Virus record (IMG/VR): IMGVR_UViG_3300045996_002966
Coordinates: 1-64,000 of that record
DNA length: 64,000 nucleotides
Origin: a virus
Strand: one strand, 5' to 3'
Part shown: piece by piece, positions 1-64,000 of the stretch
Position numbering within the stretch: position 1 is the first letter of the stretch
Layout of the letters: each line of letters opens with the position of its first letter
The notes under the pieces: generated by a model
Databases searched by the model: none
What the model was told of the DNA's origin: nothing
What the model saw: only the letters and a program-made list of their open reading frames with translations
Made by a program: the position numbers and the translations under genes

Positions 1-11
1 AGGGGTGGGGT

Positions 12-179
12 ATGGACACTGACCTAGATCGTAGTGACGCGGCCGACGCGCGCCGCTTCCGTTGGTTGTTGAACGGCAACGGGTACTTCCTCGAGGAGGC
101 GATGCTCTGCGGTCATGAACAGTTTGACGAAAGCGACGAAGCCCGGCGCGCGATCGACAAGGCGATGAAGGATGACTAA
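12..179 (+). CDS. Small hypothetical protein (55 aa) upstream of helicase
   Basis: The reading frame runs from ATG at 12 to TAA at 177-179 and overlaps the helicase start at 172, so the two are probably translationally coupled. The product is small, acidic and without membrane segments (MDTDLDRSDAADARRFRWLL...). I recognise no family. The window edge leaves only 11 bases upstream, but they include the purine-rich AGGGGTGGGG, a plausible ribosome binding site. Function unknown. Confidence 0.6.
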   Translation: MDTDLDRSDAADARRFRWLLNGNGYFLEEAMLCGHEQFDESDEARRAIDKAMKDD

Positions 180-1662
180 CGACCTCTACGCCATTCAGCC
201 GCAGAAGTGGGTGCCGCACGCCTATCAGAAGAAGGCCCTCAAGTTCCTGATTGAGCACGCGGCCGCCGGCCTACTGCTCGACCCTGGGCTAGGCAAAACC
301 TCGATCACCTACGGTGCAATTCGCTTCCTGAAGAAGCGCAGTCTCATCGAGAAGGTGCTCATCATCGCACCGCTGCGCGTCTGCAGCCTCGTGTGGCCGG
401 CGGAGCGCGAGAAGTGGATCGACTTTCACGACCTGCGCGTGGTGGTGCTCCACGGGCCGAAGAAGGATCAGCTGCTGCGCGAGGACGCGGACATCTATAT
501 CATCAATCCCGAGGGTCTGGATTGGCTTCTACAGACCGAGAAGGTGAAGCTACCCTCCGGCAAGACACGGGTCACCGTGAACCTGCGCCGCTTCAAGGCC
601 CTAGGCTTCGATGCCCTGGTCGTCGACGAGCTATCGAAGTTCAAGCACACGAACACGAACCGCTACAAGGCTCTCAAGCAGGTGGTGCCGACCTTCGCCC
701 ACCGCTGGGGCTTGACCGGCAGCCCGGCCTCGAATGGGCTCCTAGATCTATTCGGCCAATGCTACATCCTCGACGAGGGCCGCACCCTGGGCCCTTACAT
801 CACGAAGTACCGTCAGACCTACTTTAACCCCGACTGGAGCGGGTTCGGCTGGACGTTGAAGGAGGGCGCCGACCAAGCGATCTATGAGCGCATCGCGCCT
901 CTCATGCTGCGCATGGCGGGCGAGGACTACCTCGAGCTGCCGCAGTTGGTCGAGCACCGCATTGAGGTCCAGCTCCCGCCCGAGGCGATGGTAGTCTACG
1001 ATCAGCTGGAGAACGACCTCATCGCGCGAATCAACAAGGACGCGGTCGTGGTTGCGGCGAACGCCGGTGTGGCGACGGGTAAGTGCCGCCAGGTTGCCAA
1101 CGGCGGTATCTACCTCGAGCCCGCCCTTGAGCCGGTTCTCGTCAAGGCCAAGAAGAAGCGCGAATGGGCGACGATTCACACGGAGAAGATTGAGGCTCTA
1201 GCCGACCTCGTGGAGGAGCTGCAGGGCGAACCACTTCTGGTAGCCTACGACTTCGAACACGACCTCGACCGCATCCGTGATCGGTTCGGGAAGGACGTGC
1301 CGTTCATCGGCGGCGGGGTATCGCTGAAGCGAAGCAAGGAGCTGGAGCGCCTATGGAACAACGGGAAGCTGCCGGTGCTATTTGCCCACCCGCAGGCGGT
1401 AGCTCACGGGCTTAACCTGCAGGAGCGAGGCCATCACGTCTGCTGGCATAGCCTGCCCTGGGATTTTGAGCTGTTCGATCAGTTCAACCGTCGGGTGCTG
1501 AGGCAGGGTAACCCGAGCGCGAAGGTCTTTGTGCACTTCCTGATCGCGAAGGGTACCATCGATGAGACGATCTACTACGTGCTAAAGGCGAAGGACAAGG
1601 GGCAGCAGGCCCTCTTCACCGCGCTGAAGGATCTAGCGAAGCGCAGGAGGAAGGCGGCATGA
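172..1662 (+). CDS. SNF2/DEAD-type superfamily 2 helicase
   Basis: This 496-residue protein is an ATP-dependent DNA translocase/helicase of superfamily 2. Visible motifs are Walker A DPGLGKT (residues 37-43), a DExx box VVDELSK (about 150-156), motif III LTGSPASNG (181-189), and C-terminal motifs V/VI around HGLNLQ and FDQFNRRVLRQG (about residues 415-452). The DEL(S)K variant of the DExx box is usual for phage SNF2-like helicases, which act in replication, recombination or fork remodelling. It overlaps its neighbours on both sides (8 and 4 bases), so it is part of a translationally coupled group. Length and motif order are complete. Its DNA substrate cannot be judged from sequence. Confidence 0.93.
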   Translation: MTNDLYAIQPQKWVPHAYQKKALKFLIEHAAAGLLLDPGLGKTSITYGAIRFLKKRSLIEKVLIIAPLRVCSLVWPAEREKWIDFHDLRVVVLHGPKKDQLLREDADIYIINPEGLDWLLQTEKVKLPSGKTRVTVNLRRFKALGFDALVVDELSKFKHTNTNRYKALKQVVPTFAHRWGLTGSPASNGLLDLFGQCYILDEGRTLGPYITKYRQTYFNPDWSGFGWTLKEGADQAIYERIAPLMLRMAGEDYLELPQLVEHRIEVQLPPEAMVVYDQLENDLIARINKDAVVVAANAGVATGKCRQVANGGIYLEPALEPVLVKAKKKREWATIHTEKIEALADLVEELQGEPLLVAYDFEHDLDRIRDRFGKDVPFIGGGVSLKRSKELERLWNNGKLPVLFAHPQAVAHGLNLQERGHHVCWHSLPWDFELFDQFNRRVLRQGNPSAKVFVHFLIAKGTIDETIYYVLKAKDKGQQALFTALKDLAKRRRKAA

Positions 1663-1832
1663 ATGTGGTAGGTGGCGCGGCGTACCTCGCGCTGCGGGCT
1701 TCCGCCGAGATGCCGAGTGAACCTCTCGAGTGGTGGGCTGCAGCCCTCCTGGTAATCGGAGGTCTCAGCTTTGTGGTCATCTGCTGCCTGATAGTAGCTT
1801 TGGCGTTCTCCGGAGACCGACACAAAAAATAG
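1659..1832 (+). CDS. Small single-span membrane protein (57 aa)
   Basis: The ATG at 1659 overlaps the helicase stop (ATGA arrangement). The product has a short N-terminal part, one long hydrophobic segment (about residues 25-50, AALLVIGGLSFVVICCLIVA) and a basic tail ending DRHKK, predicting one inner-membrane span with a cytoplasmic basic end. Such tiny membrane proteins are common in phages and may affect the host envelope or exclude other phages; nothing here shows which. Confidence 0.55.
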   Translation: MNVVGGAAYLALRASAEMPSEPLEWWAAALLVIGGLSFVVICCLIVALAFSGDRHKK

Positions 1833-1840
1833 TTGCCCAT

Positions 1841-1894
1841 GTGACAATGTTTATAAAAATAGGGGTTTACAAGCTCACGGGAGCATGGTGTAAT
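1841..1894 (+). promoter_or_regulatory. 54-bp family promoter P1
   Basis: The upstream box GTGACA (1841-1846) lies 25 bases before a -35 TTTACA (1866-1871). A 17-base spacer follows, then a -10 TGTAAT (1889-1894). AT-rich sequence (ATGTTTATAAAAATA) sits between the box and the -35. The same architecture recurs at about seven other places in this window. It should drive the gene starting at 1951. The transcript would begin at about 1900, near a weak GTTTC...GAAAC hairpin. Confidence 0.8.
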
Positions 1895-1950
1895 GGTTTC
1901 ACGGTCACCGAAACAGACCGAACCCCAACCCCAGTCACAAGGACACGATC

Positions 1951-2322
1951 ATGAAAGCAGCTCAAAAAACCTCCGGCGTCAACAAAGTGGTTTCGCATCG
2001 CCGGACGGCTACCCAGATGCTCAAGAAGGTCGGCATCGCCCAAGCCCGCTACAGCGACTTCATCTCCTGCGGCGAAGACGGCAAGTTCTTTGTGAACATC
2101 GAAGACGCCGTGCGCTCCCTGCAGAAACCTGCCAAGGTCGTCAAGGCTAAAGCGGTGAAGGTCGAGGGCGAGCAGAAGATCACCCTTGCCAACACGATCC
2201 GCTCCATGGTTCTCTCGGGCCAAACCAACGAGGAGATCCGCGAGAGCCTCCAGCTCCCCGACAACAAGCGCCACTACCCCGCTTGGTATCGTGCCGAGAT
2301 GGCTCGCAAAGCTGCGCACTAA
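1951..2322 (+). CDS. WYR-domain protein A (123 aa), putative nucleic-acid binding
   Basis: A small basic protein with two recognisable parts. Residues about 15-50 (RRTATQMLKKVG...) resemble the N-terminus of the protein encoded at 2710. The C-terminus (about 80-120) carries the KRHYPAWYRAEM signature shared with the proteins at 2710 and 3712 and, in degenerate form, with the end of the cytosine methyltransferase at 5224. A Lys/Val/Ala-rich linker joins them. The C-terminal unit looks like a compact helical domain of about 50 residues; DNA or RNA binding is inferred from the basic character, not shown. It is preceded by promoter P1 and followed by a strong hairpin, so it may be monocistronic and well expressed. 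Confidence 0.7.
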   Translation: MKAAQKTSGVNKVVSHRRTATQMLKKVGIAQARYSDFISCGEDGKFFVNIEDAVRSLQKPAKVVKAKAVKVEGEQKITLANTIRSMVLSGQTNEEIRESLQLPDNKRHYPAWYRAEMARKAAH

Positions 2323-2335
2323 TCTCGGGATCCCC

Positions 2336-2360
2336 GGAGGGCTTCGGGCCCTCCTTCTTC
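2336..2360 (+). terminator. Rho-independent terminator after WYR protein A
   Basis: A perfect 7-bp stem GGAGGGC/GCCCTCC (2336-2342 with 2348-2354), a TTCGG loop, and a pyrimidine tail TTCTTCCCC. The U-tract is modest, so termination may be partial. Confidence 0.65.
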
Positions 2361-2384
2361 CCCTAACCCTTTGGAAGCAAAGCC

Positions 2385-2594
2385 ATGAAAGATTTTACAC
2401 CCGCGCAGGCGGCCCGTTGGGTCGCTCAGCAGTTGGCCTCTACTACCCGTCGGGGTCCGGCAGCTGTGCGGGAGCGGATTAAGTCCGAGGAATCGTTTGT
2501 CAAGAGGTATGCCGAGCTGGGCTTACCCGACGATCTACCCATTTCCAGCGGTGCTCACAAAACCCTGATCGAGGAACTGAAGAAGCTGCAGTAA
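2385..2594 (+). CDS. Hypothetical protein (69 aa)
   Basis: ATG at 2385 follows a weakly matching leader. The product (MKDFTPAQAARWVAQQL...) is soluble, helix-rich and balanced in charge. It has no family match that I recognise. It lies between two hairpins (2336 and 2606) within the WYR-protein cluster, so it can be transcribed by read-through from P1. Confidence 0.6.
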   Translation: MKDFTPAQAARWVAQQLASTTRRGPAAVRERIKSEESFVKRYAELGLPDDLPISSGAHKTLIEELKKLQ

Positions 2595-2605
2595 TACTTT
2601 TGTAC

Positions 2606-2628
2606 TAGGGGGTTCCTTCGGCCTCCTA
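2606..2628 (+). terminator. Hairpin with CCTTCGG loop after 2594
   Basis: The stem TAGGGGG/CCTCCTA has seven pairs, one of them G-U, around the loop TTCCTTCGG. No T-tract follows (AAAATAG), so it may be an RNA 3'-end stabiliser or weak terminator rather than a classical one. Confidence 0.4.
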
Positions 2629-2637
2629 AAATAGTAG

Positions 2638-2666
2638 TTTACAAATGGGGAAATCCACCCTACTAT
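2638..2666 (+). promoter_or_regulatory. Promoter P2 (TTTACA-17-TACTAT)
   Basis: -35 TTTACA at 2638-2643, a 17-base spacer, and -10 TACTAT at 2661-2666. The TTGACA-like upstream box of the other promoters is missing; the hairpin at 2606 sits there instead. Just downstream GGGCTT pairs with AAGGCCC (2667-2691) to give a 5'-terminal hairpin. It drives the gene at 2710. Confidence 0.7.
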
Positions 2667-2709
2667 GGGCTTCCCCAAACCCCAAGGCCCAAAGTAAGAG
2701 AGGAATGAA

Positions 2710-3333
2710 ATGGAAATAAGCACGAAGATTTTCGCACGGCGCGATTCCGCCACCGCCCTTTTGCGCAAGCTTGGCGTTGACTCGTCGGAGTACGACAAGT
2801 ACATCGTCCGGATGACGACGGGCGAGTATCAACTCTCACTTCCGATCAAGGAAGAACCAGCCAACCCCGATCCGACTATCGCCGACGAGCAGGCAATCGG
2901 GGATCAGAAGGCCAACGCCGCCCTCAGCGATACTCCGCCCCCTCAAGAGGAGGAGGGTGAGGCCGCCTCCGATACGGAAGTCGGCGCCGAGGAGGGGGAG
3001 GGCGGCGCTGAGGAGGAAAAAGAAAAGCCGGCGTCACGGGGCAGAGGTCGGGCTAAGAAGCCTGCCAAAACTCCCAAGGCAAAGAAGGCGAAGCTGGCAC
3101 CGAAGGCGAAGCCCATCAAGCCTGCCGCAAAGATCCCATCGGGGCCGGGGCGGCTGAAAAACTCCGGCGATCGGAAGCCTTCGCTCGCAGCTCGTGCGCG
3201 TGAGCTGATCCTCGCCGGGAAGGACAACGATGCCGTCTTTGTGGTCCTGCAAAGGGAATTTGGCATTTCCGAGCAGAAGAAGCACTACCCCTCCTGGTAC
3301 CGCTCGCAGCTGAAGCGACAAGGGTTACTGTGA
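2710..3333 (+). CDS. WYR-domain protein B (207 aa) with acidic and Lys/Ala-rich linker
   Basis: Three parts are visible. The N-terminal unit (RRDSATALLRKLGVDSSEYD, about residues 10-30) is shared with protein A. The central low-complexity linker first runs acidic (EEEGEAASDTEVGAEEGEG) and then strongly basic, with KKPAKTPKAKKAKLAPKAK-type sequence like eukaryotic histone H1 tails or bacterial H1-like proteins. The C-terminal WYR domain (KKHYPSWYRSQLKR) ends the protein. The composition suggests a nucleic-acid-associated protein whose domains are tethered flexibly. It follows promoter P2, and its stop overlaps the GTG of the next gene. Confidence 0.7.
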   Translation: MEISTKIFARRDSATALLRKLGVDSSEYDKYIVRMTTGEYQLSLPIKEEPANPDPTIADEQAIGDQKANAALSDTPPPQEEEGEAASDTEVGAEEGEGGAEEEKEKPASRGRGRAKKPAKTPKAKKAKLAPKAKPIKPAAKIPSGPGRLKNSGDRKPSLAARARELILAGKDNDAVFVVLQREFGISEQKKHYPSWYRSQLKRQGLL

Positions 3334-3464
3334 AAAGGTTCTTGCGCTGGCTGATGGAGCCCGTCAGCCTCGAGCACGTGATCGGCGGCGGGATTATAGC
3401 CGCCGGTCTCGGAACCTTTGCCGGGCTTGTGATGACGATTATCTTCGTTCTGAGGGCGCAATGA
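3330..3464 (+). CDS. Small membrane protein (44 aa), GTG start
   Basis: GTG at 3330 overlaps the preceding stop. The product MKRFLRWLMEPVSLEHVIGG continues into one hydrophobic, glycine-rich span and ends VLRAQ. One transmembrane helix with a basic N-terminus is predicted. The next gene starts inside its stop (ATGATGA), so this is a translationally coupled set. Function unknown. Confidence 0.5.
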   Translation: MKRFLRWLMEPVSLEHVIGGGIIAAGLGTFAGLVMTIIFVLRAQ

Positions 3465-3715
3465 TGAAGGACGCCGTTGAGATCGTCGATGACAGCACCG
3501 CGCTCCAGGAGCGCCACACGCTCTACGTGAACGGGAGCCCGATGGTCGCGGTAAAGGTCGAGCACGGAGAGGTCCGGCTCCAGTGGATGGTTCACGGGCC
3601 GCAGAGCTGGGAGCCCCAAGGCCGCGCGCTGGTGATAGGTCTTCTTGAGCTTTCGGTGGTCGCCGATAAACTTTACAACAACCTAACAAAATTTCCGCGG
3701 GAGCCAGCATCATGA
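3461..3715 (+). CDS. Hypothetical protein (84 aa)
   Basis: It starts at ATGATG, overlapping the previous stop, and its own stop overlaps the next gene's ATG at 3712. The soluble product contains beta-rich sequence (HTLYVNGSPMVAVKVEHGEVRLQW) followed by a helix. I recognise no family. The coupling places it in one operon with WYR proteins B and C. Confidence 0.6.
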   Translation: MMKDAVEIVDDSTALQERHTLYVNGSPMVAVKVEHGEVRLQWMVHGPQSWEPQGRALVIGLLELSVVADKLYNNLTKFPREPAS

Positions 3716-4344
3716 TTCTCCTTAAGGATATAATCAAACCCTGCGCTGATAGTCAACGTCGTACCTGCATCCAGGTCGACCGGGATAACAGTGAGGTAAA
3801 ATACATTGAATTAGATATAGACACTGGCCTGGAGGTCCGGGCCTTACCCGTTTCCAGTTTTGACCAACGATTTCAGCCGTTGGTTGACTACCCCCCTGAT
3901 CGTGCCTGTCAGCTCTACGCGGAATACTCGCGCGTGATGGGGGCTTCTCGGGATGCCCTGAACTTCCTCGGGGCGCTTGTTAAAATATCCAAAGAGGACA
4001 TCGAAATGGCAGTCAAACGTAAACCAGCGGTTAGGGACCAAGCGGCAGCAACCGCTCGGAAGTCTACCACCAAGGCAGTCGCGCCCAAGGCGAAAGCTGC
4101 GAAACCCACCAAGGCAGCGAAGGCGAAAGCCAAGCCTGTCAAGGCAGCCCCCTCCGGAGAGCGGCCGGAGACCCCAGCGGCGATGTTCCGCACGCTGATT
4201 CTTGGTGGAGAGCACACCGACGATGCGATTTTCGCGAAGGTCCAGAAGAAGTTTGGGCTCGACGACAACAAGCGGAATTACGTGTCCTGGTACCGCAACA
4301 GCCTGAAGAAGGCGGGACACAAGGTGCCTCAGCCGAAGAAGTAA
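3712..4344 (+). CDS. WYR-domain protein C (210 aa) with Lys/Ala linker
   Basis: The N-terminal 95 residues (MILLKDIIKPCADSQRRTCI...) do not resemble proteins A and B. They are followed by a Lys/Ala/Pro-rich linker (about 105-150, e.g. APKAKAAKPTKAAKAKAKP) and a C-terminal WYR domain (KRNYVSWYRNSLKKAG). The family therefore has interchangeable N-terminal parts attached to one conserved C-terminal module. A basic linker suggests nucleic-acid contact. It is coupled to the previous gene by a 4-base overlap and ends before a stable hairpin. Confidence 0.7.
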   Translation: MILLKDIIKPCADSQRRTCIQVDRDNSEVKYIELDIDTGLEVRALPVSSFDQRFQPLVDYPPDRACQLYAEYSRVMGASRDALNFLGALVKISKEDIEMAVKRKPAVRDQAAATARKSTTKAVAPKAKAAKPTKAAKAKAKPVKAAPSGERPETPAAMFRTLILGGEHTDDAIFAKVQKKFGLDDNKRNYVSWYRNSLKKAGHKVPQPKK

Positions 4345-4380
4345 GCAACTCGGCAAAGTTGTGAGACTGTTGTTCGGACC

Positions 4381-4401
4381 AGGGGCGCGCCTTCGGCCCC
4401 T
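4381..4401 (+). terminator. Hairpin AGGGGC/GCCCCT with CTTCG loop
   Basis: A 6-bp GC stem (4381-4386 with 4396-4401) around GCGCCTTCG, followed by TATCTCC. The T-tract is poor, so it is a weak terminator or 3'-end protection element closing the WYR cluster. Confidence 0.5.
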
Positions 4402-4433
4402 ATCTCCACATATAAAAGAATTAGGGAGTCACG

Positions 4434-5222
4434 ATGAAGCCCCGACGAGAACGGCAGCGGGATGACCGCGACTATGACACCAGCCAGCTCAATGAACGTT
4501 TCCATGCGGGGGTGATGGGCCGGGATTATTCTGCTCACTTCTTCCGTTGGTCCTTCGCCCGGCGTCTGATCCTTAAGGACGATGATGTGCTAGAGGTCGG
4601 CTGCGGTCAAGATAAACCTCTGTCCAAAATTCTCGTACGGGGTCCGGTTGCTCTGGTGAATACCTATACCGGCGTTGACCTTAATCCTCTGAAGCAGTCG
4701 GCGATCAAAAAGCTAACCTTCAAAGGGGAGTTCAACTTCGTAGAGCGGTACCAGGAGCTGCTCGATGAGCGTGATGGTGAGGGCTTCGATATCCTGATTC
4801 ACCTCGAGGTCATCGAGCACATGCACGTGGACCTTGGGAAGAAGATGCTCAAGGCCTGCTACCGGTGCCTGCGCCCCGGCGGAACGATGATCATGTCTAC
4901 GCCGGCCTATGACGGGAAGCGCCACGCGGCGAACCACATTCACGAGTACACCGTACCCGAGCTGCAGAAGTACGTGGAGGTAGCTGGCTTCGTGGTCGAG
5001 GATCGCTTCGGTACCTTTATGGACATCCGCCACATCGGGAAGGCCGCGCCCAGCATTCACGACGACGACACGAATGACCCGTCGGAAATCAACGAAGCTG
5101 TGACCATCGCGAATCGGTACCTGAGCAAATACTACGACACCCACGCGCTTTCGTGCTTCTTCGCGCCGCTCTACCCTGACCACGCTCGCAACAACCTTTG
5201 GCTCTGCAGGAGACCTGACTAA
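4434..5222 (+). CDS. Class I SAM-dependent methyltransferase
   Basis: This 262-residue protein has motif I LEVGCGQDKPLS (about residues 44-55), an acidic motif II in YTGVDLNPL (about 80-88), and FDILIHLEVIEHM (about 118-130), where the VIEHM box is typical of the Methyltransf_11/23 group. These are usually small-molecule, protein or glycan methyltransferases rather than DNA enzymes, and I cannot assign a substrate. Its SD (AGGGAG) is well placed. It ends one base before the start of the cytosine methyltransferase gene, so both are probably co-expressed. A role in modifying an unusual base or cell-surface molecule is possible. Confidence 0.8.
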   Translation: MKPRRERQRDDRDYDTSQLNERFHAGVMGRDYSAHFFRWSFARRLILKDDDVLEVGCGQDKPLSKILVRGPVALVNTYTGVDLNPLKQSAIKKLTFKGEFNFVERYQELLDERDGEGFDILIHLEVIEHMHVDLGKKMLKACYRCLRPGGTMIMSTPAYDGKRHAANHIHEYTVPELQKYVEVAGFVVEDRFGTFMDIRHIGKAAPSIHDDDTNDPSEINEAVTIANRYLSKYYDTHALSCFFAPLYPDHARNNLWLCRRPD

Positions 5223-5223
5223 A

Positions 5224-6570
5224 ATGGCTCGACAACTCACCGCCCTAGGAGGCGCGATCTTCGCTGGCCTGTTCACGGTCGGGATCAAGGAAGCTGGCTA
5301 TAGGGTGCTCGGGCACCTGGAGTTCGGCGACTACGGCGTCGCAACGGCGCGCAAGAACTTCCCCGACCTTGACATCCGCGTAGGTACGCACAACTGGAAT
5401 CCCGAACGGTTCACCGGCAAGGTGGATTTCATGTACACCAACCCGCCGTGCGCTGCCTGGTCGACCCTGGGCCACCCCACGCGGAAGTGGCATGAGCAGA
5501 CCGAGCGACTCTCCTGCGTGCAAGACCTGGTGCAGGCGGGTCTCATCGTGCAGCCGAAGGCTTGGTGCTGGGAGAGCGTGACGGGGGCGTGGGGGAAGGG
5601 TCGCGAATTCGTGCTCGAGCAGGCCCGGATCTGGAATCAGCACGGGTACCACGTGACGGTGCTGCTCCAAAACAACATGTACCTCGGCTGCCCGCAGTTC
5701 CGCAAGCGAATGTTCCTCATCGCTCACAAGCACCCGATTGTCTGGATGCCGTTCGTAGAATCACGGACTACGGGGCAAATCCTGAAGCAGATGCCGAAGC
5801 GAGGCCTGCCGAAGCCCCCGTTGGTACCGCCACCGCTCTCGCCGAGGTTCCTGGAGCTATGGCACCGCTCGGATGGCCACGGGCGCCTGCGGCGCGCCTA
5901 TGAGCAGATGAGCGAGGAGGAGCTAGCGAAGCACCCCGGCATCATCCCGTTCGCCGTCGTGCGGCGGCTCAACCCAGACAAGCCCCCACCGGTGTTCCTG
6001 CAGAGCGCGATGCGGCTCCACCCGACGGAGCCCCGTGAGTTCACCTACCACGAGTGGCTCGAGTTCACGGGGCTGCCGCACAACTGGCAGACGGCCTGCA
6101 CCAGCTTCAACTCCTTCTCCCTGGAGCTATCCCGCGCCGTCATGCCGCCGGTCGGCCGCTGGCTCGGGGAGTCGATCGCCGCCGGTCTCAAGAAGAAGCC
6201 CCTCGACATCAACAAAGGCGTGACCACCAGGGTGGTGAATTTCATGTTCGGGCCGGAGCGGGCCAGCGAGGAGGAGCTATGGCGCACGACGGAGTTCGCC
6301 GACCTCTCGACTCCTGTTTGGAGCCCCGCGACGCCCCCGCCGGAAGCGCCCAAGCGGGTGGCAAGGATAGGAGCCCCGCCCCGCGCGCCAAGCCCAGGGC
6401 GCCCCGGTATCGGGGCTCGAATCAGGGATCTGCTGCAAGACCCGCGAGGCTTTATCACCGAGCAGATTCTCACAACGATCCGGCAGGAGTTTCCCCAGTC
6501 CAAGGCCACCGCGGCCGACGTGTCCTGGAACCGCGGCAAACTGAAGAAGGAGCAGCAACGTGCAGCCTGA
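5224..6570 (+). CDS. DNA cytosine-C5 methyltransferase with C-terminal WYR-like domain
   Basis: A 448-residue Dcm/C5-MTase family protein. Motif I is GGAIFAGLFTVGIKEAG (about 9-25), the catalytic Pro-Cys loop is NPPCAAWSTLG (Cys76), the ENV-equivalent is CWESVTG (about 115-121), and motif VIII is CPQFRKRMFLIAH. The enzyme would transfer methyl from SAM to C5 of cytosine in a short target. The target-recognition region looks short. Beyond the MTase fold, the last 55 residues (IGARIRDLLQDP...DVSWNRGKLKKEQQ) match the WYR domain of the small proteins encoded at 1951-4344, with WYR changed to WNR. Overlap with the next gene is 11 bases. It could protect phage DNA from host restriction. Confidence 0.85.
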   Translation: MARQLTALGGAIFAGLFTVGIKEAGYRVLGHLEFGDYGVATARKNFPDLDIRVGTHNWNPERFTGKVDFMYTNPPCAAWSTLGHPTRKWHEQTERLSCVQDLVQAGLIVQPKAWCWESVTGAWGKGREFVLEQARIWNQHGYHVTVLLQNNMYLGCPQFRKRMFLIAHKHPIVWMPFVESRTTGQILKQMPKRGLPKPPLVPPPLSPRFLELWHRSDGHGRLRRAYEQMSEEELAKHPGIIPFAVVRRLNPDKPPPVFLQSAMRLHPTEPREFTYHEWLEFTGLPHNWQTACTSFNSFSLELSRAVMPPVGRWLGESIAAGLKKKPLDINKGVTTRVVNFMFGPERASEEELWRTTEFADLSTPVWSPATPPPEAPKRVARIGAPPRAPSPGRPGIGARIRDLLQDPRGFITEQILTTIRQEFPQSKATAADVSWNRGKLKKEQQRAA

Positions 6571-7084
6571 AGAGTTGAAAGAAAACCTCTCGATTCTAAT
6601 CGACTTCATCCACACCGCGCCGGGACGTCTACCCTTCCGGGTCCAGACGGCCATTGCGTTGCTAGAGCAGGCCATGCCACCGACGATCGAGGAACCGCCC
6701 GACCTCATCGGCGACGTGCGGGCCTTCGGTGAGAAGTTCGGCCTGCCGCTCTCCGACACGCCGCACCTGCTCAAGCCCGAAGATTGGGCTTACCGCGTTC
6801 ATTTCCTCCACGAGGAGCTGATGGAAACGGAGGAGGCCTATGATGTAGACGACCTGGTGGGCGTGGCCGACGGTCTCATCGACCTCATCTACGTGGCCAT
6901 TGGCACGCTCCAGTTGATGGGCGTCCCGGTCGCCGAGGGTTGGCGCGAGGTGCAGCGAGCTAACATGACCAAGGAGCGGGTGGCCAAGGCCGAGGATTCC
7001 AAGCGCGGTCACGCCTGGGATATCAAGAAGCCCGAGGGGTGGGAGCCGCCCAACTGGGAGCGCGTGCTCGGGAGACCTACATGA
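6560..7084 (+). CDS. MazG-like nucleotide pyrophosphohydrolase
   Basis: It starts at GTG 6560, behind GAAGGAG, inside the end of the methyltransferase gene. The 174-residue product has the all-alpha NTP-PPase signature EELMETEEAYDVDDLVGVAD followed by GLIDLIYVAIGTLQLMGV (about residues 91-128), with the E..E...D metal ligands in place. The family hydrolyses (d)NTPs to monophosphates and PPi; T4 gp56 dCTPase/dUTPase belongs to the same broad fold. Placed directly before a dNMP kinase, TS homologue and dCMP deaminase, a dCTPase or dUTPase role is the natural inference. Exact substrate not provable from sequence. Confidence 0.8.
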   Translation: MQPEELKENLSILIDFIHTAPGRLPFRVQTAIALLEQAMPPTIEEPPDLIGDVRAFGEKFGLPLSDTPHLLKPEDWAYRVHFLHEELMETEEAYDVDDLVGVADGLIDLIYVAIGTLQLMGVPVAEGWREVQRANMTKERVAKAEDSKRGHAWDIKKPEGWEPPNWERVLGRPT

Positions 7085-8007
7085 GATCCGCTCGCCTGAC
7101 CATCTTCGAAGGGCCGGACGGCGCGGGCAAGACCACCCTGGCCCAGGCCTACGCCAAGGAGACCAACGCGCGGTATCTGCACTTCGATGCGCTGCGCGGT
7201 ATCAAGACCGGCGCCGGCCTGGCTCGGCACTACGCCGAGGCGATCATGCCCGCGGTGCTAGGCTACCAGGACATCGTCATGGATCGCTGCTGGCTCTCGG
7301 AGGAGCCCTACGCCGAGGTCTACCACCACGAGCAGGGCAGGCTCGGCCGAGCCCATACCCGAATGCTCGAGCGCCTGGCCCTGCGCTGCGGCGCGGTCGT
7401 GGTTCTTTGCGCTCCGCCCCTGGAGGTGGTACGCGAGAACTACCTGTCGCGCCAGGGTGAGGAGATGCTCGAGAGCGTGGCCCAGCTGGAGCAGGTCTAC
7501 GATCGCTACAAGCGTCACCTGCTTACGCACCTGCCCTGCGTGGCCTACGACTACACCGGGAAGACCGGCAACGCGACGGTGCCGCCCTACTACCTCGAGG
7601 AGTTCCGCGGTCAGCGCCACTCGCTGGCGGTGGGGAGCACGGCGGGTAACTGGGATGCGCGCGTAGTCCTCGTGGGGCAAGACTTCGCTCGGCACAAAGA
7701 CCTGGATTCATACTACCAGTGGCCCTTCGCGTCGTTCGCCGGCGCTGGCTGCTCGCGCTTCCTCACCGATCACCTGGAGGAGTGGGGTATTCTCGAGAGC
7801 GAATTGCTTTGGGTCAACGCCGACATGGTCCTCGAGGCGATCCCGTTCGGCGAGCGCAAGGTGATAGCTCTGGGCGAGCTGGCGTCGATGGCTCTCAACG
7901 TTCTCGACGTGAGGCATACGCTTATCTCTCACCCGCAGTATCATAAACGATTCAAGGCTGGCGAGCCTTATCTGCTCGGCCCTCAGCTCGTGGAGATGTT
8001 GAAATGA
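7081..8007 (+). CDS. dNMP (thymidylate-type) kinase fused to a uracil-DNA-glycosylase-like domain
   Basis: ATG 7081 overlaps the previous stop. Residues 1-185 form a P-loop nucleoside monophosphate kinase: Walker A EGPDGAGKTT (10-19), a DR motif (68-69, MDRCWLSEEPYAE), and a lid-like Arg-rich region. Residues 192-308 are a second domain, RVVLVGQDFARHK..WPFASFAGAGCSRFL...KVIALGELAS...ISHPQYHKRF, whose pattern (VLVGx, PF..FAGxG..L, ALGxxA, HPxYxxRF) resembles UDG superfamily family 4/5 proteins. The glycosylase match is my inference; the canonical acidic/Asn residue of motif A appears replaced (VGQDF). Single-domain dTMP kinases are about 210 residues, so the extension is real. The gene is coupled to the TS homologue by a 4-base overlap. 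Confidence 0.75.
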   Translation: MRSARLTIFEGPDGAGKTTLAQAYAKETNARYLHFDALRGIKTGAGLARHYAEAIMPAVLGYQDIVMDRCWLSEEPYAEVYHHEQGRLGRAHTRMLERLALRCGAVVVLCAPPLEVVRENYLSRQGEEMLESVAQLEQVYDRYKRHLLTHLPCVAYDYTGKTGNATVPPYYLEEFRGQRHSLAVGSTAGNWDARVVLVGQDFARHKDLDSYYQWPFASFAGAGCSRFLTDHLEEWGILESELLWVNADMVLEAIPFGERKVIALGELASMALNVLDVRHTLISHPQYHKRFKAGEPYLLGPQLVEMLK

Positions 8008-8864
8008 CACCTGACCTCACGACCGTCTGGTTGAACACGTTGCATATGGTAGTCTCCGAAGGCCACCAGGTCTCGCCGCGGGGAAAGCTGACCCTGGAGA
8101 TTCCGCAGCACACCAGCGTCGTTAACATGCGGCGCCCGGTGCTCACCGCCCCAGCTCGGAAGCTCTCCTACAAATTCATGGCGGCCGAGGCTTATTGGAT
8201 CCTCTCGGGCGATAACTCCGTGAAGGGAATCGCGCCCTACAACGCGAACATCGCCCAGTTCTCCGACGACGGGGAGACCTTCTTCGGTGCCTATGGGCCG
8301 AAGATCCTGGCTCAGCTCGACTACGTGGTAGCGAAGCTGCTCGAGGATCCGACCAGTCGTCAAGCGGGGCTGACCCTCTGGCGGGAGAACCCACCGACGA
8401 CGAAGGACGTACCCTGCACGGTCGCCATGTTCTTCGCGATTCGCGGGTCGCGGTTGAACCTCCACGTCTTCATGCGGTCGAACGACGTGTGGCTCGGCAT
8501 GCCCTACGACGTCTTCAACTTTTCCATGCTGGCCCATCTGGTTGCCGCCAGGATCAACCGCGAGCGGCAGAACGACCAGATCATGGACGGGCAAGTTCCC
8601 ACGCCAATCAGCGTCGTGCCGGGTAACCTCTACCTGACCGCGGCGAGCTGCCACCTCTACCGTGAGCACTGGGACGCCGCGGCCGACGTGTTTAGCTCGT
8701 CCCTGGGCCTGCAGCCGGCCACGCCGGAGGGACTGTTCCTGAATGAATGGCTGCTGATGGATTGGCTAAAGAAGCTACGCGACGCCGGACCGGAATCCAC
8801 GATGCGCTGGTGGACGCAACCAGCGATCGAGACCACTACCCCAACCCTGGAGGAGAAGTTATGA
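8004..8864 (+). CDS. Thymidylate synthase homologue, probable dCMP (or dUMP) hydroxymethylase
   Basis: The 286-residue protein has the TS fold motifs: the folate/nucleotide region AEAYWILSGD (61-70), the catalytic Cys138 in DVPCT, and RSNDVWLGMPYDVF (158-171). In thymidylate synthases the last motif is LGLPFNIA, with an Asn that selects dUMP. Here Asp169 replaces Asn, the substitution known from T4 gp42 dCMP hydroxymethylase and sufficient in TS mutants to accept dCMP. The Trp-rich IWDEW segment of TS is also missing (NIAQFSDDG). I therefore infer a hydroxymethylase acting on dCMP, with dUMP as the alternative. It overlaps its neighbours by 4 bases on each side. Confidence 0.8.
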   Translation: MTPDLTTVWLNTLHMVVSEGHQVSPRGKLTLEIPQHTSVVNMRRPVLTAPARKLSYKFMAAEAYWILSGDNSVKGIAPYNANIAQFSDDGETFFGAYGPKILAQLDYVVAKLLEDPTSRQAGLTLWRENPPTTKDVPCTVAMFFAIRGSRLNLHVFMRSNDVWLGMPYDVFNFSMLAHLVAARINRERQNDQIMDGQVPTPISVVPGNLYLTAASCHLYREHWDAAADVFSSSLGLQPATPEGLFLNEWLLMDWLKKLRDAGPESTMRWWTQPAIETTTPTLEEKL

Positions 8865-9424
8865 AACTCGAGGAGCACACCCTCGGTGCCGCGATGGCGG
8901 CGATCGAGACCCTGCAAGACCTCGGATTTACCTTCGACAACTCGATCAACCGGCGTTGGAGCCCGCCGAAGAACCTACCGCCTCACATGAGACCAATCCC
9001 GCTGGAGGAGCAGTTTCGCCAGGTGATGATGGCGCTGGGCTTCCCTTCGGCTCAGCACCTCTCGAGTGGCGACGTGCTGACGGTCGCGGTGGCTGGAATG
9101 AAGGTCTTCCAAGAGGCTGACCCTCGCAACCCGCGCACCGGACCATTCGCCAAGGATCTTGAGCGCCGTTCGGCGGACCAAGTAGCTTTGAACGCGGCGA
9201 CCCCGCTCAATACGCTGCCGGCCGCGGAGAAGGAAGCGCGAAAGCACGACCAGACCAAGGTCGGGCTCGAGGCGGAGAAGGAGCTGGTTCGGCAGGTGAT
9301 CCGCGAGGAGCTGAAGATTTCATTGGACCGCCGGCTTAACTACGATTCATGGGATTGGGTTGTTTCGCTTTACCTGGTAAATGACGAGGCCTTTGATTCT
9401 GACGCGGTGAGGGAAGTGCGATGA
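8861..9424 (+). CDS. Hypothetical protein in nucleotide operon (187 aa)
   Basis: ATG 8861 overlaps the previous stop and the gene's stop overlaps the deaminase start, so it is translated as part of the nucleotide operon. The product is soluble and helical. It contains a conserved-looking early segment (MKLEEHTLGAAMAAIETLQD) and a charged C-terminal helix (EAEKELVRQVIREEL). I recognise no family. Its position between a hydroxymethylase-like enzyme and dCMP deaminase suggests a partner or accessory role, but nothing in the sequence proves it. Confidence 0.6.
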   Translation: MKLEEHTLGAAMAAIETLQDLGFTFDNSINRRWSPPKNLPPHMRPIPLEEQFRQVMMALGFPSAQHLSSGDVLTVAVAGMKVFQEADPRNPRTGPFAKDLERRSADQVALNAATPLNTLPAAEKEARKHDQTKVGLEAEKELVRQVIREELKISLDRRLNYDSWDWVVSLYLVNDEAFDSDAVREVR

Positions 9425-9951
9425 CCCGCCCGACCAAAGACCTCTGGGCGATCAACCTCGCGACGATGACCGCCGAGCGAAGCACCTGCGCGCGGCGCCG
9501 CGTGGGCTGCGTGCTGACCAACGTCCGCGGTCACGTGCTCGCTACGGGGTACAACGGGGTGGCGGCGGGGCTACCTCACTGCAACCAGGAAACGGGCAAG
9601 GAGATGAAGCTCCGATACGTGGACGATGCCTCCCATGAGTCGGCGACTTTCTTGGCGCCGGTCTACGCTCACGCCTGCTCCGGCGCGGCCTCGCCGAGCG
9701 GTACGAACCTGGATGCCTGCGAGGCGATCCACGCCGAGCAGAACGCGCTGCTGCAGTGCCACGACGTCTTCGACATCCATACCTGCTACGTGACCGCCAG
9801 CCCCTGCGTGACCTGCACCAAGCTCCTGCTCAACACCGGCTGCCAGCGGATTGTGTTCGTCGAAGAGTACCCGCAGCCCGAGGCCGGCCGGCTCTGGAAG
9901 AAGTCGCACCGCCAATGGCTTCACGTCAGCGAAGTAGGCCACAGTGAGTAG
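9421..9951 (+). CDS. Deoxycytidylate (dCMP) deaminase
   Basis: A 176-residue zinc-dependent cytidine/deoxycytidylate deaminase. The HAE motif (104-106, EAIHAEQNALLQ) supplies a zinc ligand and the proton-shuttling Glu. The PCVTC motif (128-132) supplies the other two zinc ligands. An insertion of about 35 residues before HAE is usual for phage and eukaryotic dCMP deaminases. The enzyme converts dCMP to dUMP, feeding dTTP synthesis and lowering dCMP. It is the last gene of the coupled run that starts at 4434, and promoter P3 begins one base after it. Confidence 0.92.
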   Translation: MTRPTKDLWAINLATMTAERSTCARRRVGCVLTNVRGHVLATGYNGVAAGLPHCNQETGKEMKLRYVDDASHESATFLAPVYAHACSGAASPSGTNLDACEAIHAEQNALLQCHDVFDIHTCYVTASPCVTCTKLLLNTGCQRIVFVEEYPQPEAGRLWKKSHRQWLHVSEVGHSE

Positions 9952-10005
9952 TTGACACTTGTTGATAAACTAAAGGTTTACAAACTCCTGGAATAGGCCT
10001 ACTAT
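9952..10005 (+). promoter_or_regulatory. 54-bp family promoter P3
   Basis: TTGACA box at 9952-9957, -35 TTTACA at 9977-9982, 17-base spacer, -10 TACTAT at 10000-10005. It is followed at once by a perfect hairpin, CTCCTC (10006-10011) with GAGGAG (10018-10023). The 3' arm of that hairpin is the Shine-Dalgarno of the gene at 10030, so the predicted 5' end can hide its own ribosome binding site. Confidence 0.8.
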
Positions 10006-10029
10006 CTCCTCAACCCCGAGGAGATTGAA

Positions 10030-10209
10030 ATGAGCGCCTTCAAACAAGGATACCAAGCCCGAAAAGACGCCACCGGCCCGGAGGAGGGTGTAAATCCTTT
10101 CGCCGGTCCGAAGCAGGTGTGGCTCTCCCAGCAGTGGATGGCCGGTTGGGAAGCGGCAGAAGCTGAGCTGAAGCAGGCGGCGGCTGAATACCACGAGGGA
10201 GATCGGTGA
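10030..10209 (+). CDS. Ribosome modulation factor / CrpP-like protein (59 aa)
   Basis: The short product MSAFKQGYQARKDATGPEEG...NPFAGPKQVWLSQQWMAGW ends in an Ala/Glu helix. The pattern GYxA(R/G)....NPF/Y...W..GW matches the RMF family (E. coli Rmf: RGYQAG..., CPYQ..., WLGGWREA) and the related CrpP proteins of Pseudomonas. RMF drives 100S ribosome dimerisation in stationary phase. A phage copy could modulate host ribosomes, but this is inference. It is driven by P3, and its SD lies within the 5' hairpin. Confidence 0.65.
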   Translation: MSAFKQGYQARKDATGPEEGVNPFAGPKQVWLSQQWMAGWEAAEAELKQAAAEYHEGDR

Positions 10210-10448
10210 TGGAACCCTTCGTCATCCACGTCCGCCGGGTCACCCTCAAAGCTCATTCCATCGACTCCGCCCGTCGGGTGGTGCGGGAGCACATCGAGCT
10301 GATGGAGCAGCGGGGCGAGGGTGGCGCGAGCGAGCTAGGCGCTGAGTTCACCGTCAAGCAAGGGAAGAAAACCATCGGCCATATTAGCTACAACGGTCGC
10401 TTCTGGCCGCTGACCCCGAAGATCACAAAGGAGGAAGATGATGATTGA
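10209..10448 (+). CDS. Hypothetical protein (79 aa)
   Basis: I chose ATG 10209, which overlaps the previous stop (TGATG); a GTG one codon earlier is an alternative. The product begins MEPFVIHVRRVTLKAHSIDS and ends with an acidic EEDDD tail. The pattern of alternating strands and one helix is consistent with a small alpha/beta fold. No family recognised. Coupled to both neighbours. Confidence 0.6.
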   Translation: MEPFVIHVRRVTLKAHSIDSARRVVREHIELMEQRGEGGASELGAEFTVKQGKKTIGHISYNGRFWPLTPKITKEEDDD

Positions 10449-10986
10449 AGTACAAGTAACGCTACCCAGCGAGCGGTGGCAGGTGCTGCTGCGTCGCGTT
10501 GACGGCGATACCTTCGTCGAGGACGTGCGCGCCGCGATCCTGAAGGCGGTGGAGGAAGCCGAGCGCGAGGCAGCGGTAGTCGCCGAAGCCCTTCGCCAAA
10601 GCGAGGAGCGAAGCGAGCGGTACAAGCGTTACCGTGAATACCGCCACGAGCGGCTGCTGCAGAGCCCGGTCGTCAACGGGTTCCGCGCGACGGTTACGGC
10701 TCCTTCCGAGTTGGAGGCTCGCCGGGTTGTCACCCTCTACCACGATCAGCAAGACCTCAGCCGCCCGGCCTATTACGTCTACCTCTCAGAGAAGCAAGGG
10801 TACACCCGCATCGAGCAGGTGGTGAAGCACCGGCGTGGCTTTAGCCGGCGAGAAGTTTCCGGCTGGACCGGGAACGCAGCCACAAGCGCGCGGTTTAATC
10901 GGCTGGTGGCGACGGCGACGCGGCTGGCAGAACTTAGCACCCCCGTCCTACCTCTTGAGGAATGGCACCATGAAGATCAGAGTTGA
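10441..10986 (+). CDS. Hypothetical protein with coiled-coil region (181 aa)
   Basis: AAGGAGG (10428-10434) favours the ATG at 10441 over the adjacent one at 10438. The product has an N-terminal strand (MIEVQVTLPSERWQVLL), a charged helix with coiled-coil character (KAVEEAEREAAVVAEALRQ), and a globular C-terminal half. It overlaps the previous and following genes. Unknown function. Confidence 0.65.
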   Translation: MIEVQVTLPSERWQVLLRRVDGDTFVEDVRAAILKAVEEAEREAAVVAEALRQSEERSERYKRYREYRHERLLQSPVVNGFRATVTAPSELEARRVVTLYHDQQDLSRPAYYVYLSEKQGYTRIEQVVKHRRGFSRREVSGWTGNAATSARFNRLVATATRLAELSTPVLPLEEWHHEDQS

Positions 10987-11269
10987 TAATGAAAAGCTCG
11001 TCGCTCATCGCGCGAAAGAAGAACGCCGGGCGCGGTGCCTAGCGCTGCAAAGTCAGCTGTCCGAGCTGGTAGGCAGCGTGCTCTACAAGGAGAACGGTGA
11101 GCGAACCGACGTGCCCCTCGATCTTATCACGGTAGAGCTGCACGTTAGCGAGGTAGCTCTGCTACGGGAGTTCGATGTGATCACCTACGGCGATAGCAAG
11201 ATCAAGATTTACGGCGACAGCCCGATATTGGTGACCTTTACCACCGTACGCGACGACGATGGCAAGTAA
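10970..11269 (+). CDS. Hypothetical protein (99 aa)
   Basis: ATG 10970 follows the SD-like TTGAGGAATGG and lies inside the end of the previous gene. The product starts MKIRVDNEKLVAHRAKEERR, with a helical N-terminus and a beta-rich C-terminus (KIKIYGDSPILVTFTTV). No family recognised. Confidence 0.6.
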   Translation: MKIRVDNEKLVAHRAKEERRARCLALQSQLSELVGSVLYKENGERTDVPLDLITVELHVSEVALLREFDVITYGDSKIKIYGDSPILVTFTTVRDDDGK

Positions 11270-11319
11270 CCCGAACCGGTGCCATAATGCTGATTCAGGT
11301 GCATAAGGAGGTACCTGAC

Positions 11320-11835
11320 ATGAACACTAAGTACCCATCGGACTACGGGTTGTCGCCCGCTGAGGCCCACGCCTGCAAGGAGACGCAGCACCAGCGGGAG
11401 CTGCAAGAAGCTATTTACCGGGCAGGGGCGCAGCGCCAGCGGGAAGCTCACGCCCGCGAGGAGGAGCAGCACCGGCGGGAGCTGCAAGAAGCTATTCACC
11501 TGGCAAGGGCGCAGCGTCAGCAGCAGGAGCACTACCGGCAGCTCCTGGCCGTCGGCCCGCCGTCCTCCGGCGGTGGCTGCGGAGGCCCGACCTCTGGGTT
11601 GAATCCTTACGAGCAGCCGATTACCAAGCCCGAATTGGCCCATCGAGTCCGACACAACCCGACGGGCGGCACGTACGACGTGCTGGGGCCCAACGGCGAG
11701 TACCGGAAGGCCTACCATCACAAAGACGAAGCAGAGGCGATTGCCGCCTTCTGGTCGGGCGACTTCCTGCACGCGGAGGAATACCGGCGCCGAGTCCTTT
11801 GCCGAGAGGGCCACCTGAAGCCGGAAGATTTGTGA
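11320..11835 (+). CDS. Hypothetical protein with internal Gln/Glu-rich repeat (171 aa)
   Basis: The SD AAGGAGGT selects the ATG at 11320 over an upstream ATG at 11287. Two near-identical helical repeats, HQRELQEAIYRAGAQRQ and HRRELQEAIHLARAQRQ, occupy about residues 24-65. A Gly-rich hinge follows, then a C-terminal unit with NPTGGTYDVLGPNGEYRKAY. The repeats should form an extended helix or coiled coil. Function unknown. Confidence 0.65.
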   Translation: MNTKYPSDYGLSPAEAHACKETQHQRELQEAIYRAGAQRQREAHAREEEQHRRELQEAIHLARAQRQQQEHYRQLLAVGPPSSGGGCGGPTSGLNPYEQPITKPELAHRVRHNPTGGTYDVLGPNGEYRKAYHHKDEAEAIAAFWSGDFLHAEEYRRRVLCREGHLKPEDL

Positions 11836-11867
11836 GTTTGACGTTCAAACAGGGAAAGGAGATTATG

Positions 11868-12068
11868 ATGCTAACTCTAGAACTAGGTTCGGAGCAGGTG
11901 AGGGTCGAGACCATCGTCGAGGCCCGCGAGGCGGCGATTATCTTCTTGGCAGAAGAAGCCGAGCGCGGGGCTGATCCAACGACGCTGGCTGAAATCCAGT
12001 TTCGGCTTTTCAACCGCGAGCGGCTCCTCGGGCTGGTCGTGGGTGGTTACTTCTACCAGGCTCACTAG
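11868..12068 (+). CDS. Hypothetical protein (66 aa)
   Basis: AAAGGAG is 6 bases from ATG 11868 (ATG 11865 is too close). The small helical product (MLTLELGSEQVRVETIVEAR...) ends GGYFYQAH. No family recognised. It lies just before the membrane protein gene at 12070. Confidence 0.6.
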   Translation: MLTLELGSEQVRVETIVEAREAAIIFLAEEAERGADPTTLAEIQFRLFNRERLLGLVVGGYFYQAH

Positions 12069-12069
12069 C

Positions 12070-12384
12070 GTGGATATCCCCGTCAAGAGTCCGCTTAAAT
12101 CAAAGACCGTCTGGCTCAACATCGCTGCGGTCTTCGCGATCTTCTATCTACCGGAAGACCAACTACGCGAGTGGGTGGCCCTGCTGCCGATCCTCGGTGA
12201 CACCGATGACCCCAAGGAACTGGTGGCGATCCTGACGGCGCTCGCCAATCTCTGGCTGCGGTCGCAGTATACCAACCAGCCGGTGACCGTGACCGCCGCG
12301 CTGCGCCCCGTGGACCCCGGTACTACGGTTACCCGTGATACCGGCGTCTATCTTGTGCAGAAGCGCACGCGTGACAATCCTTAA
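12070..12384 (+). CDS. Small membrane protein (104 aa), holin-like N-terminus
   Basis: GTG 12070 lies two bases after the previous stop; a GTG at 12043 is an alternative. The first 65 residues contain a hydrophobic segment SKTVWLNIAAVFAIFYL and a second weakly hydrophobic one (LVAILTALANLWL). The WLN-type start resembles small phage holin-like proteins. The lysis genes are elsewhere (19-22 kb), so this may serve another membrane function. Promoter P4 begins inside its 3' end. Confidence 0.5.
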   Translation: MDIPVKSPLKSKTVWLNIAAVFAIFYLPEDQLREWVALLPILGDTDDPKELVAILTALANLWLRSQYTNQPVTVTAALRPVDPGTTVTRDTGVYLVQKRTRDNP

Positions 12385-12424
12385 TAAAATAGTCGTTTAC
12401 AAGCTCGCTGTGGCGTGATCTAAT
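12371..12424 (+). promoter_or_regulatory. 54-bp family promoter P4
   Basis: GTGACA box 12371-12376 (inside the end of the previous gene), -35 TTTACA 12396-12401, 17-base spacer, -10 TCTAAT 12419-12424. The predicted transcript begins with the hairpin GGCTC (12426-12430)/GAGCC (12441-12445). Confidence 0.8.
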
Positions 12425-12452
12425 GGGCTCTCATCAACGGGAGCCAAGGATC

Positions 12453-12764
12453 ATGAATAAGTCACAAGAACGGGCAATCAACGCGATCCGCCGCCACATA
12501 GAAGATAGCCTCAACACCAATCCAGACTACGGTGATGAGATTACCAGGTGGGAAGTAACGACGACAAGCTATGGCTGCCTCTGGGTGACTGCTGAAAACG
12601 AGATGACAAAGCTCCCCGAGACCAACTTGCTCCGAATCATAGATCGCCAATATTGGCTGTTCGCGATTGGTAAGCGCGGAGCTATCACGATGAAAATGGG
12701 ACCGAACAGCTACAAGCAATTCAACGGCCGCAAGGCCTTCGGTTTTCACGTCGATACCAAATGA
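12453..12764 (+). CDS. Hypothetical protein (103 aa)
   Basis: The first gene after P4. The product starts MNKSQERAINAIRRHIEDSL and has a soluble alpha/beta pattern, with WEVTTTSYGCLWVTAE and a basic C-terminus FNGRKAFGFHV. Sequences of this type are frequent in phage accessory regions, without known function. Its stop overlaps the next reading frame. Confidence 0.65.
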   Translation: MNKSQERAINAIRRHIEDSLNTNPDYGDEITRWEVTTTSYGCLWVTAENEMTKLPETNLLRIIDRQYWLFAIGKRGAITMKMGPNSYKQFNGRKAFGFHVDTK

Positions 12765-12775
12765 GAGGAAAAACC

Positions 12776-13162
12776 ATGAACCCCAACGACGATCGCATCT
12801 ACTGCCTGCTCCCACCGAGTACGGTGCGCATGGTGCGAACCCTTAACCCCGACGGGCCGACTGCCCTGCCCCTGCGCCTCGGGCGCATTCTCGCGGTGCC
12901 GGGGCTCGAGCAGGAGCGCGAAGACGAAATATCTGTCTTCTTTAAGCCTCGTGCGCGGGCCTGGAGCGAGAAACAGCTGCCTCGATACGTTACGATAGGC
13001 GAGGATCTTCGGACGGTTTATAGCTGGCCCCTCGAGTGGCTCTACTGCCGGGAGTTCGCCTTCGGGCGCTTCGTGCGACGGGTCGGGCGGATCGCGGATC
13101 ACCAGTTGATTTTCGATGGACACTACTTCCTTAGCCACTTGGGTATTCGCGCCGAAATCTAA
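12776..13162 (+). CDS. Hypothetical protein (128 aa)
   Basis: GAGAGGAAAAACC precedes ATG 12776, which I prefer to the in-frame ATG at 12761. The product (MNPNDDRIYCLLPPSTVRMV...) is rich in Arg and aromatic residues, with no membrane segment. No family recognised. A large hairpin follows immediately. Confidence 0.6.
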   Translation: MNPNDDRIYCLLPPSTVRMVRTLNPDGPTALPLRLGRILAVPGLEQEREDEISVFFKPRARAWSEKQLPRYVTIGEDLRTVYSWPLEWLYCREFAFGRFVRRVGRIADHQLIFDGHYFLSHLGIRAEI

Positions 13163-13165
13163 GGA

Positions 13166-13202
13166 CGCCTCCGATAGGGTCATCGTGGCCCTACGGGAGG
13201 CG
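13166..13202 (+). terminator. Long two-part hairpin between 13162 and 13248
   Basis: The outer stem CGCCTCC (13166-13172)/GGAGGCG (13196-13202) encloses an inner stem TAGGG (13175-13179)/CCCTA (13189-13193). No T-tract follows; a C-rich leader and the SD CCCCAAGGAG of the next gene do. It could be a rho-dependent pause, a processing site or an mRNA stability element. Confidence 0.5.
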
Positions 13203-13247
13203 CCCCGTGCCTCAACCCCAACCCCTAAACCCCCCAAGGAGAATGTG

Positions 13248-13655
13248 ATGCTTGACAAAGCTAGAATTTCAGCGATCGGCAACGACCTGCGGGATGCGCT
13301 CAAGGCTGTCGCAGAGAAGCACAACCTCAACCTGACCAAGAGTAACATCTCGTTCGCCACCGACTTCTTCAACCTGTCCTGCACCTTCGGTGACAAGGAT
13401 GAGCTGGGCGACGCCAACCCGCTTTATCGCGTGACCATGCAGCGCAAGGGCCACGAGTTCGGGCTCTCGATCGAGGACATCGGCAAGAAGTTCATGACCC
13501 GGCAAGGTGAGGTCGAGATCATCGGCATGCGCGGCTCCCACGTCATCGGGAAGCAGGAGAACGGTCGGCTCTACAAGTACGACCCGGTTACGGTTGCCGG
13601 CCTGCTGGGCCAGAAGCCGACGGCGCTGCGCCTCGCAGTGGGAGGGCGGTCATGA
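13248..13655 (+). CDS. Hypothetical protein (135 aa)
   Basis: ATG 13248 follows CCCCAAGGAGAATGTG. The soluble product begins MLDKARISAIGNDLRDALKA, with mixed alpha/beta content and a basic C-terminus. It is coupled to the next gene by a 4-base overlap. I recognise no domain. Confidence 0.65.
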   Translation: MLDKARISAIGNDLRDALKAVAEKHNLNLTKSNISFATDFFNLSCTFGDKDELGDANPLYRVTMQRKGHEFGLSIEDIGKKFMTRQGEVEIIGMRGSHVIGKQENGRLYKYDPVTVAGLLGQKPTALRLAVGGRS

Positions 13656-14086
13656 CATCGCTTATCACGCTACTCAAGGAGGCCGCCGCGACCTACCTCA
13701 AGCAGCTGACCGAGGAGCCCGACCACGACGAAGCTTTGAACTGGGCGTCGTCCTTCCTACTCGCGGCGCTAGCCCTGAAAAAGCGTGGTCACGACACGGA
13801 GGAGATGCTGCTTGCCCGCGGGCTGATCTTCGAAAAGTACGGCCATGACCTTCTCCTGCATCTTATCTCATCGCCGAGCGAGTTGGAGGCTGAGGGCGCG
13901 AAGATAATCACGCAGACCCTGCTCACCGTTCATTGGACGTTGACGTCGCCGATCGACGACGCCGACAAGGTAACTCACCTGCGGGAGGAGTTATTCCCGC
14001 CGGGCCGACTTGAGCAGGTACTTCACATGGCCGACCTGTTCGGGTTTAAAAACCCAGCGAAAGTCAACTCTAATTTTCTGCACTAG
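13652..14086 (+). CDS. Hypothetical helical protein (144 aa)
   Basis: Starts in the stop of the previous gene. The product is almost entirely helical and acidic (MTSLITLLKEAAATYLKQLT...). No signal peptide or membrane segment. Unknown function. Confidence 0.65.
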   Translation: MTSLITLLKEAAATYLKQLTEEPDHDEALNWASSFLLAALALKKRGHDTEEMLLARGLIFEKYGHDLLLHLISSPSELEAEGAKIITQTLLTVHWTLTSPIDDADKVTHLREELFPPGRLEQVLHMADLFGFKNPAKVNSNFLH

Positions 14087-14099
14087 GGACTGAGAACAA

Positions 14100-14447
14100 A
14101 TGAATGAGCCCATCCTCGCTACCTTCGCCCACCCATGGATAGGGCAGCTGAATCTGGTGCTGAGCACCTACCAGCTGGAGGTCGGCGCCGAGCGCCGGCG
14201 CATTCCCTATCTGTGGGTCGGGCGCGAGGATGGCGAGACGATAGCCACCTTGACCGTAATCCTCAAGGAGGTAAAGCCCTACGCCGCGCTGCCGCCAAAC
14301 CACACCTGGGTGGTGCTGCGACCGGCGCTTACCGGGCTACGCGACCTCCTGCTCGACACCGGCGTCGTGCGCGATACCGGTGTGATCTATGGACCTCATC
14401 ACCCTCCCGCCGAGCTGTGGGAGTATCAACTACCACCACCATCCTAA
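14100..14447 (+). CDS. Hypothetical protein (115 aa)
   Basis: ATG 14100 sits behind GGGACTGAGAACAA. The product (MNEPILATFAHPWIGQLNLV...) looks globular, with a Pro-rich C-terminus ending LPPPS. No family recognised. It is followed directly by the lipoprotein gene. Confidence 0.6.
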   Translation: MNEPILATFAHPWIGQLNLVLSTYQLEVGAERRRIPYLWVGREDGETIATLTVILKEVKPYAALPPNHTWVVLRPALTGLRDLLLDTGVVRDTGVIYGPHHPPAELWEYQLPPPS

Positions 14448-14464
14448 GGACCGGAGTAATCATC

Positions 14465-15316
14465 ATGAAACCCCTCGCCCTAGCCCTCTGCCTTACGCTC
14501 GCCGCTTGCGGCAGCGCAGGAGAGTCACCCGGCTCGGCGGCGACCTCACCCGCAACCGCCGCAGCTCCAACCCCAGCCCCCGTCGCGGCAGCACCATCGC
14601 CCGCCGCGCCTTCTCCGACCCCGCTATCTACGACGGCGCCCGTGGATCCGACGCCGGCCGACCCGAGCACGCCTGCTCCAGGTACCGTTGCCGGCCCCGT
14701 GGTCTACGCCGCCATGCTCCAGCGCTGGGAGCCTACCCCGGCGCCCCACCCCTCGATGGCCCGCCTAACCGAGGCGCCTGGGACGCAGGCCTACTACTTC
14801 CAGCAGGACGGCCTCGAGCCGTTGAACACCCACACCGCGCCCGGCCTGTTCGTCATGAGCCAGGGCTGGCAGAACCAGAACGAGCCCGGCTCGTCGCCGA
14901 CGGACCTGGCGGGGGTCAGCTTCGCCGTCCCGGTGGTTACCGCGCCCGGTCGGCTTGAGCTCTACTTCGAAGGTCGGGTTACGGTTTGGAGTCCGCACAA
15001 CGCGAACAACAACCTCCCGATCGTGCTTGAGGAGCGGCTCATGTATCACCAATCAGGCCTGCGATTCTCCGATACGCCCGGCGTGCTCTACCCGCTGGAT
15101 CAGCTCCTGGGCCGGTGGGCCGATAGCCCCGATCGACGGATCGACCTGCGCCTGGAGCGCGATCCAAGCCCTCGGGCCTTCCAGCTCTGCTGGGAGGCGA
15201 TCCTGCAGACCGCGCGCCGGTCGATGTGTGGTCGCTTCGATCGCGAGACAGGTGCGCACCTCGGGGTGCGGATCGTCGACGACTCCTATGGGCTTGGCCC
15301 GAAGGTTTGGGAGTAA
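14465..15316 (+). CDS. Lipoprotein with Pro/Ala/Thr linker and C-terminal globular domain (283 aa)
   Basis: The first 16 residues, MKPLALALCLTLAACG, are a lipoprotein signal peptide with lipobox LAAC (Cys15 lipidated). Residues about 20-75 are a low-complexity Pro/Ala/Thr/Ser linker, and the remaining 200 residues form a globular domain. The protein would be anchored to an envelope membrane and present its domain in the periplasm or at the surface. Phage lipoproteins are often superinfection-exclusion or receptor-blocking proteins; that role is inference. It stands outside the lysis region and is followed by a promoter, as expected for an independently expressed accessory gene. Confidence 0.7.
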   Translation: MKPLALALCLTLAACGSAGESPGSAATSPATAAAPTPAPVAAAPSPAAPSPTPLSTTAPVDPTPADPSTPAPGTVAGPVVYAAMLQRWEPTPAPHPSMARLTEAPGTQAYYFQQDGLEPLNTHTAPGLFVMSQGWQNQNEPGSSPTDLAGVSFAVPVVTAPGRLELYFEGRVTVWSPHNANNNLPIVLEERLMYHQSGLRFSDTPGVLYPLDQLLGRWADSPDRRIDLRLERDPSPRAFQLCWEAILQTARRSMCGRFDRETGAHLGVRIVDDSYGLGPKVWE

Positions 15317-15332
15317 TAGCCTAAACTGGTTA

Positions 15333-15361
15333 TTTACAGATTCGGTTTCGCCTGTTATCCT
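15333..15361 (+). promoter_or_regulatory. Promoter P5 (TTTACA-17-TATCCT)
   Basis: -35 TTTACA at 15333-15338 and -10 TATCCT at 15356-15361 (or TTATCC with 16 spacing). The downstream sequence TTGG...CCAA forms a small 5' hairpin that ends in the SD AAGGAGG. The TTGACA-like upstream box is not evident. It drives the gene at 15389. Confidence 0.55.
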
Positions 15362-15388
15362 TGGAATACCCCCAAGGAGGTATGACCG

Positions 15389-15568
15389 ATGAAACCGAAC
15401 GACGAACCAGAGCAACACTACTATCAAGTCAAAATGCAGCAAGAAGATGAAATGCTACCGATCGTCGCGTGGCTGTGGGGCGCGATCATCATGTTTGTGG
15501 TCTTCTCGTTTCTGTGGGAGACCGCGGTGAAGCCTCTGCTTGCGCATCTCGGAATCCACATCGACTAG
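15389..15568 (+). CDS. Small membrane protein (59 aa)
   Basis: AAGGAGG (15374-15380) is correctly spaced to ATG 15389 rather than to the ATG at 15382 in another frame. The acidic N-terminus (MKPNDEPEQHYYQVKMQQ) precedes one hydrophobic helix (IVAWLWGAIIMFVVFSFLW). A single-span protein with N-terminus in the cytoplasm or periplasm. Unknown function. Confidence 0.55.
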   Translation: MKPNDEPEQHYYQVKMQQEDEMLPIVAWLWGAIIMFVVFSFLWETAVKPLLAHLGIHID

Positions 15569-15722
15569 AAGGAGTCGAGGCCACGACGAGGTGCCGCACG
15601 CAAACGCAGCCCTCGTCGTGGCGGAAATCTCCCATCCCCTGCCGATAGCCGCGCTTCCGAAGGCTCTGCGCGGTTGCGAGGTTGGTAATCATCGCGTAGG
15701 CGCAGCGCCGGCAGTCCATCAT
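15489..15722 (-). CDS. Possible small Cys-containing protein (77 aa), coupled to the 15719 gene
   Basis: Minus-strand ATGATG at 15722-15717 overlaps the stop of the gene encoded at 16087-15719 (ATGA arrangement). The first 50 residues (MMDCRRCAYAMITNLATAQS...) contain CxxC and a later CVC, suggesting a small metal-binding protein. The last 80 bases lie antisense to the 3' end of the plus-strand gene at 15389-15568, and an 11-bp inverted repeat lies inside it. It is a plausible gene, but the overlap makes it uncertain. Confidence 0.4.
   Translation of the reverse strand: MMDCRRCAYAMITNLATAQSLRKRGYRQGMGDFRHDEGCVCVRHLVVASTPSSRCGFRDAQAEASPRSPTETRRPQT
15581..15621. terminator. 11-bp perfect inverted repeat
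   Basis: CCACGACGAGG (15581-15591) and CCTCGTCGTGG (15611-15621) form a perfect 11-bp stem with a 19-base loop, 12 bases after the plus-strand stop at 15568. Neither flank has a T-tract. It may act in either direction at this convergent junction, or be a protein binding site. Confidence 0.45.
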
Positions 15723-16087
15723 GCCACCCTGCGAACTTCGATGTTCGCCTCTTGAGCTACCGTCCTGAATCGGAAGTCACTGATGTGGTGCATGATCGCT
15801 ACCGCGGCGCGTACCTTCTGGATCTGGCGGCGTCGCTGCTGCTTATCGACTACGGTAGCGATTGGAAAGCTGCGAACCTCCTCGAGCGTGAAATCCTTCA
15901 GGCCAAACCCGACCAACCTGTTTGCGTACTTCTTGTTTTGAAGCTTAGGCCGGGGAAGAATCACAGCCATCTGCTGCTTAGTGTTGTTGGTGTAGACCCC
16001 GATGCGATAGCGTGCTTCCCAGTACGCTGTGACGGCAATCTTCGTGGCTTCGGGGTGCGGATCAAACGGATTCCAGGTCAGACTCAT
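15719..16087 (-). CDS. Hypothetical basic protein (122 aa) on the minus strand
   Basis: A strong SD (AAGGAGGG) precedes ATG 16087. The product is basic and soluble (MSLTWNPFDPHPEATKIAVT...), with a helical C-terminal half rich in Arg and Gln (VVDKQQRRRQIQKVRAAVA). It is an isolated minus-strand gene inside a 19-kb plus-strand block. The nearest minus-strand promoter is at 16418-16389, with a terminator between, so expression may be attenuated. No family recognised. Confidence 0.6.
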   Translation of the reverse strand: MSLTWNPFDPHPEATKIAVTAYWEARYRIGVYTNNTKQQMAVILPRPKLQNKKYANRLVGFGLKDFTLEEVRSFPIATVVDKQQRRRQIQKVRAAVAIMHHISDFRFRTVAQEANIEVRRVA

Positions 16088-16113
16088 AACCGATCCCTCC
16101 TTGAAATTTCAGG

Positions 16114-16141
16114 ATTACATTCGGCCGACCTGGGCTATAAT
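16114..16141 (+). promoter_or_regulatory. Promoter P6 for the small gene at 16199
   Basis: ATTACA (16114-16119) and a consensus -10 TATAAT (16136-16141), separated by 16 bases. It overlaps the 5' untranslated region of the divergent minus-strand gene that starts at 16087, so the two transcripts overlap in antisense. Confidence 0.55.
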
Positions 16142-16198
16142 TTAGATTAGCTGCTAGCTACGGCAGCCTATTCCCTACACCACGGCAAGGAGTTTTGA

Positions 16199-16300
16199 AT
16201 GGACACACGAAGAAGGTGGGCTGAGTTGTGGAAGGACTGGGCACCGGCGATCGTCGGGGTGGCGGCAATTGCGCTCCTGATCGTCTACCGGTTGTGGTAA
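16199..16300 (+). CDS. Tiny membrane protein (33 aa)
   Basis: Shine-Dalgarno CAAGGAG precedes ATG 16199 by 7 bases. The product is a basic/Trp-rich N-terminus (MDTRRRWAELWKDWAP) followed by a single hydrophobic helix (AIVGVAAIALLIVYRLW). Size and topology resemble small phage membrane proteins. It is antisense to the 5' region of the minus-strand gene at 15719-16087. Confidence 0.5.
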   Translation: MDTRRRWAELWKDWAPAIVGVAAIALLIVYRLW

Positions 16301-16335
16301 AAAGAAAACCGCCGACACCTTACGATGCCGGCGGT
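16298..16335 (-). terminator. Minus-strand rho-independent terminator
   Basis: Stem ACCGCCG (16308-16314)/CGGCGGT (16329-16335) with a 14-base loop. Read on the minus strand it is followed by TTTCTTTTT (16307-16299), a proper U-tract. In the plus direction the tail is CTTCACC, so it favours leftward transcription. Confidence 0.65.
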
Positions 16336-16382
16336 CTTCACCCCAAGCCCCAACCGATCACAGGAGAGAACGGCGGAAACAG
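16299..16382 (-). ncRNA. Candidate small RNA, about 84 nt
   Basis: A minus-strand promoter (16418-16389) is followed 60-80 bases later by a terminator with a U-tract (16335-16299), and no reading frame with a start and SD lies between. The predicted transcript begins at about 16382 and ends at about 16299. It could be a discrete sRNA or an attenuated leader for the gene at 15719-16087. Its 5' part is C/G-mixed with no strong structure. Confidence 0.4.
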
Positions 16383-16388
16383 ATCCCT

Positions 16389-16418
16389 ATTCTAACCTAA
16401 CCCCGCGAAGCTTGTAAA
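16389..16418 (-). promoter_or_regulatory. Minus-strand promoter P7 (TTTACA/TAGAAT)
   Basis: On the minus strand TTTACA occupies 16418-16413, and TAGAAT occupies 16394-16389 with an 18-base spacer. The -35 is the same hexamer as in the plus-strand promoter family. It is the only leftward copy I found in the window. Confidence 0.6.
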
Positions 16419-16450
16419 CAGTGGGAAATTCCAACCGCGAGACCCCCTGA

Positions 16451-16720
16451 ATGATGATAGCGTACGAACTGCACAGACCCCGGCCGGAAGACCAGGACCG
16501 AGACACCCGCCACGAGGTTATCCTTATGGCGATCAACGAAATCGATACCATGCGGCTGCTGGCAATCATATCGATCTTCCAGCAGGGCGTGCTAGACCAG
16601 TGGCTGGACCAGGCCATCGCTAAACTTGCTACCGAGGAGTTGCCTAATGCCTTCGAAGACGCCGCCCGCCAAAACCCCACAAAAGACCAAAGAGCAACGG
16701 AAGGACGAGCTGAGGACTAA
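16451..16720 (+). CDS. Hypothetical protein (89 aa)
   Basis: Starts at ATGATG (16451/16454) without a clear SD. The product (MMIAYELHRPRPEDQDRDTR...) has an amphipathic helical centre (EIDTMRLLAIISIFQQGV). Its last 74 bases overlap the next gene in another frame, so its C-terminus is less certain. No family recognised. Confidence 0.5.
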   Translation: MMIAYELHRPRPEDQDRDTRHEVILMAINEIDTMRLLAIISIFQQGVLDQWLDQAIAKLATEELPNAFEDAARQNPTKDQRATEGRAED

Positions 16721-16865
16721 GCTCGAATCTGCCTTAGAAAAGTTGAGAAAGGATCGCGACGAGCTGCGCGGCCTGTTATCGGAATATACCGACGTCCTGG
16801 AGAACGCCGAGGATGCGGCTGATTCTCTGGAGTACGCCATCGAAAACCTTTCCAATCATCTTTGA
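16647..16865 (+). CDS. Small coiled-coil protein (72 aa)
   Basis: GAGGAG is 8 bases before ATG 16647. After a Lys/Pro-rich start (MPSKTPPAKTPQKTKEQRK) almost the whole protein is a charged heptad-like helix (ALEKLRKDRDELRGLLSEY), predicting a coiled coil and oligomerisation. Function unknown. Confidence 0.6.
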   Translation: MPSKTPPAKTPQKTKEQRKDELRTKLESALEKLRKDRDELRGLLSEYTDVLENAEDAADSLEYAIENLSNHL

Positions 16866-17075
16866 ACAGGAGGTAGGGTCTTCATTACAGGCCGAGGTGT
16901 CGTGGTGCTCTGACCGCTGCGCCACCTCCCAGCCGCTTGGTCGGGCTCCCTACTTCCGGAAGCGCTTCGGGCCCACCAGGCACTCAACCTCCGCGCAACA
17001 GCAGCGGGAAATCAGAGCCAGCTGTGACTTTGGCCGTAGAGAGTAACGGCCACCCCACCCCCAAGAGGAGCTGTG
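16866..17075. other. Non-coding stretch with hairpins
   Basis: No convincing gene lies here. On the minus strand, GGGAGGTGGCGCAGCGG (from about 16940 leftwards) looks like the acceptor/D-arm half of a tRNA, and ACCTCCT near 16873 could close a 7-bp acceptor stem, but no T-arm is present. On the plus strand, palindromes CTTCCGGAAG and GAAGCGCTTC lie at about 16955-16972. A GGCCGT/ACGGCC hairpin lies at 17032-17051, before the leader of the next gene. Confidence 0.4.
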
Positions 17076-17324
17076 ATGAAATGGAAAACCAGGGACGGCC
17101 GAACGCTGGCACCGTCTGAGATGAGCACGGAGCATCTAAAGAATGCTATCGCGATGCTGCGCCGCCAGGGAAAGGTTACTCACGGCGAGCTGCTCAGCAT
17201 GATCGCCTATGCGGGTAGCGCGCCGGACGGCGCTGCGATGGCCGTCGAACAGGAGATCGACAACGCGAGGGTCAGTCGAGGCCTCTCGGTCCTCGAGGCC
17301 GAGCTATCCAGGAGAGAAGCATGA
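17076..17324 (+). CDS. Phage protein of the 'DG..MST.HL.N' type (82 aa)
   Basis: CAAGAGGAG precedes ATG 17076. The sequence WKTRDGRTLAPSEMSTEHLK resembles a short conserved module common in phage proteins (W..RDG..I..M...HL.N), whose function is not established. The rest is helical. Its stop overlaps the next ATG. Confidence 0.65.
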   Translation: MKWKTRDGRTLAPSEMSTEHLKNAIAMLRRQGKVTHGELLSMIAYAGSAPDGAAMAVEQEIDNARVSRGLSVLEAELSRREA

Positions 17325-17740
17325 GCTTTCAACACCGGGAGGCCTTCTGTCTGATGTGGTACCGCTGCGAGGTCTGCGCTTGCACATTGCGATTTTGGAA
17401 CAGTCGCGACGGCGTTACCCCTTTCACCACCACCTGCCCCTCCTGCGGCGCCCTCGCGATGACGCACTGCCTTTTCAGCCAAGATACGCGCTTGCCGCTT
17501 TATCGACCCTGGACCGGACAGCCGGTCTGGATCGATATGACACGAGAACAGGCCGAGGCCTACGCCAACCGGAAGCTGAAGCAGCGTCAGCTCGAATCCG
17601 GCGAGGAGTCGACGCCGGAGCTACGCGAGGCCCTGATAAAGGAGATCTACCGGGACGGACAGGCTCCCGACTTGATGATTTGGGGTTTTCAGCGGGACAT
17701 AAACGCGCCCTTCCGCCCGAATTGGTGGCCTAAGAAGTAA
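17321..17740 (+). CDS. Putative zinc-ribbon protein (139 aa)
   Basis: After MSFQHREAFCLMW the product has two Cys pairs, CEVC and CPSC, about 26 residues apart (about residues 16-44), typical of a zinc ribbon. The C-terminal half is helical (TREQAEAYANRKLKQRQLES) and ends FRPNWWPKK. Zinc binding is inferred from spacing; a DNA or RNA role is possible but unproven. Promoter P8 starts at its stop codon. Confidence 0.6.
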   Translation: MSFQHREAFCLMWYRCEVCACTLRFWNSRDGVTPFTTTCPSCGALAMTHCLFSQDTRLPLYRPWTGQPVWIDMTREQAEAYANRKLKQRQLESGEESTPELREALIKEIYRDGQAPDLMIWGFQRDINAPFRPNWWPKK

Positions 17741-17790
17741 CACTTGTTCATAAAATAAAGGTTTACAGACAGGGGCGGTTGTGGTCCAAT
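17737..17790 (+). promoter_or_regulatory. 54-bp family promoter P8
   Basis: GTAACA box 17737-17742 (including the previous stop TAA), ATAAAATAAAGG, -35 TTTACA 17762-17767, 17-base spacer, -10 TCCAAT 17785-17790. A GGAA/TTCC mini-hairpin follows at the predicted start, then AAGGAG. Confidence 0.78.
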
Positions 17791-17815
17791 GGAACCATTC
17801 CAAGGAGAGACAGAC

Positions 17816-18055
17816 ATGAAACATCAAACCGTTAAAGCTCCCGAGGGCTGGGCCATTCACCTCTTTGCTGCTCGGGTACGCACCGGCGACGAGGGTCTTT
17901 GCGTCTACACCTTTCCGGGTGCGGAGAGCTGGAAGCTAACGCGGGTCACCTATCCGGTAGACAAGCAGGGTAAGACCCTTCGCCCGACGATCGTCGATCT
18001 ATCCGCCCCTTTCAACTCCCTGAGCGAGTTGAATAAGTTCCTCGACGCTCTATAA
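17816..18055 (+). CDS. Hypothetical protein (79 aa)
   Basis: Driven by P8, with SD AAGGAG. The product MKHQTVKAPEGWAIHLFAAR is beta-rich and soluble, ending in a short helix (SLSELNKFLDAL). No family recognised. Confidence 0.65.
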   Translation: MKHQTVKAPEGWAIHLFAARVRTGDEGLCVYTFPGAESWKLTRVTYPVDKQGKTLRPTIVDLSAPFNSLSELNKFLDAL

Positions 18056-18068
18056 AAAGGAACCTATC

Positions 18069-18221
18069 ATGCTTACCAACTCTGATCTGAGCCTCATCGT
18101 CGCCCTCCGGAGCGCTATGAACACGCAGGGTCGTTCCGAGCGCCAAATGGAAGAACTAACCGCCGAGCTGACGAAGGCCCTCGAGCGGTGGAACGAGTGG
18201 AACCAGCCGCACGAGGTTTGA
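18069..18221 (+). CDS. Small hypothetical protein (50 aa)
   Basis: AAAAGGAACCTATC precedes ATG 18069. The product is a single amphipathic helical protein (MLTNSDLSLIVALRSAMNTQ...) ending QPHEV. Its stop TGA lies inside the upstream box of the next promoter. Unknown function. Confidence 0.55.
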   Translation: MLTNSDLSLIVALRSAMNTQGRSERQMEELTAELTKALERWNEWNQPHEV

Positions 18222-18271
18222 CATTTGTTCATAAAATAAAGGTTTACAAGGTAGCTCCTTTGTGTTCTAAT
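18218..18271 (+). promoter_or_regulatory. 54-bp family promoter P9
   Basis: TTGACA box 18218-18223, -35 TTTACA 18243-18248, 17-base spacer, -10 TCTAAT 18266-18271. Its flanks are nearly identical to P8: TTTGTTCATAAAATAAAGG upstream and the GGAACCATTCCAAGGAG leader downstream. Confidence 0.82.
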
Positions 18272-18294
18272 GGAACCATTCCAAGGAGAACATC

Positions 18295-18486
18295 ATGATC
18301 ACCCTCTTCACCTACGACATTAACCGCCGCGCCGCCTACTTCGGCCGCACCACCCCTCGGGTTGAGTGGGTCGTGATTCGCAGCGACGGCCGTCAAATGG
18401 GAACCTACGCCACCCGGCGTGAGGCACAGGCAGAAAAAGAGCTCAACGAGCTGCTCGACCGCCGCGAAGCCGGTGAGGAGGCCTGA
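18295..18486 (+). CDS. Hypothetical protein (63 aa)
   Basis: P9-driven, with AAGGAG SD. The product is an N-terminal beta unit (MITLFTYDINRRAAYFGRTT) followed by a Glu/Arg-rich helix. No family recognised. The next gene starts one base after its stop and also begins with a TFIFTYGR-type strand, so the two may be distant relatives. Confidence 0.65.
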   Translation: MITLFTYDINRRAAYFGRTTPRVEWVVIRSDGRQMGTYATRREAQAEKELNELLDRREAGEEA

Positions 18487-18487
18487 G

Positions 18488-18682
18488 ATGGGTGCTACCT
18501 TCATCTTCACCTACGGCCGCAGTCGCCACGAGATCAAGAAGGGCGACCGGAAGGCGGCGGCCGACGTGCTGCGCTACGCGCGGGCGAACCGACCGGCCTG
18601 CCAAGTTGAGCGGATCTGCCAAGGGCAGTTCCTTATCGATCACCCCGCGCGCCACACAAAGGTGCGCATCAACGTTCGGTGA
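18488..18682 (+). CDS. Hypothetical protein (64 aa)
   Basis: The product MGATFIFTYGRSRHEIKKGD... is basic and alpha/beta in pattern. Its first strand recalls its upstream neighbour's. It is co-transcribed from P9, and its stop overlaps the box of P10. Confidence 0.6.
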   Translation: MGATFIFTYGRSRHEIKKGDRKAAADVLRYARANRPACQVERICQGQFLIDHPARHTKVRINVR

Positions 18683-18732
18683 CACTTGTTGATAAATTAA
18701 AGGTTTACAAGGTAAGGTAGTTGTGATCTAAT
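18679..18732 (+). promoter_or_regulatory. 54-bp family promoter P10
   Basis: GTGACA box 18679-18684 (containing the previous stop), -35 TTTACA 18704-18709, 17-base spacer, -10 TCTAAT 18727-18732, then GGTTTCACACC and the SD ACGGAG. Confidence 0.8.
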
Positions 18733-18755
18733 GGTTTCACACCACGGAGATCATC

Positions 18756-18902
18756 ATGAAAAGCTGGAACGAACTAACCCCCACGGAACGTCGGATTGAA
18801 ATCTTGACGCAGCGGCTCAATAACCTAGCTCCGAGTGCTCCGCTCCGTATTAAGGTCGCGATCACCGCTGAACTTCGCTCGTTGGGCTGGGGTCGGAAAT
18901 GA
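18756..18902 (+). CDS. Small hypothetical protein (48 aa)
   Basis: P10-driven. The product is short, helical and basic (MKSWNELTPTERRIEILTQR...). It overlaps the next gene by 4 bases. The size and helix content are consistent with a small regulatory or inhibitor protein; no match recognised. Confidence 0.55.
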   Translation: MKSWNELTPTERRIEILTQRLNNLAPSAPLRIKVAITAELRSLGWGRK

Positions 18903-19252
18903 ACAAAGAGACCATCATGCAGCGCACCTACGCTAGCGAATTCGGCCCCAAGTACCACCCGGAACCGGAGGTGCTCCACCTCCTCGGGCAGCTGTTCTTC
19001 CTCGACTCAAGCTGGCACAACGACACCTGCCCAAGCTGGACGTACGAATTCAACGACCGATCGACCCTGATCGTCTTTGTGCAGCCGGCCGACGCTACCC
19101 TGCGGGAGTGGCCCGAGGCGAAGCGCTTCAACGTGCAGATCCGCGACCCGGAGGGCGACCTAACGGATTACGACTTCGACACCGACGATCAGGGCGAGCT
19201 GCGCGCCCACCTTGTGCGGCTCCTCCGGGCCCGAGGGGTGGAGGCCGAATAG
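18899..19252 (+). CDS. Hypothetical acidic protein (117 aa)
   Basis: Starts in the stop of the previous gene (ATGA); ATG 18917 is an alternative. The product has a beta-rich acidic C-terminus (VQIRDPEGDLTDYDFDTDDQ) and ends with a helix. No family recognised. It is the last gene of the 19-kb rightward block before the convergent junction. Confidence 0.6.
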   Translation: MNKETIMQRTYASEFGPKYHPEPEVLHLLGQLFFLDSSWHNDTCPSWTYEFNDRSTLIVFVQPADATLREWPEAKRFNVQIRDPEGDLTDYDFDTDDQGELRAHLVRLLRARGVEAE

Positions 19253-19261
19253 AGCCCCGTA

Positions 19262-19279
19262 GAGCCTCTCACGAGGCTC
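19262..19279. terminator. Hairpin at the convergent gene junction
   Basis: Perfect 7-bp stem GAGCCTC/GAGGCTC with a TCAC loop, placed between the rightward genes ending at 19252 and the leftward genes ending at 19342. There is no T-tract on either side; it may still limit read-through both ways. Confidence 0.5.
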
Positions 19280-19341
19280 GGAGCCCTACCACCCATGCCC
19301 TAAGCGCTTGGCGCGTTCTAGAGGCCTTCCCGTCAGCCGAT

Positions 19342-19632
19342 TTAGGCGTTTCGAGCCCCGGTCGGGGAGGCCTTGGGCGCCGGCGGACCCATCGGAGGTT
19401 CGGCCGGCTGCAGGGCTTCCTCCAGCTCCCGCAGCTCGTCCTTCGTCAGGCACGCAACCCCATGGCGTTGGATCTGGCTCGGGAGCGGGCCCACGATGCT
19501 GATGCCGACCTGATCGGGCGCCGCCTTCCAGGCCTCGCAGGCAGCTTTGTCGGTCCAGGGAACGTACTGGGTCTGCGAGAAGGGCACACCCCCGAGCGTG
19601 AAGAGAAACGTAATCACAAGCACGGCGTTCAT
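19342..19632 (-). CDS. Secreted or membrane-anchored protein (96 aa)
   Basis: The N-terminus MNAVLVITFLFTLGGVPFSQ is a hydrophobic, signal-like segment. The rest has two Cys (AACEAW, VACLTK) that could form a disulfide in the periplasm, and a Pro-rich C-terminus. It is the most distal gene of the leftward lysis region. No family recognised. Confidence 0.6.
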   Translation of the reverse strand: MNAVLVITFLFTLGGVPFSQTQYVPWTDKAACEAWKAAPDQVGISIVGPLPSQIQRHGVACLTKDELRELEEALQPAEPPMGPPAPKASPTGARNA

Positions 19633-19638
19633 GGTGCT

Positions 19639-20052
19639 TTACTCCAGCAACTTAAGGGCCTGGTCCTTCAGCCCATCCCAGTCCACGCCCGCCAGGATCG
19701 GGCGCTCGTTGGCGCGAAGCCAGCGCTGGAATGTTTGGGTTAAAACTTCTTCCTGCGTCGCCCGCAGCCGATCAAGCTTAATCTCGTAGCGCAGGCAGGT
19801 TAGCACATAGCTGGGCTTGCCACCGAGGGTTTCGGCCACAAAGGAGTGGCAAAACTCGTGCTCCCAGCAGTAGGCCCAAAGATCGTCACCGTAGCCGAGC
19901 CGGTGCGCGATTACGTGGTAGTGAGGATCTTCCGGGTGCGGCCAGGCCTCGAGGTGAGATCCGTCGGGGAAGCGGTTGACGATGCGACGGTGCTTCAACG
20001 CCTGGTCGTCGTACTCGAGAGTGACGTAATCCAGGGCGATGACCTTTTTCAT
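19639..20052 (-). CDS. Protein with HExxH motif (137 aa)
   Basis: I chose ATG 20052, which overlaps the stop of the tiny gene upstream. The product contains WEHEFCHSF (HEFCH at residues 65-69), the HExxH zinc-protease signature, plus nearby His residues (DPHYHVIAHRLG). There is no signal peptide. Similar short HExxH phage proteins are usually unannotated. Metalloprotease-like activity is a hypothesis; the position in the lysis region would fit an enzyme acting late. Confidence 0.6.
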   Translation of the reverse strand: MKKVIALDYVTLEYDDQALKHRRIVNRFPDGSHLEAWPHPEDPHYHVIAHRLGYGDDLWAYCWEHEFCHSFVAETLGGKPSYVLTCLRYEIKLDRLRATQEEVLTQTFQRWLRANERPILAGVDWDGLKDQALKLLE

Positions 20053-20138
20053 CCCTTCCAGACACCCCAGGCCAGCGCCAGAAGTGCCCCCACGATCAGC
20101 CCGAACCAAATCCAATTCCAGCCACCGAAGTCTTGCAT
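20049..20138 (-). CDS. Tiny membrane protein (29 aa)
   Basis: ATG 20138 overlaps the last bases of the Rz-like gene, and its TGA overlaps the next ATG. The product MQDFGGWNWIWFGLIVGALL continues LALAWGVWKG: one membrane span with aromatic N-terminus. It may be a small holin/antiholin-type peptide; unproven. Confidence 0.5.
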   Translation of the reverse strand: MQDFGGWNWIWFGLIVGALLALAWGVWKG

Positions 20139-20779
20139 CACTTCCTCGCACAAATCATCGCCGTCTCATCCCAGTAATCCGGCCCGCCGTCGTCGACGAC
20201 TTCGAAGCACTGGGGCGCCGCCTTCACCGCTCCCTGGAGGAATTCCGTCACCGCTTTTTGGCGGACGTGGGAGCAGCGGGCGAAGTTGACCCACCGGGCA
20301 AGTTCGTACTCGCTGGCGCCGGAGCCGTCGTCGTCGGCGGGAGGTCCAGCTGGAGCGGTGGCAGGTCTGGGGGTGAGACCAAGAATCGCGAGGGGATCTT
20401 TATGCGCTTCGGCTCGGCGGGCACTGGGACCGTCGTTGAGCAGCTTGACAGCAGGAGCAGACAGAGCCCGACGAGTAGTGCTCGCCACACTCTCGAGCTG
20501 AGCACTGATAGCATCGAACTTCTCCCTGTATTGATCTTGAGTCTCTACCAGCAGCTTCAGCAGCTGATCGATCGCAGTTTGGGAATCCCTCTGCGCCGTC
20601 TGAGCCTTCTGCTCGGCGATGATCGAGCTAGATTTCCAACGCTCATTTTCGGTCTCGAGGTCGCGGATGGTATCGGCCCGCCAGGTCCACGCGACGTAGG
20701 TAGTTAAGCCCCCGACTAGGAGTCCGGCCATCGCGCCGAGCACCAAGCCGGCGGTCCCAGTCAGGGTGCTGAGGCTCAT
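20138..20779 (-). CDS. Inner-membrane spanin (Rz-like, i-spanin)
   Basis: From ATG 20779 the 213-residue product has an N-terminal membrane anchor (LVLGAMAGLLVGGLTTYVAW), then a long charged coiled coil (DLETENERWKSSSIIAEQKA and on) that would extend into the periplasm, and a C-terminal extension with several Cys. The layout is that of Rz i-spanins, which link to an outer-membrane lipoprotein partner and disrupt the outer membrane at lysis. The partner gene is nested within it in another frame (20514-20248). It is longer than lambda Rz (153 aa) because of the C-terminal tail. Confidence 0.75.
   Translation of the reverse strand: MSLSTLTGTAGLVLGAMAGLLVGGLTTYVAWTWRADTIRDLETENERWKSSSIIAEQKAQTAQRDSQTAIDQLLKLLVETQDQYREKFDAISAQLESVASTTRRALSAPAVKLLNDGPSARRAEAHKDPLAILGLTPRPATAPAGPPADDDGSGASEYELARWVNFARCSHVRQKAVTEFLQGAVKAAPQCFEVVDDGGPDYWDETAMICARK
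20248..20514 (-). CDS. Outer-membrane spanin lipoprotein (Rz1-like), nested in Rz
   Basis: This 88-residue product, in a different frame inside the Rz-like gene, begins MLSVLSSRVWRALLVGLCLL and has lipobox LSSC, so Cys25 would be lipidated. The mature part is Pro-rich (PPDLPPLQLDLPPTTTAPAP), as in Rz1 proteins. Rz/Rz1 nesting is a recognised arrangement and confirms both genes. The partner would contact the i-spanin across the periplasm to fuse inner and outer membranes. Confidence 0.75.
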   Translation of the reverse strand: MLSVLSSRVWRALLVGLCLLLLSSCSTTVPVPAEPKRIKIPSRFLVSPPDLPPLQLDLPPTTTAPAPASTNLPGGSTSPAAPTSAKKR

Positions 20780-20952
20780 CTCAGTAACGGGCGGGAATTC
20801 CAGGGCAGGGCTACGCCGAGGGCCTGGAGAATCAGGAGTACCACGCAGATCACCGCGCCAGCCCAGAGCAACGTACGCAGCCACGAAGGCATCGTCGGGA
20901 CGAGAGCCGCGAGGAGAATGAACAGGATGAGAAGAATGATCAAGAGAGACAT
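20776..20952 (-). CDS. Small two-span membrane protein (58 aa), holin candidate
   Basis: GGAGGTAGTCCT precedes ATG 20952. The product MSLLIILLILFILLAALVPT continues with a second hydrophobic segment (TLLWAGAVICVVLLILQALG). Two spans with a short loop, immediately upstream of the spanins, fit a class II holin or a small lysis accessory protein. Its stop overlaps the start of the Rz-like gene. Confidence 0.6.
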   Translation of the reverse strand: MSLLIILLILFILLAALVPTMPSWLRTLLWAGAVICVVLLILQALGVALPWNSRPLLR

Positions 20953-20956
20953 AGGA

Positions 20957-21064
20957 CTACCTCCAGGGTTTAACTCGCCACCAGTGGCGCGCAGCGCGAA
21001 ACTTCTGCAAAGCATATTCGGCCGATACCCAACGGGCGGCGAGCCAACTGATCAACCTATCCAT
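20957..21064 (-). CDS. Tiny basic protein (35 aa)
   Basis: ATG 21064 overlaps the last codons of the lipoprotein gene. The product is Trp- and Arg-rich (MDRLISWLAARWVSAEYALQ...). The sequence could be an amphipathic peptide. It may be a genuine small lysis-region gene, but coding evidence rests on position and overlap only. Confidence 0.4.
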   Translation of the reverse strand: MDRLISWLAARWVSAEYALQKFRAARHWWRVKPWR

Positions 21065-21242
21065 CGCACAGATTCCTTGCACGACAACTACGCGGATTAC
21101 CGGCGCATTCTATCATCACATTACGGTAATCGTTCGGATCGCAACTTAGGGGAGGCGGCGAGTCGTCGACCACCGGCGCCTCCTCGGAATCGCCGCCACA
21201 AGCAACCAGAAGAAGGAAGACCAGGACGATGACCTTCGCCAT
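21057..21242 (-). CDS. Small lipoprotein (61 aa)
   Basis: The product MAKVIVLVFLLLVACGGDSE has a lipoprotein signal with lipobox LVAC (Cys15) followed by an acidic/Pro linker and four further Cys in the C-terminus (LSCDPN, IECAGN, SCRARNLC), suggesting two disulfides. It would be anchored to an envelope membrane with a compact disulfide-bonded periplasmic domain. Adjacent to the transglycosylase; role unknown. Confidence 0.65.
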   Translation of the reverse strand: MAKVIVLVFLLLVACGGDSEEAPVVDDSPPPLSCDPNDYRNVMIECAGNPRSCRARNLCDG

Positions 21243-21246
21243 GTGC

Positions 21247-21861
21247 TCACCTACAGTATTCCATGCCCCAGCCGGTGCTTGCATAGGCGCCTTCGCGTTC
21301 GGTAATCCGTGTGACGTATCCTCGGTTTTCACGTATCGCCCACCCTGCCCGTGAAGTCTTTTGCGCCACGTCCGCCCACCGGGTAGGGTCGCAGCTTCGA
21401 TCCTGCCCACAGAGCCCTATCTCCCGCGCGAGAGCGGTCGGCCCGCCGTTATAGGCGGCACCAGAGAACTTGATGGCCTCGCAGCGATCGCGCCCTCGCG
21501 CGTAGTCGGCGTACAGGTCACGCATGTGAAGAGCTTGCGCGTAGAAGCACCACTTCGGGGAATATCGCCCCAGCGACGCCAGCCCGTCGAACTGCCCTTC
21601 GATCCCCGCCGCGGTCGCCGGGATGAACTGGCAGAGCCCTCGAGCCCCCGCGGAGGAGGTCAGGCCATCGCGCCAACCGCTCTCCTGGCCGATCTGAGCG
21701 GCGAGCCAGGCCGGCGTGCTTAGGCCCCAGACCTGGCGCACCGTTCCGACGTAGAGCCGCTTCCATTCCTTTGCCTCGCGCGGAACCTCAAAGCTATACG
21801 CTGAGGGCCATGGCCAGCATGCCCACGCCAATAAGGAAAGCACGACGGTGATGGTTCTCAT
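21247..21861 (-). CDS. Lytic transglycosylase (SLT-type endolysin)
   Basis: The 204-residue product has an N-terminal signal peptide (MRTITVVLSLLAWACWPWPS) and a goose-lysozyme/Slt-like domain. The catalytic Glu60 is in QIGQESGW, with SSAGARGLCQFIPAT (about 69-83) and SGAAYNGGP (about 133-141) as the conserved SLT motifs. It cleaves the MurNAc-GlcNAc bond of peptidoglycan to 1,6-anhydro ends. Because it carries its own secretion signal it may reach the periplasm by Sec, with the hydrophobic start acting as a signal-anchor. It is the main murein-degrading enzyme of the window. Confidence 0.9.
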   Translation of the reverse strand: MRTITVVLSLLAWACWPWPSAYSFEVPREAKEWKRLYVGTVRQVWGLSTPAWLAAQIGQESGWRDGLTSSAGARGLCQFIPATAAGIEGQFDGLASLGRYSPKWCFYAQALHMRDLYADYARGRDRCEAIKFSGAAYNGGPTALAREIGLCGQDRSCDPTRWADVAQKTSRAGWAIRENRGYVTRITEREGAYASTGWGMEYCR

Positions 21862-22096
21862 GATTCGGATCAGCCCTATCGGGTTTCCAAAGGTAGAAGT
21901 GAACCGAATCGATGCCCCAACCCATCAAGGCTCCGATCATTACAGCCGTGCCTTTGACTACCAGGTCATCGAACGCAGGGCTCGGCCAGCCCTGCCTGAA
22001 GACGATGTAGACCAGGGCTAGCGTCGTCAGCACCCAGACGTGCTTAAGCTTGACCTTACCCAGCAAGCCTGTTTTGGTGATAGACGACTTTTCCAT
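21794..22096 (-). CDS. Membrane protein (100 aa), holin candidate
   Basis: ATG 22096. The product has two to three hydrophobic segments: VWVLTTLALVYIVFRQGW, VVKGTAVMIGALMGWGI and FLIGVGMLAMALSV. Its 3' end overlaps the transglycosylase gene by 68 bases, a typical holin-endolysin pairing. Membrane topology and position make it the best holin candidate in the window, though three other small membrane genes lie nearby. Confidence 0.6.
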   Translation of the reverse strand: MEKSSITKTGLLGKVKLKHVWVLTTLALVYIVFRQGWPSPAFDDLVVKGTAVMIGALMGWGIDSVHFYLWKPDRADPNHENHHRRAFLIGVGMLAMALSV

Positions 22097-22338
22097 CACT
22101 CGCTCGGCGGCCGAATATTTGGAATATCGGCGAAGTGTCCGACGAGAGCAATCAGGATAATGACCCCGATGATTACCAACCCGACGGTGAAGAAACGCCG
22201 CGCGGGCGTCCACGACTTCCAACCCCTATAGACGTCAGAATCTTGAAACTCCTCCTTACGATCCTCGGCCAAAGCCTTGGCTTCTTCGATTCGTCGACGC
22301 ATATCGTCGCCCCAGTCGTCACGATGTTCCGGTTCCAT
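22096..22338 (-). CDS. Single-span membrane protein (80 aa)
   Basis: GGAGGTCTACT precedes ATG 22338. The product has a charged N-terminal helix (RRRIEEAKALAEDRKEEFQD) and a C-terminal membrane span (FFTVGLVIIGVIILIALVGH) ending in a short tail. Tail-anchored topology; possibly a lysis regulator. Coupled to the next gene (1-base overlap). Confidence 0.55.
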   Translation of the reverse strand: MEPEHRDDWGDDMRRRIEEAKALAEDRKEEFQDSDVYRGWKSWTPARRFFTVGLVIIGVIILIALVGHFADIPNIRPPSE

Positions 22339-22348
22339 AGTAGACCTC

Positions 22349-22438
22349 CTACCCGTGCAGAACATAAGCGATAAACCCGCCTGCGATAATACCAATCACG
22401 GCAAGTATGATTTTACGATACCTTCTCCAAAAAGCCAT
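22349..22438 (-). CDS. Tiny membrane protein (29 aa)
   Basis: AAGGA precedes ATG 22438 by 8 bases. Product MAFWRRYRKIILAVIGIIAG continues GFIAYVLHG: basic N-terminus and one span. Size and basic-plus-span layout resemble small phage membrane peptides. Coding status inferred from SD and composition. Confidence 0.45.
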   Translation of the reverse strand: MAFWRRYRKIILAVIGIIAGGFIAYVLHG

Positions 22439-22450
22439 CAGCATTTTCCT

Positions 22451-22891
22451 TTACGGCACTACTAACTCCAAACGCGGTAAGTTGACGCACTCATTCCTGA
22501 GTATATTAGGTTTCCAGCACACGCGATTGACTGCAACATAAGTTCCCGATTTCAGTGGGGGAATCTCAACGGTGCGCTCCGTCATATAAATATCGGGCGG
22601 GTAGGTAACAACGCTCGAGGGTAGTTCAATCCGGATTACCTTACCGTCCATCGATCGAACCAACTCACGAATGAAACGAAACTCCCGCTCGCGGTGAATA
22701 CGAAACTCCCGCCGGATAAGGATATGCCGTGTACCCTGCATCTCAACCGAGTGATGCTCTGGGTTGACACTTTCAAATGCTGGTTCATATTGGGCATAGT
22801 TCAAATAACCGGCGATAACACCTGCCCCGACCATAACCCAAGTCGCGGTAGACATGCCAGCCATCATAAATTTGAAGGTCCGGTTATTCAT
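22451..22891 (-). CDS. Membrane-anchored protein (146 aa)
   Basis: The N-terminus has one span (MMAGMSTATWVMVGAGVIAG) followed by a 120-residue exported domain with an Arg-rich helix (RREFRIHREREFRFIREL) and beta-rich C-terminus with a Cys pair (NRVCWKPN, RNECVN). It would be in the periplasm, tethered to the inner membrane. Its start overlaps the end of the preceding gene. Function unknown. Confidence 0.6.
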   Translation of the reverse strand: MNNRTFKFMMAGMSTATWVMVGAGVIAGYLNYAQYEPAFESVNPEHHSVEMQGTRHILIRREFRIHREREFRFIRELVRSMDGKVIRIELPSSVVTYPPDIYMTERTVEIPPLKSGTYVAVNRVCWKPNILRNECVNLPRLELVVP

Positions 22892-23427
22892 TCGTCGTCG
22901 CTCAAAGGTTCATATTTTTGCAAACGCCGCCTAAGCCTCGCGCTCTCTATCTGGCAATTCTGCAATTTTTCCTCAAGTAGATCATTCTTTTCTTCTAGCA
23001 ACTTTACCTGCCGGTCGTGAATTCCCTGAAGGTTCTCCGCCGTCTGGACCTTGTTTTTAAGCCCGTGAATTAGCTGAGCGGTCTCATCGCGTTGACGATC
23101 TGCCTCGCGCTTCCGATCCTCGCGCTCTCGCTCGAGGTCTCGCTCGAGCCGAGCACGATCCTCGCGCGCCGTCTTCTCCGCAGCCTCGCGAGCCTGGTCG
23201 GCAATGCGCTGCGCCTCACGCCGATTCTCCTCGTCCTTACGCTCCCGCTCCCCCGCCAAGCGGTTCGCTTCGATTTTGTCGGTCTTCTCCTTCTCAGCGG
23301 CTAGCTCCCGCGTTTTGCGCCGATCCTGCATCTGCGATTGAGCAAGGCGAAACAGGCCGCCAATGATCAGCAGCAAAACAGGGCCGACGAAGCCCTCGGT
23401 GTCCTTGAGTAAATCCCAAATTGGCAT
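22888..23427 (-). CDS. Membrane-anchored coiled-coil protein (179 aa)
   Basis: I chose ATG 23427; a TTG at 23436 that overlaps the previous stop is an alternative. After a short N-terminus there is one membrane span (GFVGPVLLLIIGGLFRLA). Then comes an extremely charged heptad region of about 130 residues (ERERKDEENRREAQRIADQA and on). It resembles a second spanin-like or murein-spanning rod, but no lipoprotein partner is visible here. Role unknown. Confidence 0.6.
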   Translation of the reverse strand: MPIWDLLKDTEGFVGPVLLLIIGGLFRLAQSQMQDRRKTRELAAEKEKTDKIEANRLAGERERKDEENRREAQRIADQAREAAEKTAREDRARLERDLEREREDRKREADRQRDETAQLIHGLKNKVQTAENLQGIHDRQVKLLEEKNDLLEEKLQNCQIESARLRRRLQKYEPLSDDE

Positions 23428-23432
23428 ATCGC

Positions 23433-23789
23433 TCAATTGGTAAAGGTAAACACCTTCTTGACGAGAATTTCAATGAACTCGGTATGCACGTCGTCCGCAG
23501 TCTCAAACTCCGCCTGGAGCTGAATAACTAGGAGCCGCTCGGGAAGACCGCCAACCGGCAGGTGGCTTCCCGGCACGCGGATTTCCATGCTTGACGCGGA
23601 ATCGTCGACCGTTACCAACGGGCTTACGTTCGCACCCGTTAACGCATCGAAGACCTGATACTGCACCGAAAGAGGGGTTGCCGCCAACCCCCTCATATCC
23701 CGCCAGGTGATAGGAATCTCAACCGAGTTACCGTGACTGATGATCTTCGCCGGTCGGCTCAGGCGTTGAAGGGTGGACGGGGCAGGCAT
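23433..23789 (-). CDS. Probable tail/fibre accessory protein (118 aa)
   Basis: The soluble beta-rich product (MPAPSTLQRLSRPAKIISHG...) is likely a single beta-sandwich domain (PITWRDMRGLAATPLSVQYQ, VFDALTGANVSPLVTVDD). It lies directly downstream of the giant repeat protein and one base apart from it. Small beta domains in this position are often fibre caps, chaperones or accessory virion proteins; this is inferred from position. Confidence 0.55.
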   Translation of the reverse strand: MPAPSTLQRLSRPAKIISHGNSVEIPITWRDMRGLAATPLSVQYQVFDALTGANVSPLVTVDDSASSMEIRVPGSHLPVGGLPERLLVIQLQAEFETADDVHTEFIEILVKKVFTFTN

Positions 23790-26486
23790 TTAAATTTCCT
23801 CCATCATAATTTCATTCACGGAAACATCCGCGCTTCTCGCGTAAACGGTATACGTAGCAGCCATCCTGCGAACCTCGCCCACGTCAGCGCTGCGGGCAAG
23901 CACGCTCCACCGGGCCTGGTAGGTCTGGTCGGTACTTTCGCTCTCGGCGTCCGTGACCCCCTGGGCTGCGCAAGCGCCATGGCTCGACCCCAACCCCTGG
24001 GAGACCGCACGTAGGAAGGCGACCACATCTGCCCAGCCCTCCGCTGTGCCGACCGCCCAGGCGTCCGCCGTGCTGTCGCTGCTGGCGGTAGCCACCCCCG
24101 CCGCCGCTCCGGTCGCCGTCGCGTCGCTTGCCCCGGCCGCGGGCGCAGTGCCCAGCCCGTCCGAGGTGCCTACCACGTAGCGCACAGCCACATAAGCGCC
24201 CACCGCGGCGACGGTGCTGGTCCCGGCGCTCGTCGCTCCGGCGCCCAGGATCCCAAGCCCCACAGCCGCGGCGGTGCCGGTACCCGCGCTCGAGCCCGCG
24301 GCGGTGCGGACCTCGGTGGCGTTGCCGACGCCGCTCGCGAGAGCACTGCCGGCGATGGAGGGCGCACGCAGGGCCCAGGAGGCCCCTACGGCGCTCGCTT
24401 GACCCTGCCCAGCTCCTACCCCAGCCGCGAAGCGTATGGCGGCGTAGGCCCCCGTTCCGAGGGCTAGGGCAGCCCCTGCCGCGGTCCCGGTCGCCGCAGC
24501 CGCTCCTCGTCCAACCCCGGTCGCCGTAGCCAGGCCCGCCGAGACCCCGATGCCGTGACCGGAGCCCGTCCCGCTGGCCACCGCGGTCGAGGTGCCGGTG
24601 CTTGTGCCGACGGCAAGCGCCGTGCTGGTGCTGATCGCGGCCGCGGTAGCCATCCCGCTCGAGGTGCCCACCGCCAGGCCCGAGCCCGCCGCCAGCGCGC
24701 TCACGGTGGCGAGACCGGCTGAGCTGCCGACCGTGGGCTTCAAGGCGCGCCCGACCCCGCTCACGGTTGCTACCCCGGCAGCGCTCAGGCCGACCCCGGT
24801 GCGGGTAGCGATGTAAGCACCCACCGCATCGGTAAAGCCAGCCAGACCACCGGCTACCCCCACCGCTGGGATGCGCGCGCCTCCTATCCCCGCGGCCGCA
24901 CCTACCCCCGCCGAGCTGCCGGCTGCGGTTCGGACGTCGACGAAGGAGCTAACCGCGGTTGCCGTCCCGACGCCGCTGGCGGTACCTACCCCGGCCGCCG
25001 CGCCTCGTCCTACGGCCGCCACCGAGCCCACGCCGGTGGAAGACCCCGCGCTTTCCATCACCGCGGTGCCGACCGCGGCCGCGGTGGCCACGCCCGCGCT
25101 GCTCCCAGCCGCCAGGTAGTCGTTGATCGAGGTTCCGCCAGCCGAAGCAGCGCCCACGCCCGTGGAAGTACCTACGCTGGCCGCAACCCTATGGCCGACG
25201 GCGGTGCTCGTGGGCACGGACCCGGCTGAGGATCCTACGCAAGGGATCACCGCGTTACCGGTACCCAACGGCAGCGCGGCACCGGCCGAACTGCCTACCG
25301 ACTCATAGATGACTCCGATGCCGCCTTCGTGGTAGTCTGCGTCGGTTCCTACCGCGTTAGCCGTGCCTGCGCCCGCCGAAGCTCCGACCCCGGCCGCGGC
25401 ACCTCGACCTACAGCCGTCGCCGCACCTACCCCGGCCGAGGCTCCGGCACCATCGGCGAAGCTGGCGCTTGCCGGAGGTCGCAGCGCAATGGTCAACGAG
25501 GCGTTGATGCTTGACGTAACCGTCGCCGTCGTTGCCGATACCACGCCGGCCGTGGTTTTGATCCCGCAGGCGACGCCGAAGCCTCCGCCGTTACCCTGCG
25601 CAGTGCCTAGATCGTCAACCTCGGTGATCGACGCCAGGCTAGCATTCGTCCAACCAGAGAAGGCAGCCGACGCGCTATCGTTATCGCGCGCGATGATATT
25701 GACGATCAGACAATTATCAACCGTGGTCGTCAAGCCAGGCGCTGACGCCGACGTGCTCGCGCTAGCCTTCTGCGCGACTGCGGTTACGTCCCACGGGTTA
25801 CCGCTCGCGATGCAATTCCGGAATGTGATTATCCTCGCATATACGTGGTTACCCGGATCGGCCACCGTCGGGGTAGCCATGGACGTAGACGTAGCGCGAC
25901 ACCAGAACGCGGTAATCCGTGTGCCGTTTGTTGTTGTACCAGTTGCCGAAGGGCTATTGTCAACCGCGACGAATCCAGCTGCGGTGCTCAGGGTCGCCGC
26001 TTCACCCCCGCAGGATTCAACCAGAAGCAACCCGATATCACCGACCGCGTGAGTGGGCCACGTCGGCGAGACCGCGCCGGTACCTTCTTGCAGCGCCCCG
26101 TTCGCTACCCAACGCGGATCAATTATCTCTTTGATCGACGCACTGGTAATACTGCCGACAAAGGAGTTGCCCCAAATATAGATTTCAGTATTGGTCGCCG
26201 TGAAGTCAAACGTCGACGTTCCAATACTCGAGCGCGTAGCGGCGTGGGTGCCTGGGGACGTCCCGTCGTAGACTGTGGACACGGACCCGGACGTGTAGGC
26301 TGAAACCTCAACTGATCCACGGTACGGCGCGCCCGCGACCAGCCCGCTCGGGACGAAGATAAATTTATCACCGCCACCGGTGCAGGTCGCTACACCGCTT
26401 CCGACACTCCACCCAGCATCGAGCGTTAAGCCCGTTGACGAGTCAAAGGTCGGCTGCGGGAATAATTCCGGGCCGAGCAGAGGCAT
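23790..26486 (-). CDS. Giant Gly/Ala/Ser-rich repeat tail protein (898 aa)
   Basis: Residues about 1-340 are a non-repetitive beta-rich region (carbohydrate-binding-like by composition, with FIFVPSGLVAGAPYRGSVEV). Residues about 345-840 are at least 22 imperfect repeats of about 20-22 residues with core G(S/T)S(A/S)G(V/L/T)xTAxAVG plus a variable 6-9 residue joint (e.g. RGAAAGV, AYVAVR). A C-terminal domain (TYQARWSVLARSADVGE...) closes the protein. Such small-residue repeats suggest a long slender fibre, possibly a solenoid or polyglycine-type fold. Placement among tail fibres supports a virion role. Function is inferred. Confidence 0.7.
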   Translation of the reverse strand: MPLLGPELFPQPTFDSSTGLTLDAGWSVGSGVATCTGGGDKFIFVPSGLVAGAPYRGSVEVSAYTSGSVSTVYDGTSPGTHAATRSSIGTSTFDFTATNTEIYIWGNSFVGSITSASIKEIIDPRWVANGALQEGTGAVSPTWPTHAVGDIGLLLVESCGGEAATLSTAAGFVAVDNSPSATGTTTNGTRITAFWCRATSTSMATPTVADPGNHVYARIITFRNCIASGNPWDVTAVAQKASASTSASAPGLTTTVDNCLIVNIIARDNDSASAAFSGWTNASLASITEVDDLGTAQGNGGGFGVACGIKTTAGVVSATTATVTSSINASLTIALRPPASASFADGAGASAGVGAATAVGRGAAAGVGASAGAGTANAVGTDADYHEGGIGVIYESVGSSAGAALPLGTGNAVIPCVGSSAGSVPTSTAVGHRVAASVGTSTGVGAASAGGTSINDYLAAGSSAGVATAAAVGTAVMESAGSSTGVGSVAAVGRGAAAGVGTASGVGTATAVSSFVDVRTAAGSSAGVGAAAGIGGARIPAVGVAGGLAGFTDAVGAYIATRTGVGLSAAGVATVSGVGRALKPTVGSSAGLATVSALAAGSGLAVGTSSGMATAAAISTSTALAVGTSTGTSTAVASGTGSGHGIGVSAGLATATGVGRGAAAATGTAAGAALALGTGAYAAIRFAAGVGAGQGQASAVGASWALRAPSIAGSALASGVGNATEVRTAAGSSAGTGTAAAVGLGILGAGATSAGTSTVAAVGAYVAVRYVVGTSDGLGTAPAAGASDATATGAAAGVATASSDSTADAWAVGTAEGWADVVAFLRAVSQGLGSSHGACAAQGVTDAESESTDQTYQARWSVLARSADVGEVRRMAATYTVYARSADVSVNEIMMEEI
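23990..25460 (-). repeat. Degenerate 60-66 bp tandem repeats encoding Gly/Ala/Ser units
   Basis: About 1.47 kb of the 898-residue protein gene consists of imperfect tandem units of 20-22 codons. Each codes for a GSSAG(V/L)xTAxAVG-like core. Unit sequences differ by many third-position and joint changes, so the array is old rather than freshly expanded. Confidence 0.7.
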
Positions 26487-26492
26487 GATTTT

Positions 26493-28142
26493 TTACGCGA
26501 TGGTGTACGCGTGCTGCCAGCAGGTAATATTTGCATCACTCGACGGGTTCGTATAGACGCGGTGCCGCCAGCCTCCAGACACGAACCACTGCGCCTTAAA
26601 GTGCTGCGTATCCGCCATCAAGTTCACGAAGTTGTAGGGCGACTGCCGGCCATCGCGTTTATCAAAGAACCGAACCTGGGCAGATCCCGCGGGCGTAAAT
26701 TCCACGAATGTCTCTGAGCTGATCGTAACGGGCGAGCTAAACGTGACGCTGTAGTAGAAGCGCTTCGGAATAGTGCCGTCGGCAAGCACGCCTGAGTTAG
26801 CCGAACCTTCTGAAAACGAGCCGGTAGCCAACGTGGTCCCACCGCTATTCTTCACGGCGACGTTAACGGTTCCAGCCACGTCGAAGGCGCAGGAAACCCG
26901 GCAGCCGATCAACGTCCAAGAGGTCGGAGGGGTGATTACATCACGGATAGGTGCGCTCGAGGTAGCCAGCGTAGCGGTCAGGTGCTGAGCTGCGTCGAAG
27001 TTCATCAGCCCGAAGGAGGTACCGTTGGTGAAATTCAATTGGAAGTTCGGCATAATCCGATAGGGTGACGCAACGTTCATATGGTCGAACGTCCACGCAC
27101 CGGTCGAACCCTGCTGCCGCCACGCCTGCCATACAGTCCAATCCGAATCGAGCAAATACGGAGTGCCGTCGGATGAGTTCGTCATGTGCTGACCATAGCA
27201 GTCTACGTTGCTATAGCCGAAGGTCGTATCCTCCGCCCGGCTCAAGAATTCCAAGTGGTAGAGAGTACCCGCCACTATATTCCCGTTGACAGTACCGAAC
27301 GTGTGAGCGTTGAAGCGGTCATCAGGATTGGCGAATACGCCGCTGCTCATGTTCAGGGAAAAATCAGCCTGCGCGATCGGAGACCCGCTCATGTTCCGAT
27401 TACCGCTGCCGTCATCGGGCCAGATATTGCAACGAGGCAATCCACCGTTGCCGCCCGAGTACCCCGCACCATCCGCCATCCAGAGCTTAATCGAGGACGG
27501 GGTACCAGACTTACCCGCGCGAAAACGGATGTAGCACCGGTAGTTGTAGCCGTCGCTGTTGCGTCCGAAGTTAACGTTAGACAACGTGTCCATCGGGAAG
27601 ACGCCACCGCCCTTCATGCGGGAGAATTCCGTACTTGTCAAGCCATAGTTGCCCGGCGGGAGGATCGACAGGGTACCTTGGTTGAGGGTACCGTTAACGC
27701 CTATCGTGAACGACTCGCTAACCTGACTGCTACCGGCGTTGACGATTGCCCTAATCCAAAGTCCGCGGGCGTGCCCAGCGGCGAAATTTCCGCCTGAGAT
27801 TCCTGAGGCCTCAGAGCTAGGGCTGCTGAAAGTTACGCCAGGCGGTGCGGTAGTCTCATTGGCGATAGCGTTTTCCGTCAGGTTCACACCCACGGCGCTC
27901 CAACCAATAGCGATAGACGTTGTGCTTGAAGGCGTGTCAGCTTGAATCCACGCCTTTAAGGCATCGCGGGCATCCGAAGGCTGGACGTAAACGCACCGGT
28001 AGCACGTGTGCCCAGCAGTAAACTGCGAGCTAGTCAAGCTGAATAACTCCAAGGGTGCGAGCACACTTGATTTTTGCCCACCCAGCGACGCCGCCGCAGA
28101 GCTGTTAGATGCGCCACCAGAGAGGAATAGAGAAGTCGGCAT
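26493..28142 (-). CDS. Tail fibre / receptor-binding protein (549 aa)
   Basis: Residues 1-160 (MPTSLFLSGGASNSSAAASL...) are homologous to residues about 60-215 of the protein encoded at 28158-30911, giving a shared, probably virion-attaching domain. The remaining 380 residues are beta-rich with aromatic and Gly content typical of fibres (e.g. IRFRAGKSGTPSSIKLWMAD). I see no enzyme motif. With the neighbouring fibres it probably determines host range. Confidence 0.7.
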   Translation of the reverse strand: MPTSLFLSGGASNSSAAASLGGQKSSVLAPLELFSLTSSQFTAGHTCYRCVYVQPSDARDALKAWIQADTPSSTTSIAIGWSAVGVNLTENAIANETTAPPGVTFSSPSSEASGISGGNFAAGHARGLWIRAIVNAGSSQVSESFTIGVNGTLNQGTLSILPPGNYGLTSTEFSRMKGGGVFPMDTLSNVNFGRNSDGYNYRCYIRFRAGKSGTPSSIKLWMADGAGYSGGNGGLPRCNIWPDDGSGNRNMSGSPIAQADFSLNMSSGVFANPDDRFNAHTFGTVNGNIVAGTLYHLEFLSRAEDTTFGYSNVDCYGQHMTNSSDGTPYLLDSDWTVWQAWRQQGSTGAWTFDHMNVASPYRIMPNFQLNFTNGTSFGLMNFDAAQHLTATLATSSAPIRDVITPPTSWTLIGCRVSCAFDVAGTVNVAVKNSGGTTLATGSFSEGSANSGVLADGTIPKRFYYSVTFSSPVTISSETFVEFTPAGSAQVRFFDKRDGRQSPYNFVNLMADTQHFKAQWFVSGGWRHRVYTNPSSDANITCWQHAYTIA

Positions 28143-28157
28143 GATGAAATTTCCTTT

Positions 28158-30911
28158 TCAGACTACCCCAGCTTGCCAGGCATCGACTGGAGGCTTATCC
28201 CAAAACTTAAGACCAGAGAATAGAACTTCCGCCGGCGCGTCGTTCACAAAGCTAGAGTTAATCGCCGGCGCGCAATAATTCTGGGTGAACATTGGGAAGT
28301 TAGCGATATTGTTGCTCGCCCCCATCAAGTTCATACCGGCTACGTTGAGAATATCCTGACCATCCACAGCGGTGCGGAAGATTCCGGCAGGTCGATTCAT
28401 ATAGACCTCGATCCGATGCCAGCCTGCTGCGTTTGATTGAGTTGCGAGGACGACGTTCACCGTACTGTTGCTGCCTGAATAGATATGGTTCGCGTTGGTC
28501 AATATATCGGTATGGGAAACCCAGATCAGCTTGCTTCCGTTGTACTGGAGTTGGATGCGCAGCCGATAGTCAGGCTCGCACTTGCACTCCCAGAAGATAT
28601 GGTAGAAGTTGGTCGAACCGACCCGCTGCGCTCGAGCAAGAGTCCGCTCGTCGAACTTAACCCACATTCGCTGGTAGAAGATCGGCTCACTTCGGGTCGA
28701 CCCCGCCAAGCCCTGCGTCTGGTATTCCGTGAGACGCAGCTGCTCGACGCCGGTACCAGGAGAGTCCGCTTTGATCGAGTGGCTCATAACCCGCAGCAAG
28801 GAGCCGCCGCGCCCCATCACATTCTTGAAAGTCGTCTCAGCGTAGAAGGCTGACGGGTTCGGCAGCGAGTTACCGGTGATAGCCAGCTCCCACCACTGAT
28901 AGATACTGTTGCGCGAGAACAACGGGTTGTTGAAAGCGCCGCCGCGTATATAGCGGTCCTGGTTATTGTTCCCACTCGTCGCGGTAATCGTCGTATTAGC
29001 CCACTCCTGGGAATCAAAGATTACTACCGCGTCGTTTGCCGGCGGAGGTGCAGGCGGCGGGGTTGGTACCGGTGTAGTTGAGCCTGGCGTAGCACCGAAC
29101 TTTCCGTTGGTGATATCCGTGGCAAACGTCGCCGTCGCGAGGTCGGTCCGGGTAAACCGCATCCGCCCGTCGGTTAGGAGAACGATACGGCCGATCGGCG
29201 CCGCCTTCATCCAGTCCGTATAATTCGTCCACCAGAGGCGAGCCTGATCTCCCGTCGAACTATTGTTGTTGAAGTAACTAAACTGGCCGCCGGTAGAGCC
29301 CCACTCAAATAGGTTCTGACTCACGACGCCGGCAGCGATGCAAGCTCCTTGACGTCGAACCATGTTGTCGACGGTTTGGATCCAGGAGCTATTCTGCATG
29401 TTCGTGCCGTCGGGGAACAGCTTATTGGCCGTCTGCATCCACTCCGTAGCGATGATGGGCCCATTCCACCCAACCTGGGTTGACAACTCTGACTTCAGCG
29501 ATTGAATAAAGGAGAAGCCACCATCGACCGGGTTAAACCAGCCGCTAGTGTAGTGATACTCATGGAAGGTAACCGCGTCAATCCAGTCCTTCATGAACGT
29601 ACCGATGCCACTGCCGAATCCGACGTTGGGGCCGGCCGCGGAAGCATTTAGCACGTGAACGATATCTAGGCGACGGAACGAATCAAGGCTCATCGCCTCC
29701 GGGCCCCATAGTTGAATATCAGGCCAGGCGCTGTTCATGATGCACTGCTTAATGATCCTCGCGTATTGAGCGTAGAGGGTTGCGCTCCTCGAGGGCCAGC
29801 CGGCGCTCGTGGCTTCGTTCGGGTTATTTCCCGGCGAGGTCGAGAACAGCGGTTCGTTGGCGAGCAGGCAGACCTTGCACCGCCCCGCGTTGTTCGTCAG
29901 CCACTCCTGGAACTTCACCCGTACGTTGTCCCACTGCGTCTGGGTCAGGGAGGTAGCCGTACCGTGGATATTCATGTAGCACTGGAACCAGACCGTAGCA
30001 CCGCGGCTAGCTTCGCCGTTCACCCACAGGTCATAGTCCGAGTAGGGCGCCGCGCCCGTGGCGAGATAGGTGAGCTCCTTCGCTTGATTCCGATGCGCGG
30101 TACCATAAGCGCAATAGCGATCGGCGCCGTACGTGTTTGCCGGTGGGGGAAGTGAATTGACGTTATAAGGGGCTTCCCAGTTGCTGACGGTATAAAACTG
30201 CTTCGTGAGCTGACGCGTACCACTAAAGAGCACCGTCGCCTCGTCCGGTCCTGGAGGCACAACCGCACCTGACTCGATCGGATCGAAAGCGATCACGAAA
30301 TTCTCAGATGGGATTACCGTCGTACCCGCCGCGATCGAGTATCTCACCCACAATCCCCGAGCCTGGTTCGCCGCCAGCGGACCGGAATCAGGCGCGGTCG
30401 TTAACCCTGTCGCGTCAGAGAAGGTTACGCCAAACGGCGGGGTCGTTTCATTGACTACCGCAGCCTCGGTTTGCCCAGCTCCCGCAACTGCCCACCCCAG
30501 CGAAACGGTCGTGCTAAGGCTCGGGGTCTCGGTATGCTTAAAGGCCTTCATACTCGTCACAGCCAGGTTAGGCTGGACGTAGATCAGACGATAACGAACC
30601 GAGCCCGAAGTAAACGCCGAGGCAGGAACATCACCGAACAGCTTTGCCGGTACCGGCGTAGATGATTTAACCCCGCCAATGGAATTAGCCTGATCCACAT
30701 TGGAGGCGCCACCCGAAAGAAACATTGAAAGTATCATGGTATTAACAGGTGGCGGTGGTGACGCTGCCGCTTGAATTTGAAAGGTGAAGAGAGGCAGCGA
30801 TTCAGCAATAGCGAAGGTGAAGAATTCCTGGGTTGCAGGAGGGACGGAAACGAGGAAGGTAAAGGTGTCGAGGGGCGCAGGTGCAGCCAAGCTAAAGGTA
30901 AAGGAATCCAC
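28158..30911 (-). CDS. Tail fibre with clan GH-A glycosidase domain and lectin-like C-terminus (917 aa)
   Basis: Residues 1-50 are TFTF-containing strands; 60-215 are the attachment domain shared with the 26493 protein. Residues about 225-600 look like a TIM-barrel glycoside hydrolase: NEP with Glu353 (acid/base), FHEYHY (about 449-454) and ATEW with Glu490 (nucleophile) are in the spacing seen in clan GH-A. A Pro-rich linker (about 618-635) leads to a jelly-roll domain (640-917) like polysaccharide-lyase/lectin modules. It is most likely a depolymerase cleaving a host surface polysaccharide. Enzyme family assignment needs a structure or profile search. Confidence 0.7.
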   Translation of the reverse strand: MDSFTFSLAAPAPLDTFTFLVSVPPATQEFFTFAIAESLPLFTFQIQAAASPPPPVNTMILSMFLSGGASNVDQANSIGGVKSSTPVPAKLFGDVPASAFTSGSVRYRLIYVQPNLAVTSMKAFKHTETPSLSTTVSLGWAVAGAGQTEAAVVNETTPPFGVTFSDATGLTTAPDSGPLAANQARGLWVRYSIAAGTTVIPSENFVIAFDPIESGAVVPPGPDEATVLFSGTRQLTKQFYTVSNWEAPYNVNSLPPPANTYGADRYCAYGTAHRNQAKELTYLATGAAPYSDYDLWVNGEASRGATVWFQCYMNIHGTATSLTQTQWDNVRVKFQEWLTNNAGRCKVCLLANEPLFSTSPGNNPNEATSAGWPSRSATLYAQYARIIKQCIMNSAWPDIQLWGPEAMSLDSFRRLDIVHVLNASAAGPNVGFGSGIGTFMKDWIDAVTFHEYHYTSGWFNPVDGGFSFIQSLKSELSTQVGWNGPIIATEWMQTANKLFPDGTNMQNSSWIQTVDNMVRRQGACIAAGVVSQNLFEWGSTGGQFSYFNNNSSTGDQARLWWTNYTDWMKAAPIGRIVLLTDGRMRFTRTDLATATFATDITNGKFGATPGSTTPVPTPPPAPPPANDAVVIFDSQEWANTTITATSGNNNQDRYIRGGAFNNPLFSRNSIYQWWELAITGNSLPNPSAFYAETTFKNVMGRGGSLLRVMSHSIKADSPGTGVEQLRLTEYQTQGLAGSTRSEPIFYQRMWVKFDERTLARAQRVGSTNFYHIFWECKCEPDYRLRIQLQYNGSKLIWVSHTDILTNANHIYSGSNSTVNVVLATQSNAAGWHRIEVYMNRPAGIFRTAVDGQDILNVAGMNLMGASNNIANFPMFTQNYCAPAINSSFVNDAPAEVLFSGLKFWDKPPVDAWQAGVV

Positions 30912-30940
30912 CAGCCCCCTCCGTTAAGTTGATGTAGCTC

Positions 30941-31369
30941 TCAATCCTCGGTGATCGCCGTCGCGGTCGTCAGACGCGGCGTGATACCATTGCCGCAGAC
31001 GATCGTCGGGCTGATAGCCCCCTTGTAGAGAATTTTGCCCGCGCCGGAAGACGCCGTACCGACCGACCAGTGAGTAGCGGTGCCCGAGCCGCCGGTACCT
31101 GCCGGGAAGGTGATATCGGCAACTGGGCTGACTGAGTTACCGGTCACAGTCCACCCGCCTGTCGTTCGGGCCACCGCAACCCTGGCGTAGCTGGTATAGG
31201 CGATCTCACTCGTCGTCTGGCTACCCGAGTCGCCAGGGTCGGCCGTGTGAAGGGCGACCTGTAGGTTGGTAAGCGGCGAAGACGCCGCGTTATCCGCCAT
31301 GTTCGCAATGGCGGTAGCGTTGAAGATCAGCTTGAGAAGATCGTTCTCAAAGGTATCACCCTTGCTCAT
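30941..31369 (-). CDS. Tail accessory protein of the 'MSKGDTFENDLLKLIF' family (142 aa)
   Basis: The product starts MSKGDTFENDLLKLIFNATA and contains SPLTNLQVALHTADPGDSG, TSYARVAVAR and FPAGTGGSGTATHWSVGT. This is a conserved small virion-associated protein found with tail fibre genes in many phages; it is usually annotated only as a tail fibre or structural protein. Beta-rich, about 140 residues, normal length for the family. Confidence 0.75.
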   Translation of the reverse strand: MSKGDTFENDLLKLIFNATAIANMADNAASSPLTNLQVALHTADPGDSGSQTTSEIAYTSYARVAVARTTGGWTVTGNSVSPVADITFPAGTGGSGTATHWSVGTASSGAGKILYKGAISPTIVCGNGITPRLTTATAITED

Positions 31370-31400
31370 GATTTACTCCGAAGATAAAGGGATGTTGGAA

Positions 31401-32084
31401 TTACTTGTTCGGCAAATCTGCCGAACCCGTGACGGTTACCACTAGCTTATGTAATGAATCGGGGGCTGGTGCCGGTGGTGGAAGATTCGCAGCCCCTCCT
31501 TGTGGGTTCTTAGGCGGATAGCTTGTTGCCCATTGGTATTCCTTGACGTCCTTCGCAATCATGTTCTTAAGCATCGAACGCAGCACACCCTCGTCCATGG
31601 TATCTGCGCCAAGGCTCATCAGGTTAGTCGTCCAGATTTGAATCGCACGGGCCGGGTCGCGGGTCTCCTCCGGCGTGGCGCTTCCGTTCGCGCCGCCCGG
31701 CACGAAGGAGGTCTGCTTGGCAAATTCCTCGAGGAGGATTGCCGTTACCTGCTCTCGCGAGCGGACCTGTGGCGCAGGCGCGGGAGCCGGGACCGGCGTA
31801 GGGGCTGGCTGGGGCGCGGGAACGGGGGTAGGAGCCGGCTGAGGCGTCGGCGAGGGTACTGGTACCGGCGCGGGCGTTGGAGCTGGCTGAGGGGCTGGTT
31901 GGGGCGCTGGCGGGGGCTTCGGCGTCGGGGTGGGCGCCGGGACAGGCTTCGGCTTGCGCTTTAGGAGCGCGTTCACCTTCGTCAGTAGATCCTTGGCGAC
32001 CTTTCCTTGCGCAATGGCGTTTGTGTACAACTTTTCCAGGGTCGCTTTGATTTTCATCAGTTCTTCCTTGTCCTGATCGTCCAC
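31401..32084 (-). CDS. Structural protein with long Pro/Ala linker (227 aa)
   Basis: GTG 32084 and ATG 32057 (better SD, GGAAG) are alternative starts. An N-terminal helix (KIKATLEKLYTNAIAQGKVA) is followed by about 63 residues of nearly pure Pro/Ala/Thr/Val in PAP.PTP-type repeats, then a C-terminal helical domain (TAILLEEFAKQTSFVP...). The linker should be extended and flexible. Placement among tail genes suggests a tethering or spacer role. Confidence 0.6.
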   Translation of the reverse strand: MDDQDKEELMKIKATLEKLYTNAIAQGKVAKDLLTKVNALLKRKPKPVPAPTPTPKPPPAPQPAPQPAPTPAPVPVPSPTPQPAPTPVPAPQPAPTPVPAPAPAPQVRSREQVTAILLEEFAKQTSFVPGGANGSATPEETRDPARAIQIWTTNLMSLGADTMDEGVLRSMLKNMIAKDVKEYQWATSYPPKNPQGGAANLPPPAPAPDSLHKLVVTVTGSADLPNK

Positions 32085-32127
32085 TTTTGTGCTCTCTCGA
32101 GAGTAAAGGGTGCGGCACGTTTAAGGG

Positions 32128-32153
32128 AGGTTGCCTATTAAACCACACAACCT
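32128..32153 (-). terminator. Hairpin between the tip protein and the PA-linker protein
   Basis: AGGTTG (32128-32133) and CAACCT (32148-32153) form a 6-bp stem with a 14-base loop, two bases beyond the stop of the tail-tip gene. The tail on the minus strand is CCCTTAAACG, so it is a weak terminator at most. Confidence 0.4.
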
Positions 32154-32155
32154 GA

Positions 32156-34978
32156 TTATGCATTCCAGGGCGGGAATACCACCTGGCCAGCCGAAGCCCT
32201 TCCGAGATACGGTTGGAAGAACACCGGCGTCAGTTGGCGATTTGTGGGAATGCTGGTATCACGAAACGACACCAGGGTGAAAATTGCGGTGCGCGCCGCG
32301 TCTGGTACTCGGAAGAAACCACCGAAGGGCTGAAGATCCTTAACCGAAAGGGGTTGGAAAAGCAGCGCGTTGCGGGGTAGCAACGGGCTCGACCAACGGG
32401 CCGAGATTCCATTGGGGTGAAACAGCTCAGCGCCGGTCGCGTCGAACCATACTACGTCGACCCGCAGGTCGGAATAGAAGCTATGGCCATAGACGTAGGC
32501 GACCATGTTATCGCCGGGCGTCACCGATACCTTCGTCGACTCCTCAAAAACAACGGTCGGTGCTACTAGATCGTTTTCAAACCAGTAGACCACGCCGTTA
32601 TTGTTCGGATCTCGAGCAGTCGTCGGACCGACGATCTGCCGGTAGGGCATCATCTCGATGTTACCAGCATTGAAAGGTCCGTTCCACCCATCGTAGATGA
32701 AATCAATCGTGGTCGGGGTGACGAACTGGTTACGATAGTGAAACCGCGCGTTGACGAGGAGGTTTCCCGTCAGGTACTGGGTCGGGGTATCGTCGGCGAC
32801 CTTCTTGATCATCGTCCACGGACCCTCGACCAAACGGTTGTTCGCCCGTCCTTCGATCACCAGAATGTCGTTCCGCCTGACAGGGAAGCGAAACTCCTCC
32901 TGCGTAGGTGGCAGCTTCGGCGAGTAGTTCCACTCCGATTCGGAAATCCGCTTATAGCGAACGTCGACATGGCCTCCCGCAAGCACCATCGCGTCTTTGA
33001 TCTCGTCCCACATTACCCTGCATTGCGCGGTGAGCTCTCCGTTCGGGCCGAAGGCAGCCGCGGCCAGGTTAGTCTGTGCGCGTAGATTGACCAGCTTAGG
33101 AACATCGCGCACATTGGGTAAACTGGTATTGGGTGTTATATCAACGTTCGTTTCATTGAAGTCCCACTCATAGATGAATGGATGATCCTCCTGTGCCTCC
33201 ATCTCTACGGTGCCGTTCGCCATTAGCTGCCACCGCTTGACGCGGAAAATCTTGTTGGGGTTGGCCATCCCCAGACTGCGGACCTGGTAGTAGAAGGTGA
33301 GCTCAGGCGCGAGCGGGATGGCTCGCGTGTTGAGAATACCAATCAGGCGCAACCCATTGCGCGCCCGCCAGAGCATCTGCTTTGAAATCCGATGCGCCAT
33401 GTACGAGTCGCGCGTACCCAGCAAGTCAGCCTCCCGCCAGATGTAGCGTGGAGGCTCCTGTCCCGCGTTGTCCTGCAACGCGTAGAAACGCGACGGATAG
33501 GGGTGGGCATCGTCCATCGGCCACCAAGGCTTCTGGTCGTTCGGGTGCCGCACTCGAATCGAGTTGTATAGCTCCGGCCGAGACATCCCCTTGATGACCT
33601 CGGGGTAACTCACGAAGTCGGAGTCCTGGAGGAGAATCTCAGGCTGCGGGAAGTGCCCGACCCAAATGTCAAGGTAAGGCCCCGAAGGAACCACAGCACC
33701 ATCGCACGTCGTCAGTATCGCGCCGAGGTTGTCAAGCGGCGTGTTTTCCGTTGACAGGGCAAGATCGATCCTATAGCGCTCCTGGTGAGGGTTCGCGTCC
33801 GAGTAACCGTGCAGCTGGTTGGGTACTCCAGGCGTTAGAGGGATCGGCTCGTCGCAGATGTTGATCTGGCTAATGAAGTGGCCCGTATCGTCGATCTCAC
33901 CTGGATCTGCTTGAAACTCGTTGATCAGATAATCACGTGTGGCGAGAGCAGGGTTAGTCGAGAAGGTAGTGACGACGTCGCGCGGCGTGAATACCTCCTT
34001 ACCAAGGATTCGGAAGGAGATGGGCTCGAGCCCCTCGGGGAACACGCTAGGATCAGGGTGAATGCGGAAGACGACGTAAGGAATACCTCGCAGCCGATCG
34101 CTGGCGGTCCACTGCTGCTCAAAGAGACCCGCATTTGCGGTCCCAGCGATGAAGTTCGGATCTGCTAGCTGATTCTCATCGCCGAGGTAAGCCCAGGCTT
34201 TGATGTAGCTCTTGGTGTACTGATACTTGTAGGTAATCGAGTAAGCTTCGCCCGGTACCCCGCCGATCAATTCAATCAGAGTCGGGTTGAAAGCGGTACC
34301 AATTCCTGGAACACGGCGCACCGTTACGTCGCGCGGCGTATAGCGTCGATCCTGCCAAGTATCATCGCCGGTCGTCATGACCGGCATAGTGACATTCTCC
34401 TGCTGGGCGACGCTAGCGACGATCTGCTCGCCCTCGAGCGGCCCGAGCACGTAGATGGGCTCTCCTGTGTGTCCAGGCTTAGGCTTCAGATCGATCAGCC
34501 CATTGCTAGGAATAACTCCGGTTTGCGAATGCGTCTCACTGAAAGCCCGATTGAACCAACCGCTTGCCACATCGCCGTTAGGTGAAAAGGGCCAGAGGTT
34601 AGTGTGCTCGCCATACATCACCTGAGAGAAACCGGTAATCTTGTGAGCGACCGGCAACGCCAGCACCATCCAGAAGTAAGGATCCTCCTTGGATTTAGGC
34701 GAGCGCCCGCCCACCAGGACGCCGCTCACGTACGCTTGCCCGTACACGTAACTCTTGGCGATGTTCCCACCGCGCAGGGTCAGCTTCCGATCGGCGAACT
34801 TCCCATTAAGCGCCGAGGCCTCGGCTTTCTTCCGCTCCTCGCGCGCTGCCCAGGCCCCATAGACGGTTGAGGTGCCCGCCAACGCGTAACCCGCGACCGC
34901 ACCCCAGGCTCCACCGGACGCGAACATGGCAGCGCCCCAAAGGACCACCTGGAAGGCCTGGCGTGCTTTACCGCCCAT
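32156..34978 (-). CDS. Tip attachment protein (lambda gpJ-like)
   Basis: A 940-residue protein at the position where lambda-like phages encode gpJ. The N-terminus is hydrophobic/Gly-Ala rich (MFASGGAWGAVAGYALAGTS). It continues with beta-rich domains (RGGNIAKSYVYGQAYVSGVL; VTVRRVPGIGTAFNPTLI; LQLKQWQL-type fibronectin stretches) and a long C-terminal domain. It should form the central tail tip/baseplate hub and contact the receptor. The family assignment rests mainly on gene order (TMP, distal tail, NlpC-like, J) and length. Confidence 0.75.
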   Translation of the reverse strand: MGGKARQAFQVVLWGAAMFASGGAWGAVAGYALAGTSTVYGAWAAREERKKAEASALNGKFADRKLTLRGGNIAKSYVYGQAYVSGVLVGGRSPKSKEDPYFWMVLALPVAHKITGFSQVMYGEHTNLWPFSPNGDVASGWFNRAFSETHSQTGVIPSNGLIDLKPKPGHTGEPIYVLGPLEGEQIVASVAQQENVTMPVMTTGDDTWQDRRYTPRDVTVRRVPGIGTAFNPTLIELIGGVPGEAYSITYKYQYTKSYIKAWAYLGDENQLADPNFIAGTANAGLFEQQWTASDRLRGIPYVVFRIHPDPSVFPEGLEPISFRILGKEVFTPRDVVTTFSTNPALATRDYLINEFQADPGEIDDTGHFISQINICDEPIPLTPGVPNQLHGYSDANPHQERYRIDLALSTENTPLDNLGAILTTCDGAVVPSGPYLDIWVGHFPQPEILLQDSDFVSYPEVIKGMSRPELYNSIRVRHPNDQKPWWPMDDAHPYPSRFYALQDNAGQEPPRYIWREADLLGTRDSYMAHRISKQMLWRARNGLRLIGILNTRAIPLAPELTFYYQVRSLGMANPNKIFRVKRWQLMANGTVEMEAQEDHPFIYEWDFNETNVDITPNTSLPNVRDVPKLVNLRAQTNLAAAAFGPNGELTAQCRVMWDEIKDAMVLAGGHVDVRYKRISESEWNYSPKLPPTQEEFRFPVRRNDILVIEGRANNRLVEGPWTMIKKVADDTPTQYLTGNLLVNARFHYRNQFVTPTTIDFIYDGWNGPFNAGNIEMMPYRQIVGPTTARDPNNNGVVYWFENDLVAPTVVFEESTKVSVTPGDNMVAYVYGHSFYSDLRVDVVWFDATGAELFHPNGISARWSSPLLPRNALLFQPLSVKDLQPFGGFFRVPDAARTAIFTLVSFRDTSIPTNRQLTPVFFQPYLGRASAGQVVFPPWNA

Positions 34979-34979
34979 C

Positions 34980-35399
34980 TCAGTTCACCGCCCAGACGAT
35001 GATTGCTTCGCGCATGGGTGTCACCAGCAGCTCGGTTTCGCCAGGAGCGTGCGCGCCGCGCCCGGTGCAAAGGCCCAAGGACGGTAACCCCTCGGCATCG
35101 TAGATCAGCACCGGATCGCCGCGCGAGAAGGTGGCTGCGTTCGGCCGCCGCGGGAAGCGCTTATCCATCGCTACGATCAACCCGCCCTCAGCCTCGAGCA
35201 GCTGCATCGCCTCCTCCTTCGTATGCCAGGGGTCGGCGCGGTATTCCGGAATCGGATCGACGCCGGTAGTCGCAAGCACACCGTTCATCGTGAAGAGCAC
35301 GCAGTCCAACACACCCCACTCGTAGGGCTTGAATTGATTCTCCATCACGTAGAGGTTCAATCGCTCTACCCAGCTCGAGACCTTACGCCACTCGTTCAT
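34980..35399 (-). CDS. NlpC/P60-like tail protein (DUF6950 type, 139 aa)
   Basis: The motif KPYEWGVLDCVLFTMNGVL carries the Cys of a cysteine peptidase-like fold. The His partner is possibly within GRGAHAPGETELL. Such proteins occur just upstream of the tip protein gene in lambdoid-like tails (compare the lambda gpK NlpC domain), where they help tail tip assembly or cell-wall penetration. The catalytic triad cannot be fully verified by eye. Confidence 0.7.
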   Translation of the reverse strand: MNEWRKVSSWVERLNLYVMENQFKPYEWGVLDCVLFTMNGVLATTGVDPIPEYRADPWHTKEEAMQLLEAEGGLIVAMDKRFPRRPNAATFSRGDPVLIYDAEGLPSLGLCTGRGAHAPGETELLVTPMREAIIVWAVN

Positions 35400-35405
35400 G
35401 TGATT

Positions 35406-36110
35406 TTACTTCTGCTGTAGAAAGGCTGGCATGAACACCAGCTCGGCATTGGCGAAGTAAGCAGCCCGGCGCAATCCGGTGTCGCCAGGATATTTGCGGT
35501 CCTGCTCCTCGTGTGAAAGTCGTTGCGGGTTCGGGAACAGGCCGCGAGAGAGCGTGCTCTCGAGACTGGCCCTGATCACCCCATAGCCCGTCGCGTCGTA
35601 GTTCTCCCGCGTCTGTTGGGTAATGACAATCAGCGTCGCCTGGTTAGAGGTGTAGACCACGCTGTTAATCGTTACCGTGGCGGAAATCGTAGTCGAGCCA
35701 ACGCCGACCGCAAGAACTTCCATCACCGCGACGCCTTGGCTATCGGTAAGGATACTCGAGGGCAGTGGGGCGACCTGCTGGTCGGTACTGGTAAGGACGA
35801 TGGTGAATTGTCCGGTTGCGCGCAAGTCGTTTAAACGTACTTCCACATGTAGGGTAGATGCCTGCCCTGGTTCGCGCTGCAGCGGCCCGAGCGTAAGGAC
35901 TACTTCATAGTCAGGAATCGGCGGGCCTGGTGGTTCGCCGATGCTCTGCGTAACACCATCAAGGTTATAGCCGCCGCTCGGTGAAAGCGATCGGAAAAGG
36001 TTGATGACTGGGGCGGACGTGGGCGCAGGTGCGGGCGCAGGCACAGGTCCAGGCGGCGGTGTGCTCGCCGGGATTCCGACAACCTCAAAACTAAAGGTAT
36101 GAATAGCCAT
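35406..36110 (-). CDS. Tail protein with Pro/Ala linker and Ig-like domain (234 aa)
   Basis: It starts MAIHTFSFEVVGIPAS, a short strand motif reminiscent of the N-terminus of the 28158 fibre (TFTFSLAAP). A Pro/Ala linker (PGPVPAPAPAPTSAP) and an immunoglobulin-like region (VEVRLNDLRATGQFTIVLTS; VLAVGVGSTTISATVTINSV) follow. Ig-like domains in tails often bind carbohydrates. Position between tip and fibres supports a structural role. Confidence 0.6.
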   Translation of the reverse strand: MAIHTFSFEVVGIPASTPPPGPVPAPAPAPTSAPVINLFRSLSPSGGYNLDGVTQSIGEPPGPPIPDYEVVLTLGPLQREPGQASTLHVEVRLNDLRATGQFTIVLTSTDQQVAPLPSSILTDSQGVAVMEVLAVGVGSTTISATVTINSVVYTSNQATLIVITQQTRENYDATGYGVIRASLESTLSRGLFPNPQRLSHEEQDRKYPGDTGLRRAAYFANAELVFMPAFLQQK

Positions 36111-38000
36111 CTAGATGACCGTCACCTGGAAGATACCCGGACCCGCGACCGAGATACCGTTGTAGTTCGGATTGCGCAACGCCGCCTCGACCGGCTGGCC
36201 AAGGGAGAGCGAAACCCCCGACGGCGGGGTAACGACCATGCGCGAAAGATTACCCGCCGCAGGTGTTTGCTCGAAGCGCTGGCCTTCAACTTCGAACAAC
36301 TTCGTGGTAGGGAACTTTTCCGAAATGTGCTTGGCGTAGACAGCGATCTCAAATCCAGCGACACCGTACCACCCCTGCTCCGCTAGAATCTCAATCTTAC
36401 GCGCGGTAACGGTGCCGCCCACCGTAAGCACCGATACGTTTGAGGTAACGAGGTCTGTTTGCGTCACCAAATCTTTATAAGTAGACGCTGTGATATTTGT
36501 CGTGCCATTCGCCAAAGCTCTCAGCTGGAGAGTGGCCGTCCCTATATCATTGACGCCAGTGGGAGGTGCCTGGTTAAACTCTGCCTTGGTAGCATCGGAA
36601 ATAAACCAATTCAATCCTTCGTGGTTATCCCACGGAGCGTTGGCGATATCCAGGAATTGCACAAAAGCGTTGGCCAGTCCGCCGACTGGAATTGAAACGG
36701 GCGAGATGCTCATCAAAATACTCTGCAGGCTCCTCGAGACCATCGTACCCTCGGTGATCTTCGGGAAGGTGGGAACCGTACCTGACTCGAGTTGGAAGCC
36801 GGTAACGTCAAGGCTGCGGCCTAGAGCCACTTGCTGAACACCGCCGGTTACCAGTGGATAGAATTCAATGATGCGATTTCCAGCCGGCAGCGTAACGGCA
36901 ATCCAAACCAACCACCAACCGTTAGCGAGGGCCTTGAACCCTACCGCGCCGTCGCTGGCGGTACCAAAGTTGTTATTGACTACGAAAGCGCCCGTCACCA
37001 AGTTAAAGTGCGCCTGATGGCCTGCAGAGAACGCGTCGTTCATATGGCGCAGGCAGACGAAGTCGGTATCGACCTTTTTGAATACGCCGTAGGCGAGCTG
37101 CTTACCCGCCGGGACGCTAATGACATTTTGGTAAATTCCGCCGTTGGCATTAGCCATCCGCACGCGCTGCGGGCCACCCCACTGGGTAGCAATGTCGACG
37201 GCAGCGCCGCTGATTAACTCGTTGCTTTGCTTGTTCCAAACGCCATTGACCAACCCCGTGCCAGCGGAGTGAAGAATCCGATTAACCCGAACGCCGGTGC
37301 TACCCGTCGCAGCGATCTCGGAAGGCATCTCAGCATCGCCTGAGATAACCATGCCGTTGAAAGTATTGAAGACCGGCATGTCGGCCGAGTAGGCAAGCGC
37401 ACCCGAGGCTACGAAGTCCGGGCCGAACTCGCCGATGACCGCAGCCGCAACCGAGCCTCCGTCGCCCGAGTGAGCCGAAAGGAGGCTATTGGATCGGACG
37501 ACCGTTTCGCTAGCCCACTCGGCGAGAATCTCCGTGTCGGTCAGCGAGGCAGCGTAACGGCGAATGTGCGCGAACAGACCGATGAAGAGTCCCGTGTTCC
37601 CACCGCTGTCACCCCACCATTCCAGCTCGGAGGTATAGGTGGTTTGGGCAACGGTAATGGTAACGACCGTAGTTCCGCTTTTCCACTTCAGCGAAATATT
37701 CGAGCCTGCTCCCACAACCGCCATCGGAAACCAAGTGTTAAGCGGAACAGCGGTCGTACCCTTCGCTTGGGTCGTAGCCCAGTTAGCTTGCACAACCGGG
37801 AGGTGAGGAGTTGAATTCGCCGGATCGTTGATGATAACGTCGTGAGCGTTCCCCACCGCCCTGCTCAGGTTGAAAAGAAACTTCAGCCCCGTCAGGTCAG
37901 CCAATCTTTTCACGTAGAAAATATGGGAGAAAGCCCCGGTCGTCAACCCCTGGGGCATTCTCATTCTGGAGCTGGCAGCTCCTGTCATGTGAAAAGACAT
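36111..38000 (-). CDS. Tail fibre with LamG-like and Big2-like domains (629 aa)
   Basis: The N-terminal 200 residues (FSHIFYVKRLADLTGLKFLF..., LFIGLFAHIRRYAASLTDTE) look like a concanavalin/LamG lectin fold with the typical C-terminal R-YAxxLTDxE strand. The centre is unassigned, and the last 200 residues contain Big2-like sequence (ITASTYKDLVTQTDLVTSNV) and a final beta domain. It may bind host surface glycans. No enzyme motif seen. Confidence 0.65.
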   Translation of the reverse strand: MSFHMTGAASSRMRMPQGLTTGAFSHIFYVKRLADLTGLKFLFNLSRAVGNAHDVIINDPANSTPHLPVVQANWATTQAKGTTAVPLNTWFPMAVVGAGSNISLKWKSGTTVVTITVAQTTYTSELEWWGDSGGNTGLFIGLFAHIRRYAASLTDTEILAEWASETVVRSNSLLSAHSGDGGSVAAAVIGEFGPDFVASGALAYSADMPVFNTFNGMVISGDAEMPSEIAATGSTGVRVNRILHSAGTGLVNGVWNKQSNELISGAAVDIATQWGGPQRVRMANANGGIYQNVISVPAGKQLAYGVFKKVDTDFVCLRHMNDAFSAGHQAHFNLVTGAFVVNNNFGTASDGAVGFKALANGWWLVWIAVTLPAGNRIIEFYPLVTGGVQQVALGRSLDVTGFQLESGTVPTFPKITEGTMVSRSLQSILMSISPVSIPVGGLANAFVQFLDIANAPWDNHEGLNWFISDATKAEFNQAPPTGVNDIGTATLQLRALANGTTNITASTYKDLVTQTDLVTSNVSVLTVGGTVTARKIEILAEQGWYGVAGFEIAVYAKHISEKFPTTKLFEVEGQRFEQTPAAGNLSRMVVTPPSGVSLSLGQPVEAALRNPNYNGISVAGPGIFQVTVI

Positions 38001-38009
38001 GATTAGGTC

Positions 38010-39386
38010 TCAGCTGAAGATATCGGGGTAAGAGGCGTTGAGGTTATTCCACGTGCAGGTATGCATCACGTGGAATTGATAGTTAGGCCACTTCGCCCGA
38101 ACATACCGGTGGCGTGAAGTTCCGATACCGTACAGGTAAGCTCCACCCGTACTCGAGCCGACGGAGGACGGCGCGTAGTAGTCGCCGCCGTTCGCCACGA
38201 GGAAGCGCGAGGCGTCACGGTCGTCGGTCGCCGATGGGTTGTGCAAAATCAGCGAGGTTCGGCAGGAGAAAAGAATCTCCTGCAGGTTGTTCGGATCCCA
38301 GCCGCGCAGGCCTCCGAAGGGGTGCGGAACCCAGTAGCTGCCGGTGCTGTCCACGCCGAGCACAGGCGCCGGGCGATAAGAGCTGTAGCCGTTGTAGGCA
38401 GACTCTACCCGGTGGTCGAACATGCTCGGGTTGTTGCTTCCGGTAAAGCTAGGCCTCCAGGCTTCACCGCCGCTGGGGTTGATGTGAAACATACGAGACC
38501 AAACGCCGCCCTTCTTCAACCAGCACTGAGTATCCCAGAATAGCACTCGGCTGTTGCCTACGTAGCCAGGGGCGTGCTTGGATGCGGTAGTCTGGTAATC
38601 ATCCGAGAGGAAAACGTCTGCCCACCACATAATTCGATCCCAGAGCGGAATCGCGCGCGCGTCGGTCAGCTGCTGGCCCGTAACCCAGGTGAGGTCGGTT
38701 TGGTAATCCGGGTTGCGATCGTCGAAAGCTGCCGGGTTCGGGTACCTGCCCATGGACAGCTGAGCGCGGGTGTATTGGCTCGAGGGGCTGCGCTCCTCGC
38801 GGCGAAAGGTTCGCGCCTCGTTCAGAGCGTAGCTGTTGGAGTAGCTGAAGGAGCCGGTCGCCGGATCCTTGCGCATATCTGTCAGCGCGATTCGAAGCCA
38901 ATCGTCGCCGCTCTCGCCGCCGCCACCTCCGCCTCCAATTGGCACGTCCAGACCCGCAGGAGGTTTAAGGAGCACGTTGAGAAGCCTCACGAAGTCGGTA
39001 CCGTTGAGATTCTTACTCGCGGTAAGGAACAGAGCCGGGTCACCGCCAAACTTCAACGGTACGCTAATCTCAGTTGAAGAATTAGTGGCATGGCGTAAAA
39101 CCATCGTCGTCGTGTCACCGCTCAGCGTCGCCACGCTGTTAAGACTCGGCGGTTCGGTAAGCGCGCCAGACATCGAGATGCCGGCGGCAGCAACTGGAAT
39201 TGCGGTAGGGACTACTGTGCGGTAAACGATCGACGTGCCCACCCGAATCTCAAAGATCGGATTGGCGCCTAGAGCCGACAATACACCTTGAACGTAGTGC
39301 GCTTTTTGCTGCCCGATGGAGACCGCGAGCGCATTCGCGTAGATGACACCAGCGTTAATACCTTTGAAAGTAACTTTCGCAGCCAT
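38010..39386 (-). CDS. Tail fibre protein, paralogue of the 39393 gene (458 aa)
   Basis: Residues 1-150 (VTFKGINAGVIYANALAVSI...GQQKAHYVQGVLSALGAN) are clearly homologous to the N-terminus of the neighbouring product. They share the GQQKA.Y, NPIFEI.VGT and EPPS motifs. Residues 150-458 are different, with a Gly-rich joint and a beta-rich domain (YRPAPVLGVDSTGSYWVPHP). The shared part should be the virion attachment domain and the rest the binding domain. Confidence 0.7.
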   Translation of the reverse strand: MAAKVTFKGINAGVIYANALAVSIGQQKAHYVQGVLSALGANPIFEIRVGTSIVYRTVVPTAIPVAAAGISMSGALTEPPSLNSVATLSGDTTTMVLRHATNSSTEISVPLKFGGDPALFLTASKNLNGTDFVRLLNVLLKPPAGLDVPIGGGGGGGESGDDWLRIALTDMRKDPATGSFSYSNSYALNEARTFRREERSPSSQYTRAQLSMGRYPNPAAFDDRNPDYQTDLTWVTGQQLTDARAIPLWDRIMWWADVFLSDDYQTTASKHAPGYVGNSRVLFWDTQCWLKKGGVWSRMFHINPSGGEAWRPSFTGSNNPSMFDHRVESAYNGYSSYRPAPVLGVDSTGSYWVPHPFGGLRGWDPNNLQEILFSCRTSLILHNPSATDDRDASRFLVANGGDYYAPSSVGSSTGGAYLYGIGTSRHRYVRAKWPNYQFHVMHTCTWNNLNASYPDIFS

Positions 39387-39392
39387 GATTTT

Positions 39393-40736
39393 TTAGGACC
39401 ACCCAGGTGGAGGATTGGTGTTAAGGGTAGTGATTGGAATGCTACTCCAGGAAAACGTGCGCCAGGCGCCATTACTCGGAATTAACTTCACGCGGCCGAC
39501 TCCGGCCCCATCAACTACATATACGTCATTCGCATACCAGTTAGACGCCGACCAGATCATCAGATTAGCGTTCGCCCGGTCATCTGTCCCCGACGGATCG
39601 TGCACAATTAACCGAGCCTCGAGAACCTCGAGCACCGCGCGTACGTTATCTACCCACCACTGGCGCGTATTAACATATTCTATCGGATGCGAGTGAAGCA
39701 TGAAATCTTCGTAGCGAATCCGATTTGAATTACTGGTCGAATCAAAGGCTAAGCCCCAGTTACCCGAGCCAATCGAGCCTAAGCTCTGACCTCCGCCGTT
39801 ACCTACCGGTTCAATACGAGCTTGGTAGACTGCTACCCCCTGCTCAGTTGGGATAGAAAGACCGCCACCAACAAACGTCGACTGCCAAACAGCGGTGAGA
39901 ATGCCGTCGTCCCGGCTGGCTAGCGTTTGATATAGTCCATTGCGTAAATAGGCAATGAGCTTATGCCCGCGAATTTGCACACGAGAGTTAATGCTACGTG
40001 TCAACGAACCAGATCCTCGACCAACCACGATTGAGCCCATGAGTTTAATGGCCGTGGTATTGGTAAGGGTAACCGTTCCCGTCGGTACGCGCAACGTTGC
40101 ATCGCTGAGATACGCATTGGGATAACCTGAGTCACCGTCAGTTCGGTTAATCGCTACCGTGATTTGAGCATAGGTGTTGGTCGTACCGGTATGAGTATTA
40201 GGCGCCTGCGCAATCCCCCACCCATTCTCATTGGGCAGGGTCATATCGTTGATCAATTCTTGCTTCGAATATGTCGTCGTACCAGCTGAGCCACCGCTAA
40301 CATCAAGAGTCGGCGGTGGAGTCAGGCGGAAGGAGGACGTGCGCACAAGTCTCGTTCCGTCGAGTGCCAGGCTAGCAGTTACGAATCCGGTACCACCACC
40401 AAGCTTTATCGGCACGCTCGCATAGACCGAGCTGTTGCTCGCGTTGCGAATTATTACCACGCAATTGCTACCGGTAAGCGCATCAGCAAGGTTCACCGAC
40501 GGCGGCTCTACGAATTGAACTGGAATCACCACCCCTGCAGAGCTATTCGCCAGGGTGCCCATAACGGTCGACCGATACTTCACCGTGGTACCTACCGCGA
40601 TCTCAAAGATCGGGTTGGTACCAAGCAGCGCCGCTACGTCGGTGCAATACTTAGCCTTCTGCTGGCCAACCGGCAGAGCACCGGCGGCAGATATCAGCCC
40701 AGGGACGTTGAACCCGACGAGGGTAGCAGTCGTCAC
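39393..40736 (-). CDS. Tail fibre protein, paralogue of the 38010 gene (447 aa)
   Basis: It shares the about 150-residue N-terminal domain with the previous product (GQQKAKYCTDVAALLGTN, NPIFEIAVGTTVKYRS). The remaining 300 residues are beta-rich and unlike the neighbour's (GSIVVGRGSGSLTRSINSRV). Duplicated N-terminus and diverged C-terminus point to gene duplication followed by swapping of the receptor-binding part. Confidence 0.7.
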   Translation of the reverse strand: MTTATLVGFNVPGLISAAGALPVGQQKAKYCTDVAALLGTNPIFEIAVGTTVKYRSTVMGTLANSSAGVVIPVQFVEPPSVNLADALTGSNCVVIIRNASNSSVYASVPIKLGGGTGFVTASLALDGTRLVRTSSFRLTPPPTLDVSGGSAGTTTYSKQELINDMTLPNENGWGIAQAPNTHTGTTNTYAQITVAINRTDGDSGYPNAYLSDATLRVPTGTVTLTNTTAIKLMGSIVVGRGSGSLTRSINSRVQIRGHKLIAYLRNGLYQTLASRDDGILTAVWQSTFVGGGLSIPTEQGVAVYQARIEPVGNGGGQSLGSIGSGNWGLAFDSTSNSNRIRYEDFMLHSHPIEYVNTRQWWVDNVRAVLEVLEARLIVHDPSGTDDRANANLMIWSASNWYANDVYVVDGAGVGRVKLIPSNGAWRTFSWSSIPITTLNTNPPPGWS

Positions 40737-41152
40737 GAAGCAGCCTCCTCGGCGAAGGGCTGCGAGATTCTTATCTCACTGATCGTTCCGCGGTGCACCA
40801 CGAAAGGTGCATCTACCGGCTGATTCGTATCTGGATCGCGCAGAAGGGCCCAGGTATGAACCACGGCGCCCTCGAGGTCGGTATTCAGGGCCAGGCTAAT
40901 CAGGGCCGGGTCGAGACCACTCAGCACCAGCTCGCCGTTCTTGGCCTCGAGGCTCGCGCTCTCCTCGGGGAACTCCATGTCGAGAAGGTCTCCCGCGCCC
41001 AACCAATCGACGCCCGCCCAGTGCTGCGTATGGACGCCTGAGCAGAGGTAGATATTGCCCACCGGCAGCGGAAGGGTGATCCTCACCAGCCAGGTAAGGT
41101 TCACCCGGTCAGCGTTAATCGCGTTGCGGTTGGCGGTCGTCAAGAGTCTCAT
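40733..41152 (-). CDS. Minor tail protein (139 aa)
   Basis: The product MRLLTTANRNAINADRVNLT contains IYLCSGVHTQHWAGVDWLGA and resembles small baseplate/tail proteins of the DUF2163/DUF1833 type by its strand pattern. It overlaps its neighbours by four bases on each side. The family assignment is tentative. Confidence 0.55.
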   Translation of the reverse strand: MRLLTTANRNAINADRVNLTWLVRITLPLPVGNIYLCSGVHTQHWAGVDWLGAGDLLDMEFPEESASLEAKNGELVLSGLDPALISLALNTDLEGAVVHTWALLRDPDTNQPVDAPFVVHRGTISEIRISQPFAEEAAS

Positions 41153-41760
41153 CGCATCGGAACCTCAATCAGCCCGACCGTGAAACCTTCGCCCATGTTC
41201 CCGCGCGTGTGGAAGGTCGGCCGCTCGACGATCATGCAGTCGAGGTAAGGTTTGCTCCAGGTGACGATCGCGCCGCCGTTCGCTGCCCGACGTAGAGGCG
41301 GGGTAATCTCCGCGGTGATCACCGAGCCTACGGTGAACGCGTTATGAATTAAGACCAACTGCTGATAGTTGTTATTCAGCGTTACCCCCACGAAATCACC
41401 AGTCAGCAGCGTTGACCCGGTAGTCGTCTGAACCCCGATGGCGTTGGCGCCTTCGCCGTGCAACGCAGTCAAGGTAGGCGAACCGCGCAACGTGCCCGTA
41501 GGCACTGAGTGATCGGCAACCCAGACTCGAACTCGGTGTGCCTTTGTTCGAAGGGTCAACCAGAAAGCTCGCACCGAGCGATATTCGCTTAGAGGCATGC
41601 CGCGGTACTCAAACCCTACCACCCAGCAGTCACCAGGAAACTCCACGGTTTGAGTCGCGAAGTTCAACTTTGAGCGGTTTACCATTACGTTTTCGAGAAG
41701 GTCGATCTCGAAATTAGTAAAGTACCGCGAATGCCAACTAGGAAGTGCATACACCGTCAT
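41149..41760 (-). CDS. Minor tail protein (203 aa)
   Basis: A beta-rich product (MTVYALPSWHSRYFTNFEID...) between the tape-measure gene and the small minor tail gene. In lambda-like order this is the place of distal tail/minor tail proteins. I see no recognisable motif. Coupled to the next gene by 4 bases. Confidence 0.6.
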   Translation of the reverse strand: MTVYALPSWHSRYFTNFEIDLLENVMVNRSKLNFATQTVEFPGDCWVVGFEYRGMPLSEYRSVRAFWLTLRTKAHRVRVWVADHSVPTGTLRGSPTLTALHGEGANAIGVQTTTGSTLLTGDFVGVTLNNNYQQLVLIHNAFTVGSVITAEITPPLRRAANGGAIVTWSKPYLDCMIVERPTFHTRGNMGEGFTVGLIEVPMR

Positions 41761-41764
41761 AGCT

Positions 41765-44557
41765 TTACCTCGTCGTACGCCGTTGCTTGTTCGACATGGT
41801 GCGCTCGACGACCGTAGTCAGAATGCGCTTCATCTCCATCGGGCTCGGCTGATTCGAATTACCGGGCGGCATATTGATATGAAACTCGTTATGCACAGGC
41901 CCTCCACCGCCGCCACCTTCGACCCCAAGCTTGCCATTGCGGCCCCGCTTTAGGGGCATGACGGCCTCCGGGCCAGCCTCAGCCATGAGACCCATGCCGG
42001 ACGCGAAGCGGAACATGGTGGGCCTCGTATAGACCCCGGAGGACAGGCCGTTGATGCCGCCCATGAAGGTGCCGCCGCTCGCAAACACCTGATCAGCGAT
42101 CGCTTGGTTACCCGCAGCGGTGAACGCGGAGCTGCCCCTCGAGCCGGCGCCACCCATCAGCTGGAGCAGCATGCTGACGGTTTGTTTCGTGAAGAAGCGA
42201 GCCATATCGGCCTGCATGCTCTTGAGCAAGTTCGAAAAGGAGAGCTTGCCACTCGTCGCCGCATCGGCCATCGCATCCTCGAGGCCGCCGAAGGCATTCG
42301 TAAACATGCCCTCGGTCTGAGTCGCGAGGTCGTTGGCCTCGTCGATGTAATTCGCGATAGCCTCACGAGCGCCAGTCGCAGCATCGCGCTGCTTCTCCTG
42401 AAGACGACTCCAATAGACGTCGTACTCGTTCAAAGCCTTGTCGCGAAACTCCTTGATAATCTCGATCTGCTTGTCAAGCTGATCCTTCTGCTCTTGGGTT
42501 TGCGCTGCGGCGCGCTCCCGCGTCGTATCCAACAGCTGCTGCTGGTACTTCTCGTTGATCTGAGTCAGACCCCGCAACCGATCGCGGGCAAGGTTTCCCT
42601 GGCCCATGCTGGCGATCTCGAGGTCGTGTTGGCGCTCAAGGCTGGTCAGGTAGTCCTCAGCCGCATCGCGCATCGCCTGAATATCTTTGATACGATTGCG
42701 GGCTGCGTTGGCTTGCGTAGTCTCGAGATTCTGCTCGGTGATATTCGTCTTACGACGAATGCGCTCGATCTCACTTTCGCTATCGGCAATCTGCCGGTTG
42801 AGCTGGATGACCTCAGCGTTATAACGGCGCTGGGCCTCGAGCTTCTCCTGCTCCGTGCCACCCGAGGCGTCGCGGCGCTCAGCAGCGATCTGCTTCTCCT
42901 CCTCGAGCCGTGCGATTTCCTGCTCGAGGGCTGCTTGACGTATACGAGCATCCTGATGAAGCAACTCCTTCCGACGCGCATAGTAATCCTCCTCGTCCAC
43001 GAGACCGGCAGAGCGCAGAGCCTCGAGCCGATCGTTAGCGTTTTCATTGTCGGCAACAATGTCACCCAGGGCTCGCTGAATAGCAGCGATATCCGAACCT
43101 AGATCCTTGGCCCCGATCCTGATCTCGAGCTGGGCGAGCCGCTTGGCGGCTGCTTCGGCTTCGCGCTGAGCCTTCTTAGCACCCGAGTCCAGCGAGGATG
43201 GACGGGCCGCCGCCTGCATCTTCTTGATCTCGGCTTCCGACTTACCAGCCGCCAGGCCGGTCTCACGGATCTTCTTCGCGGTCTCCGCGTACTTCTCGGC
43301 AACGGTTTGGTGCTTCTTGGACAGCTCCTCCCAGGCGCGCCCGGCAGCCTTCGCAGCCTGGATATCCGCGAGGTTGTTGGCAATGCGTCGATCGTCGCCC
43401 GATAGCTCTGGGGTGCCGGCACCAGCTGGGTCGCGCTGGTTGGCGAACCGCTTCATGTCCTCCGTGGTCGCCTGGAGCTGGTTGGACAGGCTCTTGGCAC
43501 GGCCCTCGAGCATCGCCATGTGAGTCAGCTGCGCCTGCGATGGGGCGGTGCCCGACTCCTTCCGGTAGTTCTCCAGCTCCTGAATAGTCTTGTTGATCTG
43601 ATAAGAGAGCCGTGCGCTCTTGGTCTCCAGCTCGGATAGCTGATCCAGGCCTAGGAGCCTGCTCAGCAGCCCAGGGTCGACGATGATATTCGAGAAGGTC
43701 TCGACGCCTTCAGCGAGCTTTCTAGTAAGGCCATAGGCCTGATCGATCTTCCCGATCGAGACCTGGACCGCGTTCTGCAGCGCGGTGAGGGACTGTTCGA
43801 AGGTCTGCGGCATGCGAGCCGCTTCAGCGTTCAACGCACCGAGCTGCGCGATCAGCGCTGGAATCATCGAACCGGTGGTGAGCTCTCCCGCAGCGGCCAT
43901 CGCCCGCAGCTCAGAGGTAGTCCGCCCCATGCCCTTGGCGATGGCCTCCATCAGCCGAGGCATCTGCTCGTTGACCGAGTTGAACTCGTCGCCGCGCAGC
44001 GTACCACTCGCGAAGGCTTGGCCTAGCTGCCGCAGTGCACCAGACGCTTCCTGCGCGTTGGTACCTGAGATGAGCATCGACTTGCCGACGGCATCCGTGA
44101 CCTTCAGCAGGTCTTGCTCGGTTACCCCTGCGTCCTTCGTCGCCCGAGCTAGCGAGGTGTAGAGGTTGGTAGTCTCACCGAGGCTTTGCTTGTTCTTCTG
44201 CGCCTGCGCAAAGAGGTTGTTCTGGACGCGCTCGAGCTGCCCGGTGCTGTTAGTCACCAGGGCCAGCCGGGCGTTCATCAACGCATAGTTATCGGCAACC
44301 GCGATAACCTGGCGGGCAACGGTGACAAGGGCAAGGCCCTGCATCGCCCGACCGAAGGTCGTGATGGCACTCGCGACGCGGGCGGTGCTGGTCGACACCT
44401 GCTGCATGTCGCCAGCGAGGCGGCGCGACCTCCCACCGAGGGAGCCCATCTGGGCTTCCGTGCGAACACCGGCACTCGTAAGAGCACGGAGCCGCTCCGC
44501 CGCGGTCTGGGCAGCGGTGCTGTCGACCTGTATGCCGAGCCGGGCGATGTCACTCAT
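41765..44557 (-). CDS. Tail tape measure protein (930 aa)
   Basis: The N-terminal 280 residues contain the phage tape-measure domain (LRQLGQAFASGTLRGDEFNS, NEQMPRLMEAIAKGMG, MIPALIAQLGALN). Then comes a long helical charged rod with many coiled-coil heptads (DRLEALRSAGLVDEEDYYAR...). Near the C-terminus lies a Gly-rich and FASGGTFMGG-type region. Length fixes the tail length; at about 0.15 nm per residue this predicts roughly 140 nm (inference from the helical tape-measure rule). It starts within the end of the GT frame, giving the typical tail operon order. Confidence 0.93.
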   Translation of the reverse strand: MSDIARLGIQVDSTAAQTAAERLRALTSAGVRTEAQMGSLGGRSRRLAGDMQQVSTSTARVASAITTFGRAMQGLALVTVARQVIAVADNYALMNARLALVTNSTGQLERVQNNLFAQAQKNKQSLGETTNLYTSLARATKDAGVTEQDLLKVTDAVGKSMLISGTNAQEASGALRQLGQAFASGTLRGDEFNSVNEQMPRLMEAIAKGMGRTTSELRAMAAAGELTTGSMIPALIAQLGALNAEAARMPQTFEQSLTALQNAVQVSIGKIDQAYGLTRKLAEGVETFSNIIVDPGLLSRLLGLDQLSELETKSARLSYQINKTIQELENYRKESGTAPSQAQLTHMAMLEGRAKSLSNQLQATTEDMKRFANQRDPAGAGTPELSGDDRRIANNLADIQAAKAAGRAWEELSKKHQTVAEKYAETAKKIRETGLAAGKSEAEIKKMQAAARPSSLDSGAKKAQREAEAAAKRLAQLEIRIGAKDLGSDIAAIQRALGDIVADNENANDRLEALRSAGLVDEEDYYARRKELLHQDARIRQAALEQEIARLEEEKQIAAERRDASGGTEQEKLEAQRRYNAEVIQLNRQIADSESEIERIRRKTNITEQNLETTQANAARNRIKDIQAMRDAAEDYLTSLERQHDLEIASMGQGNLARDRLRGLTQINEKYQQQLLDTTRERAAAQTQEQKDQLDKQIEIIKEFRDKALNEYDVYWSRLQEKQRDAATGAREAIANYIDEANDLATQTEGMFTNAFGGLEDAMADAATSGKLSFSNLLKSMQADMARFFTKQTVSMLLQLMGGAGSRGSSAFTAAGNQAIADQVFASGGTFMGGINGLSSGVYTRPTMFRFASGMGLMAEAGPEAVMPLKRGRNGKLGVEGGGGGGPVHNEFHINMPPGNSNQPSPMEMKRILTTVVERTMSNKQRRTTR

Positions 44558-45199
44558 CGTCTAGCTCTGCCTGCTGCGACCGATTCCGCAGTGTAATGAT
44601 TTCGACCGCTTCCATTGCCCTGATGCCTTCAAAGACGTCAATCCACTCACCCTTTGGCACGCCTACCAACCTAAGCACCGTGGGCAACACCCCGTAATCC
44701 AAACCTGTCGCGCCGTAGTGGCTGAATCGCCACTGAGTCCGCATGGCGACGTAGACCTCGACCGTCGTCATGTTATCTGGCCATACCGCCACCTCTGCCG
44801 GCCGGTAATCCTCCTCGCTCAAACCGTATAGGGCCATCTCCTCGGGGTCAGGAGGTACCCATAACAGTCGGCGCGCACAGGTTTTCAGTTTCCCAATCGT
44901 TGCTGCGTGAGCTCCGCAAGATAGGCATCGCGAATGGCGAAGGAAGCACCACCGTAGTTCTCGAGTAGTGTGTGGAGGGCGTCCCTGCTGAACTCCTCGT
45001 CCACGTTTTCCCAGCCTGTCACCATGTCCATCAGATAATCGACGTCCTCCTTTTTCATCACCTCGGGGTCGCTGCTCCACTCCCGCAGAGCTGATCGAGT
45101 CCGGTGCTTGAAAATGAAGGTAATAGGTTTAGGTTCTCCTCCAGCCACAGGGATGGCGACCTTTGCTTTGAAGGTCGGATCTACTTTTAGTTTGAACAT
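44550..45199 (-). CDS. Tail assembly chaperone GT (frameshifted product, 216 aa)
   Basis: Reading starts at ATG 45199 as the G protein and shifts -1 at GGGAAAC (44894-44888), continuing without stop to 44550: LKTCARRLLWVPPDPEEMAL...ending QQAELDDE. The T part has helical sequence (AMEAVEIITLRNRSQQ). As in lambda gpGT, the fusion would bind the tail tube protein and tape measure during tail assembly. The slip site is in frame as X XXY YYZ and the -1 frame is open immediately after it. Confidence 0.8.
44885..45199 (-). CDS. Tail assembly chaperone G (104 aa)
   Basis: The product MFKLKVDPTFKAKVAIPVAG continues TFIFKHRTRSALREWSSDPE and ends QQRLGN. It is the short, frame-0 product of the G/GT pair upstream of the tape-measure gene. 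Most ribosomes should stop at TGA 44887-44885, directly after the slip site. Related chaperones are conserved in long-tailed phages. Confidence 0.8.
   Translation of the reverse strand: MFKLKVDPTFKAKVAIPVAGGEPKPITFIFKHRTRSALREWSSDPEVMKKEDVDYLMDMVTGWENVDEEFSRDALHTLLENYGGASFAIRDAYLAELTQQRLGN
44888..44894 (-). promoter_or_regulatory. Programmed -1 frameshift slippery sequence GGGAAAC
   Basis: On the minus strand the codons are TTG GGA AAC TGA. The heptamer G GGA AAC is aligned as X XXY YYZ and lets both tRNAs re-pair at -1 as GGG AAA. It matches the lambda-type GGGAAAG site with C in the last position. The stop codon lies immediately after it. Confidence 0.85.
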
Positions 45200-45218
45200 C
45201 AGCAGTTACCTCGTTGGA

Positions 45219-45869
45219 TTAAGGTGCCGCGTACCTCATCGGGTCAGACAGCAGCGAGAGCGTGACTTCCACAGCCATGATCTCGTTCACCGTGAGGGTC
45301 GGCGTTTTGTTGAGGGAGATGTACGCGTTGTAGAAGATCGTCGCGCCCGAGGGCAGCGTGATCCGCACCGCGCGGGGCAGTCGGTCGTCGTTCGCCGCGC
45401 TCGCCAGCTGGTAGCCAGGCAGAGCCGGGTCGTCCGCAACCGTAAAGGAAAGGCCCGAGGCAGACTTGGTGGTTGGGATCCGCTGCTGCGTATCGCTTTC
45501 GAGCAGCTGATACTCCAGGAACTGCTGCTCACCACCCGAAGAGGCCGAGCCCAGGATTTGAGCCAGCTGAGTCCACGTGAGAACTTCCATGACGAAACCA
45601 GAGCCACCGCCCGCCGGGTAAAGGCTGGTGCTGGTGCTATTCACACCGGTCAGCGGGATAACATCGCCCGCCGGCGTACCGGCGACGACAACGCGGTCAG
45701 TCAGTTTCGACCAACCGGAGGTCACCACCATTACATCGTTGGCGACAATTCCATGACCGGTTGCGAGAGTAGCTTGGGCCGGGTTGGCATTCGAAACCGC
45801 CGACATGACCTTGGAGGTTCCATAGCTCGCGGCGATCGCGACCAGGGCACCATTGGGAAGTGAAATCAT
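45219..45869 (-). CDS. Major tail (tube) protein (216 aa)
   Basis: The product starts MISLPNGALVAIAASYGTSK. It has the phage tail tube pattern with the Gly/Ser-rich VMEVLTWTQLAQILGSASSG and the beta strands TLTVNEIMAVEVTLSLLSDP. It is directly upstream of the chaperone G/GT and downstream of the terminator gene, the conserved position of the tube protein, which polymerises as rings around the tape measure. No Ig-like C-terminal domain is seen. Confidence 0.8.
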   Translation of the reverse strand: MISLPNGALVAIAASYGTSKVMSAVSNANPAQATLATGHGIVANDVMVVTSGWSKLTDRVVVAGTPAGDVIPLTGVNSTSTSLYPAGGGSGFVMEVLTWTQLAQILGSASSGGEQQFLEYQLLESDTQQRIPTTKSASGLSFTVADDPALPGYQLASAANDDRLPRAVRITLPSGATIFYNAYISLNKTPTLTVNEIMAVEVTLSLLSDPMRYAAP

Positions 45870-45886
45870 GATTGCTTATCCTTAAA

Positions 45887-46303
45887 TCAGATGGTGTCCG
45901 ACCGCACTTGGCAGGAAACCGGTTGTGTGTAAGCGTTGGCCTCCGAGGTGGAGCCACCGGGAGACATAGGCGTGGTGATTATGACTACCACGTCATTCTC
46001 TCCCACCAAGCGAAGATTCACCGGGAACAGGGTGCTCAGTTCCTGGAGTAGATCCTCAGCATCTCCGGAACCTTCACCAGCTCGGGTAACGATGTTGATC
46101 TGGAAAATTCCTTCGTAAACTCGATGTGCCCCCTCGAGGTCGAAGCTTCGGACGCCTACGGGCAGCAGGTAGACGGCCAGGTAAGTCTCCCCTGGGGTCT
46201 CCGGGCTGTTCTGCCAGACCAGAGCCAGGGGCTCGAGCCGGGAGGCATTCCAGGTACGCAGGCGCTGCTCGAGAACGGCGCGGACAAGTGCCTGCTCGCT
46301 CAT
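45887..46303 (-). CDS. Tail terminator protein (138 aa)
   Basis: The product MSEQALVRAVLEQRLRTWNA matches the phage tail terminator (gpU-like/DUF4128) type, with the pattern helix-strand-YLAVYLLPVGVRSFDLEGAH and FQINIVTRAGEGSGDAEDLL. It caps the tube and joins it to the head. It overlaps the neck gene by 4 bases. Confidence 0.75.
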   Translation of the reverse strand: MSEQALVRAVLEQRLRTWNASRLEPLALVWQNSPETPGETYLAVYLLPVGVRSFDLEGAHRVYEGIFQINIVTRAGEGSGDAEDLLQELSTLFPVNLRLVGENDVVVIITTPMSPGGSTSEANAYTQPVSCQVRSDTI

Positions 46304-46698
46304 GATACGGTCGCCACGGCAGCGCTCAGATACTGCTGGAAGCGAGCCGCGCTGATGCGGACCATTCCGGCAGGAGCCTGCTTGCTATATCCGTACTCCA
46401 AGCGAGTGGCGTACGGAAGGTTGTTGGTGATCCAGATCAGATCGCCTAGCTTCGCCGAGCCAAGTCCATTGGCGATCCTCGTCAACGCAGCGCTGCCCGA
46501 CTTATCCGCGCCGGTGTTGGTAGCAACGTTGGGGCTATAGCCAATCGAGAGGTACCAGTTGTTGCGAAACCGTCCGGTGTCGACGGGGCTCATCTGAATG
46601 AGCTGCGCAGCCATGTCGAGCGTGACCTTGCGAAGCACCTTCTCGACGTTGAGCTGGTACTTCTTTTCAAAGGCCTCGAGGTCGGCGGCGAAGGTCAT
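46300..46698 (-). CDS. HK97 gp10-like neck/tail-joining protein (132 aa)
   Basis: The motifs MSPVDTGRFRNNWYLSIG and NNLPYATRLEYGYSKQAPAG are the hallmark of the HK97-gp10 family (SPVDTG.L...W, NP.PYA..lE.G). It is part of the head-tail connection between terminator and head completion proteins. Length and position are as expected. Confidence 0.85.
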   Translation of the reverse strand: MTFAADLEAFEKKYQLNVEKVLRKVTLDMAAQLIQMSPVDTGRFRNNWYLSIGYSPNVATNTGADKSGSAALTRIANGLGSAKLGDLIWITNNLPYATRLEYGYSKQAPAGMVRISAARFQQYLSAAVATVS

Positions 46699-47105
46699 CA
46701 GTCCTTCCTCGCTTGGACTTCGTACAACACGGGAATACCCGCCGGCGCGATGGTACGGTTGTTGATAACCTCGTATTCTTCGTAGCCGACTACCTGACCT
46801 CCCTGCAGCACAGGCATCACCAGCACGTCGCCCTTCTTCGGCTCCTGCGAGAGCGTAGGCGCCAGCAGCACACGACTGTCGGTCACCTGGATCAGGGTTC
46901 CGTCGATGTCCGCAAGGTCATACTGCAGGACGACCGCATGCACCTCGTCCTCCGACCACCGTTCACCGAGGTAGCCGTACTCCACCTTACCCGTGGCCGG
47001 GTTGTAGATTCCCGGCTCCTTGACCTTGAAGATCACAGGCGCACCGAACCGAGCCAATAAGCGCTCGGCGGTTTGGGCGGTGGCGGAGTAGTCGAAAGCA
47101 GCCAT
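46698..47105 (-). CDS. Head-tail connector / stopper protein (135 aa)
   Basis: ATG 47105 overlaps the stop of the upstream gene. The product has a beta-barrel pattern (IFKVKEPGIYNPATGKVEYG; GDVLVMPVLQGGQVVGYEEY). It is typical of small connector proteins (gpFII/gp16 type). Function assigned from neck gene order. Confidence 0.65.
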   Translation of the reverse strand: MAAFDYSATAQTAERLLARFGAPVIFKVKEPGIYNPATGKVEYGYLGERWSEDEVHAVVLQYDLADIDGTLIQVTDSRVLLAPTLSQEPKKGDVLVMPVLQGGQVVGYEEYEVINNRTIAPAGIPVLYEVQARKD

Positions 47106-47605
47106 CAACCCCTCACGAGCAGGGTTTGACCACTGGCAGACGATCGCAGGTAGGGACTGAGGTAAAGGTCGGCAAAGGTGTGAACGTTCTTCGCCCTGCG
47201 CGCTTCGCTGTAAGTCACGCTAATCGGGCCGACCTTCTCACTGGTTACCTGCTGCTGGCTTTCCTCGGATTCATCGATGAGAGGCTTGGTGCTAGCCTCG
47301 AGCGCCAACTGGGCCGTTGCCTTCGCCACGCCGGTAGGTACCACCAGCGGATCGACGAGCAAGACCCCCGGAAGGTAATTGATCCGCGGCCACTGCAGAT
47401 CCTGGAACGCAGCCACCGGCTGGCCAACCCAAAGGCCGGCATACGTAGCCTCCAGGTAATCGGTAGCTTGGCGGAGCAACTCCTCCTTGCGCGTGGTCGT
47501 GAGAGCAGCCCAGGCGGCATTACCCCGAGCTGCGTGGTACGCGTCGGCTGTGGCTACTGAGATGTAGCTATCAGCCCCCACGGCAGGAACCACGACCAAG
47601 GCCAT
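47105..47605 (-). CDS. Head completion / DnaT-like connector protein (166 aa)
   Basis: The product MALVVVPAVGADSYISVATA contains helical sequence (AARGNAAWAALTTTRKEELL) and LQWPRINYLPGVLLVDPLVV. This is the phage connector adaptor fold (gp6/gp15-like), frequently annotated as 'DnaT-like ssDNA-binding'; the structural role in the neck is more likely here. Confidence 0.7.
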   Translation of the reverse strand: MALVVVPAVGADSYISVATADAYHAARGNAAWAALTTTRKEELLRQATDYLEATYAGLWVGQPVAAFQDLQWPRINYLPGVLLVDPLVVPTGVAKATAQLALEASTKPLIDESEESQQQVTSEKVGPISVTYSEARRAKNVHTFADLYLSPYLRSSASGQTLLVRG

Positions 47606-47620
47606 AGAATCACCCCCCTA

Positions 47621-47848
47621 TCAACCCTTTGGAGGCGCCTGGAGCCAACCAAGCCCTTCCATGATCTCTATGGAGTTGCGGTTGACCTCAGCTCGCACCT
47701 GACCGTCGGACGACCACATGAAGATGCAATCCTCACCCTGAGGCAGCTCCTCCGTGGTTCCCTCGGCCTCAACCGTGTAGTTGAGACCGGGAAAGGCGAA
47801 CACCGCCGCGGAGGGCGGTGCTACCTTCTGGGCTGAGCCCTTACCCAC
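47621..47848 (-). CDS. Small structural protein (75 aa)
   Basis: I chose GTG 47848, which overlaps the stop TAA of the upstream gene; earlier in-frame starts exist up to 47917. The product (VAPPSAAVFAFPGLNYTVEA...) is beta-rich and ends APPKG. In P22-like/HK97-like heads small head decoration or connector proteins occur here. Unassigned. Confidence 0.5.
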   Translation of the reverse strand: MGKGSAQKVAPPSAAVFAFPGLNYTVEAEGTTEELPQGEDCIFMWSSDGQVRAEVNRNSIEIMEGLGWLQAPPKG

Positions 47849-48458
47849 GAAGCCCACCCATGCGGTTCCAGCCGGCGCGCTCGTAATCCCCGACCATCTT
47901 CTCAGGAACCTGGGCATAGACCCGACCCGGAACGTCCGGCGTAATGCGGTAGAGCATCACGAGGTCTTTGTCCGGCGCGATGCCGTCGGCCAACTTCGGA
48001 TTCTCCGGGTCGTTGCCGAACTTCTGCGCGAAGTGGTCCGAAGCTTTCAGCTCCGGCGGCACGACGGCCAGGGTTCCCGCGTCCGCCACAGTCGCGATGA
48101 CACGCTTTTTATCGGCGTCGTTCATCGCAGCCTCGGCAGCCTTGGCGCGAAGGTCATCGGCTTTGGTCGCCAAATCGTTCGCCTTCTTCTGCTCCGGAGT
48201 GAGCTGCACGTCAGCCTCGTTCCGAGCCTTGTCGGCCTCGGCTTTGGCAGCCAGGTAGGCTTTCATCTCCGGGCCTACCGTGTCGTCGCCGGTGGCGAGG
48301 CGCGGGTGCTCGGTGGACAGAGGAACGTCGGAGCCCGTCGCGGTATTCATCACCGCAGCCTGCTCCTCGGGTGCAGCGATGGGCTGCTTGTCGGCGACTG
48401 GGATGTCGCCCGAGGTGTCGCCCTGAAGTGCACCGTCTTTCGGTTTGCTAGTAGCCAT
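47841..48458 (-). CDS. Head-region helical protein (205 aa)
   Basis: ATG 48458. The product has an acidic/Ala N-terminus (DGALQGDTSGDIPVADKQPI), a charged helix (AYLAAKAEADKARNEADVQL, KKANDLATKADDLRAKAAEA) and a C-terminal domain. It lies just downstream of the capsid gene. Helical, disordered-flanked proteins here are often head-stabilising or accessory proteins; not recognised. Confidence 0.6.
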   Translation of the reverse strand: MATSKPKDGALQGDTSGDIPVADKQPIAAPEEQAAVMNTATGSDVPLSTEHPRLATGDDTVGPEMKAYLAAKAEADKARNEADVQLTPEQKKANDLATKADDLRAKAAEAAMNDADKKRVIATVADAGTLAVVPPELKASDHFAQKFGNDPENPKLADGIAPDKDLVMLYRITPDVPGRVYAQVPEKMVGDYERAGWNRMGGLRG

Positions 48459-48494
48459 GATCAAATTCCTATGTGTGAAGGTGTGCAAGGACTA

Positions 48495-48510
48495 GCCGGC
48501 TTTCACCGGC
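48495..48510 (-). terminator. Short GC hairpin after the capsid gene
   Basis: GCCGG (48495-48499)/CCGGC (48506-48510) with a 6-base loop, about 20 bases past the capsid stop at 48531. No U-tract; it could adjust the capsid to downstream mRNA ratio. Confidence 0.4.
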
Positions 48511-48530
48511 CTGTCAATCAGCGTCGGGGA

Positions 48531-49796
48531 TTAACCGAGCAGCAGTGCGATCTGGTACGGGTTCGGCGCAGCGACACCCCAAACAGCCGCGATTTCGATC
48601 TTGATCTGCCGGTATTGACGATACAGGCTGATCTCAAAGGTAACCCCGGTGAACGGATCCTGAACCGTGGTCCGGTCGTCCGCCATGTCCGCTGCATTGC
48701 CGTTGAGGTCCACAGGCAGGGCCGGCAGACGGGTGGCGAGCAACAGGCCGTTGCGCGAGAAAGCCACGTTTGGCGTGAAGGAATTGCCGATCGTCATCGC
48801 CACGCCGGAAGCCAGCGGCATGCGCAGGCCAGGCCGGTTGAGGGTGATAACGCCAGGAGCCGCGACACCCGATCCGACGACGTATTTGTTTGTGTCGCCA
48901 GCGAAGGTCACGACGTCGCCTGCCTTCACCGTACCGGTGCCGGTAGCGAGCGTGATAGCCGTCGCGCCGACCGCGTAGGTGCCGGAGGTGACGTAGCTCG
49001 CGCCCGTACCCTTGATGTGCGGGGTGATGAGACCCGAAAAGCCGATGTCGAAGTCCGTCACTTGACCGACCCGACCGCGACGCAGGAGGTCGTCGGTACC
49101 CGATTCGTTCACCTTGAACAGCACCGACTGCTTGCCGCGCAGGTTGGCCATGGCCGCGGAGTTGACGACCATCCGACGGCCGGGAGGCACGCCGTTGTCG
49201 TCGAGGATCTGCGCCGTCAGGGCGAAGTCGGAGAGGTCATTCGGGGTGCCGAAGGGCGTGGTGCCTGCGGTACCGGCAGCGCGCGAGGCCGCCGCGTAGG
49301 CAGCAAGCGCGAGGTCCGTTTCCATCTCGTTCGTGAGAGTACGGAAGGCTTGCGTGATCTGATCCAGGAGGATCGGGCGATGGCCGACGCCACCGTTATT
49401 CAGACCGAGCTGCTCTTCACCGTTCCAGCGAATCGGCACGTAGCGAGCTTTGCTGATCGTCAGCGGGATGCTCGAAAGCACCTGGTCGCCATCGTTCGGC
49501 GCGGTAACTCCTGGCGTTACGTCAGCCGCGGTCGCCTGCGGGGTGATGAACGAGGTAATCGTCTGGCCGCGCGCTGCTCGAGAGACCTGCGGGTCACGAG
49601 CGATGGCAGGAATGAAGCCGGAATATTCCCGCGCTACCTGGTCGAGACCAAGGTAGAGCGAAGGGATCAAGCCGGTGAGGGTGTTGGCACCCATCACTAG
49701 ACCTTGCCGCGCCATGAGCCCGAACAACTTGTCGTGGGCCAGGACCGCCACAGCGGCCATGAACGCGGTGATTTTGTGGAAAAGACTCTTGACCAT
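48531..49796 (-). CDS. Major capsid protein (P22-coat-like, 421 aa)
   Basis: The product has a hydrophobic N-terminal arm (MVKSLFHKITAFMAAVAVLA), then the coat fold with VPIRWNGEEQLGLNNGGVGH, and an inserted domain rich in Thr/Gly/Val (about 255-310: TYAVGATAITLATGTGTVKA), as in P22-like coat proteins with an I-domain. It ends YRQIKIEIAAVWGVAAPNPY. It assembles hexamers and pentamers of the icosahedral shell. The strong SD and an upstream hairpin fit high expression. It is adjacent to the scaffold gene. Confidence 0.85.
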   Translation of the reverse strand: MVKSLFHKITAFMAAVAVLAHDKLFGLMARQGLVMGANTLTGLIPSLYLGLDQVAREYSGFIPAIARDPQVSRAARGQTITSFITPQATAADVTPGVTAPNDGDQVLSSIPLTISKARYVPIRWNGEEQLGLNNGGVGHRPILLDQITQAFRTLTNEMETDLALAAYAAASRAAGTAGTTPFGTPNDLSDFALTAQILDDNGVPPGRRMVVNSAAMANLRGKQSVLFKVNESGTDDLLRRGRVGQVTDFDIGFSGLITPHIKGTGASYVTSGTYAVGATAITLATGTGTVKAGDVVTFAGDTNKYVVGSGVAAPGVITLNRPGLRMPLASGVAMTIGNSFTPNVAFSRNGLLLATRLPALPVDLNGNAADMADDRTTVQDPFTGVTFEISLYRQYRQIKIEIAAVWGVAAPNPYQIALLLG

Positions 49797-49815
49797 GAAG
49801 GAACCTCTCGATGAA

Positions 49816-49835
49816 GGCTGCCTTACATGGCAGCC
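49816..49835 (-). terminator. Hairpin between scaffold and capsid genes
   Basis: A perfect 7-bp stem, GGCTGCC/GGCAGCC, with a 6-base loop (TTACAT). It lies 20 bases before the capsid start on the minus strand. Probably an mRNA processing or stabilising element that raises capsid relative to scaffold mRNA, as there is no T-tract. Confidence 0.5.
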
Positions 49836-49858
49836 AGGGGTTAACGAAAATGCGTGAC

Positions 49859-50665
49859 TTAATCGGTGATTACTGCCTTGCCCTGGCTGTGGTCGATGGC
49901 AACCGCACGCTTAGCGTCACCGTCCAGGGCTTCGAATTGTGCTCGAGACAATACGCGCTTACCACCGTGGTCTGCACCACCGTTGCTTGCACCACTGCCC
50001 GAGGAACCGGAACCCTTCATGATCCGATCCTTGTAGGGATACTGGTCAATCAGGATTTCCAAAGCCTCGTCAAAGTCAGCCACCTCGCCCATCTTCTGGC
50101 GAGAATAGATGGGCTTGCCGTCGGCCCCGTACGCGATGGCTTTGCCATTCTCGACCTTGAACGCTTTGCCGAAGGCAGCGCGAACCATGTCGGGCGGAAT
50201 AGCGATCTTCTCGTTGATGAACTTGCTTCGCGCGAAGCCGCCGCCGATCATCTCCTCGTGAAGGCCATCGCGGTATTGGTCCCGCTCCTTCGCCAACACG
50301 TCGATTTGTTCTTTGGACTGCTTCAGCGTCGCTTGAACACGCTCCTCAGCTGCACGTTGCGCGGCAGCTTTGATCTCCTCGGCTTTACCCGCGGTGATCA
50401 GCTTGCCGTCGTCGAGGTTCTTCACAGTCTCGAGAGCCTTGCGGGCCTGCTCGGGATCTTCGATGCCCTCGAACTCCTTCACCTTGGCTTCGGCCACGGT
50501 GAAGCGCTCCTTGTAGCTTGTGTTCTCACCGGTTAGCTGGCCGATCTTCGTAAAGGCTTGCTCGGCATCGAAAGCGATCTCGCTGCCGTCGTCCTTTACG
50601 TAAATCGGTTTGCCATCCTTGAGCACAGGGATGCCCTTATCATCAAGTTTCAGTTTCCAAGCCAT
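49859..50665 (-). CDS. Scaffolding protein (268 aa)
   Basis: The product is highly helical and charged (AAQRAAEERVQATLKQSKEQ; DVLAKERDQYRDGL), with a short N-terminal beta part (MAWKLKLDDKGIPVLKDGKP) and a conserved C-terminal capsid-interaction region. The Gly/Ser-rich segment GSGSSGSGASNGG lies near the end. It acts as an internal scaffold for capsid assembly and is located directly upstream of the capsid gene. Matches the scaffold of P22-coat-like siphophages. Confidence 0.8.
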   Translation of the reverse strand: MAWKLKLDDKGIPVLKDGKPIYVKDDGSEIAFDAEQAFTKIGQLTGENTSYKERFTVAEAKVKEFEGIEDPEQARKALETVKNLDDGKLITAGKAEEIKAAAQRAAEERVQATLKQSKEQIDVLAKERDQYRDGLHEEMIGGGFARSKFINEKIAIPPDMVRAAFGKAFKVENGKAIAYGADGKPIYSRQKMGEVADFDEALEILIDQYPYKDRIMKGSGSSGSGASNGGADHGGKRVLSRAQFEALDGDAKRAVAIDHSQGKAVITD

Positions 50666-50694
50666 GGTGACCTTCCTGGTCGAGAGGTGTTAAG

Positions 50695-50732
50695 GGCTTA
50701 CTGCCCGAAGGCCGTCGCTCGTGCTTACTGCC
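50695..50732 (-). repeat. Two direct copies of GGCAGTAAGC upstream of scaffold
   Basis: GGCAGTAAGC occurs on the minus strand at 50732-50723 and again at 50704-50695, 28 bases apart, between the terminator and the scaffold start. It may be an operator or promoter element for the capsid operon; no -10/-35 pair is obvious. Confidence 0.35.
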
Positions 50733-50745
50733 GTGGCGGCGGGTA

Positions 50746-50787
50746 CAAAAAGAGGCCCACGACTCGCAACGAAGTGCGAGCCGCGGG
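50746..50787 (-). terminator. Strong rho-independent terminator upstream of the scaffold-capsid genes
   Basis: On the minus strand, CCCGCGGCTCGCA (50787-50775) pairs with TGCGAGTCGTGGG (50768-50756), 13 pairs including two G-U, around CTTCGT. It is followed by CCTCTTTTTG, a full U-tract. It separates the DUF3606 gene from the scaffold-capsid genes, which therefore need their own promoter. Confidence 0.85.
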
Positions 50788-50832
50788 ACCAATCCACCCG
50801 ACTGGGCAGAGGAGACACTCGAATCACAACCC

Positions 50833-51903
50833 TCACTTGTCCGGGGTGAAGGGCGGCGGCGCAGGCGGCATCGCGGGTGGCGTGGTAGTCTGCGGCGCGG
50901 GAGGTGGGGGCGGCGGTGCGACCGACGATCCAGGGTCGACGACCGGCGCGTTGGCAACCGCAAGATCGTCTACGTGGTGCGGCGGTTGCCCTGGATTCGG
51001 CTCCGCAGCCGTGGGTCCAGGAGGAACAGGCGACGTCGAAGAATCACCGGAAGGGCCAGCCGCGGCGGCGCCCTCCGGGCTGGGTTCCCCCGGCGCTACA
51101 CCTTCCACCGGGGCAGGCTTTGCCGGATCACCGACGGGAGCATCCGCGGGGCTCGAGGCCGGATCGGCTGGCGCTGCGGGTGAACCAGGTGAATCAGCTG
51201 GCTCGGAAGACGACGGAGCGGCATCGGCCGCGGGAGCTTGGTCACCTGACGGGGCGGCTCCAGGAGCCGCGCCAGCATCCGTGGGGTCATCCCCCGCGGA
51301 GCCCGAATCACCTGACCCGGTGTCGGCGTCAGGCTGTTCAACTCCTGAAGGAGCTGGGCTGTCTCCAGCAGGCTCGGCATGGCCACCATCGACGGGCTCC
51401 TGAGGTTGAGGGTCTCCCACGACGTCGGGCGGAGCATCGGTGCTGGGCGCCGGGTCTTCCGCTACGGGAGAATCCACGGGGTCAGCCGCGGGATCCTCGG
51501 CGGCGGGAGGAGCAGCGGGCTCCTCGGCCACAGGGTCGTCGACCGCCGGATCAGCGGCCGGGTCGCTACCCTCCACCGGGTCAGCGGCGGGCTCCTCGGC
51601 CACCGGATCCTCGGCGGCAGGCTCCTCGTTAGCTTCCTCGGGCGGCACCACATCGACGTCCGTCGGGTCGGTCACAACCGGCTGCTGCGGGTCGATCGGC
51701 GGGACGGTTACACCGGGGTCTGCCTCGTGCAGCTGGCCCTGATCCTTCAGGAACTGCCGCACCTTCGCAACGCTGTTCCCCGCGCTGGCGATGGCATGGC
51801 GCAACTGCGGTCGCGAGCAGCCGAACTTCTTGGACCAATAGCCCAGCTCATGCGCCTGCATGGTGCTGATGCGCTTTCGGTCACCCGAGCCTGTCTTGGC
51901 CAT
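50833..51903 (-). CDS. DUF3606 protein with long acidic Pro/Ala/Asp tail (356 aa)
   Basis: ATG 51903. Residues about 1-55 (GSGDRKRISTMQAHELGYWS...) match the DUF3606 pattern (a small helical domain with YW, the conserved Cys-containing FGCSRPQLRHAI and a terminal VRQFL). It is followed by 300 residues of low-complexity acidic Pro/Ala/Asp/Glu sequence (EEPAAEDPVAEEPAADPVEG). The tail should be disordered and highly negative. Placed in the head operon before the scaffold, but its role is unknown. Confidence 0.65.
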   Translation of the reverse strand: MAKTGSGDRKRISTMQAHELGYWSKKFGCSRPQLRHAIASAGNSVAKVRQFLKDQGQLHEADPGVTVPPIDPQQPVVTDPTDVDVVPPEEANEEPAAEDPVAEEPAADPVEGSDPAADPAVDDPVAEEPAAPPAAEDPAADPVDSPVAEDPAPSTDAPPDVVGDPQPQEPVDGGHAEPAGDSPAPSGVEQPDADTGSGDSGSAGDDPTDAGAAPGAAPSGDQAPAADAAPSSSEPADSPGSPAAPADPASSPADAPVGDPAKPAPVEGVAPGEPSPEGAAAAGPSGDSSTSPVPPGPTAAEPNPGQPPHHVDDLAVANAPVVDPGSSVAPPPPPPAPQTTTPPAMPPAPPPFTPDK

Positions 51904-51955
51904 AGCTAAGACCTCCGTGTATGGGTTCACAAACACAAGTGGGCTAATTCTACAC

Positions 51956-53026
51956 CTATTTGTTAAACAGCGTTTCGTCGCGTCGTTTCAGGGCCTCGAG
52001 GTCAAGCACCTCGCCCTGCTTATTCACAAACTTGTCGAGAGGAAGGTGGTGCTCCCGAAAGAGCTGCCCGCGCTTCGCACCAAGCACCTCGTCCTGGACC
52101 GCGGCCGGTTGATCCCGCAGCCAGCCCCCGAAGCTGGTGGCCGCTGGCACCTGACCATCCATCGAGGCGCGCATACCGGCGTCGACCTCCTCGAGGTTCA
52201 CACCCAGCTCGCGCCAGGAGGCGGTGATCGGCGCCGCTAGACTGCGGCAGTTCCAGTGGCGCGGGGGCTGCGGACCTTTACCGACCGGGAAGGTCTTGCC
52301 GTCCAGGCTGCCGCAGGTGATCGAGGTTCGCGAGTCCAGGGTGGCGCGGAACACCCAGCGCGGCACCAGGTCTTTGTTCTCCTCATAGATTTTCTGCTTG
52401 GCGTAATTCTGCGTGTGGTTCACCGCGGTTCGCACCAGGGCTGCCAGCTGGTGGCGCGGTCGCTCGAGGAGGCCATCGGCGTAGCCCTGGGCGCGTGTGC
52501 CTCGTAAGGTGCGGGTGATCTCCGCCTCGGTACGACCCTCGATGATCCCCATGCGAATGGTGTCGCGGATCAGCTTCGCGCGCCCTGCTTCTTGGTCCTC
52601 CAGGGCCTCGGAGAGCAGTACACCCTGGAAGGGTCGGGCCATCGCGGCGGCGAATACCTGATCGGCAACCACGCGATTAACCCCGAGCTGGGTCACGATG
52701 GGCTCCGGCACCTCGGTCTCGAGCAGGGTCGCCTGGTACTCCAGCTCGTGGTCGAGGAAATCATGCAGCTCAACGCTCAGCGCGCGGCTCAGCCGATCGT
52801 AGGAGGTCGCGTTAAGGGCGTTTGCGTCGACGAGAAGGGCCTCCAGGCGCTCAATTCGCAGGTCCGAGGCTGTACCCTCGATCGCCGCGCTCAAACGCGC
52901 TAGGAGGTCTGTATCGACCTCGTTCAACAGGCCTACCATGCGCTGGACGGCGCCGTTCGCGAAGCGCTGCAGGCTTACCGCGTGCCGAACCTCCGCGTTG
53001 AAGAGCCTTTCATTGACGGTAGCCAC
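51956..53026 (-). CDS. MuF-like head morphogenesis protein (356 aa)
   Basis: The phage Mu F-like C-terminal signature is visible at RHWNCRSLAAPI and TLDSRTSITCGSLDGKTFPV (about residues 225-265), typical of proteins near the portal. I chose GTG 53026; TTG 53035 is possible. No SD precedes either, and the upstream region is occupied by promoter P11 of an inserted plus-strand cassette, so the real start or coupling signal may have been disrupted. It is normally a portal neighbour. Confidence 0.75.
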   Translation of the reverse strand: MATVNERLFNAEVRHAVSLQRFANGAVQRMVGLLNEVDTDLLARLSAAIEGTASDLRIERLEALLVDANALNATSYDRLSRALSVELHDFLDHELEYQATLLETEVPEPIVTQLGVNRVVADQVFAAAMARPFQGVLLSEALEDQEAGRAKLIRDTIRMGIIEGRTEAEITRTLRGTRAQGYADGLLERPRHQLAALVRTAVNHTQNYAKQKIYEENKDLVPRWVFRATLDSRTSITCGSLDGKTFPVGKGPQPPRHWNCRSLAAPITASWRELGVNLEEVDAGMRASMDGQVPAATSFGGWLRDQPAAVQDEVLGAKRGQLFREHHLPLDKFVNKQGEVLDLEALKRRDETLFNK

Positions 53027-53028
53027 AG

Positions 53029-53082
53029 TTGACAATCTTTAATAAAATGAGGGTTTACAAGTGCGCAGGTTTGTGGTGTAAT
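53029..53082 (+). promoter_or_regulatory. 54-bp family promoter P11 (moron cassette)
   Basis: TTGACA box 53029-53034, ATAAAATGAGG, -35 TTTACA 53054-53059, 17-base spacer, -10 TGTAAT 53077-53082. It is on the plus strand inside a minus-strand operon and drives the gene at 53108. Confidence 0.82.
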
Positions 53083-53107
53083 GGAATCTCAGCACCGGAG
53101 AACGATC

Positions 53108-53326
53108 ATGGAAAAATCAACCTTCGCCCAGCAGATTAAAGATCAGATGGCAGCCTATACCTCGCGCGGAAATGCTGCGCCGGCAGTGCTCGTAAATCAT
53201 CTGCGGAAAGTCGAGAAGATGACTGAGGCCGAATTTGCAGTTCACTATGCGAATCTTCAAGCCTTCAGCCGGCCAGCCGCGGTTTCGGTAGTTCGGAAGC
53301 TGCGCCGGGTGAAGTTCGTAAAATAA
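53108..53326 (+). CDS. Small helical protein (72 aa) in moron cassette
   Basis: The product (MEKSTFAQQIKDQMAAYTSR...) is basic and helical, ending VVRKLRRVKFVK. It has its own promoter P11. Short basic helical proteins of this kind can bind nucleic acids or inhibit host proteins; there is no specific evidence. Codes against the intergenic part of the leftward head operon. Confidence 0.6.
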   Translation: MEKSTFAQQIKDQMAAYTSRGNAAPAVLVNHLRKVEKMTEAEFAVHYANLQAFSRPAAVSVVRKLRRVKFVK

Positions 53327-53362
53327 AGTTGACAGAATCTCAAATCCCCAAGGAGCAGAGCC

Positions 53363-53641
53363 ATGAAAACCGACCTCGTTCATCTGAGTGCCACGTACGG
53401 AATCACCGGCACTACCGAAGAAGGCGACCTGAATCGCAAAGTCGCAGCCACCTTGATTCGTGACTTCCGTCGGACCCCCGGTGTAACCGTGACCCGCGTG
53501 CTGCGGACGTCGCACATCGTCATTCGCAGGCCGGATTTCGACTTCACCTGCCATCTCACCTGGGCGGAGCCGGAGGCGCGGGTGCAGGCCCGCTTGGCGG
53601 CGGGGCTGGCCGACCTGGAGTGGAGGCGTTCGGTCCTCTAG
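53363..53641 (+). CDS. Small protein (92 aa) in moron cassette
   Basis: CCCCAAGGAGCAGAGCC precedes ATG 53363. The product begins MKTDLVHLSATYGITGTTEE and has alpha/beta character with a C-terminal Arg-rich helix. Its last 86 bases are antisense to the 3' end of the portal gene (Pro/Ala-rich C-terminus), so two genes share sequence at a convergent junction. Confidence 0.6.
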   Translation: MKTDLVHLSATYGITGTTEEGDLNRKVAATLIRDFRRTPGVTVTRVLRTSHIVIRRPDFDFTCHLTWAEPEARVQARLAAGLADLEWRRSVL

Positions 53642-55049
53642 GCGGCGCTCCGGGCGCGGCAGGCAGCATGCCGAGGGGTGGGCCCTCGGCTTCCGCCGCT
53701 TCCAGCTCCTCGTCGACATCCACGTCGCCGGAGATGACCCCGCGGCGCTGCATCTCGTGAAGCGTGGTTTCCTTCGTGATCAGGCCCTGACCGCGTAGCG
53801 CGAGGACCATCTGCGCCGAGGCATCGGAAAGCGTGGCCACGCCGAAGTCTTTGAACAGCGCGAGGTGCCCGCCGTCCTTCGCCCCGAGGTACTCGGCCGT
53901 AAACTGCAGACATTCATCGATGGCGTCCTCCATGTTCTCGATGATCCGCTGAAGATCGCTCTTGTTGCCCTCCGCATCGGTGAAGGCCTCCGTCGCGCTG
54001 CGCTCGCCGGGCTTGACCACCAGCAGCTCGGCTCCCGTCTGGACCATCTGCTGCTCGAGGTCTTTGAGGCTCTCGCGCCCCGCCCCGATGGCCGCACCGC
54101 TGTGCTCCACGTACTTGGCATCGGCGCCCATCGGCAGGTTGAAGGTCAGGTTGGCGGCAACGGTTTTCTTCTTCGCGCCCGGAGCTTCCTCCTCCGCCCC
54201 GATGATCGCCAGGATTGGCACACGGGCGACGTGAAGGATGTTGTCTTGGTCCGATTGGCTCTGGTAGTGCTTGACGTTGAGGTGGGCTAGGTCCAGGAGC
54301 GGGGAGCGGCCCTGCATGAAGCCGGTCTCCTCGCCGAAAAAGGCCACAAACGGAATCTCCTGCTTGCCGCCGGTGCGGATCATCGGCCCCGCGTCAATCT
54401 GGACGTACTCGGTCGGCTTGTCCTTGACCTCCTCGAACAAGCGGAACCTGCCGGGCTCGAGGACGCGGACCCGCTTGACCCGGCGCACGCCGAATTCCCC
54501 GTCGGGTACCTCGGCCTCCTCCGCCAGGCGCAGCATCGTGAGGCGCTGCACCCCAGTCTCCGACTTCTCGCTGCGCCAGCCCAGGATCTGGTGATGCTTG
54601 ATCCACACCCAGTAGGGCCGGGCGCCGGCTGCCTGCTCGTCGGCCTTAGTGCGTAGCTCGGTGCCGCGGCGGGTGTAGTCGATGAAGACACCAGCCAGGC
54701 CAAAGGCCAGGGCCTCGCGACACACGCGCTGGGTGAAGACGTGGACACTCGAACCTTGTTGGTCGATGTTGGGCAGCAGCTTCTCGATCTCAGGTGGCAC
54801 CTTCTCGTCGGGTGTGATCTGCTTGGAGAAGGGCTTGCCGCTCATCACGTTGATGGTGCGACGAAACGCAGGGTAGAGGACCGCGCCGGCGAGCCGACTC
54901 GCGTAGTTCTCATCGACCTCGCCCGGCCAGCGAGGTAGCAGGGCCTGGGCCACCGCCCGCATACCCCTCGTACCGCCCATCAGGGGCTCGATCAAGTCCC
55001 AGTCCTGCTGCATGCCCAGGACCTCGGACGACTTCTCATGGACCTTCAT
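53556..55049 (-). CDS. Portal protein (DUF4055, 497 aa)
   Basis: The sequence from VLYPAFRRTINVMSGKPFSK through FTQRVCREALAFGLAGVFID to FVAFFGEETGFMQGRSPLLD fits the DUF4055 portal family. The C-terminal 50 residues are Pro/Ala-rich (PGAPPRGPNASTPGRPAPPP). It forms the dodecameric DNA channel at the capsid vertex. The C-terminus overlaps the antisense moron gene and may have been altered by the insertion. Gene order portal-MuF-scaffold-capsid is conserved. Confidence 0.88.
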   Translation of the reverse strand: MKVHEKSSEVLGMQQDWDLIEPLMGGTRGMRAVAQALLPRWPGEVDENYASRLAGAVLYPAFRRTINVMSGKPFSKQITPDEKVPPEIEKLLPNIDQQGSSVHVFTQRVCREALAFGLAGVFIDYTRRGTELRTKADEQAAGARPYWVWIKHHQILGWRSEKSETGVQRLTMLRLAEEAEVPDGEFGVRRVKRVRVLEPGRFRLFEEVKDKPTEYVQIDAGPMIRTGGKQEIPFVAFFGEETGFMQGRSPLLDLAHLNVKHYQSQSDQDNILHVARVPILAIIGAEEEAPGAKKKTVAANLTFNLPMGADAKYVEHSGAAIGAGRESLKDLEQQMVQTGAELLVVKPGERSATEAFTDAEGNKSDLQRIIENMEDAIDECLQFTAEYLGAKDGGHLALFKDFGVATLSDASAQMVLALRGQGLITKETTLHEMQRRGVISGDVDVDEELEAAEAEGPPLGMLPAAPGAPPRGPNASTPGRPAPPPSGPAPAPPAPPR

Positions 55050-55239
55050 TGCGGGGCTCCTGGTGGGTGTGCATCAAGGCGTCGACCAGGGTAGCTTCCA
55101 CGGCTTCCATGACCGCAATGCGCTCATCGGCCTCGTCCTGCGTCAGCTGGCCCGCGCGCACAGCGCAGGGGAGCACCCGACGACGGTGGCAGACCTCGGC
55201 GTGAACCGCGGCGATCTGGGTGGGATAGTCGATGATCAT
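55036..55239 (-). CDS. Small phage protein (67 aa)
   Basis: The product MIIDYPTQIAAVHAEVCHRR contains the common phage pattern ending QLTQDEADERIAVMEAVEAT (helical, 'EA.ERI..MEAI'), found next to portal or terminase genes in many phages. Its function is not established. It overlaps the portal start. Confidence 0.65.
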   Translation of the reverse strand: MIIDYPTQIAAVHAEVCHRRRVLPCAVRAGQLTQDEADERIAVMEAVEATLVDALMHTHQEPRNEGP

Positions 55240-55442
55240 TGGAACCTCTCAATTCTTACCTGACCGTAGACCCGCTCTTCCAAGGGCGCGGTCTGCGACT
55301 CATTGAGCTGTATGCGACCTTCGGCGTTGGTAACCAGCTGGACCACGTAGCCTTCCTCGTCATCTGCCTCGATGGCAAACTGCGCTTCGTGGCCGTCGAG
55401 GAAGACGTGGGCCCGGTCACCATTCGCTACCGATACTTTCAT
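55236..55442 (-). CDS. Small hypothetical protein (68 aa)
   Basis: ATG 55442 lies at the stop of the terminase gene (GTGATGA). The product is beta-rich and acidic (KVSVANGDRAHVFLDGHEAQ; YVVQLVTNAEGRIQLNES). It overlaps the next gene by 4 bases. Unknown function. Confidence 0.6.
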   Translation of the reverse strand: MKVSVANGDRAHVFLDGHEAQFAIEADDEEGYVVQLVTNAEGRIQLNESQTAPLEERVYGQVRIERFQ

Positions 55443-56713
55443 CACACCACCAGGGGCGTTGCTTCTGCGACGCGTTTAACGATCGGGTAGCGCTTGACGA
55501 GGAAGTAGCCACCAGCATCGTTGATGTGGTCCAGGCCTCCTTCCTTGTCCGGTTCCCCGTTCTTGTCGTAGGGCTGCTGCTCGAGGGCCGCGGTGTACTC
55601 AGGGCAACGATCGGTGTTGACCTTCAAGCGACGCTGGCCCTTCTGGTTGAGGATCATGCCGTTGACCGCGTTGACCCGATCCTTGATCCTGGGGTTAGCG
55701 TCGTTGACCCGGATGGTAAAGCCGGCCTGCCTCAGGATGCTGAGGTCGGACTCGCTGGCCTTCTTGGTGCTAGTGCTCTTGGCACTGGCATCGGGATAGA
55801 TGACCACTGGGTGGCCACGATCCACGTACCGCTCCTTGAGAATCTGGGCCATGGTCGGCGTGTCCCGAACCTTGGTCAGCTCCTCGAGGGCCATGGGCAG
55901 GTCGTTCCTCACGGCGAAGACCACAGCCGCCATCTTCATCACGTTGAAGTCCATCCCGATGTGGAGCGCTTCGTAGGGCAGGATCTCCTGGGAGGTGTGA
56001 TTCAGCACCCGGTCAAAGTCGGGGTAGACCGAGCCACTCGCCATGTTGACGAAGTCGCCCAGGATGTAGGCGCGGACCAGGTGCGGCGGATAGGTCTCGT
56101 AAAGGCCATCGATGTAGTCGTCGGGCAGGAACGGGTTGCTCTGCGTCGCCGCCTTGACCATCGTGTAGCTGGGGCTTGGGTTCTTGCCCCATTTGCTGTA
56201 CACGAACTTGAAGCCCTCGGGCGTGGAGTAGACCGAGACCCGGTTAACTGGGTTGACCATACCGAGGGGCTTCTGGCGGTTTCGCGCGATGATCTTCTGC
56301 CAGACCAGCGTGGCCTGCTCCTTCTTCAACGTGTCCAGCTCGTCGACGTGGGCGCGATAGCTCTCGTAACCCACGATCCTGGACGGGTTCTCCAAGGTCC
56401 GCAGCACGAAGTCACCGCACTGAGGACTCGACACGTAGATGATGTTTTCTTGCTTGTTGTGCTTGTACCGCAGTCCGTGGGCCTCGAGCATGGCGCTTAG
56501 CCGTGGCGTGAGGATCAGGCGAACGAGGTCATAGGTCGGTTCGTAGAGCGCGATGAGCGCGTATGGCGAGGCAAGCGCATCGCGGAAGGCACAATCAAGG
56601 AGGGTCTGGGTCTTACCGCTGCCGTAGCCGCCGAGGAACAACGGGTACTTGCCCTGGTCGGTGTAGAACCGAGCCTGGGGCTCGGTCATCTGGAGCGTGA
56701 TGGTGCGACTCAC
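55442..56713 (-). CDS. Terminase large subunit (423 aa)
   Basis: GTG 56713 overlaps the small-subunit stop. The ATPase domain has Walker A GGYGSGKT (28-35) and Walker B HVDELDT (about 122-128). The nuclease domain shows HIGMDFNVMKMAAVVFAVRN (Asp near 248), YPDASAK (about 320) and DHINDAGGYFLVKRYP. It translocates DNA into the prohead and cuts concatemers. It is complete and followed by the usual small genes before the portal. Confidence 0.93.
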   Translation of the reverse strand: MSRTITLQMTEPQARFYTDQGKYPLFLGGYGSGKTQTLLDCAFRDALASPYALIALYEPTYDLVRLILTPRLSAMLEAHGLRYKHNKQENIIYVSSPQCGDFVLRTLENPSRIVGYESYRAHVDELDTLKKEQATLVWQKIIARNRQKPLGMVNPVNRVSVYSTPEGFKFVYSKWGKNPSPSYTMVKAATQSNPFLPDDYIDGLYETYPPHLVRAYILGDFVNMASGSVYPDFDRVLNHTSQEILPYEALHIGMDFNVMKMAAVVFAVRNDLPMALEELTKVRDTPTMAQILKERYVDRGHPVVIYPDASAKSTSTKKASESDLSILRQAGFTIRVNDANPRIKDRVNAVNGMILNQKGQRRLKVNTDRCPEYTAALEQQPYDKNGEPDKEGGLDHINDAGGYFLVKRYPIVKRVAEATPLVV

Positions 56714-57219
56714 GCGTCGTCTGCCTCGAGGTCGTCAACCGGGTTCAAACTCTCGACCTTGCCGCCCACCACCTCGACCACGATCCTGCCGATCGGCGGG
56801 GTGTCGTCCGGGTTTAGGCCCTTCGCGCTGCGGTCCAGGTCGTGCTGCAGCTTGGTCATGCTCTCGAGGCGTGCAACCAGACGATCGAACTGGTTGTGAA
56901 AGTCGGCACGACGAAACTTCTTCTTGCGCAAGAGGTTGCCCACCTGCTTCCCGGTCTTGGTGGTGTAGACCTCCTCAACGATCTCCTCCAGCTCCTGCGT
57001 GGTCATATCCCCGTCGGTCACCATCTGGCGAGCTTCGGCCACGAGCATGCGCCTGAGGCGAATGCGAATGATTTCGATCTCAGATGAGAGGTCGTTCCAG
57101 AGGTGCTGCTCGGCGAAGGCAACCTCCTCCTTCGTGAAGAGGTTGGACCAGACCGAGGTGCGGAAGTTGTTGCGCGTGCCCTTCGGCGGCCCGCCATTTT
57201 CAGGAAGCTCTCGAGCCAT
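56710..57219 (-). CDS. Terminase small subunit (169 aa)
   Basis: I chose ATG 57219 (MARELPENGGPPKGTRNNFR...); an upstream TTG at 57252 extends it by 11 residues. Neither has a clear SD. The protein is helical, with a basic N-terminus and acidic C-terminus, and lies directly upstream of the large subunit with a 4-base overlap, the position of the small subunit. It would recognise the packaging site. Family assignment comes from context and composition. Confidence 0.7.
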   Translation of the reverse strand: MARELPENGGPPKGTRNNFRTSVWSNLFTKEEVAFAEQHLWNDLSSEIEIIRIRLRRMLVAEARQMVTDGDMTTQELEEIVEEVYTTKTGKQVGNLLRKKKFRRADFHNQFDRLVARLESMTKLQHDLDRSAKGLNPDDTPPIGRIVVEVVGGKVESLNPVDDLEADDA

Positions 57220-57629
57220 GGGAATTTGCACTGCGAAATTAGGGATTGCCAAATTCTACCATGGAACGAGATTCACTTGCGTTCAACTGTGGGTGCAGCA
57301 CAAAGAACTTCGTGCGAAGGGTGCGCAATCAACACGGGCACCAATGGGCGGTGAACTCGAGTGCACGTAGCCGCGAAGGGCTAAGCACAAGGCTGTTTCA
57401 GATTTTACTTTGTTTCAGATTCCTATATTTACTATAGGGGAAAAAGTAGTAGAAGGTATAAATATATAAGGGTTTATAACAGTTTATATATATAAGGAGG
57501 TAGGGATCTCTGTACCAGAGTAGATTCTGAAACACGGCTTAAGTCCTTGAATTCATTAAAAAAATTCTTTGACCTACCAACTTCTATCTGCTTCTGAATC
57601 TGAAAATGAGCCGATTTTGTGTCGTTGAT

Positions 57630-57662
57630 TCACCAATAAATCACCAATAAATCACCAATATT
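57630..57662 (+). repeat. Three 11-bp iterons
   Basis: TCACCAATAAA (57630-57640), TCACCAATAAA (57641-57651) and TCACCAATATT (57652-57662) lie in direct tandem with an 11-bp period, one helical turn apart, so a protein could bind all on one DNA face. Confidence 0.8.
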
Positions 57663-57742
57663 TGGCCTGTTTTTGCCTATTTTTTAGGCAATTTTCGCCC
57701 CATTTCGGCCTTTTTGGTGCCAAATATTGGTGATTTATTGGT
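57643..57742. repeat. 23-bp perfect inverted repeat around a 54-base centre
   Basis: Left arm 57643-57665 (starts ACCAATAAATC, ends CAATATTTGG) and right arm 57720-57742 (starts CCAAATATTGG, ends TTTATTGGT) are exact reverse complements. The centre holds a smaller hairpin GCCTA/TAGGC (57675-57679 with 57685-57689). A cruciform or a symmetric initiator binding site is expected. Confidence 0.85.
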
Positions 57743-57821
57743 CCTTTTCGGCCCCGTTCCGAGTTCATTGTGAAGCCTGTTTCACTCATTACACGATTTC
57801 AAGGCCCTCTGAAGTTTGCTA

Positions 57822-57849
57822 TTGGACAGCCCTGGAAATTAAGTATTAA
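57822..57849 (+). promoter_or_regulatory. Possible promoter for the replication genes
   Basis: TTGGAC (57822-57827), 16 bases, TATTAA (57844-57849), about 45 bases before the gene at 57894. It differs from the TTTACA family and is only a moderate match to a sigma-70 promoter. Confidence 0.35.
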
Positions 57850-57893
57850 TATCCTTTTCCCTGATTCCGAATAACTGAATAAGAGACGAGGCG

Positions 57894-58388
57894 ATGACGA
57901 CAAAGGCTAAGGTAATTCCCCTAAAGCCACCGAGCGCGCAGTTCGAAGACCTAAGCGAGGAGGACGCCAACGAGCTGATCCTCGGGCTCTACGTAATCTA
58001 TAAGACCATCGACTCGAGGCGCAAGGCTCTCGAGCTGGCCAGATCCTGGTTCGCGGGGCAAGGCGTAAGGCTGGTACGCAACAGCACGCTGCCCAACGCG
58101 ATTCAGGAAACCGTGCAGCACCTGCGCTACCAGAAGAAGAAGGGTCAGTACGTGGTACGCTGGCGAAGCGGCGGCTACCAGGTCTTCAACACGCTGGCCG
58201 AGGTCGCCGAGGCTTTGCACCTCGGGCTCTATCAGCTGCGCAACGACTTCGTCGGTCAGACGAAGATCGACCTCGCCGGTATCACCGACGAGCACGGAAA
58301 CCCTGAGATAGTTACCCTCGAGCTGGTTCCATTTGACCAACTCACCGAACACCTGCGCCTGTTGGAATTAGAAGACGCGCAGGGTTGA
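57894..58388 (+). CDS. Hypothetical protein beside the origin (164 aa)
   Basis: The product starts MTTKAKVIPLKPPSAQFEDL and has a helical and basic central region (SRRKALELARSWFAGQGVRL; YQKKKGQYVVRWRSGGYQVF). The first gene to the right of the origin region, before the primase-helicase gene, is often an initiator or origin-binding protein. I see no helix-turn-helix I can assert. Its origin role is inferred from position. Confidence 0.6.
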   Translation: MTTKAKVIPLKPPSAQFEDLSEEDANELILGLYVIYKTIDSRRKALELARSWFAGQGVRLVRNSTLPNAIQETVQHLRYQKKKGQYVVRWRSGGYQVFNTLAEVAEALHLGLYQLRNDFVGQTKIDLAGITDEHGNPEIVTLELVPFDQLTEHLRLLELEDAQG

Positions 58389-58392
58389 GCTG

Positions 58393-58408
58393 GTCGGGCT
58401 TTCCCGAC
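58393..58408 (+). terminator. GTCGGG/CCCGAC hairpin
   Basis: A perfect 6-bp stem (58393-58398 with 58403-58408) and CTTT loop just after the stop. No U-tract follows; the SD of the primase gene begins 14 bases later. Possibly an mRNA spacer hairpin. Confidence 0.4.
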
Positions 58409-58437
58409 TGGTTATGCCGTAAGGGAGGTTGGAAAAA

Positions 58438-60639
58438 TTGGTTAAGAAGTCCAACGTGAGCCAGATCGACGATTACAAGGTGGGGAGGTTAGCAGAGGAA
58501 AAGCTTGATTCTTCCGGTCTCGACCTAGCCGATGCGAAGCAGCTACACATCGACATTCTCTCCTCCTCCCAAGCGAGTCCGCTGCTGCCCGAGGCGCTAC
58601 GCGAGAAGAACAAGCGGGGCGTTCTCAAGTTCACCTACCACACGATCGAGGGTAAGCCCCTCATCGACAAGGCCACGAAGGCTCCCTACTACCGGGTTCG
58701 CCTGCTGGGCGATGATGATGCGGCTGCCGCCCCAGCCGTCCCACAGGGCGCCTTCGGTTCGGTTCCCATCGAGACCAAGAAGCGGCGCCCGGCGCGCTAC
58801 TTCCAGCCCGCCAAGAGCCTGCCGCATCCTTACTTCCCCACCAACCTCACCGAGCTGATCTACCTCGTCGATGGCGAGTGGCAGCAGCGCGACGTCACCT
58901 GGTCCGACCTTGCCCAGGATCCCGACCTGCCCGTCATCCTCACCGAGGGCGAGCTGAAGGCGGCGAAGGCCTGCGCGATGGGGTACGCAACGATCGGGCT
59001 GGGAGGCGTGCACGCCTGGAAGTCGGGCCCGCACGGGATTCCGTTTCTGCCCGAGCTGGAGGATTTCCTCTGGCATTCACGCCGCGTCTACATCTGCTTC
59101 GACTCCGACGTGATGACCAAGCCCGCGGTGGCGGAGGCCCTGGAACAACTCTCGGGTGAGCTGGTCGATCGCGGCGCGGACGTCTTCATCGTGCTACTGC
59201 CTCCCATCTACGCCGAGGGCGCGGAGGATAAGAAGCAAGCGCCGAAGACGGGGCTCGATGACTTCTTCGTTCACGTGCCGGGTGCGGAGGAGCAGTTCCG
59301 CTACCTGCTGCAGGAAGCTCAGCACTTCGGCCTCGCGCGCCCGCTGTTCGAGCTCAACCACAAGTATGTCTACGTCGCCGACAAGCACTTCATCCTCAAC
59401 CTGAAGAACCTCTCCATCGCCAGCCCCGCACAGTTTCGCGACACCGAGGGCAACGTGAGCGTGGTGATCCCGTCGGTCAAGCAGGGCAAGGTCAGCTATG
59501 AGAAGCAGGCGGCCCCGGCCCAGTGGCTGCGCTGGCCCTTGCGAGGCTCGGTCGAGGGGCTGGTCTATCGGCCCTGCCCGCCCGGCTCCGAGCTGCGCTT
59601 CGTCGAGGGCAGGTACAACACCTGGCGGGGCTACGGCTGCGAGCCCAAGCCGGGCGACGTGGGTCCGTTCCTGAAGCTCATCGACCACATCTTCACCGAC
59701 GCCGACCCCGGCGCGAAGGAGTGGTTTCTACGCTGGCTGGCCTACCCGCTGCAGAAGCCCTCCAAGATGCTGACCGCCGCGGTGCTCTGGGGCATCGAGC
59801 AGGGTACGGGGAAATCCGTGATTGGCAACCTGATGGGGCAAATCTACGGGGAGAACTTCTCGGCCATCAACCAGTCGCAGCTCCACTCAACCTTCAACCC
59901 CTGGGCCCACAACAAGCAGTTCATCATGGGCGAGGAGATTACCGGGGCCGGAGATAAGCGCTCTGACGCCAACGTGCTGAAGGATCTGATTAGCGGCAAG
60001 CGGGTGTGGGTCAACCAGAAGAATGTCTCGCAGTATCAGATCGACAATTATATCAACTTCCTCTTCACCTCTAACCACCCCGACGCCTTCTACCTCGAGG
60101 ACAAGGACCGGCGCTATTTCATCCACCACGTGACCGTCGGCCCACTGCCGGCTTCGTTCTACCAGGGTGAGCTGCGCAAGTGGGAGGACGCGGGCGGCGT
60201 GTCTCACCTGTTCGACTACCTGCTGCGCCTGGACCTGAAGGGCATGCACCACGACGATCGGGCCCTGGAGACCGAGGCGAAGCGGCAGATGATCGAGGAC
60301 GTGCGTAGTGAGCTCTCCCTGTGGGTCAGCGAGCTGCGGAACAACCCGGATTCGGTCCTGAGGCTGGGCGAGGTGATCCACCCGGCCGAGCTGTTCACGA
60401 GCGCGCAGCTGCTGTCCTTCTACCAGACGCAGCACGACCTGACGGGGACGACGACCAACGCAATGGGGCGCGAGTTGAAGCGCGCCGGCTTTACGCAGGT
60501 GCTAAGGGGCTCACCGATCCGAACCCAGGACGGGCTGCAGAATCGCTACTTCGTGATCCGTAATCCCGAGAGGTGGGTAAAGGCGACGATGGGACAAATC
60601 ACCTCTCACCTGAATCAATTCGTCAGCCGTAAAAAGTAG
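58438..60639 (+). CDS. Bifunctional primase / SF3 helicase (DUF3854 + DUF5906 type)
   Basis: AGGGAGG (58422-58428) fits the TTG at 58438, not the TTG at 58429; no ATG lies nearby. The protein (733 aa) begins with an N-terminal part whose TOPRIM-like region contains LTEGELKAAKACAMGYATIG and YICFDSD (about residues 165-235). It ends with an SF3-type helicase core: Walker A EQGTGKSVIGN (about 451-461), FIMGEEITGAGDKRSDANVL, and LFTSNHPDAF (sensor). This is the replicative primase/helicase of the phage, and its location next to the candidate origin fits. TTG starts often mean restrained translation. Confidence 0.85.
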   Translation: MVKKSNVSQIDDYKVGRLAEEKLDSSGLDLADAKQLHIDILSSSQASPLLPEALREKNKRGVLKFTYHTIEGKPLIDKATKAPYYRVRLLGDDDAAAAPAVPQGAFGSVPIETKKRRPARYFQPAKSLPHPYFPTNLTELIYLVDGEWQQRDVTWSDLAQDPDLPVILTEGELKAAKACAMGYATIGLGGVHAWKSGPHGIPFLPELEDFLWHSRRVYICFDSDVMTKPAVAEALEQLSGELVDRGADVFIVLLPPIYAEGAEDKKQAPKTGLDDFFVHVPGAEEQFRYLLQEAQHFGLARPLFELNHKYVYVADKHFILNLKNLSIASPAQFRDTEGNVSVVIPSVKQGKVSYEKQAAPAQWLRWPLRGSVEGLVYRPCPPGSELRFVEGRYNTWRGYGCEPKPGDVGPFLKLIDHIFTDADPGAKEWFLRWLAYPLQKPSKMLTAAVLWGIEQGTGKSVIGNLMGQIYGENFSAINQSQLHSTFNPWAHNKQFIMGEEITGAGDKRSDANVLKDLISGKRVWVNQKNVSQYQIDNYINFLFTSNHPDAFYLEDKDRRYFIHHVTVGPLPASFYQGELRKWEDAGGVSHLFDYLLRLDLKGMHHDDRALETEAKRQMIEDVRSELSLWVSELRNNPDSVLRLGEVIHPAELFTSAQLLSFYQTQHDLTGTTTNAMGRELKRAGFTQVLRGSPIRTQDGLQNRYFVIRNPERWVKATMGQITSHLNQFVSRKK

Positions 60640-60640
60640 G

Positions 60641-60669
60641 TTTACAGTAATCAGCTTTCAGGTTAACTT
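60641..60669 (+). promoter_or_regulatory. Promoter P12 for the tRNA (TTTACA-17-TAACTT)
   Basis: -35 TTTACA at 60641-60646 and -10 TAACTT at 60664-60669. It starts 2 bases after the primase stop. The predicted start at about 60676 is 3 bases before the tRNA acceptor stem, so the tRNA would be almost leaderless. Confidence 0.6.
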
Positions 60670-60678
60670 AGCAGTAAG

Positions 60679-60753
60679 CGCGCGGTAGCTCAGTTGGCAG
60701 AGCGGCCAGGTCTGGCACCTAGCAGGGCGTGGGTTCGACTCCCACCCGCGCGT
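60679..60753 (+). tRNA. tRNA gene, tentatively Pro(UGG), atypical
   Basis: The 7-bp acceptor CGCGCGG/CCGCGCG, D-arm GCTC...GAGC and T-arm GTGGG-TTCGACT-CCCAC are clear. C1-G72 is a tRNA-Pro feature. The anticodon arm is odd: a 6-bp stem GCCAGG/CCTAGC with one C.A mismatch, and loop TCTGGCA centred on TGG with C at position 33 instead of U. CCA is not encoded (TCCT follows). tRNA-Ala(GGC) is the alternative reading. Confidence 0.7.
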
Positions 60754-60779
60754 CCTAACCAAAGCCCAAGGAGATTTAC

Positions 60780-61007
60780 ATGAGACTGCAGAAAATCACG
60801 TTCCCCGGCCGCCCCGACCTCACCCGCTTCGCCGGTAGCCAGAAGGATGCGAGCGCCACCCGTCGCGAGCTGGCCGACACCTTCAACGTGGGAGTCCGCT
60901 CAGGCGTGATCGAGCAAATCGAGGTCAACAGCAACAAGGAGGGTCTGCTCGACTTCCTCAACCAAGCCTTGGAGGAGGCCGCCAGCGGCGCCAAAGCGAG
61001 CGCCTGA
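60780..61007 (+). CDS. Small protein (75 aa) next to the tRNA
   Basis: CCCAAGGAGATTTACA precedes ATG 60780. The product begins MRLQKITFPGRPDLTRFAGS, with a helical, acidic C-terminal half (SNKEGLLDFLNQALEEAASG). No family recognised. Co-transcribed with the tRNA or read through from it. Confidence 0.6.
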   Translation: MRLQKITFPGRPDLTRFAGSQKDASATRRELADTFNVGVRSGVIEQIEVNSNKEGLLDFLNQALEEAASGAKASA

Positions 61008-61062
61008 GTCCTTACCCTACCCCAACGCCGCCAACCCCATGGCGCCCCCAAGGAGAACCCTC

Positions 61063-61434
61063 ATGAGCGTAATCTGCGAGATGAAGCCTACCCCGCCGGG
61101 TGAGAGGGGCTTAACTCACACGTACCGCGTTTATCAGGCCCTGCTGAACACCCAGCAGGATTTCATGAACGTCGCCCAGCTGGTGAAGGCTACCGGCTCG
61201 AACTTCAACCAGGTCTCGGCAGCCCTGTTCTCGCTGCGCAAGTTCCAGGCGGTCGATGTGGTGATCGAGAACGACGGCGTAGGCTGGTGGTTCGCGACGC
61301 CCGAGACCGACCTTCGCTCGCGCCACGTCCAAGAGCGCAGGGTGGAGGAGCCGGGGCACCGGAGGCTTCGCGGCGGTCCACGTCGTGGGCGTGCCAAGGT
61401 CATTCAAATCAAACGCAGCGGAGAAGTAGAATGA
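61063..61434 (+). CDS. Putative winged-helix protein (123 aa)
   Basis: AAGGAGAACCCTC fits ATG 61063. Residues about 20-75 (VYQALLNTQQDFMNVAQLVK, SNFNQVSAALFSLRKFQAVD) have the helix-turn-helix-like order of a winged-helix domain, and the C-terminus is very basic (RRVEEPGHRRLRGGPRRGRA). A DNA-binding role, for example in transcription control, is inferred. Its stop overlaps the next ATG. Confidence 0.6.
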   Translation: MSVICEMKPTPPGERGLTHTYRVYQALLNTQQDFMNVAQLVKATGSNFNQVSAALFSLRKFQAVDVVIENDGVGWWFATPETDLRSRHVQERRVEEPGHRRLRGGPRRGRAKVIQIKRSGEVE

Positions 61435-61748
61435 AAAGACCCACCCAATACCTTCCCCCGCGTAGCGTGGTGGTAGGCGACCTCGCGTTTCTGGTGGTTA
61501 CCGTCGTGCTCGGGGATCGGCTGATGGTCCCGCTGACCTCGATCAACGTGATAACCCGAGTGCCTATGTCCGATGTTGAGGAGGCGGGTCTGCTCACCGA
61601 GGAGATAGTGGAGCAGCTGGTGGCCGAGTCGGGCTTGACAGAGGGCGAGCGGACTACCCTGATGAAACTCAAGGACGGGGTACCAATCGTGCTCTGCGAC
61701 ACGCCGGATGACATCCTCAGCGCGATCGCCGAGGCGCGGCGACCATGA
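61431..61748 (+). CDS. Hypothetical protein (105 aa)
   Basis: ATG 61431 overlaps the end of the previous gene. The product starts MKRPTQYLPPRSVVVGDLAF, with a hydrophobic strand region and acidic C-terminal half (LLTEEIVEQLVAESGLTEGE). No family recognised. Confidence 0.6.
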   Translation: MKRPTQYLPPRSVVVGDLAFLVVTVVLGDRLMVPLTSINVITRVPMSDVEEAGLLTEEIVEQLVAESGLTEGERTTLMKLKDGVPIVLCDTPDDILSAIAEARRP

Positions 61749-61939
61749 GCGAGAAGGGCACGTCGATCCCCTCGACCCTGAGCGGGCCGTTCTACGTGGC
61801 CAAGCTCGAGAGGAAGCGCTGCCCTACCTGCGGGCGTGGACCGAACTTTCACCAAGGTTGCTCCATGCTCGAGTGCCCGATGCGTCGAGTCATCACCGCC
61901 CGGCCCTCGATGGGTCGGCGCCCAGGCGAGGAGGAGTAG
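61745..61939 (+). CDS. Small zinc-ribbon protein (64 aa)
   Basis: The product contains KRCPTCGRGPNFHQGCSMLE with a further Cys: CPTC plus C...C pairs, a compact zinc ribbon. Likely binds nucleic acid or protein; unproven. ATG 61745 overlaps the previous stop. Confidence 0.6.
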   Translation: MSEKGTSIPSTLSGPFYVAKLERKRCPTCGRGPNFHQGCSMLECPMRRVITARPSMGRRPGEEE

Positions 61940-61940
61940 C

Positions 61941-62174
61941 GTGAGAGTTGCCGAGCTGGTCCAGCTGCTGCGGGAGTATCAGGCGGTTCACGGACCGAAC
62001 GCACCCGTCACCTCCCAGGGCCGCGAGGTGGTCGGCCTGCGCCTGGCCCACACCCTTATTAGCAGCAATCAGCTTCCCATCATCGTCATTCAACTAAAGG
62101 AACCCCATGAACCCCATGAACCCCATGAACCTCAGCTCGATGCCCTACCCGCGGCAGACCCAACCCAGCTTTGA
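61941..62174 (+). CDS. Small protein (77 aa) with EPH repeat
   Basis: GAGGAGTAGC precedes GTG 61941. The product MRVAELVQLLREYQAVHGPN is a soluble helical/strand protein that ends in (E-P-H) repeats, KEPHEPHEPHEPQL. The repeat is made from three tandem copies of GAACCCCAT (62100-62126). Its end overlaps the start of the next gene by 68 bases. Confidence 0.55.
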   Translation: MRVAELVQLLREYQAVHGPNAPVTSQGREVVGLRLAHTLISSNQLPIIVIQLKEPHEPHEPHEPQLDALPAADPTQL

Positions 62175-62271
62175 TCGGCGCGCGTGGCAGTCGACCCACG
62201 ACACCCACATGCACCCGTGGACCAACCATGAGCACGTGCCTCTCGCCATCTTGCCCAAGCAGGCGTGGTAG
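62107..62271 (+). CDS. Small protein (54 aa) starting in the repeat
   Basis: AAAGGA precedes ATG 62107. The product begins MNPMNPMNLSSMPYPRQTQP, since each GAACCCCAT unit supplies an ATG in this frame. The rest is Trp/His-rich and ends LAILPKQAW. Overlap with the previous gene is in another frame. Unknown function. Confidence 0.5.
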   Translation: MNPMNPMNLSSMPYPRQTQPSFDRRAWQSTHDTHMHPWTNHEHVPLAILPKQAW

Positions 62272-62273
62272 CG

Positions 62274-62582
62274 ATGATGAGATACGCCATCCTCGCCCTT
62301 GCGCTCGCACTCACCGGCTGCGGATCGGGCTCCGAAGCGCCTACCGCCGAGCCGATCAAAACGAAGGGCACGAACGTCTGGGAGTTCCCGAACGACCCGA
62401 CCTGTGCCAATGCCAAGCTCGCGACCGCTGGCTACTACCGCGCCTATCCCGATCGCGTGACGAGCGCGGCGCCGGCGGTTGAGACTTGGTGGTACCTGAC
62501 GATGGACTATGCGCGGGTGTTTGATTGGCGCTACGGCGTCTGCCTGCTCAGCGACTTCCACCAGGCCCACCCACGCTACTAG
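62274..62582 (+). CDS. Small lipoprotein (102 aa)
   Basis: ATGATG at 62274. The N-terminus MMRYAILALALALTGCGSGS has a lipobox (LTGC). The mature protein is about 84 residues with two Cys (DPTCANAK and YGVCLLSD) that may pair in the periplasm, and many aromatics (WWYLTMDYARVFDW). It may act in the host envelope, for example in superinfection exclusion, but this is inference. Confidence 0.65.
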   Translation: MMRYAILALALALTGCGSGSEAPTAEPIKTKGTNVWEFPNDPTCANAKLATAGYYRAYPDRVTSAAPAVETWWYLTMDYARVFDWRYGVCLLSDFHQAHPRY

Positions 62583-62593
62583 GGAGGCGACGA

Positions 62594-63199
62594 ATGAGAG
62601 AGTGGCTTACCGAGGCGGAACGTCTGGTCGTAGCGTTCGAGAATACGATGAGGGCCAACTGGCCAAACCTAACTGTGACTATCGCTCGTGATGCTCTGCT
62701 CGCTCATCTGCGTGCGGCGCCCGAAGCGCCTGGAGAACTGACTGAGCAGCAGGCGTTTGAGGCGTGGATGGAAGCCAGCGCCGACGAGGAACGATGGGAT
62801 GGCTGCGACATCAACGACGCACTGTGGTACGCATGGCAGGCCCGTGCCGCCCTTGCCGCCGCGCCCGAAGCGCCTGGAGAACTGACGGACGATGACATTC
62901 TCCGGCGTCTGGATAGTGCCGGTATCGACGTCGATCCCTTGCTGGCGCTCGCCGTGGCTCGCGTCGTCATCGAGGCCGCAGAGATCAAAGCCATCGATGC
63001 CGTCTGCGACTCCTATGCAGCAGAGAACCAGCGGTTCAGCGACGAGATTGACCGTCTGCGCGCCGCTCTAGCTGCTCCAGCAGGGGAGCCGGTAGGCTGG
63101 GTCACCGCCGATGGGTTTCCCGCGCTCAAAGGGCACAAACCGCTGCCGCCGGGCACCTTGCTCTACACCCGCCCATCCGTAGAGCAGGAGCCGAAGTGA
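62594..63199 (+). CDS. Ea8.5-like modular accessory protein (201 aa)
   Basis: AGGGAGGCGACGA precedes ATG 62594. It is a modular protein with APEAPGELT linkers and the C-terminal signature AGEPVGWVTADGFPALKGHK-PLPPGTLLYTRP, of the kind seen in enterobacterial and burkholderial phage accessory proteins (repeating APAGEPVGW and LYTRP pieces). The 26-bp repeat coding for APEAPGELT occurs twice (62717-62742 and 62861-62886). Function unknown. Confidence 0.7.
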   Translation: MREWLTEAERLVVAFENTMRANWPNLTVTIARDALLAHLRAAPEAPGELTEQQAFEAWMEASADEERWDGCDINDALWYAWQARAALAAAPEAPGELTDDDILRRLDSAGIDVDPLLALAVARVVIEAAEIKAIDAVCDSYAAENQRFSDEIDRLRAALAAPAGEPVGWVTADGFPALKGHKPLPPGTLLYTRPSVEQEPK

Positions 63200-63558
63200 A
63201 AGCAACCATCAAAGCACCTCGCGGCAAGTGCCTTACTGACGGCGGCATCTCAAGAATGACCATCTATGCCGAGAACCCTGCCGATGAGGTTCGCATGAAG
63301 GAACTGGAGCGATGGTTTATGGATTGGAGGCTGACGGTTGGCCCCGCCGCTCTAGCTCCAGCAGGGGAGCCAGAATGGCAACCAACGCATCGCCACATGG
63401 ATGGCGGGCTTTACCGTTTCGAACGGGAGGTGATGATCAGGAGCGACGACGACGAGGCGTGGCGTGAGGGCGTGGAATACACCTGCGATCGCCCGCAGGC
63501 GCGGCCCTACGTGACTTCGAAAACCCGCTGGCAGAAGCGGTTCATTCCACTGAAGTAA
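63196..63558 (+). CDS. DUF1653-like accessory protein (120 aa)
   Basis: ATG 63196 overlaps the previous stop. The C-terminal half (WQPTHRHMDGGLYRFEREVM) matches the DUF1653-like pattern of HRH..G.YR strands. The linker AALAPAGEPEW is a near copy of that in the preceding gene (63345-63371 versus 63061-63090), so the two share a cassette. Function unknown. Confidence 0.65.
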   Translation: MKATIKAPRGKCLTDGGISRMTIYAENPADEVRMKELERWFMDWRLTVGPAALAPAGEPEWQPTHRHMDGGLYRFEREVMIRSDDDEAWREGVEYTCDRPQARPYVTSKTRWQKRFIPLK

Positions 63559-63562
63559 CGTC

Positions 63563-63820
63563 GTGAAGGTGTACCTGCTCGGCGGCCCTAGCGAGCTGCG
63601 CTTCAGGCAGATCAACGTGGAGTTTTATGCGGTGCTGGCCGACGGTACGCGAAAGCCGATTGATACGAAGGCAGCGAAGCCCTCTGAGCTGTGGCTCGCT
63701 TACCAACCCAGTACCCGCATTCCGGTGGTTTACGTCTATCGCAACTTCTTCGTGTTCCCTAAGGGTAAAAGCGCGTTGTTCTACTTCGAAGGCGAGCGCT
63801 CGCCGAAGGAATTTCAGTGA
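63563..63820 (+). CDS. Small protein (85 aa), GTG start
   Basis: GTG 63563. The product MKVYLLGGPSELRFRQINVE is beta-rich, ending FYFEGERSPKEFQ. No family recognised. Close spacing suggests co-transcription with the previous gene. Confidence 0.6.
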   Translation: MKVYLLGGPSELRFRQINVEFYAVLADGTRKPIDTKAAKPSELWLAYQPSTRIPVVYVYRNFFVFPKGKSALFYFEGERSPKEFQ

Positions 63821-63852
63821 AGCCTATCTACGTCTAAATGAAAGGTTCGGAA

Positions 63853-64000
63853 ATGACTAATCGTAGTCTTTATCTTCTCATGGCCGCTTTGAGTATGGTG
63901 CTAGGGTTCCTTAATGCTTTGGTTTATGCGTACCAAGGCTACCCCCATAGTCTTATCCTGTCTGTCATTTTGATCTTTGTTGGCCTCCTGCTTATGGGTT
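63853..64000 (+). CDS. Partial membrane protein at the window end
   Basis: ATG 63853 follows AAAGGTTCGGAA (SD AAAGG). The visible 49 codons encode MTNRSLYLLMAALSMVLGFL and a second hydrophobic stretch, so at least two membrane spans. It continues beyond the window edge. Confidence 0.5.
   Translation, partial: MTNRSLYLLMAALSMVLGFLNALVYAYQGYPHSLILSVILIFVGLLLMG

Follow-up and report, generated by a model that had tools for sequence, protein, structure and literature searches.

A contiguous viral operon predicted to supply 5-hydroxymethylcytosine, with a conserved class I methyltransferase as candidate capping enzyme

The described systems most like the locus studied here each include a thymidylate synthase (TS) homologue. 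In the 5-hydroxymethylcytosine (5hmC) pathway of phage T4, which comprises gp42, gp56, gp1, cd and a beta-glucosyltransferase, gp42 carries Asp at position -3 from the catalytic Cys, Thr at the H147 site and Asp at the N177 site. Asp at N177 has been described as converting TS to the formation of 5-methyl-dCMP and as a mark of cytosine-modified contigs (PMC8670742, in excerpt). In the MetaGPA module of such viral contigs, the TS with Asp177 co-occurs with PF01503, PF00383 and PF14437 and is accompanied by a 5hmC carbamoyltransferase (PMC8670742, in excerpt). The Asp at -3 activates water and marks hydroxymethylases, the published signature being Asp or Glu at -3 from the Cys plus Ser or Thr at -2 from the Tyr (PMC6400193, in excerpt). 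In the dUMP hydroxymethylase of SPO1, Asp is found at -3 but Asn at 177. MilA, the CMP hydroxymethylase of mildiomycin synthesis, has both Asp residues and a Thr at the site of T4 Ser94. In the Xp12/AXL1 group, whose members are 5-methylcytosine phages, a PRA-PH protein, a TS with Asp177 and a deaminase can be found together with a DHFR; the AXL1 enzyme has Asn at -3 and keeps Trp80, both residues being read by eye (MAFFT misaligned the AXL1 row at the Tyr/Ser site).

The window, that is, the whole stretch of 64,000 nucleotides that was analysed, belongs to a viral record of 71,959 bases and holds the genes listed in Table 1. A sequence-only reading had recognized four enzyme genes (NTP pyrophosphatase, kinase, TS homologue and deaminase) as one operon matching the T4 route. 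These are indeed found at that place on the + strand, but a fifth ORF between the TS homologue and the deaminase had been missed; it has no Pfam match and no homologue in the fetched TS- and MT-anchored loci. The coupling of every gene by overlaps of 1-11 bases holds from the C5 methyltransferase onward (11, 4, 4, 4 and 4 bases), while a gap of 1 base separates the class I and C5 methyltransferases. For the kinase, a start at 7039 was set aside, an ATG at 7081 being more likely.

Table 1. Features of the cassette in the window
Feature	Position	Strand	Length	Matches and remarks
Class I SAM methyltransferase (MT)	4434..5222	+	262 aa	PF13489 1e-11; conserved cassette member, proposed 5hmC cap
C5-type DNA methyltransferase	5224..6570	+		PF00145 4e-16; accessory
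PRA-PH/MazG-type NTP pyrophosphatase, proposed dCTPase	6560..7084	+		PF01503 6e-14, phrog_671 4e-26
TMK-like dNMP kinase with C-terminal UDG-superfamily-like domain	7081..8007	+	308 aa	phrog_761 thymidylate kinase 2e-18
UDG-like C-terminal domain of the kinase	7636..8004	+		PF03167 in 3/31 relatives
TS homologue, predicted dCMP hydroxymethylase	8004..8864	+	286 aa	PF00303 3.5e-22, phrog_5131 3.6e-41
ORF without annotated function, translationally coupled	8861..9424	+	187 aa	4-base overlaps on both sides
dCMP deaminase	9421..9951	+		PF00383 3e-17, phrog_174 1e-36

Compared with the T4 pathway, the reaction steps and the three key TS residues are alike, but the window has other pyrophosphatase and kinase families, no glucosyltransferase and a contiguous operon. 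The equation of the TS homologue with gp42 is supported by these three residues, whereas those of the pyrophosphatase with gp56 (PF08761 against PF01503) and of the kinase with gp1 do not: gp1 matches PF21448 (DNMK) at 3e-107, and the window kinase shows TMK/AAA matches only. The two window enzymes can do the same jobs as gp56 and gp1 without being orthologues of them. Overall, the MetaGPA TS/PRA-PH/dCMP-deaminase module (PMC8670742, in excerpt) resembles the cassette more closely than the T4 pathway does, although a class I methyltransferase takes the place of the carbamoyltransferase in the window. Synthesis of 5hmC would be of a known, MetaGPA-type kind, and the capping branch is the new candidate.

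Regarding the kinase, the AlphaFold model (pLDDT 91) aligns over residues 1-193, its kinase half only, with YorR (3kb2, Z 14.0) and with TMKs (Z about 13; VIA-align). PF03167 is found in 3 of 31 relatives (best 2.1e-5) and not in the window protein itself; in two relatives it lies at 216-322, both below the curated cut-off. The PDB profile matches of the C-terminus are mostly type-4 UDG/UDGX and weak (E 0.4-0.7). Not every member of the cassette accompanies the TS homologue everywhere: among 40 TS-anchored loci, the kinase was not found in nine, the deaminase in six and the pyrophosphatase in four, one of these four being truncated.

In the TS homologue itself, the key residues are E62, D135, C138, T139 and D169. 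D169 occupies the position of E. coli N177, which bears out the dCMP-specifying Asp proposed from the sequence, and the motif D135-V-P-C138 places an Asp at -3 from the catalytic Cys. Asp at -3, Thr at the H147 site and Asp at the N177 site are present in all 71 rows of an alignment of the window and 70 further rows, representing 62 distinct contigs or records. The Ser or Thr two residues before the catalytic Tyr was not found in any row: at this site, that of T4 Ser94, Gly stands in 71/71, including the glucosyltransferase-bearing relatives, and at the same site the SPO1 hydroxymethylase has Ala. The best PDB match is MilA, which differs in using CMP for antibiotic synthesis.

Further indications of the product come from relatives. 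A gene of the T4 beta-glucosyltransferase family (PF09198) can be found inside the TS operon in 5 of 46 records searched, where it stands between the TS homologue and the deaminase; the TS proteins of these relatives share 41-43% identity with that of the window and have the same key residues. Since related cassettes carry such a glucosyltransferase, 5hm-dCMP is the most likely product of this family of TS homologues. When further glucosyltransferase loci were sought, the same five contigs came back together with two distant ones. We consider it probable (about 80%) that the phage makes 5hm-dCMP and incorporates it in place of cytosine; this is supported by the residues, by the glucosyltransferase-bearing relatives and by restriction data on AXL3 (see below), and the same evidence upholds the modified cytosine suggested by the sequence-only reading.

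As that reading had noted for glucosyltransferases, neither a glucosyltransferase nor a carbamoyltransferase was found in the whole 71,959-base record, PF09198 included, and glucosylation and carbamoylation were rejected for this phage. Carbamoyltransferase PF02543 was also found in none of five records and in 0/40 in a second search. The two upstream methyltransferases differ: the class I enzyme, previously left aside, is a conserved partner of the TS homologue and the C5 enzyme is not. The class I methyltransferase is found in 33 of the 40 TS-anchored viral loci, and conversely 26 of 28 MT-anchored loci have the TS homologue as its neighbour, while the remaining two stop at a contig edge. 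Only 5 of 50,697 phage records contain it, all five with close TS homologues. From both search directions, it is part of the conserved core set. It was found in none of the five glucosyltransferase-bearing cassettes. These form one clade in the tree, in which T4, SPO1 and AXL1 are very long branches whose positions carry no meaning, so that the exchange between methyltransferase and glucosyltransferase reflects one or few events. HTVC200P has the TS homologue with neither gene. The methyltransferase profile matched none of six records in one search, which carries little weight as the set held no positive control; in another search the same profile matched 11 of 21 records.

The AlphaFold model of the class I methyltransferase (pLDDT 90) has CmoM as its best structural match (Z 19.5; Foldseek, VIA-align), with CcbJ and TleD tied and numerous class I folds scoring no more than 1 Z apart; the fold is generic, so the structure search names no substrate. 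The odds that this enzyme acts on the base beyond 5hmC appear about even. The product of such a cap is perhaps 5-methoxymethylcytosine. The fuller proposal, in which the methyltransferase O-methylates 5hmC to 5-methoxymethylcytosine as a substitute for the beta-glucosyltransferase and the kinase-UDG fusion serves as a precursor quality filter, is tentative and falls short of even odds. Among the matches listed in a search of the open-licence literature, there was no report of a methoxymethyl base in phage DNA, nor, in the listed titles and opening lines of abstracts, of O-methylated hmC. The final base may instead be unsubstituted 5hmC, the methyltransferase serving another purpose during infection, so that the core is shared and the cap differs. 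This is a serious possibility that we hold somewhat doubtful: the record contains no glycosyltransferase or carbamoyltransferase and the substrate of the methyltransferase is putative, but its gene is linked to that of the hydroxymethylase whichever of the two anchors the search, and is absent where the glucosyltransferase is present.

A quite different product, 5-methylcytosine throughout the DNA, would result if the TS homologue were an Xp12-type dCMP methylase. While Asp at N177 and the similar PRA-PH, TS and deaminase module of the Xp12 group agree with it, this appears improbable given the glucosyltransferase in relatives, the Asp at -3 and the absence from the window cassette of the Xp12-type traits: Trp80 is replaced by Ala and no DHFR partner is present, DHFR being found in none of the five records examined, unlike AXL1, which for its part has no homologue of the class I methyltransferase. 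Phages AXL3 and PW916 (Stenotrophomonas and Pseudoxanthomonas, Axeltriavirus group) are also informative, having the methyltransferase, pyrophosphatase, kinase-UDG, TS and deaminase genes in the same order as the window, with 38-63% identity between the cassette proteins (for AXL3, 57% in TS and 60% in MT); they differ in the presence of a separate ThyX and the absence of the C5 methyltransferase. In the 34.6 kb of AXL3 examined, 12 KpnI and 9 Eam1105I sites were counted, Eam1105I having the same recognition site as AhdI. Both KpnI and Eam1105I fail to cut AXL3 DNA; of 37 enzymes, 35 leave it intact, and the two that cleave it, TasI and Tru1I, have sites made of A/T alone (PMC7504290, in excerpt). 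The fully 5-methylated DNA of Xp12, by contrast, is digested to completion by KpnI and AhdI (PMC7653180, in excerpt). AXL3 DNA is thus not plain 5-methylcytosine DNA. Enzymes that do cleave DNA with 5hmC include AbaSI, MspJI and McrBC (PMC7653180, in excerpt).

It is very unlikely that the C5 methyltransferase decides the identity of the final base, for instance by acting as a carboxymethyltransferase like CmoX, a C5-methyltransferase homologue using carboxy-SAM (PMC12783734, in excerpt). Although the gene lies inside the operon, it is found in only 2 of the 40 TS-anchored loci, to which the 28 MT-anchored loci add a single contig, making 3 of 57 distinct viral contigs with the window excluded. 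This rarity rules it out as a core gene, and it is an accessory one. Moreover, hmC is already substituted at C5, and CmoA is not named among the family matches of the record (a family listing rather than a direct CmoA search). Least likely of all is an ordinary thymidylate pathway from dCMP through dUMP and dTMP to dTDP, the view of the AXL3 authors on their operon. Adjoining genes for a dCMP deaminase, a protein of TS fold and a kinase resembling TMK might suggest it, but it conflicts with the Asp177 and Thr147 equivalents seen in every row, with the ThyX that AXL3 and PW916 also have, which makes the TS homologue dispensable for dTMP in those phages, and with a restriction resistance confined to sites with G/C (PMC7504290, in excerpt).

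In the proposed 5hm-dCMP pathway, the pyrophosphatase would, from its family, remove dCTP by converting it to dCMP, part of which the deaminase would turn into dUMP for thymidylate. The TS homologue is predicted, from its residues and relatives, to convert dCMP and methylene-THF to 5-hydroxymethyl-dCMP, which the TMK-like kinase and then a host NDP kinase could raise to 5hm-dCTP, for probable incorporation by the phage polymerase instead of dCTP. The class I methyltransferase may then modify this hydroxymethylated base; O-methylation would be the simplest form, a counterpart of the cap that a glucosyltransferase provides in other phages. The outcome would be restriction-resistant DNA without plain cytosine.

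The analysis offers a concrete prediction of an uncharacterised base in the DNA of phages whose family includes the cultured members AXL3 and PW916. It also corrects how the AXL3 operon has been interpreted in print, namely as a plain thymidylate pathway. If true, O-methyl capping of 5hmC would stand beside glycosylation, amination and carbamoylation, with the class I methyltransferase as an evolutionary substitute for beta-glucosyltransferase, and the methyl ether would be a further way for phages to shield hmC against type IV restriction and against defences based on hmC glycosylases.

The sequence-only reading had placed the NTP-PPase, kinase, TS homologue and dCMP deaminase in a single operon that supplies hydroxymethylated cytosine, and this core interpretation is very likely right. 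All four genes are in place on the plus strand; the successive overlaps from the C5 methyltransferase through the deaminase are 11, 4, 4, 4 and 4 bases, and the class I methyltransferase (MTase) is separated from the C5 MTase by 1 base. The accompanying comparison with T4 holds for the reactions but not for gene orthology. The 187 aa ORF has no Pfam match and no homologue among the fetched loci. The C5 MTase, found in 3 other contigs among 57 distinct ones, is an accessory gene.

Genes of the predicted modification cassette and their positions in the window
Feature	Positions	Strand	Remark
Class I MTase	4434-5222	+	
C5 MTase	5224-6570	+	
PRA-PH/MazG NTP-PPase	6560-7084	+	
Kinase	7081-8007	+	
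TS homologue	8004-8864	+	
ORF without family, 187 aa	8861-9424	+	Between TS and deaminase, translationally coupled
dCMP deaminase	9421-9951	+	

The IMG/VR virus record comprises 71,959 bases, of which the window covers 64,000, and its two ends (window 1-978 against record 70982-71959) are identical at 932 of 978 positions, which suggests that the genome, about 71 kb long, is circularly permuted and that its assembly drew on a mixed population. A Pfam scan of 51 early and 42 late proteins of at least 60 aa from outside the cassette, among 111 predicted, returned replication, virion and unnamed families only, with no glycosyltransferase. ThyX was not found in this record, DHFR was not found in five records, and carbamoyltransferase was found in no record of the two sets searched (0/5 and 0/40).

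The top PDB matches of the TS homologue are the MilA CMP hydroxymethylases, above every true TS. It was aligned with 70 relatives (71 rows, or 62 once nine rows duplicating a contig are set aside), together with T4 gp42, SPO1 gp29 and AXL1. Asp three residues before the catalytic Cys (position -3), Thr at the H147 site and Asp at the N177 site (E. coli TS numbering) occur in 71/71 rows. Asp at -3 is required for hydroxymethylation in T4 dCH, as judged by mutation (PMC6400193), and positions 177 and 147 discriminate best between viral contigs with and without modified cytosine (PMC8670742). The signature proposed for hydroxymethylases in the former source combines this Asp with Ser or Thr at position -2 from the catalytic Tyr, which is the Ser94 site in T4 numbering; neither residue occurs there in any of the 71 rows, all of which have Gly (G-A-Y in the window and all relatives except one with G-S-Y). 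Ser at this site is not universal, however, since the SPO1 dUMP hydroxymethylase has Ala. According to the alignment, neither the window nor its relatives have Trp at the Trp80 site, whereas AXL1, a member of the 5mC-containing Xp12 group, differs in having Asn at -3 and in keeping Trp80, as read by eye from the sequence.

T4 beta-glucosyltransferase acts on 5hmC in DNA. The TS homologue was used to fetch 40 viral loci. Five of these have no class I MTase but contain, between the TS and deaminase genes, a T4-type beta-glucosyltransferase family gene of 363-369 aa; the three such genes scanned match PF09198 at 4e-16 to 5e-24, and a profile search detects the family in 5/46 records. Because this 5hmC enzyme occurs in related cassettes, the TS family with Asp at -3, T147 and D177 most likely makes 5hm-dCMP. 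Three of the loci whose TS operon includes such a beta-glucosyltransferase gene (L037, 8774-9883; L039, 8780-9874; L044, 8756-9847) are small phage contigs distant from T4-like phages.

The cultured phage AXL3 shares the MTase, NTP-PPase, kinase-UDG, TS and deaminase genes in the window's order, at 60, 42, 44, 57 and 63% identity. According to its published description, 35 of 37 restriction enzymes, KpnI and Eam1105I among them, fail on AXL3 DNA, which is cut only by TasI and Tru1I at A/T-only sites (PMC7504290). The 34.6 kb of AXL3 examined contain 12 KpnI and 9 Eam1105I sites. We take Eam1105I and AhdI to be isoschizomers. Xp12 DNA, with 100% 5mC, is described as completely cut by KpnI and AhdI (PMC7653180), and AXL1 DNA as partially cut by KpnI and Eam1105I (PMC9206674). 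Since these enzymes fail on AXL3 despite its sites, yet cut 5mC-containing DNA, the evidence argues against plain 5mC in AXL3. The AXL3 authors (PMC7504290) and those of the cultured relative PW916 read the cassette genes as thymidylate synthesis; this reading is unnecessary because both phages encode ThyX. A Pfam scan of 34 AXL3 proteins, a set without the cassette and most virion genes, gave no glycosyltransferase and one weak acyltransferase match (0.008).

The kinase had been equated with T4 gp1 but belongs to a different family. Structural comparison relates its N-terminal half to YorR (Z 14) and TMK folds (Z 13). No kinase was found in 9 of the 40 TS loci. A search of 50,697 phage records for the kinase's C-terminal domain of about 120 aa (window 7636-8004) gave 4, each bearing the cassette. 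In an alignment of this domain (A7), G14, G24, P40, S50, E64, W69, N71, G90, A93, H109-P110 and R115-F116 are invariant. Pfam UDG matched 3 of 31 relatives (best 2.1e-5) and not the window's own kinase, and the PDB profile search gave weak matches (E 0.4-0.7), nearly all to type-4 UDG or UDGX; the domain likely has a UDG-like fold, and one guess is that it serves as quality control against deaminated hm-dUMP. The protein would then be a dNMP kinase fused to a DNA-glycosylase fold that is restricted to cassette phages. A parallel is seen in AXL1 (L049, 13327-13809), where a gene for ENDO3c, a DNA glycosylase fold, lies next to those for PRA-PH and TS.

Of the 40 TS loci, 33 carry the class I MTase; the other seven are the five glucosyltransferase cassettes, L021, which is truncated upstream, and L034. 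On the L034 contig (G026, 10497-11236), the MTase lies in two open frames, through either gene disruption or faulty sequencing. The reverse search anchored on the MTase yielded 26 viral and 2 genome loci; a TS homologue is found in 26 of these 28, and the remaining two stop at a contig edge. The MTase turned up in five of the 50,697 phage records, namely AXL3 (two records), PW916, ctUtU524 and ct3Et533, which are also the five best TS matches, and profile searches found none in T4, SPO1, AXL1 or HTVC200P. The last, a Pelagibacter phage (L079), encodes a TS homologue that shares 45% identity with that of the window, and neither MTase nor beta-glucosyltransferase. The five glucosyltransferase rows group as one clade (100/100) in the TS tree, nested in a larger clade of 18 rows (100/98) that includes 11 MTase rows; the exchange between MTase and glucosyltransferase therefore represents one or few events, so that the count of 5 versus 33 overstates independence.

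The predicted MTase model (pLDDT 90) has a generic class I fold, with CmoM as its best structural match (Z 19.5 over 211 residues) and several unrelated enzymes within 1 Z; CmoM methylates the C5 side chain of a tRNA uridine (PMC10516636). The inferred target of the MTase is the hydroxymethyl group. The elaborations of hydroxymethyl pyrimidines named in the abstract and in passages of PMC12783734 are glycosylation, amination and carbamoylation, methylation not being among them, and searches of open-licence papers listed none that describes methoxymethylcytosine from phage DNA. The most interesting element, the MTase, lies outside the interval originally marked and appears to cap 5hmC in a new way.

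Follow-up and report, generated by a model that had tools for sequence, protein, structure and literature searches.

A phage protein joining a thymidylate-kinase-like domain to a uracil-DNA glycosylase fold in a predicted 5-hydroxymethyl-dCTP synthesis operon

Introduction

The closest described counterparts of the phage domain considered here are the family-4 uracil-DNA glycosylases (UDGs) and UdgX, represented by UdgX of M. smegmatis, UDGa of Thermus and TM0511 of Thermotoga. The active site of UdgX has Glu52 to activate the nucleophile or water; the uracil is held by Asn91 together with His178, and Arg184 is the DNA-binding residue (PMC10359453). UDG-superfamily domains joined to an enzyme of DNA or nucleotide metabolism are known from phages, namely in SPO1 gp31, from a phage with hydroxymethyluracil DNA, and in the polymerase I of PaBG (for PaBG, PMC7412058); in both cases the UDG domain lies at the N-terminal side of a DNA polymerase. 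In the SPO1 copy (VQENP, TSI), both motif A and the Asn position read as degenerate. The superfamily also includes Brig1 and Brig3, bacterial anti-phage proteins tied to hydroxymethylcytosine phage DNA, of which Brig1 excises glucosyl-hydroxymethylcytosine and has Glu where uracil-reading UDGs have Asn (PMC11078745).

Phages with modified bases must exclude deaminated or unmodified pyrimidines from their DNA. To our knowledge, no dedicated proofreading step after hydroxymethylation is known. Regarding nucleotide synthesis, hydroxymethyl-dCTP is made in phages of the T4 type by a dCTPase, the hydroxymethylase gp42, the dNMP kinase gp1 and a dCMP deaminase, and T4 lacks the UDG-fold domain. In animals, DNPH1 removes hydroxymethyl-dUMP (derived from hydroxymethyl-deoxycytidine) before it is activated by thymidylate kinase (PMC10603095).

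The locus described here lies in a window of 64,000 nucleotides, positions 1 to 64,000 of the virus record IMGVR_UViG_3300045996_002966, which makes up most of that 71,959-base record. The fusion of kinase and glycosylase fold encoded there is conserved, has free-standing relatives in large phages and could be such a proofreading step; if so, phage DNA modification would be tied to the recent bacterial glycosylase defences Brig1 and Brig3.

Architecture and Distribution of the Fusion Gene

The fusion gene encodes a 308-aa protein composed of a thymidylate-kinase-type P-loop kinase (residues ~1-165) and a UDG fold (residues ~186-308), with the following features:

7081..8007, plus strand: fusion gene, kinase and UDG-fold domain, 308 aa (ORF translation; whole-chain AlphaFold model)
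7081..7575, plus strand: thymidylate-kinase-like P-loop kinase domain, residues ~1-165 (PHROG 761; Foldseek; P-loop and DR motifs)
7111..7134, plus strand: P-loop GPDGAGKT, residues 11-18 (sequence; kept in fused relatives)
7636..8004, plus strand: UDG-superfamily domain, residues 186-308 (family profile against PDB; Foldseek; PF03167 in 22/40 relatives)

The gene overlaps both of its neighbors by ATGA: its start codon shares this sequence with the stop codon of the MazG-like gene before it, and its stop codon with the ATG of the gene that follows. For the whole 308-aa chain, AlphaFold gave a model with a pLDDT of 93.5 and a pTM of 0.92. Residues 1-161 match PHROG 761, 'thymidylate kinase' (E 3e-18), and the kinase model matches thymidylate kinases, deoxynucleoside kinases (dNK) and YorR of B. 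subtilis in the PDB (Foldseek). The P-loop GK and the DR motif were detected in 19/19 aligned fused relatives, and the N-terminal half thus has the P-loop, the DR motif and the fold of the thymidylate-kinase-like P-loop kinases. NCBIfam and PADLOC searches of the 308-aa protein returned P-loop matches only.

Relatives of the C-terminal domain were gathered from isolated phages and IMG/VR, giving a family of 46 members, about half of them fused to a kinase and half free-standing. The architecture of kinase and UDG fold recurs in more than 20 phage sequences that have diverged from one another, those of the isolated phages AXL3 and PW916 among them; the fused gene of AXL3 (gp29) had previously been described only as a thymidylate kinase. 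The initial annotation knew of no standard pathway with this architecture, and none is described in the literature searched, where no report of a kinase-UDG fusion was found either (coverage incomplete). What appears to be new is the clade and the domain architecture, inside the known UDG superfamily.

In a tree of the family, fused and free-standing forms occupy separate parts, consistent with a single switch, the root and the long branches being uncertain. The free-standing forms make up two groups by gene neighborhood, the first of which, in large phages, adjoins terminase-, gp32-, UvsX- and UvsW-like genes and the second of which lies near oxygenase-like and nuclease-like genes (all names read from sequence). 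Several free-standing loci, including L050, L053 and L060, are replication/recombination clusters, and the phage records concerned reach 389 kb.

A search of 84,980 species genomes of bacteria and archaea detected a single relative, in a metagenome bin, and the family therefore appears to be viral. This relative (L086:6653-7432) combines a ~125-aa N-terminal part that lacks a P-loop with a UDG-like domain that is intact; some 1 kb upstream of it lies a hydroxymethylase-like gene. It was considered as a copy with a decayed kinase, which was rejected as its N-terminal part is not significantly kinase-like; it represents a third architecture instead.

Fold and Family of the C-terminal Domain

Residues ~186-308 of the window protein alone matched nothing in Pfam or PHROG and gave nothing or chance matches among PDB sequences, so that a family profile was needed. 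This profile retrieved UdgX, family-4 UDGs and SMUG1 from the PDB (best E 3e-4), and 31 of the 33 PDB sequences listed for it were UDG-superfamily chains, the other two being weak. When 40 relatives were scanned singly, 22 matched the UDG family PF03167 (E<=0.1; best 9e-7), with scores below Pfam's own cut-off for the members inspected, and the next Pfam families were matched by one member each. Modelled by AlphaFold, the domain takes a UDG fold (pLDDT 85), and a Foldseek search of the PDB with this model placed UDGs in each of the first 38 ranks, with probability 1.00. The fusion of a nucleotide kinase to a UDG-like domain proposed in the initial annotation is thus borne out, by PHROG and fold for the kinase half and by profile and fold for the UDG half. 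The C-terminal part could, as had been considered, have been an extension of NMP kinases; free-standing proteins of the same domain exist, however, so that it is not a kinase extension and works without a kinase.

The domain shares its fold with family-4 UDG/UdgX, with the motif-A Gly-acid, the stacking Phe, the base-reading Asn and HP...R of motif B in register. It differs in being shorter (~120 aa), in being either kinase-fused or free-standing, in having HPQYxKRF in place of HPS..LLR and, in the window member, in the Gln at the position of the motif-A acid. No conserved set of the family-4 Fe-S cysteines was detected in the family alignment, the window domain having one Cys, and the segment holding the UdgX R-loop KRRIH with the covalent His109 is absent from that alignment (compared with the UdgX-type protein L087). 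The domain thus belongs to neither family 4 nor UdgX.

Active-Site Residues

Residues were mapped by alignment to UdgX and counted over 46 sequences, which gave the following positions:

7675..7683, plus strand: motif A, G199-Q200-D201, Q200 being at the position of UdgX Glu52 (46-sequence alignment; UdgX mapping)
7723..7728, plus strand: P215-F216, base-stacking Phe position (Phe in 46/46)
7816..7818, plus strand: N246 (WVNA), base-reading Asn position, equivalent to UdgX Asn91 (Asn in 46/46)
7930..7953, plus strand: motif B, HPQYHKRF, residues 284-291, with His284 and Arg290 equivalent to UdgX His178 and Arg184 (both 46/46)

Phe216, Glu239, Asn246, Gly265, Ala268, His284, Pro285, Gln286, Lys289 and Arg290 are invariant in all 46 sequences. 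Because the search for relatives used a pattern based on HPQY[HW]KR, the conservation of motif B was partly selected, the other positions being unselected. Position 200 is Asp in 26 sequences, Glu in 19 and Gln in one, the sole Gln being that of the window protein (codon CAA). The initial annotation stated that the expected catalytic acid or Asn of motif A is lacking, which is correct for this protein, where Gln200 is adjoined by Asp201, but does not extend to the family, as the residue is present in 45/46 members and the other UDG active-site positions are invariant. Gln200 may be a one-base sequencing error in the window record, or Asp201 might compensate for it, by analogy with the Asp of UNG GQDPYH. 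The copies of phages AXL3 and PW916 have the motif-A acid. Glu239 (7795-7797), invariant in 46/46 sequences, lies outside the classic UDG motifs and is a candidate family-specific functional residue.

Regarding the ligand, Asn246 is as in uracil-reading UDGs and contrasts with the Glu of Brig1, which makes a uracil-type base (uracil or hydroxymethyluracil), and not cytosine, the likeliest predicted ligand. A role in removing unmodified nucleotides, also suggested at first, is correspondingly less likely: for cytosine it was ranked low on the basis of the invariant Asn246.

Operon and Link to Hydroxymethylcytosine

The genes around the fusion gene include:

4434-5222: SAM methyltransferase
5224-6570: C5-cytosine methyltransferase
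6560..7084, plus strand: MazG/PRA-PH nucleotide pyrophosphohydrolase, possible dCTPase (PF01503, 6e-14; PHROG 671, 4e-26)
8004..8864, plus strand: thymidylate-synthase (TS) homologue with dCMP-hydroxymethylase signature (PF00303; two signature residues)
9421..9951, plus strand: dCMP deaminase (PF00383, 3e-17; PHROG 174, 1e-36)

These matches agree with the setting first recognized for the gene, between a MazG-type pyrophosphatase and a hydroxymethylase. A MazG-like gene neighbors the fusion in most fused loci and a dCMP deaminase gene lies near nearly all fused copies. Two features are reported to mark dCMP hydroxymethylases, an acid at the site of T4 Asp145, three residues ahead of the catalytic Cys, and Asp where T4 has Asp179 (PMC6400193). 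The window TS homologue has Asp at both positions, and in 21/21 readable fused loci a TS homologue with both features was present, with Glu at the Asp145 position in two. The fused loci are thus predicted, from their sequences, to encode a 5-hydroxymethylcytosine pathway, that is, an operon for 5-hydroxymethyl-dCTP synthesis, with the same predicted set of activities as in T4; the kinase of the operon, however, is thymidylate-kinase-like and not T4 gp1-like, and bears the UDG-fold domain. The DNA of AXL3, which has the fused gene, was cut by 2/37 restriction enzymes, both with A/T-only sites (PMC7504290). TS homologues occur in 8 of 11 records with free-standing members, every one of the eight having one or more copies with both features, and a dCMP deaminase is present in 7/11; this association of free-standing members with hydroxymethylases is only suggestive.

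A marine phage (L005:6470-7228) carries the same operon with the kinase unfused; the TS homologue there, possibly a dCMP methylase, keeps the dCMP-type Asp and has Val in place of the hydroxymethylase acid (Asp145). A requirement of the UDG domain for dCMP modification as such was rejected, given the kinase without a UDG domain in this phage. The SAM-methyltransferase gene upstream is kept in many fused operons and is perhaps involved in further DNA modification.

Proposed Function and Alternatives

The best explanation, which is put forward tentatively, is that the domain represents a base quality-control branch of the UDGs within a hydroxymethyl-dCTP operon. As part of this operon, the N-terminal domain would be a phage (d)NMP kinase phosphorylating the hydroxymethyl-dCMP supplied by the neighboring hydroxymethylase, and the C-terminal domain would use the invariant Phe, Asn and His to bind a uracil-type base, most members probably cutting the N-glycosidic bond with the motif-A acid. 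Since dCMP deaminase and hydroxymethyl-dCMP share one pool, deaminated by-products (uracil or 5-hydroxymethyluracil, as DNA base or nucleotide) would arise and would be removed or rejected; by analogy with animals, hydroxymethyl-dUMP could also form as a by-product in a phage in which dCMP deaminase and dCMP hydroxymethylase operate together. The task would be equivalent to those of animal DNPH1 (on the nucleotide) and SMUG1 (on DNA), the analogy being purely functional, since SMUG1 belongs to a different UDG branch and DNPH1, a retaining N-glycosidase, to another family altogether. Alternatively, it may be the kinase that delivers the glycosylase to DNA under replication. With Gln200, the window protein may be a weaker catalyst, or the role of the acid may be taken over by Asp201 next to it.

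The UDG fold and family, the conservation of the active site, the hydroxymethylase loci and the restriction resistance of AXL3 count in favor of quality control, as do Asn246 in place of the Glu of Brig1, the dCMP deaminase of nearly all fused loci, the TS homologues in records with free-standing members, the dependence of animals on DNPH1 and the existence of the domain without a kinase. The missing motif-A acid of the window protein counts against it, as do the many hydroxymethylcytosine phages, T4 among them, that manage without a UDG-fold domain, and the derivation of the proposed substrate from one residue position and gene context. An ExoIII-type AP endonuclease, taken as a mark of a base-excision pathway, was not detected in 14 of these phage records, and any DNA repair would therefore need host enzymes. 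The copies in AXL3 and PW916, both isolated phages, have the motif-A acid and allow the idea to be tested directly.

Rather unlikely, yet the strongest of the rivals, is a non-enzymatic binding module, either a nucleotide sensor or a tether holding the kinase to the replication machinery for precursor delivery. Such a module would accommodate Gln200 of the window protein and the SSB-, UvsX- and UvsW-like genes (names read from sequence) beside some free-standing copies, and the poxvirus processivity factor, which is a UDG, is a precedent, as are the UDG domains fused to DNA polymerases in SPO1 and PaBG (PMC7412058 for PaBG). A pure scaffold would, however, need neither the acid kept in 45/46 sequences nor the base-pocket residues kept in all.

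Slightly more doubtful is a direct part of the UDG family in hydroxymethyl-dCTP synthesis, whether as a nucleotide-level glycosylase acting on hydroxymethyl-dUMP/dUMP on one chain with the kinase, which would be a viral UDG-fold counterpart of DNPH1, or through a new base-modifying chemistry on hydroxymethylcytosine.

Hypermodification is improbable. The model is provided by hypermodified-thymine phages, which have a hydroxymethyluracil kinase and glycosylase-fold transferases; by analogy, hydroxymethylcytosine would be phosphorylated by the kinase on its hydroxymethyl group, and the UDG-fold domain, flipping the base, would swap the phosphate for another group. The presence of a kinase and a base-binding fold in one protein beside a hydroxymethylase would fit, as would the broad restriction resistance of AXL3 DNA, but hydroxymethylcytosine alone could explain the latter. 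Against it, the kinase is of the thymidylate-kinase type, free-standing members occur without a kinase alongside and the domain keeps the residues by which a glycosylase reads uracil and performs catalysis.

Slightly less probable still is an attack on DNA with ordinary bases (cytosine or uracil), by which host DNA would be destroyed or unmodified cytosine purged from phage DNA. Hydroxymethylcytosine phages commonly destroy cytosine-containing DNA, for example with the T4 endonucleases, and the UDG superfamily is able to evolve the reading of cytosine derivatives, as in Brig1 and Brig3; here, however, Asn246 is invariant where Brig1 has Glu, and fusion to a precursor kinase fits an attack on host DNA poorly. 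An assembly or reading-frame artefact, or a chance likeness to UDGs, has practically no standing and is already refuted, since more than 20 diverged sequences from phages, AXL3 and PW916 included, have this fusion, and since the family profile and the fold contradict chance.

Other Features of the Record

The record also encodes a primase-like protein and, in its last 8 kb, a family-A DNA polymerase, an exonuclease and a helicase. No glucosyltransferase was detected among the ORFs scanned in these last 8 kb. The end of the record (70982-71959) is a 978-base near-copy of its start (1-978), with 46 mismatches (95.3% identical). This points to an assembly across two variants of a genome that is circular or terminally redundant.
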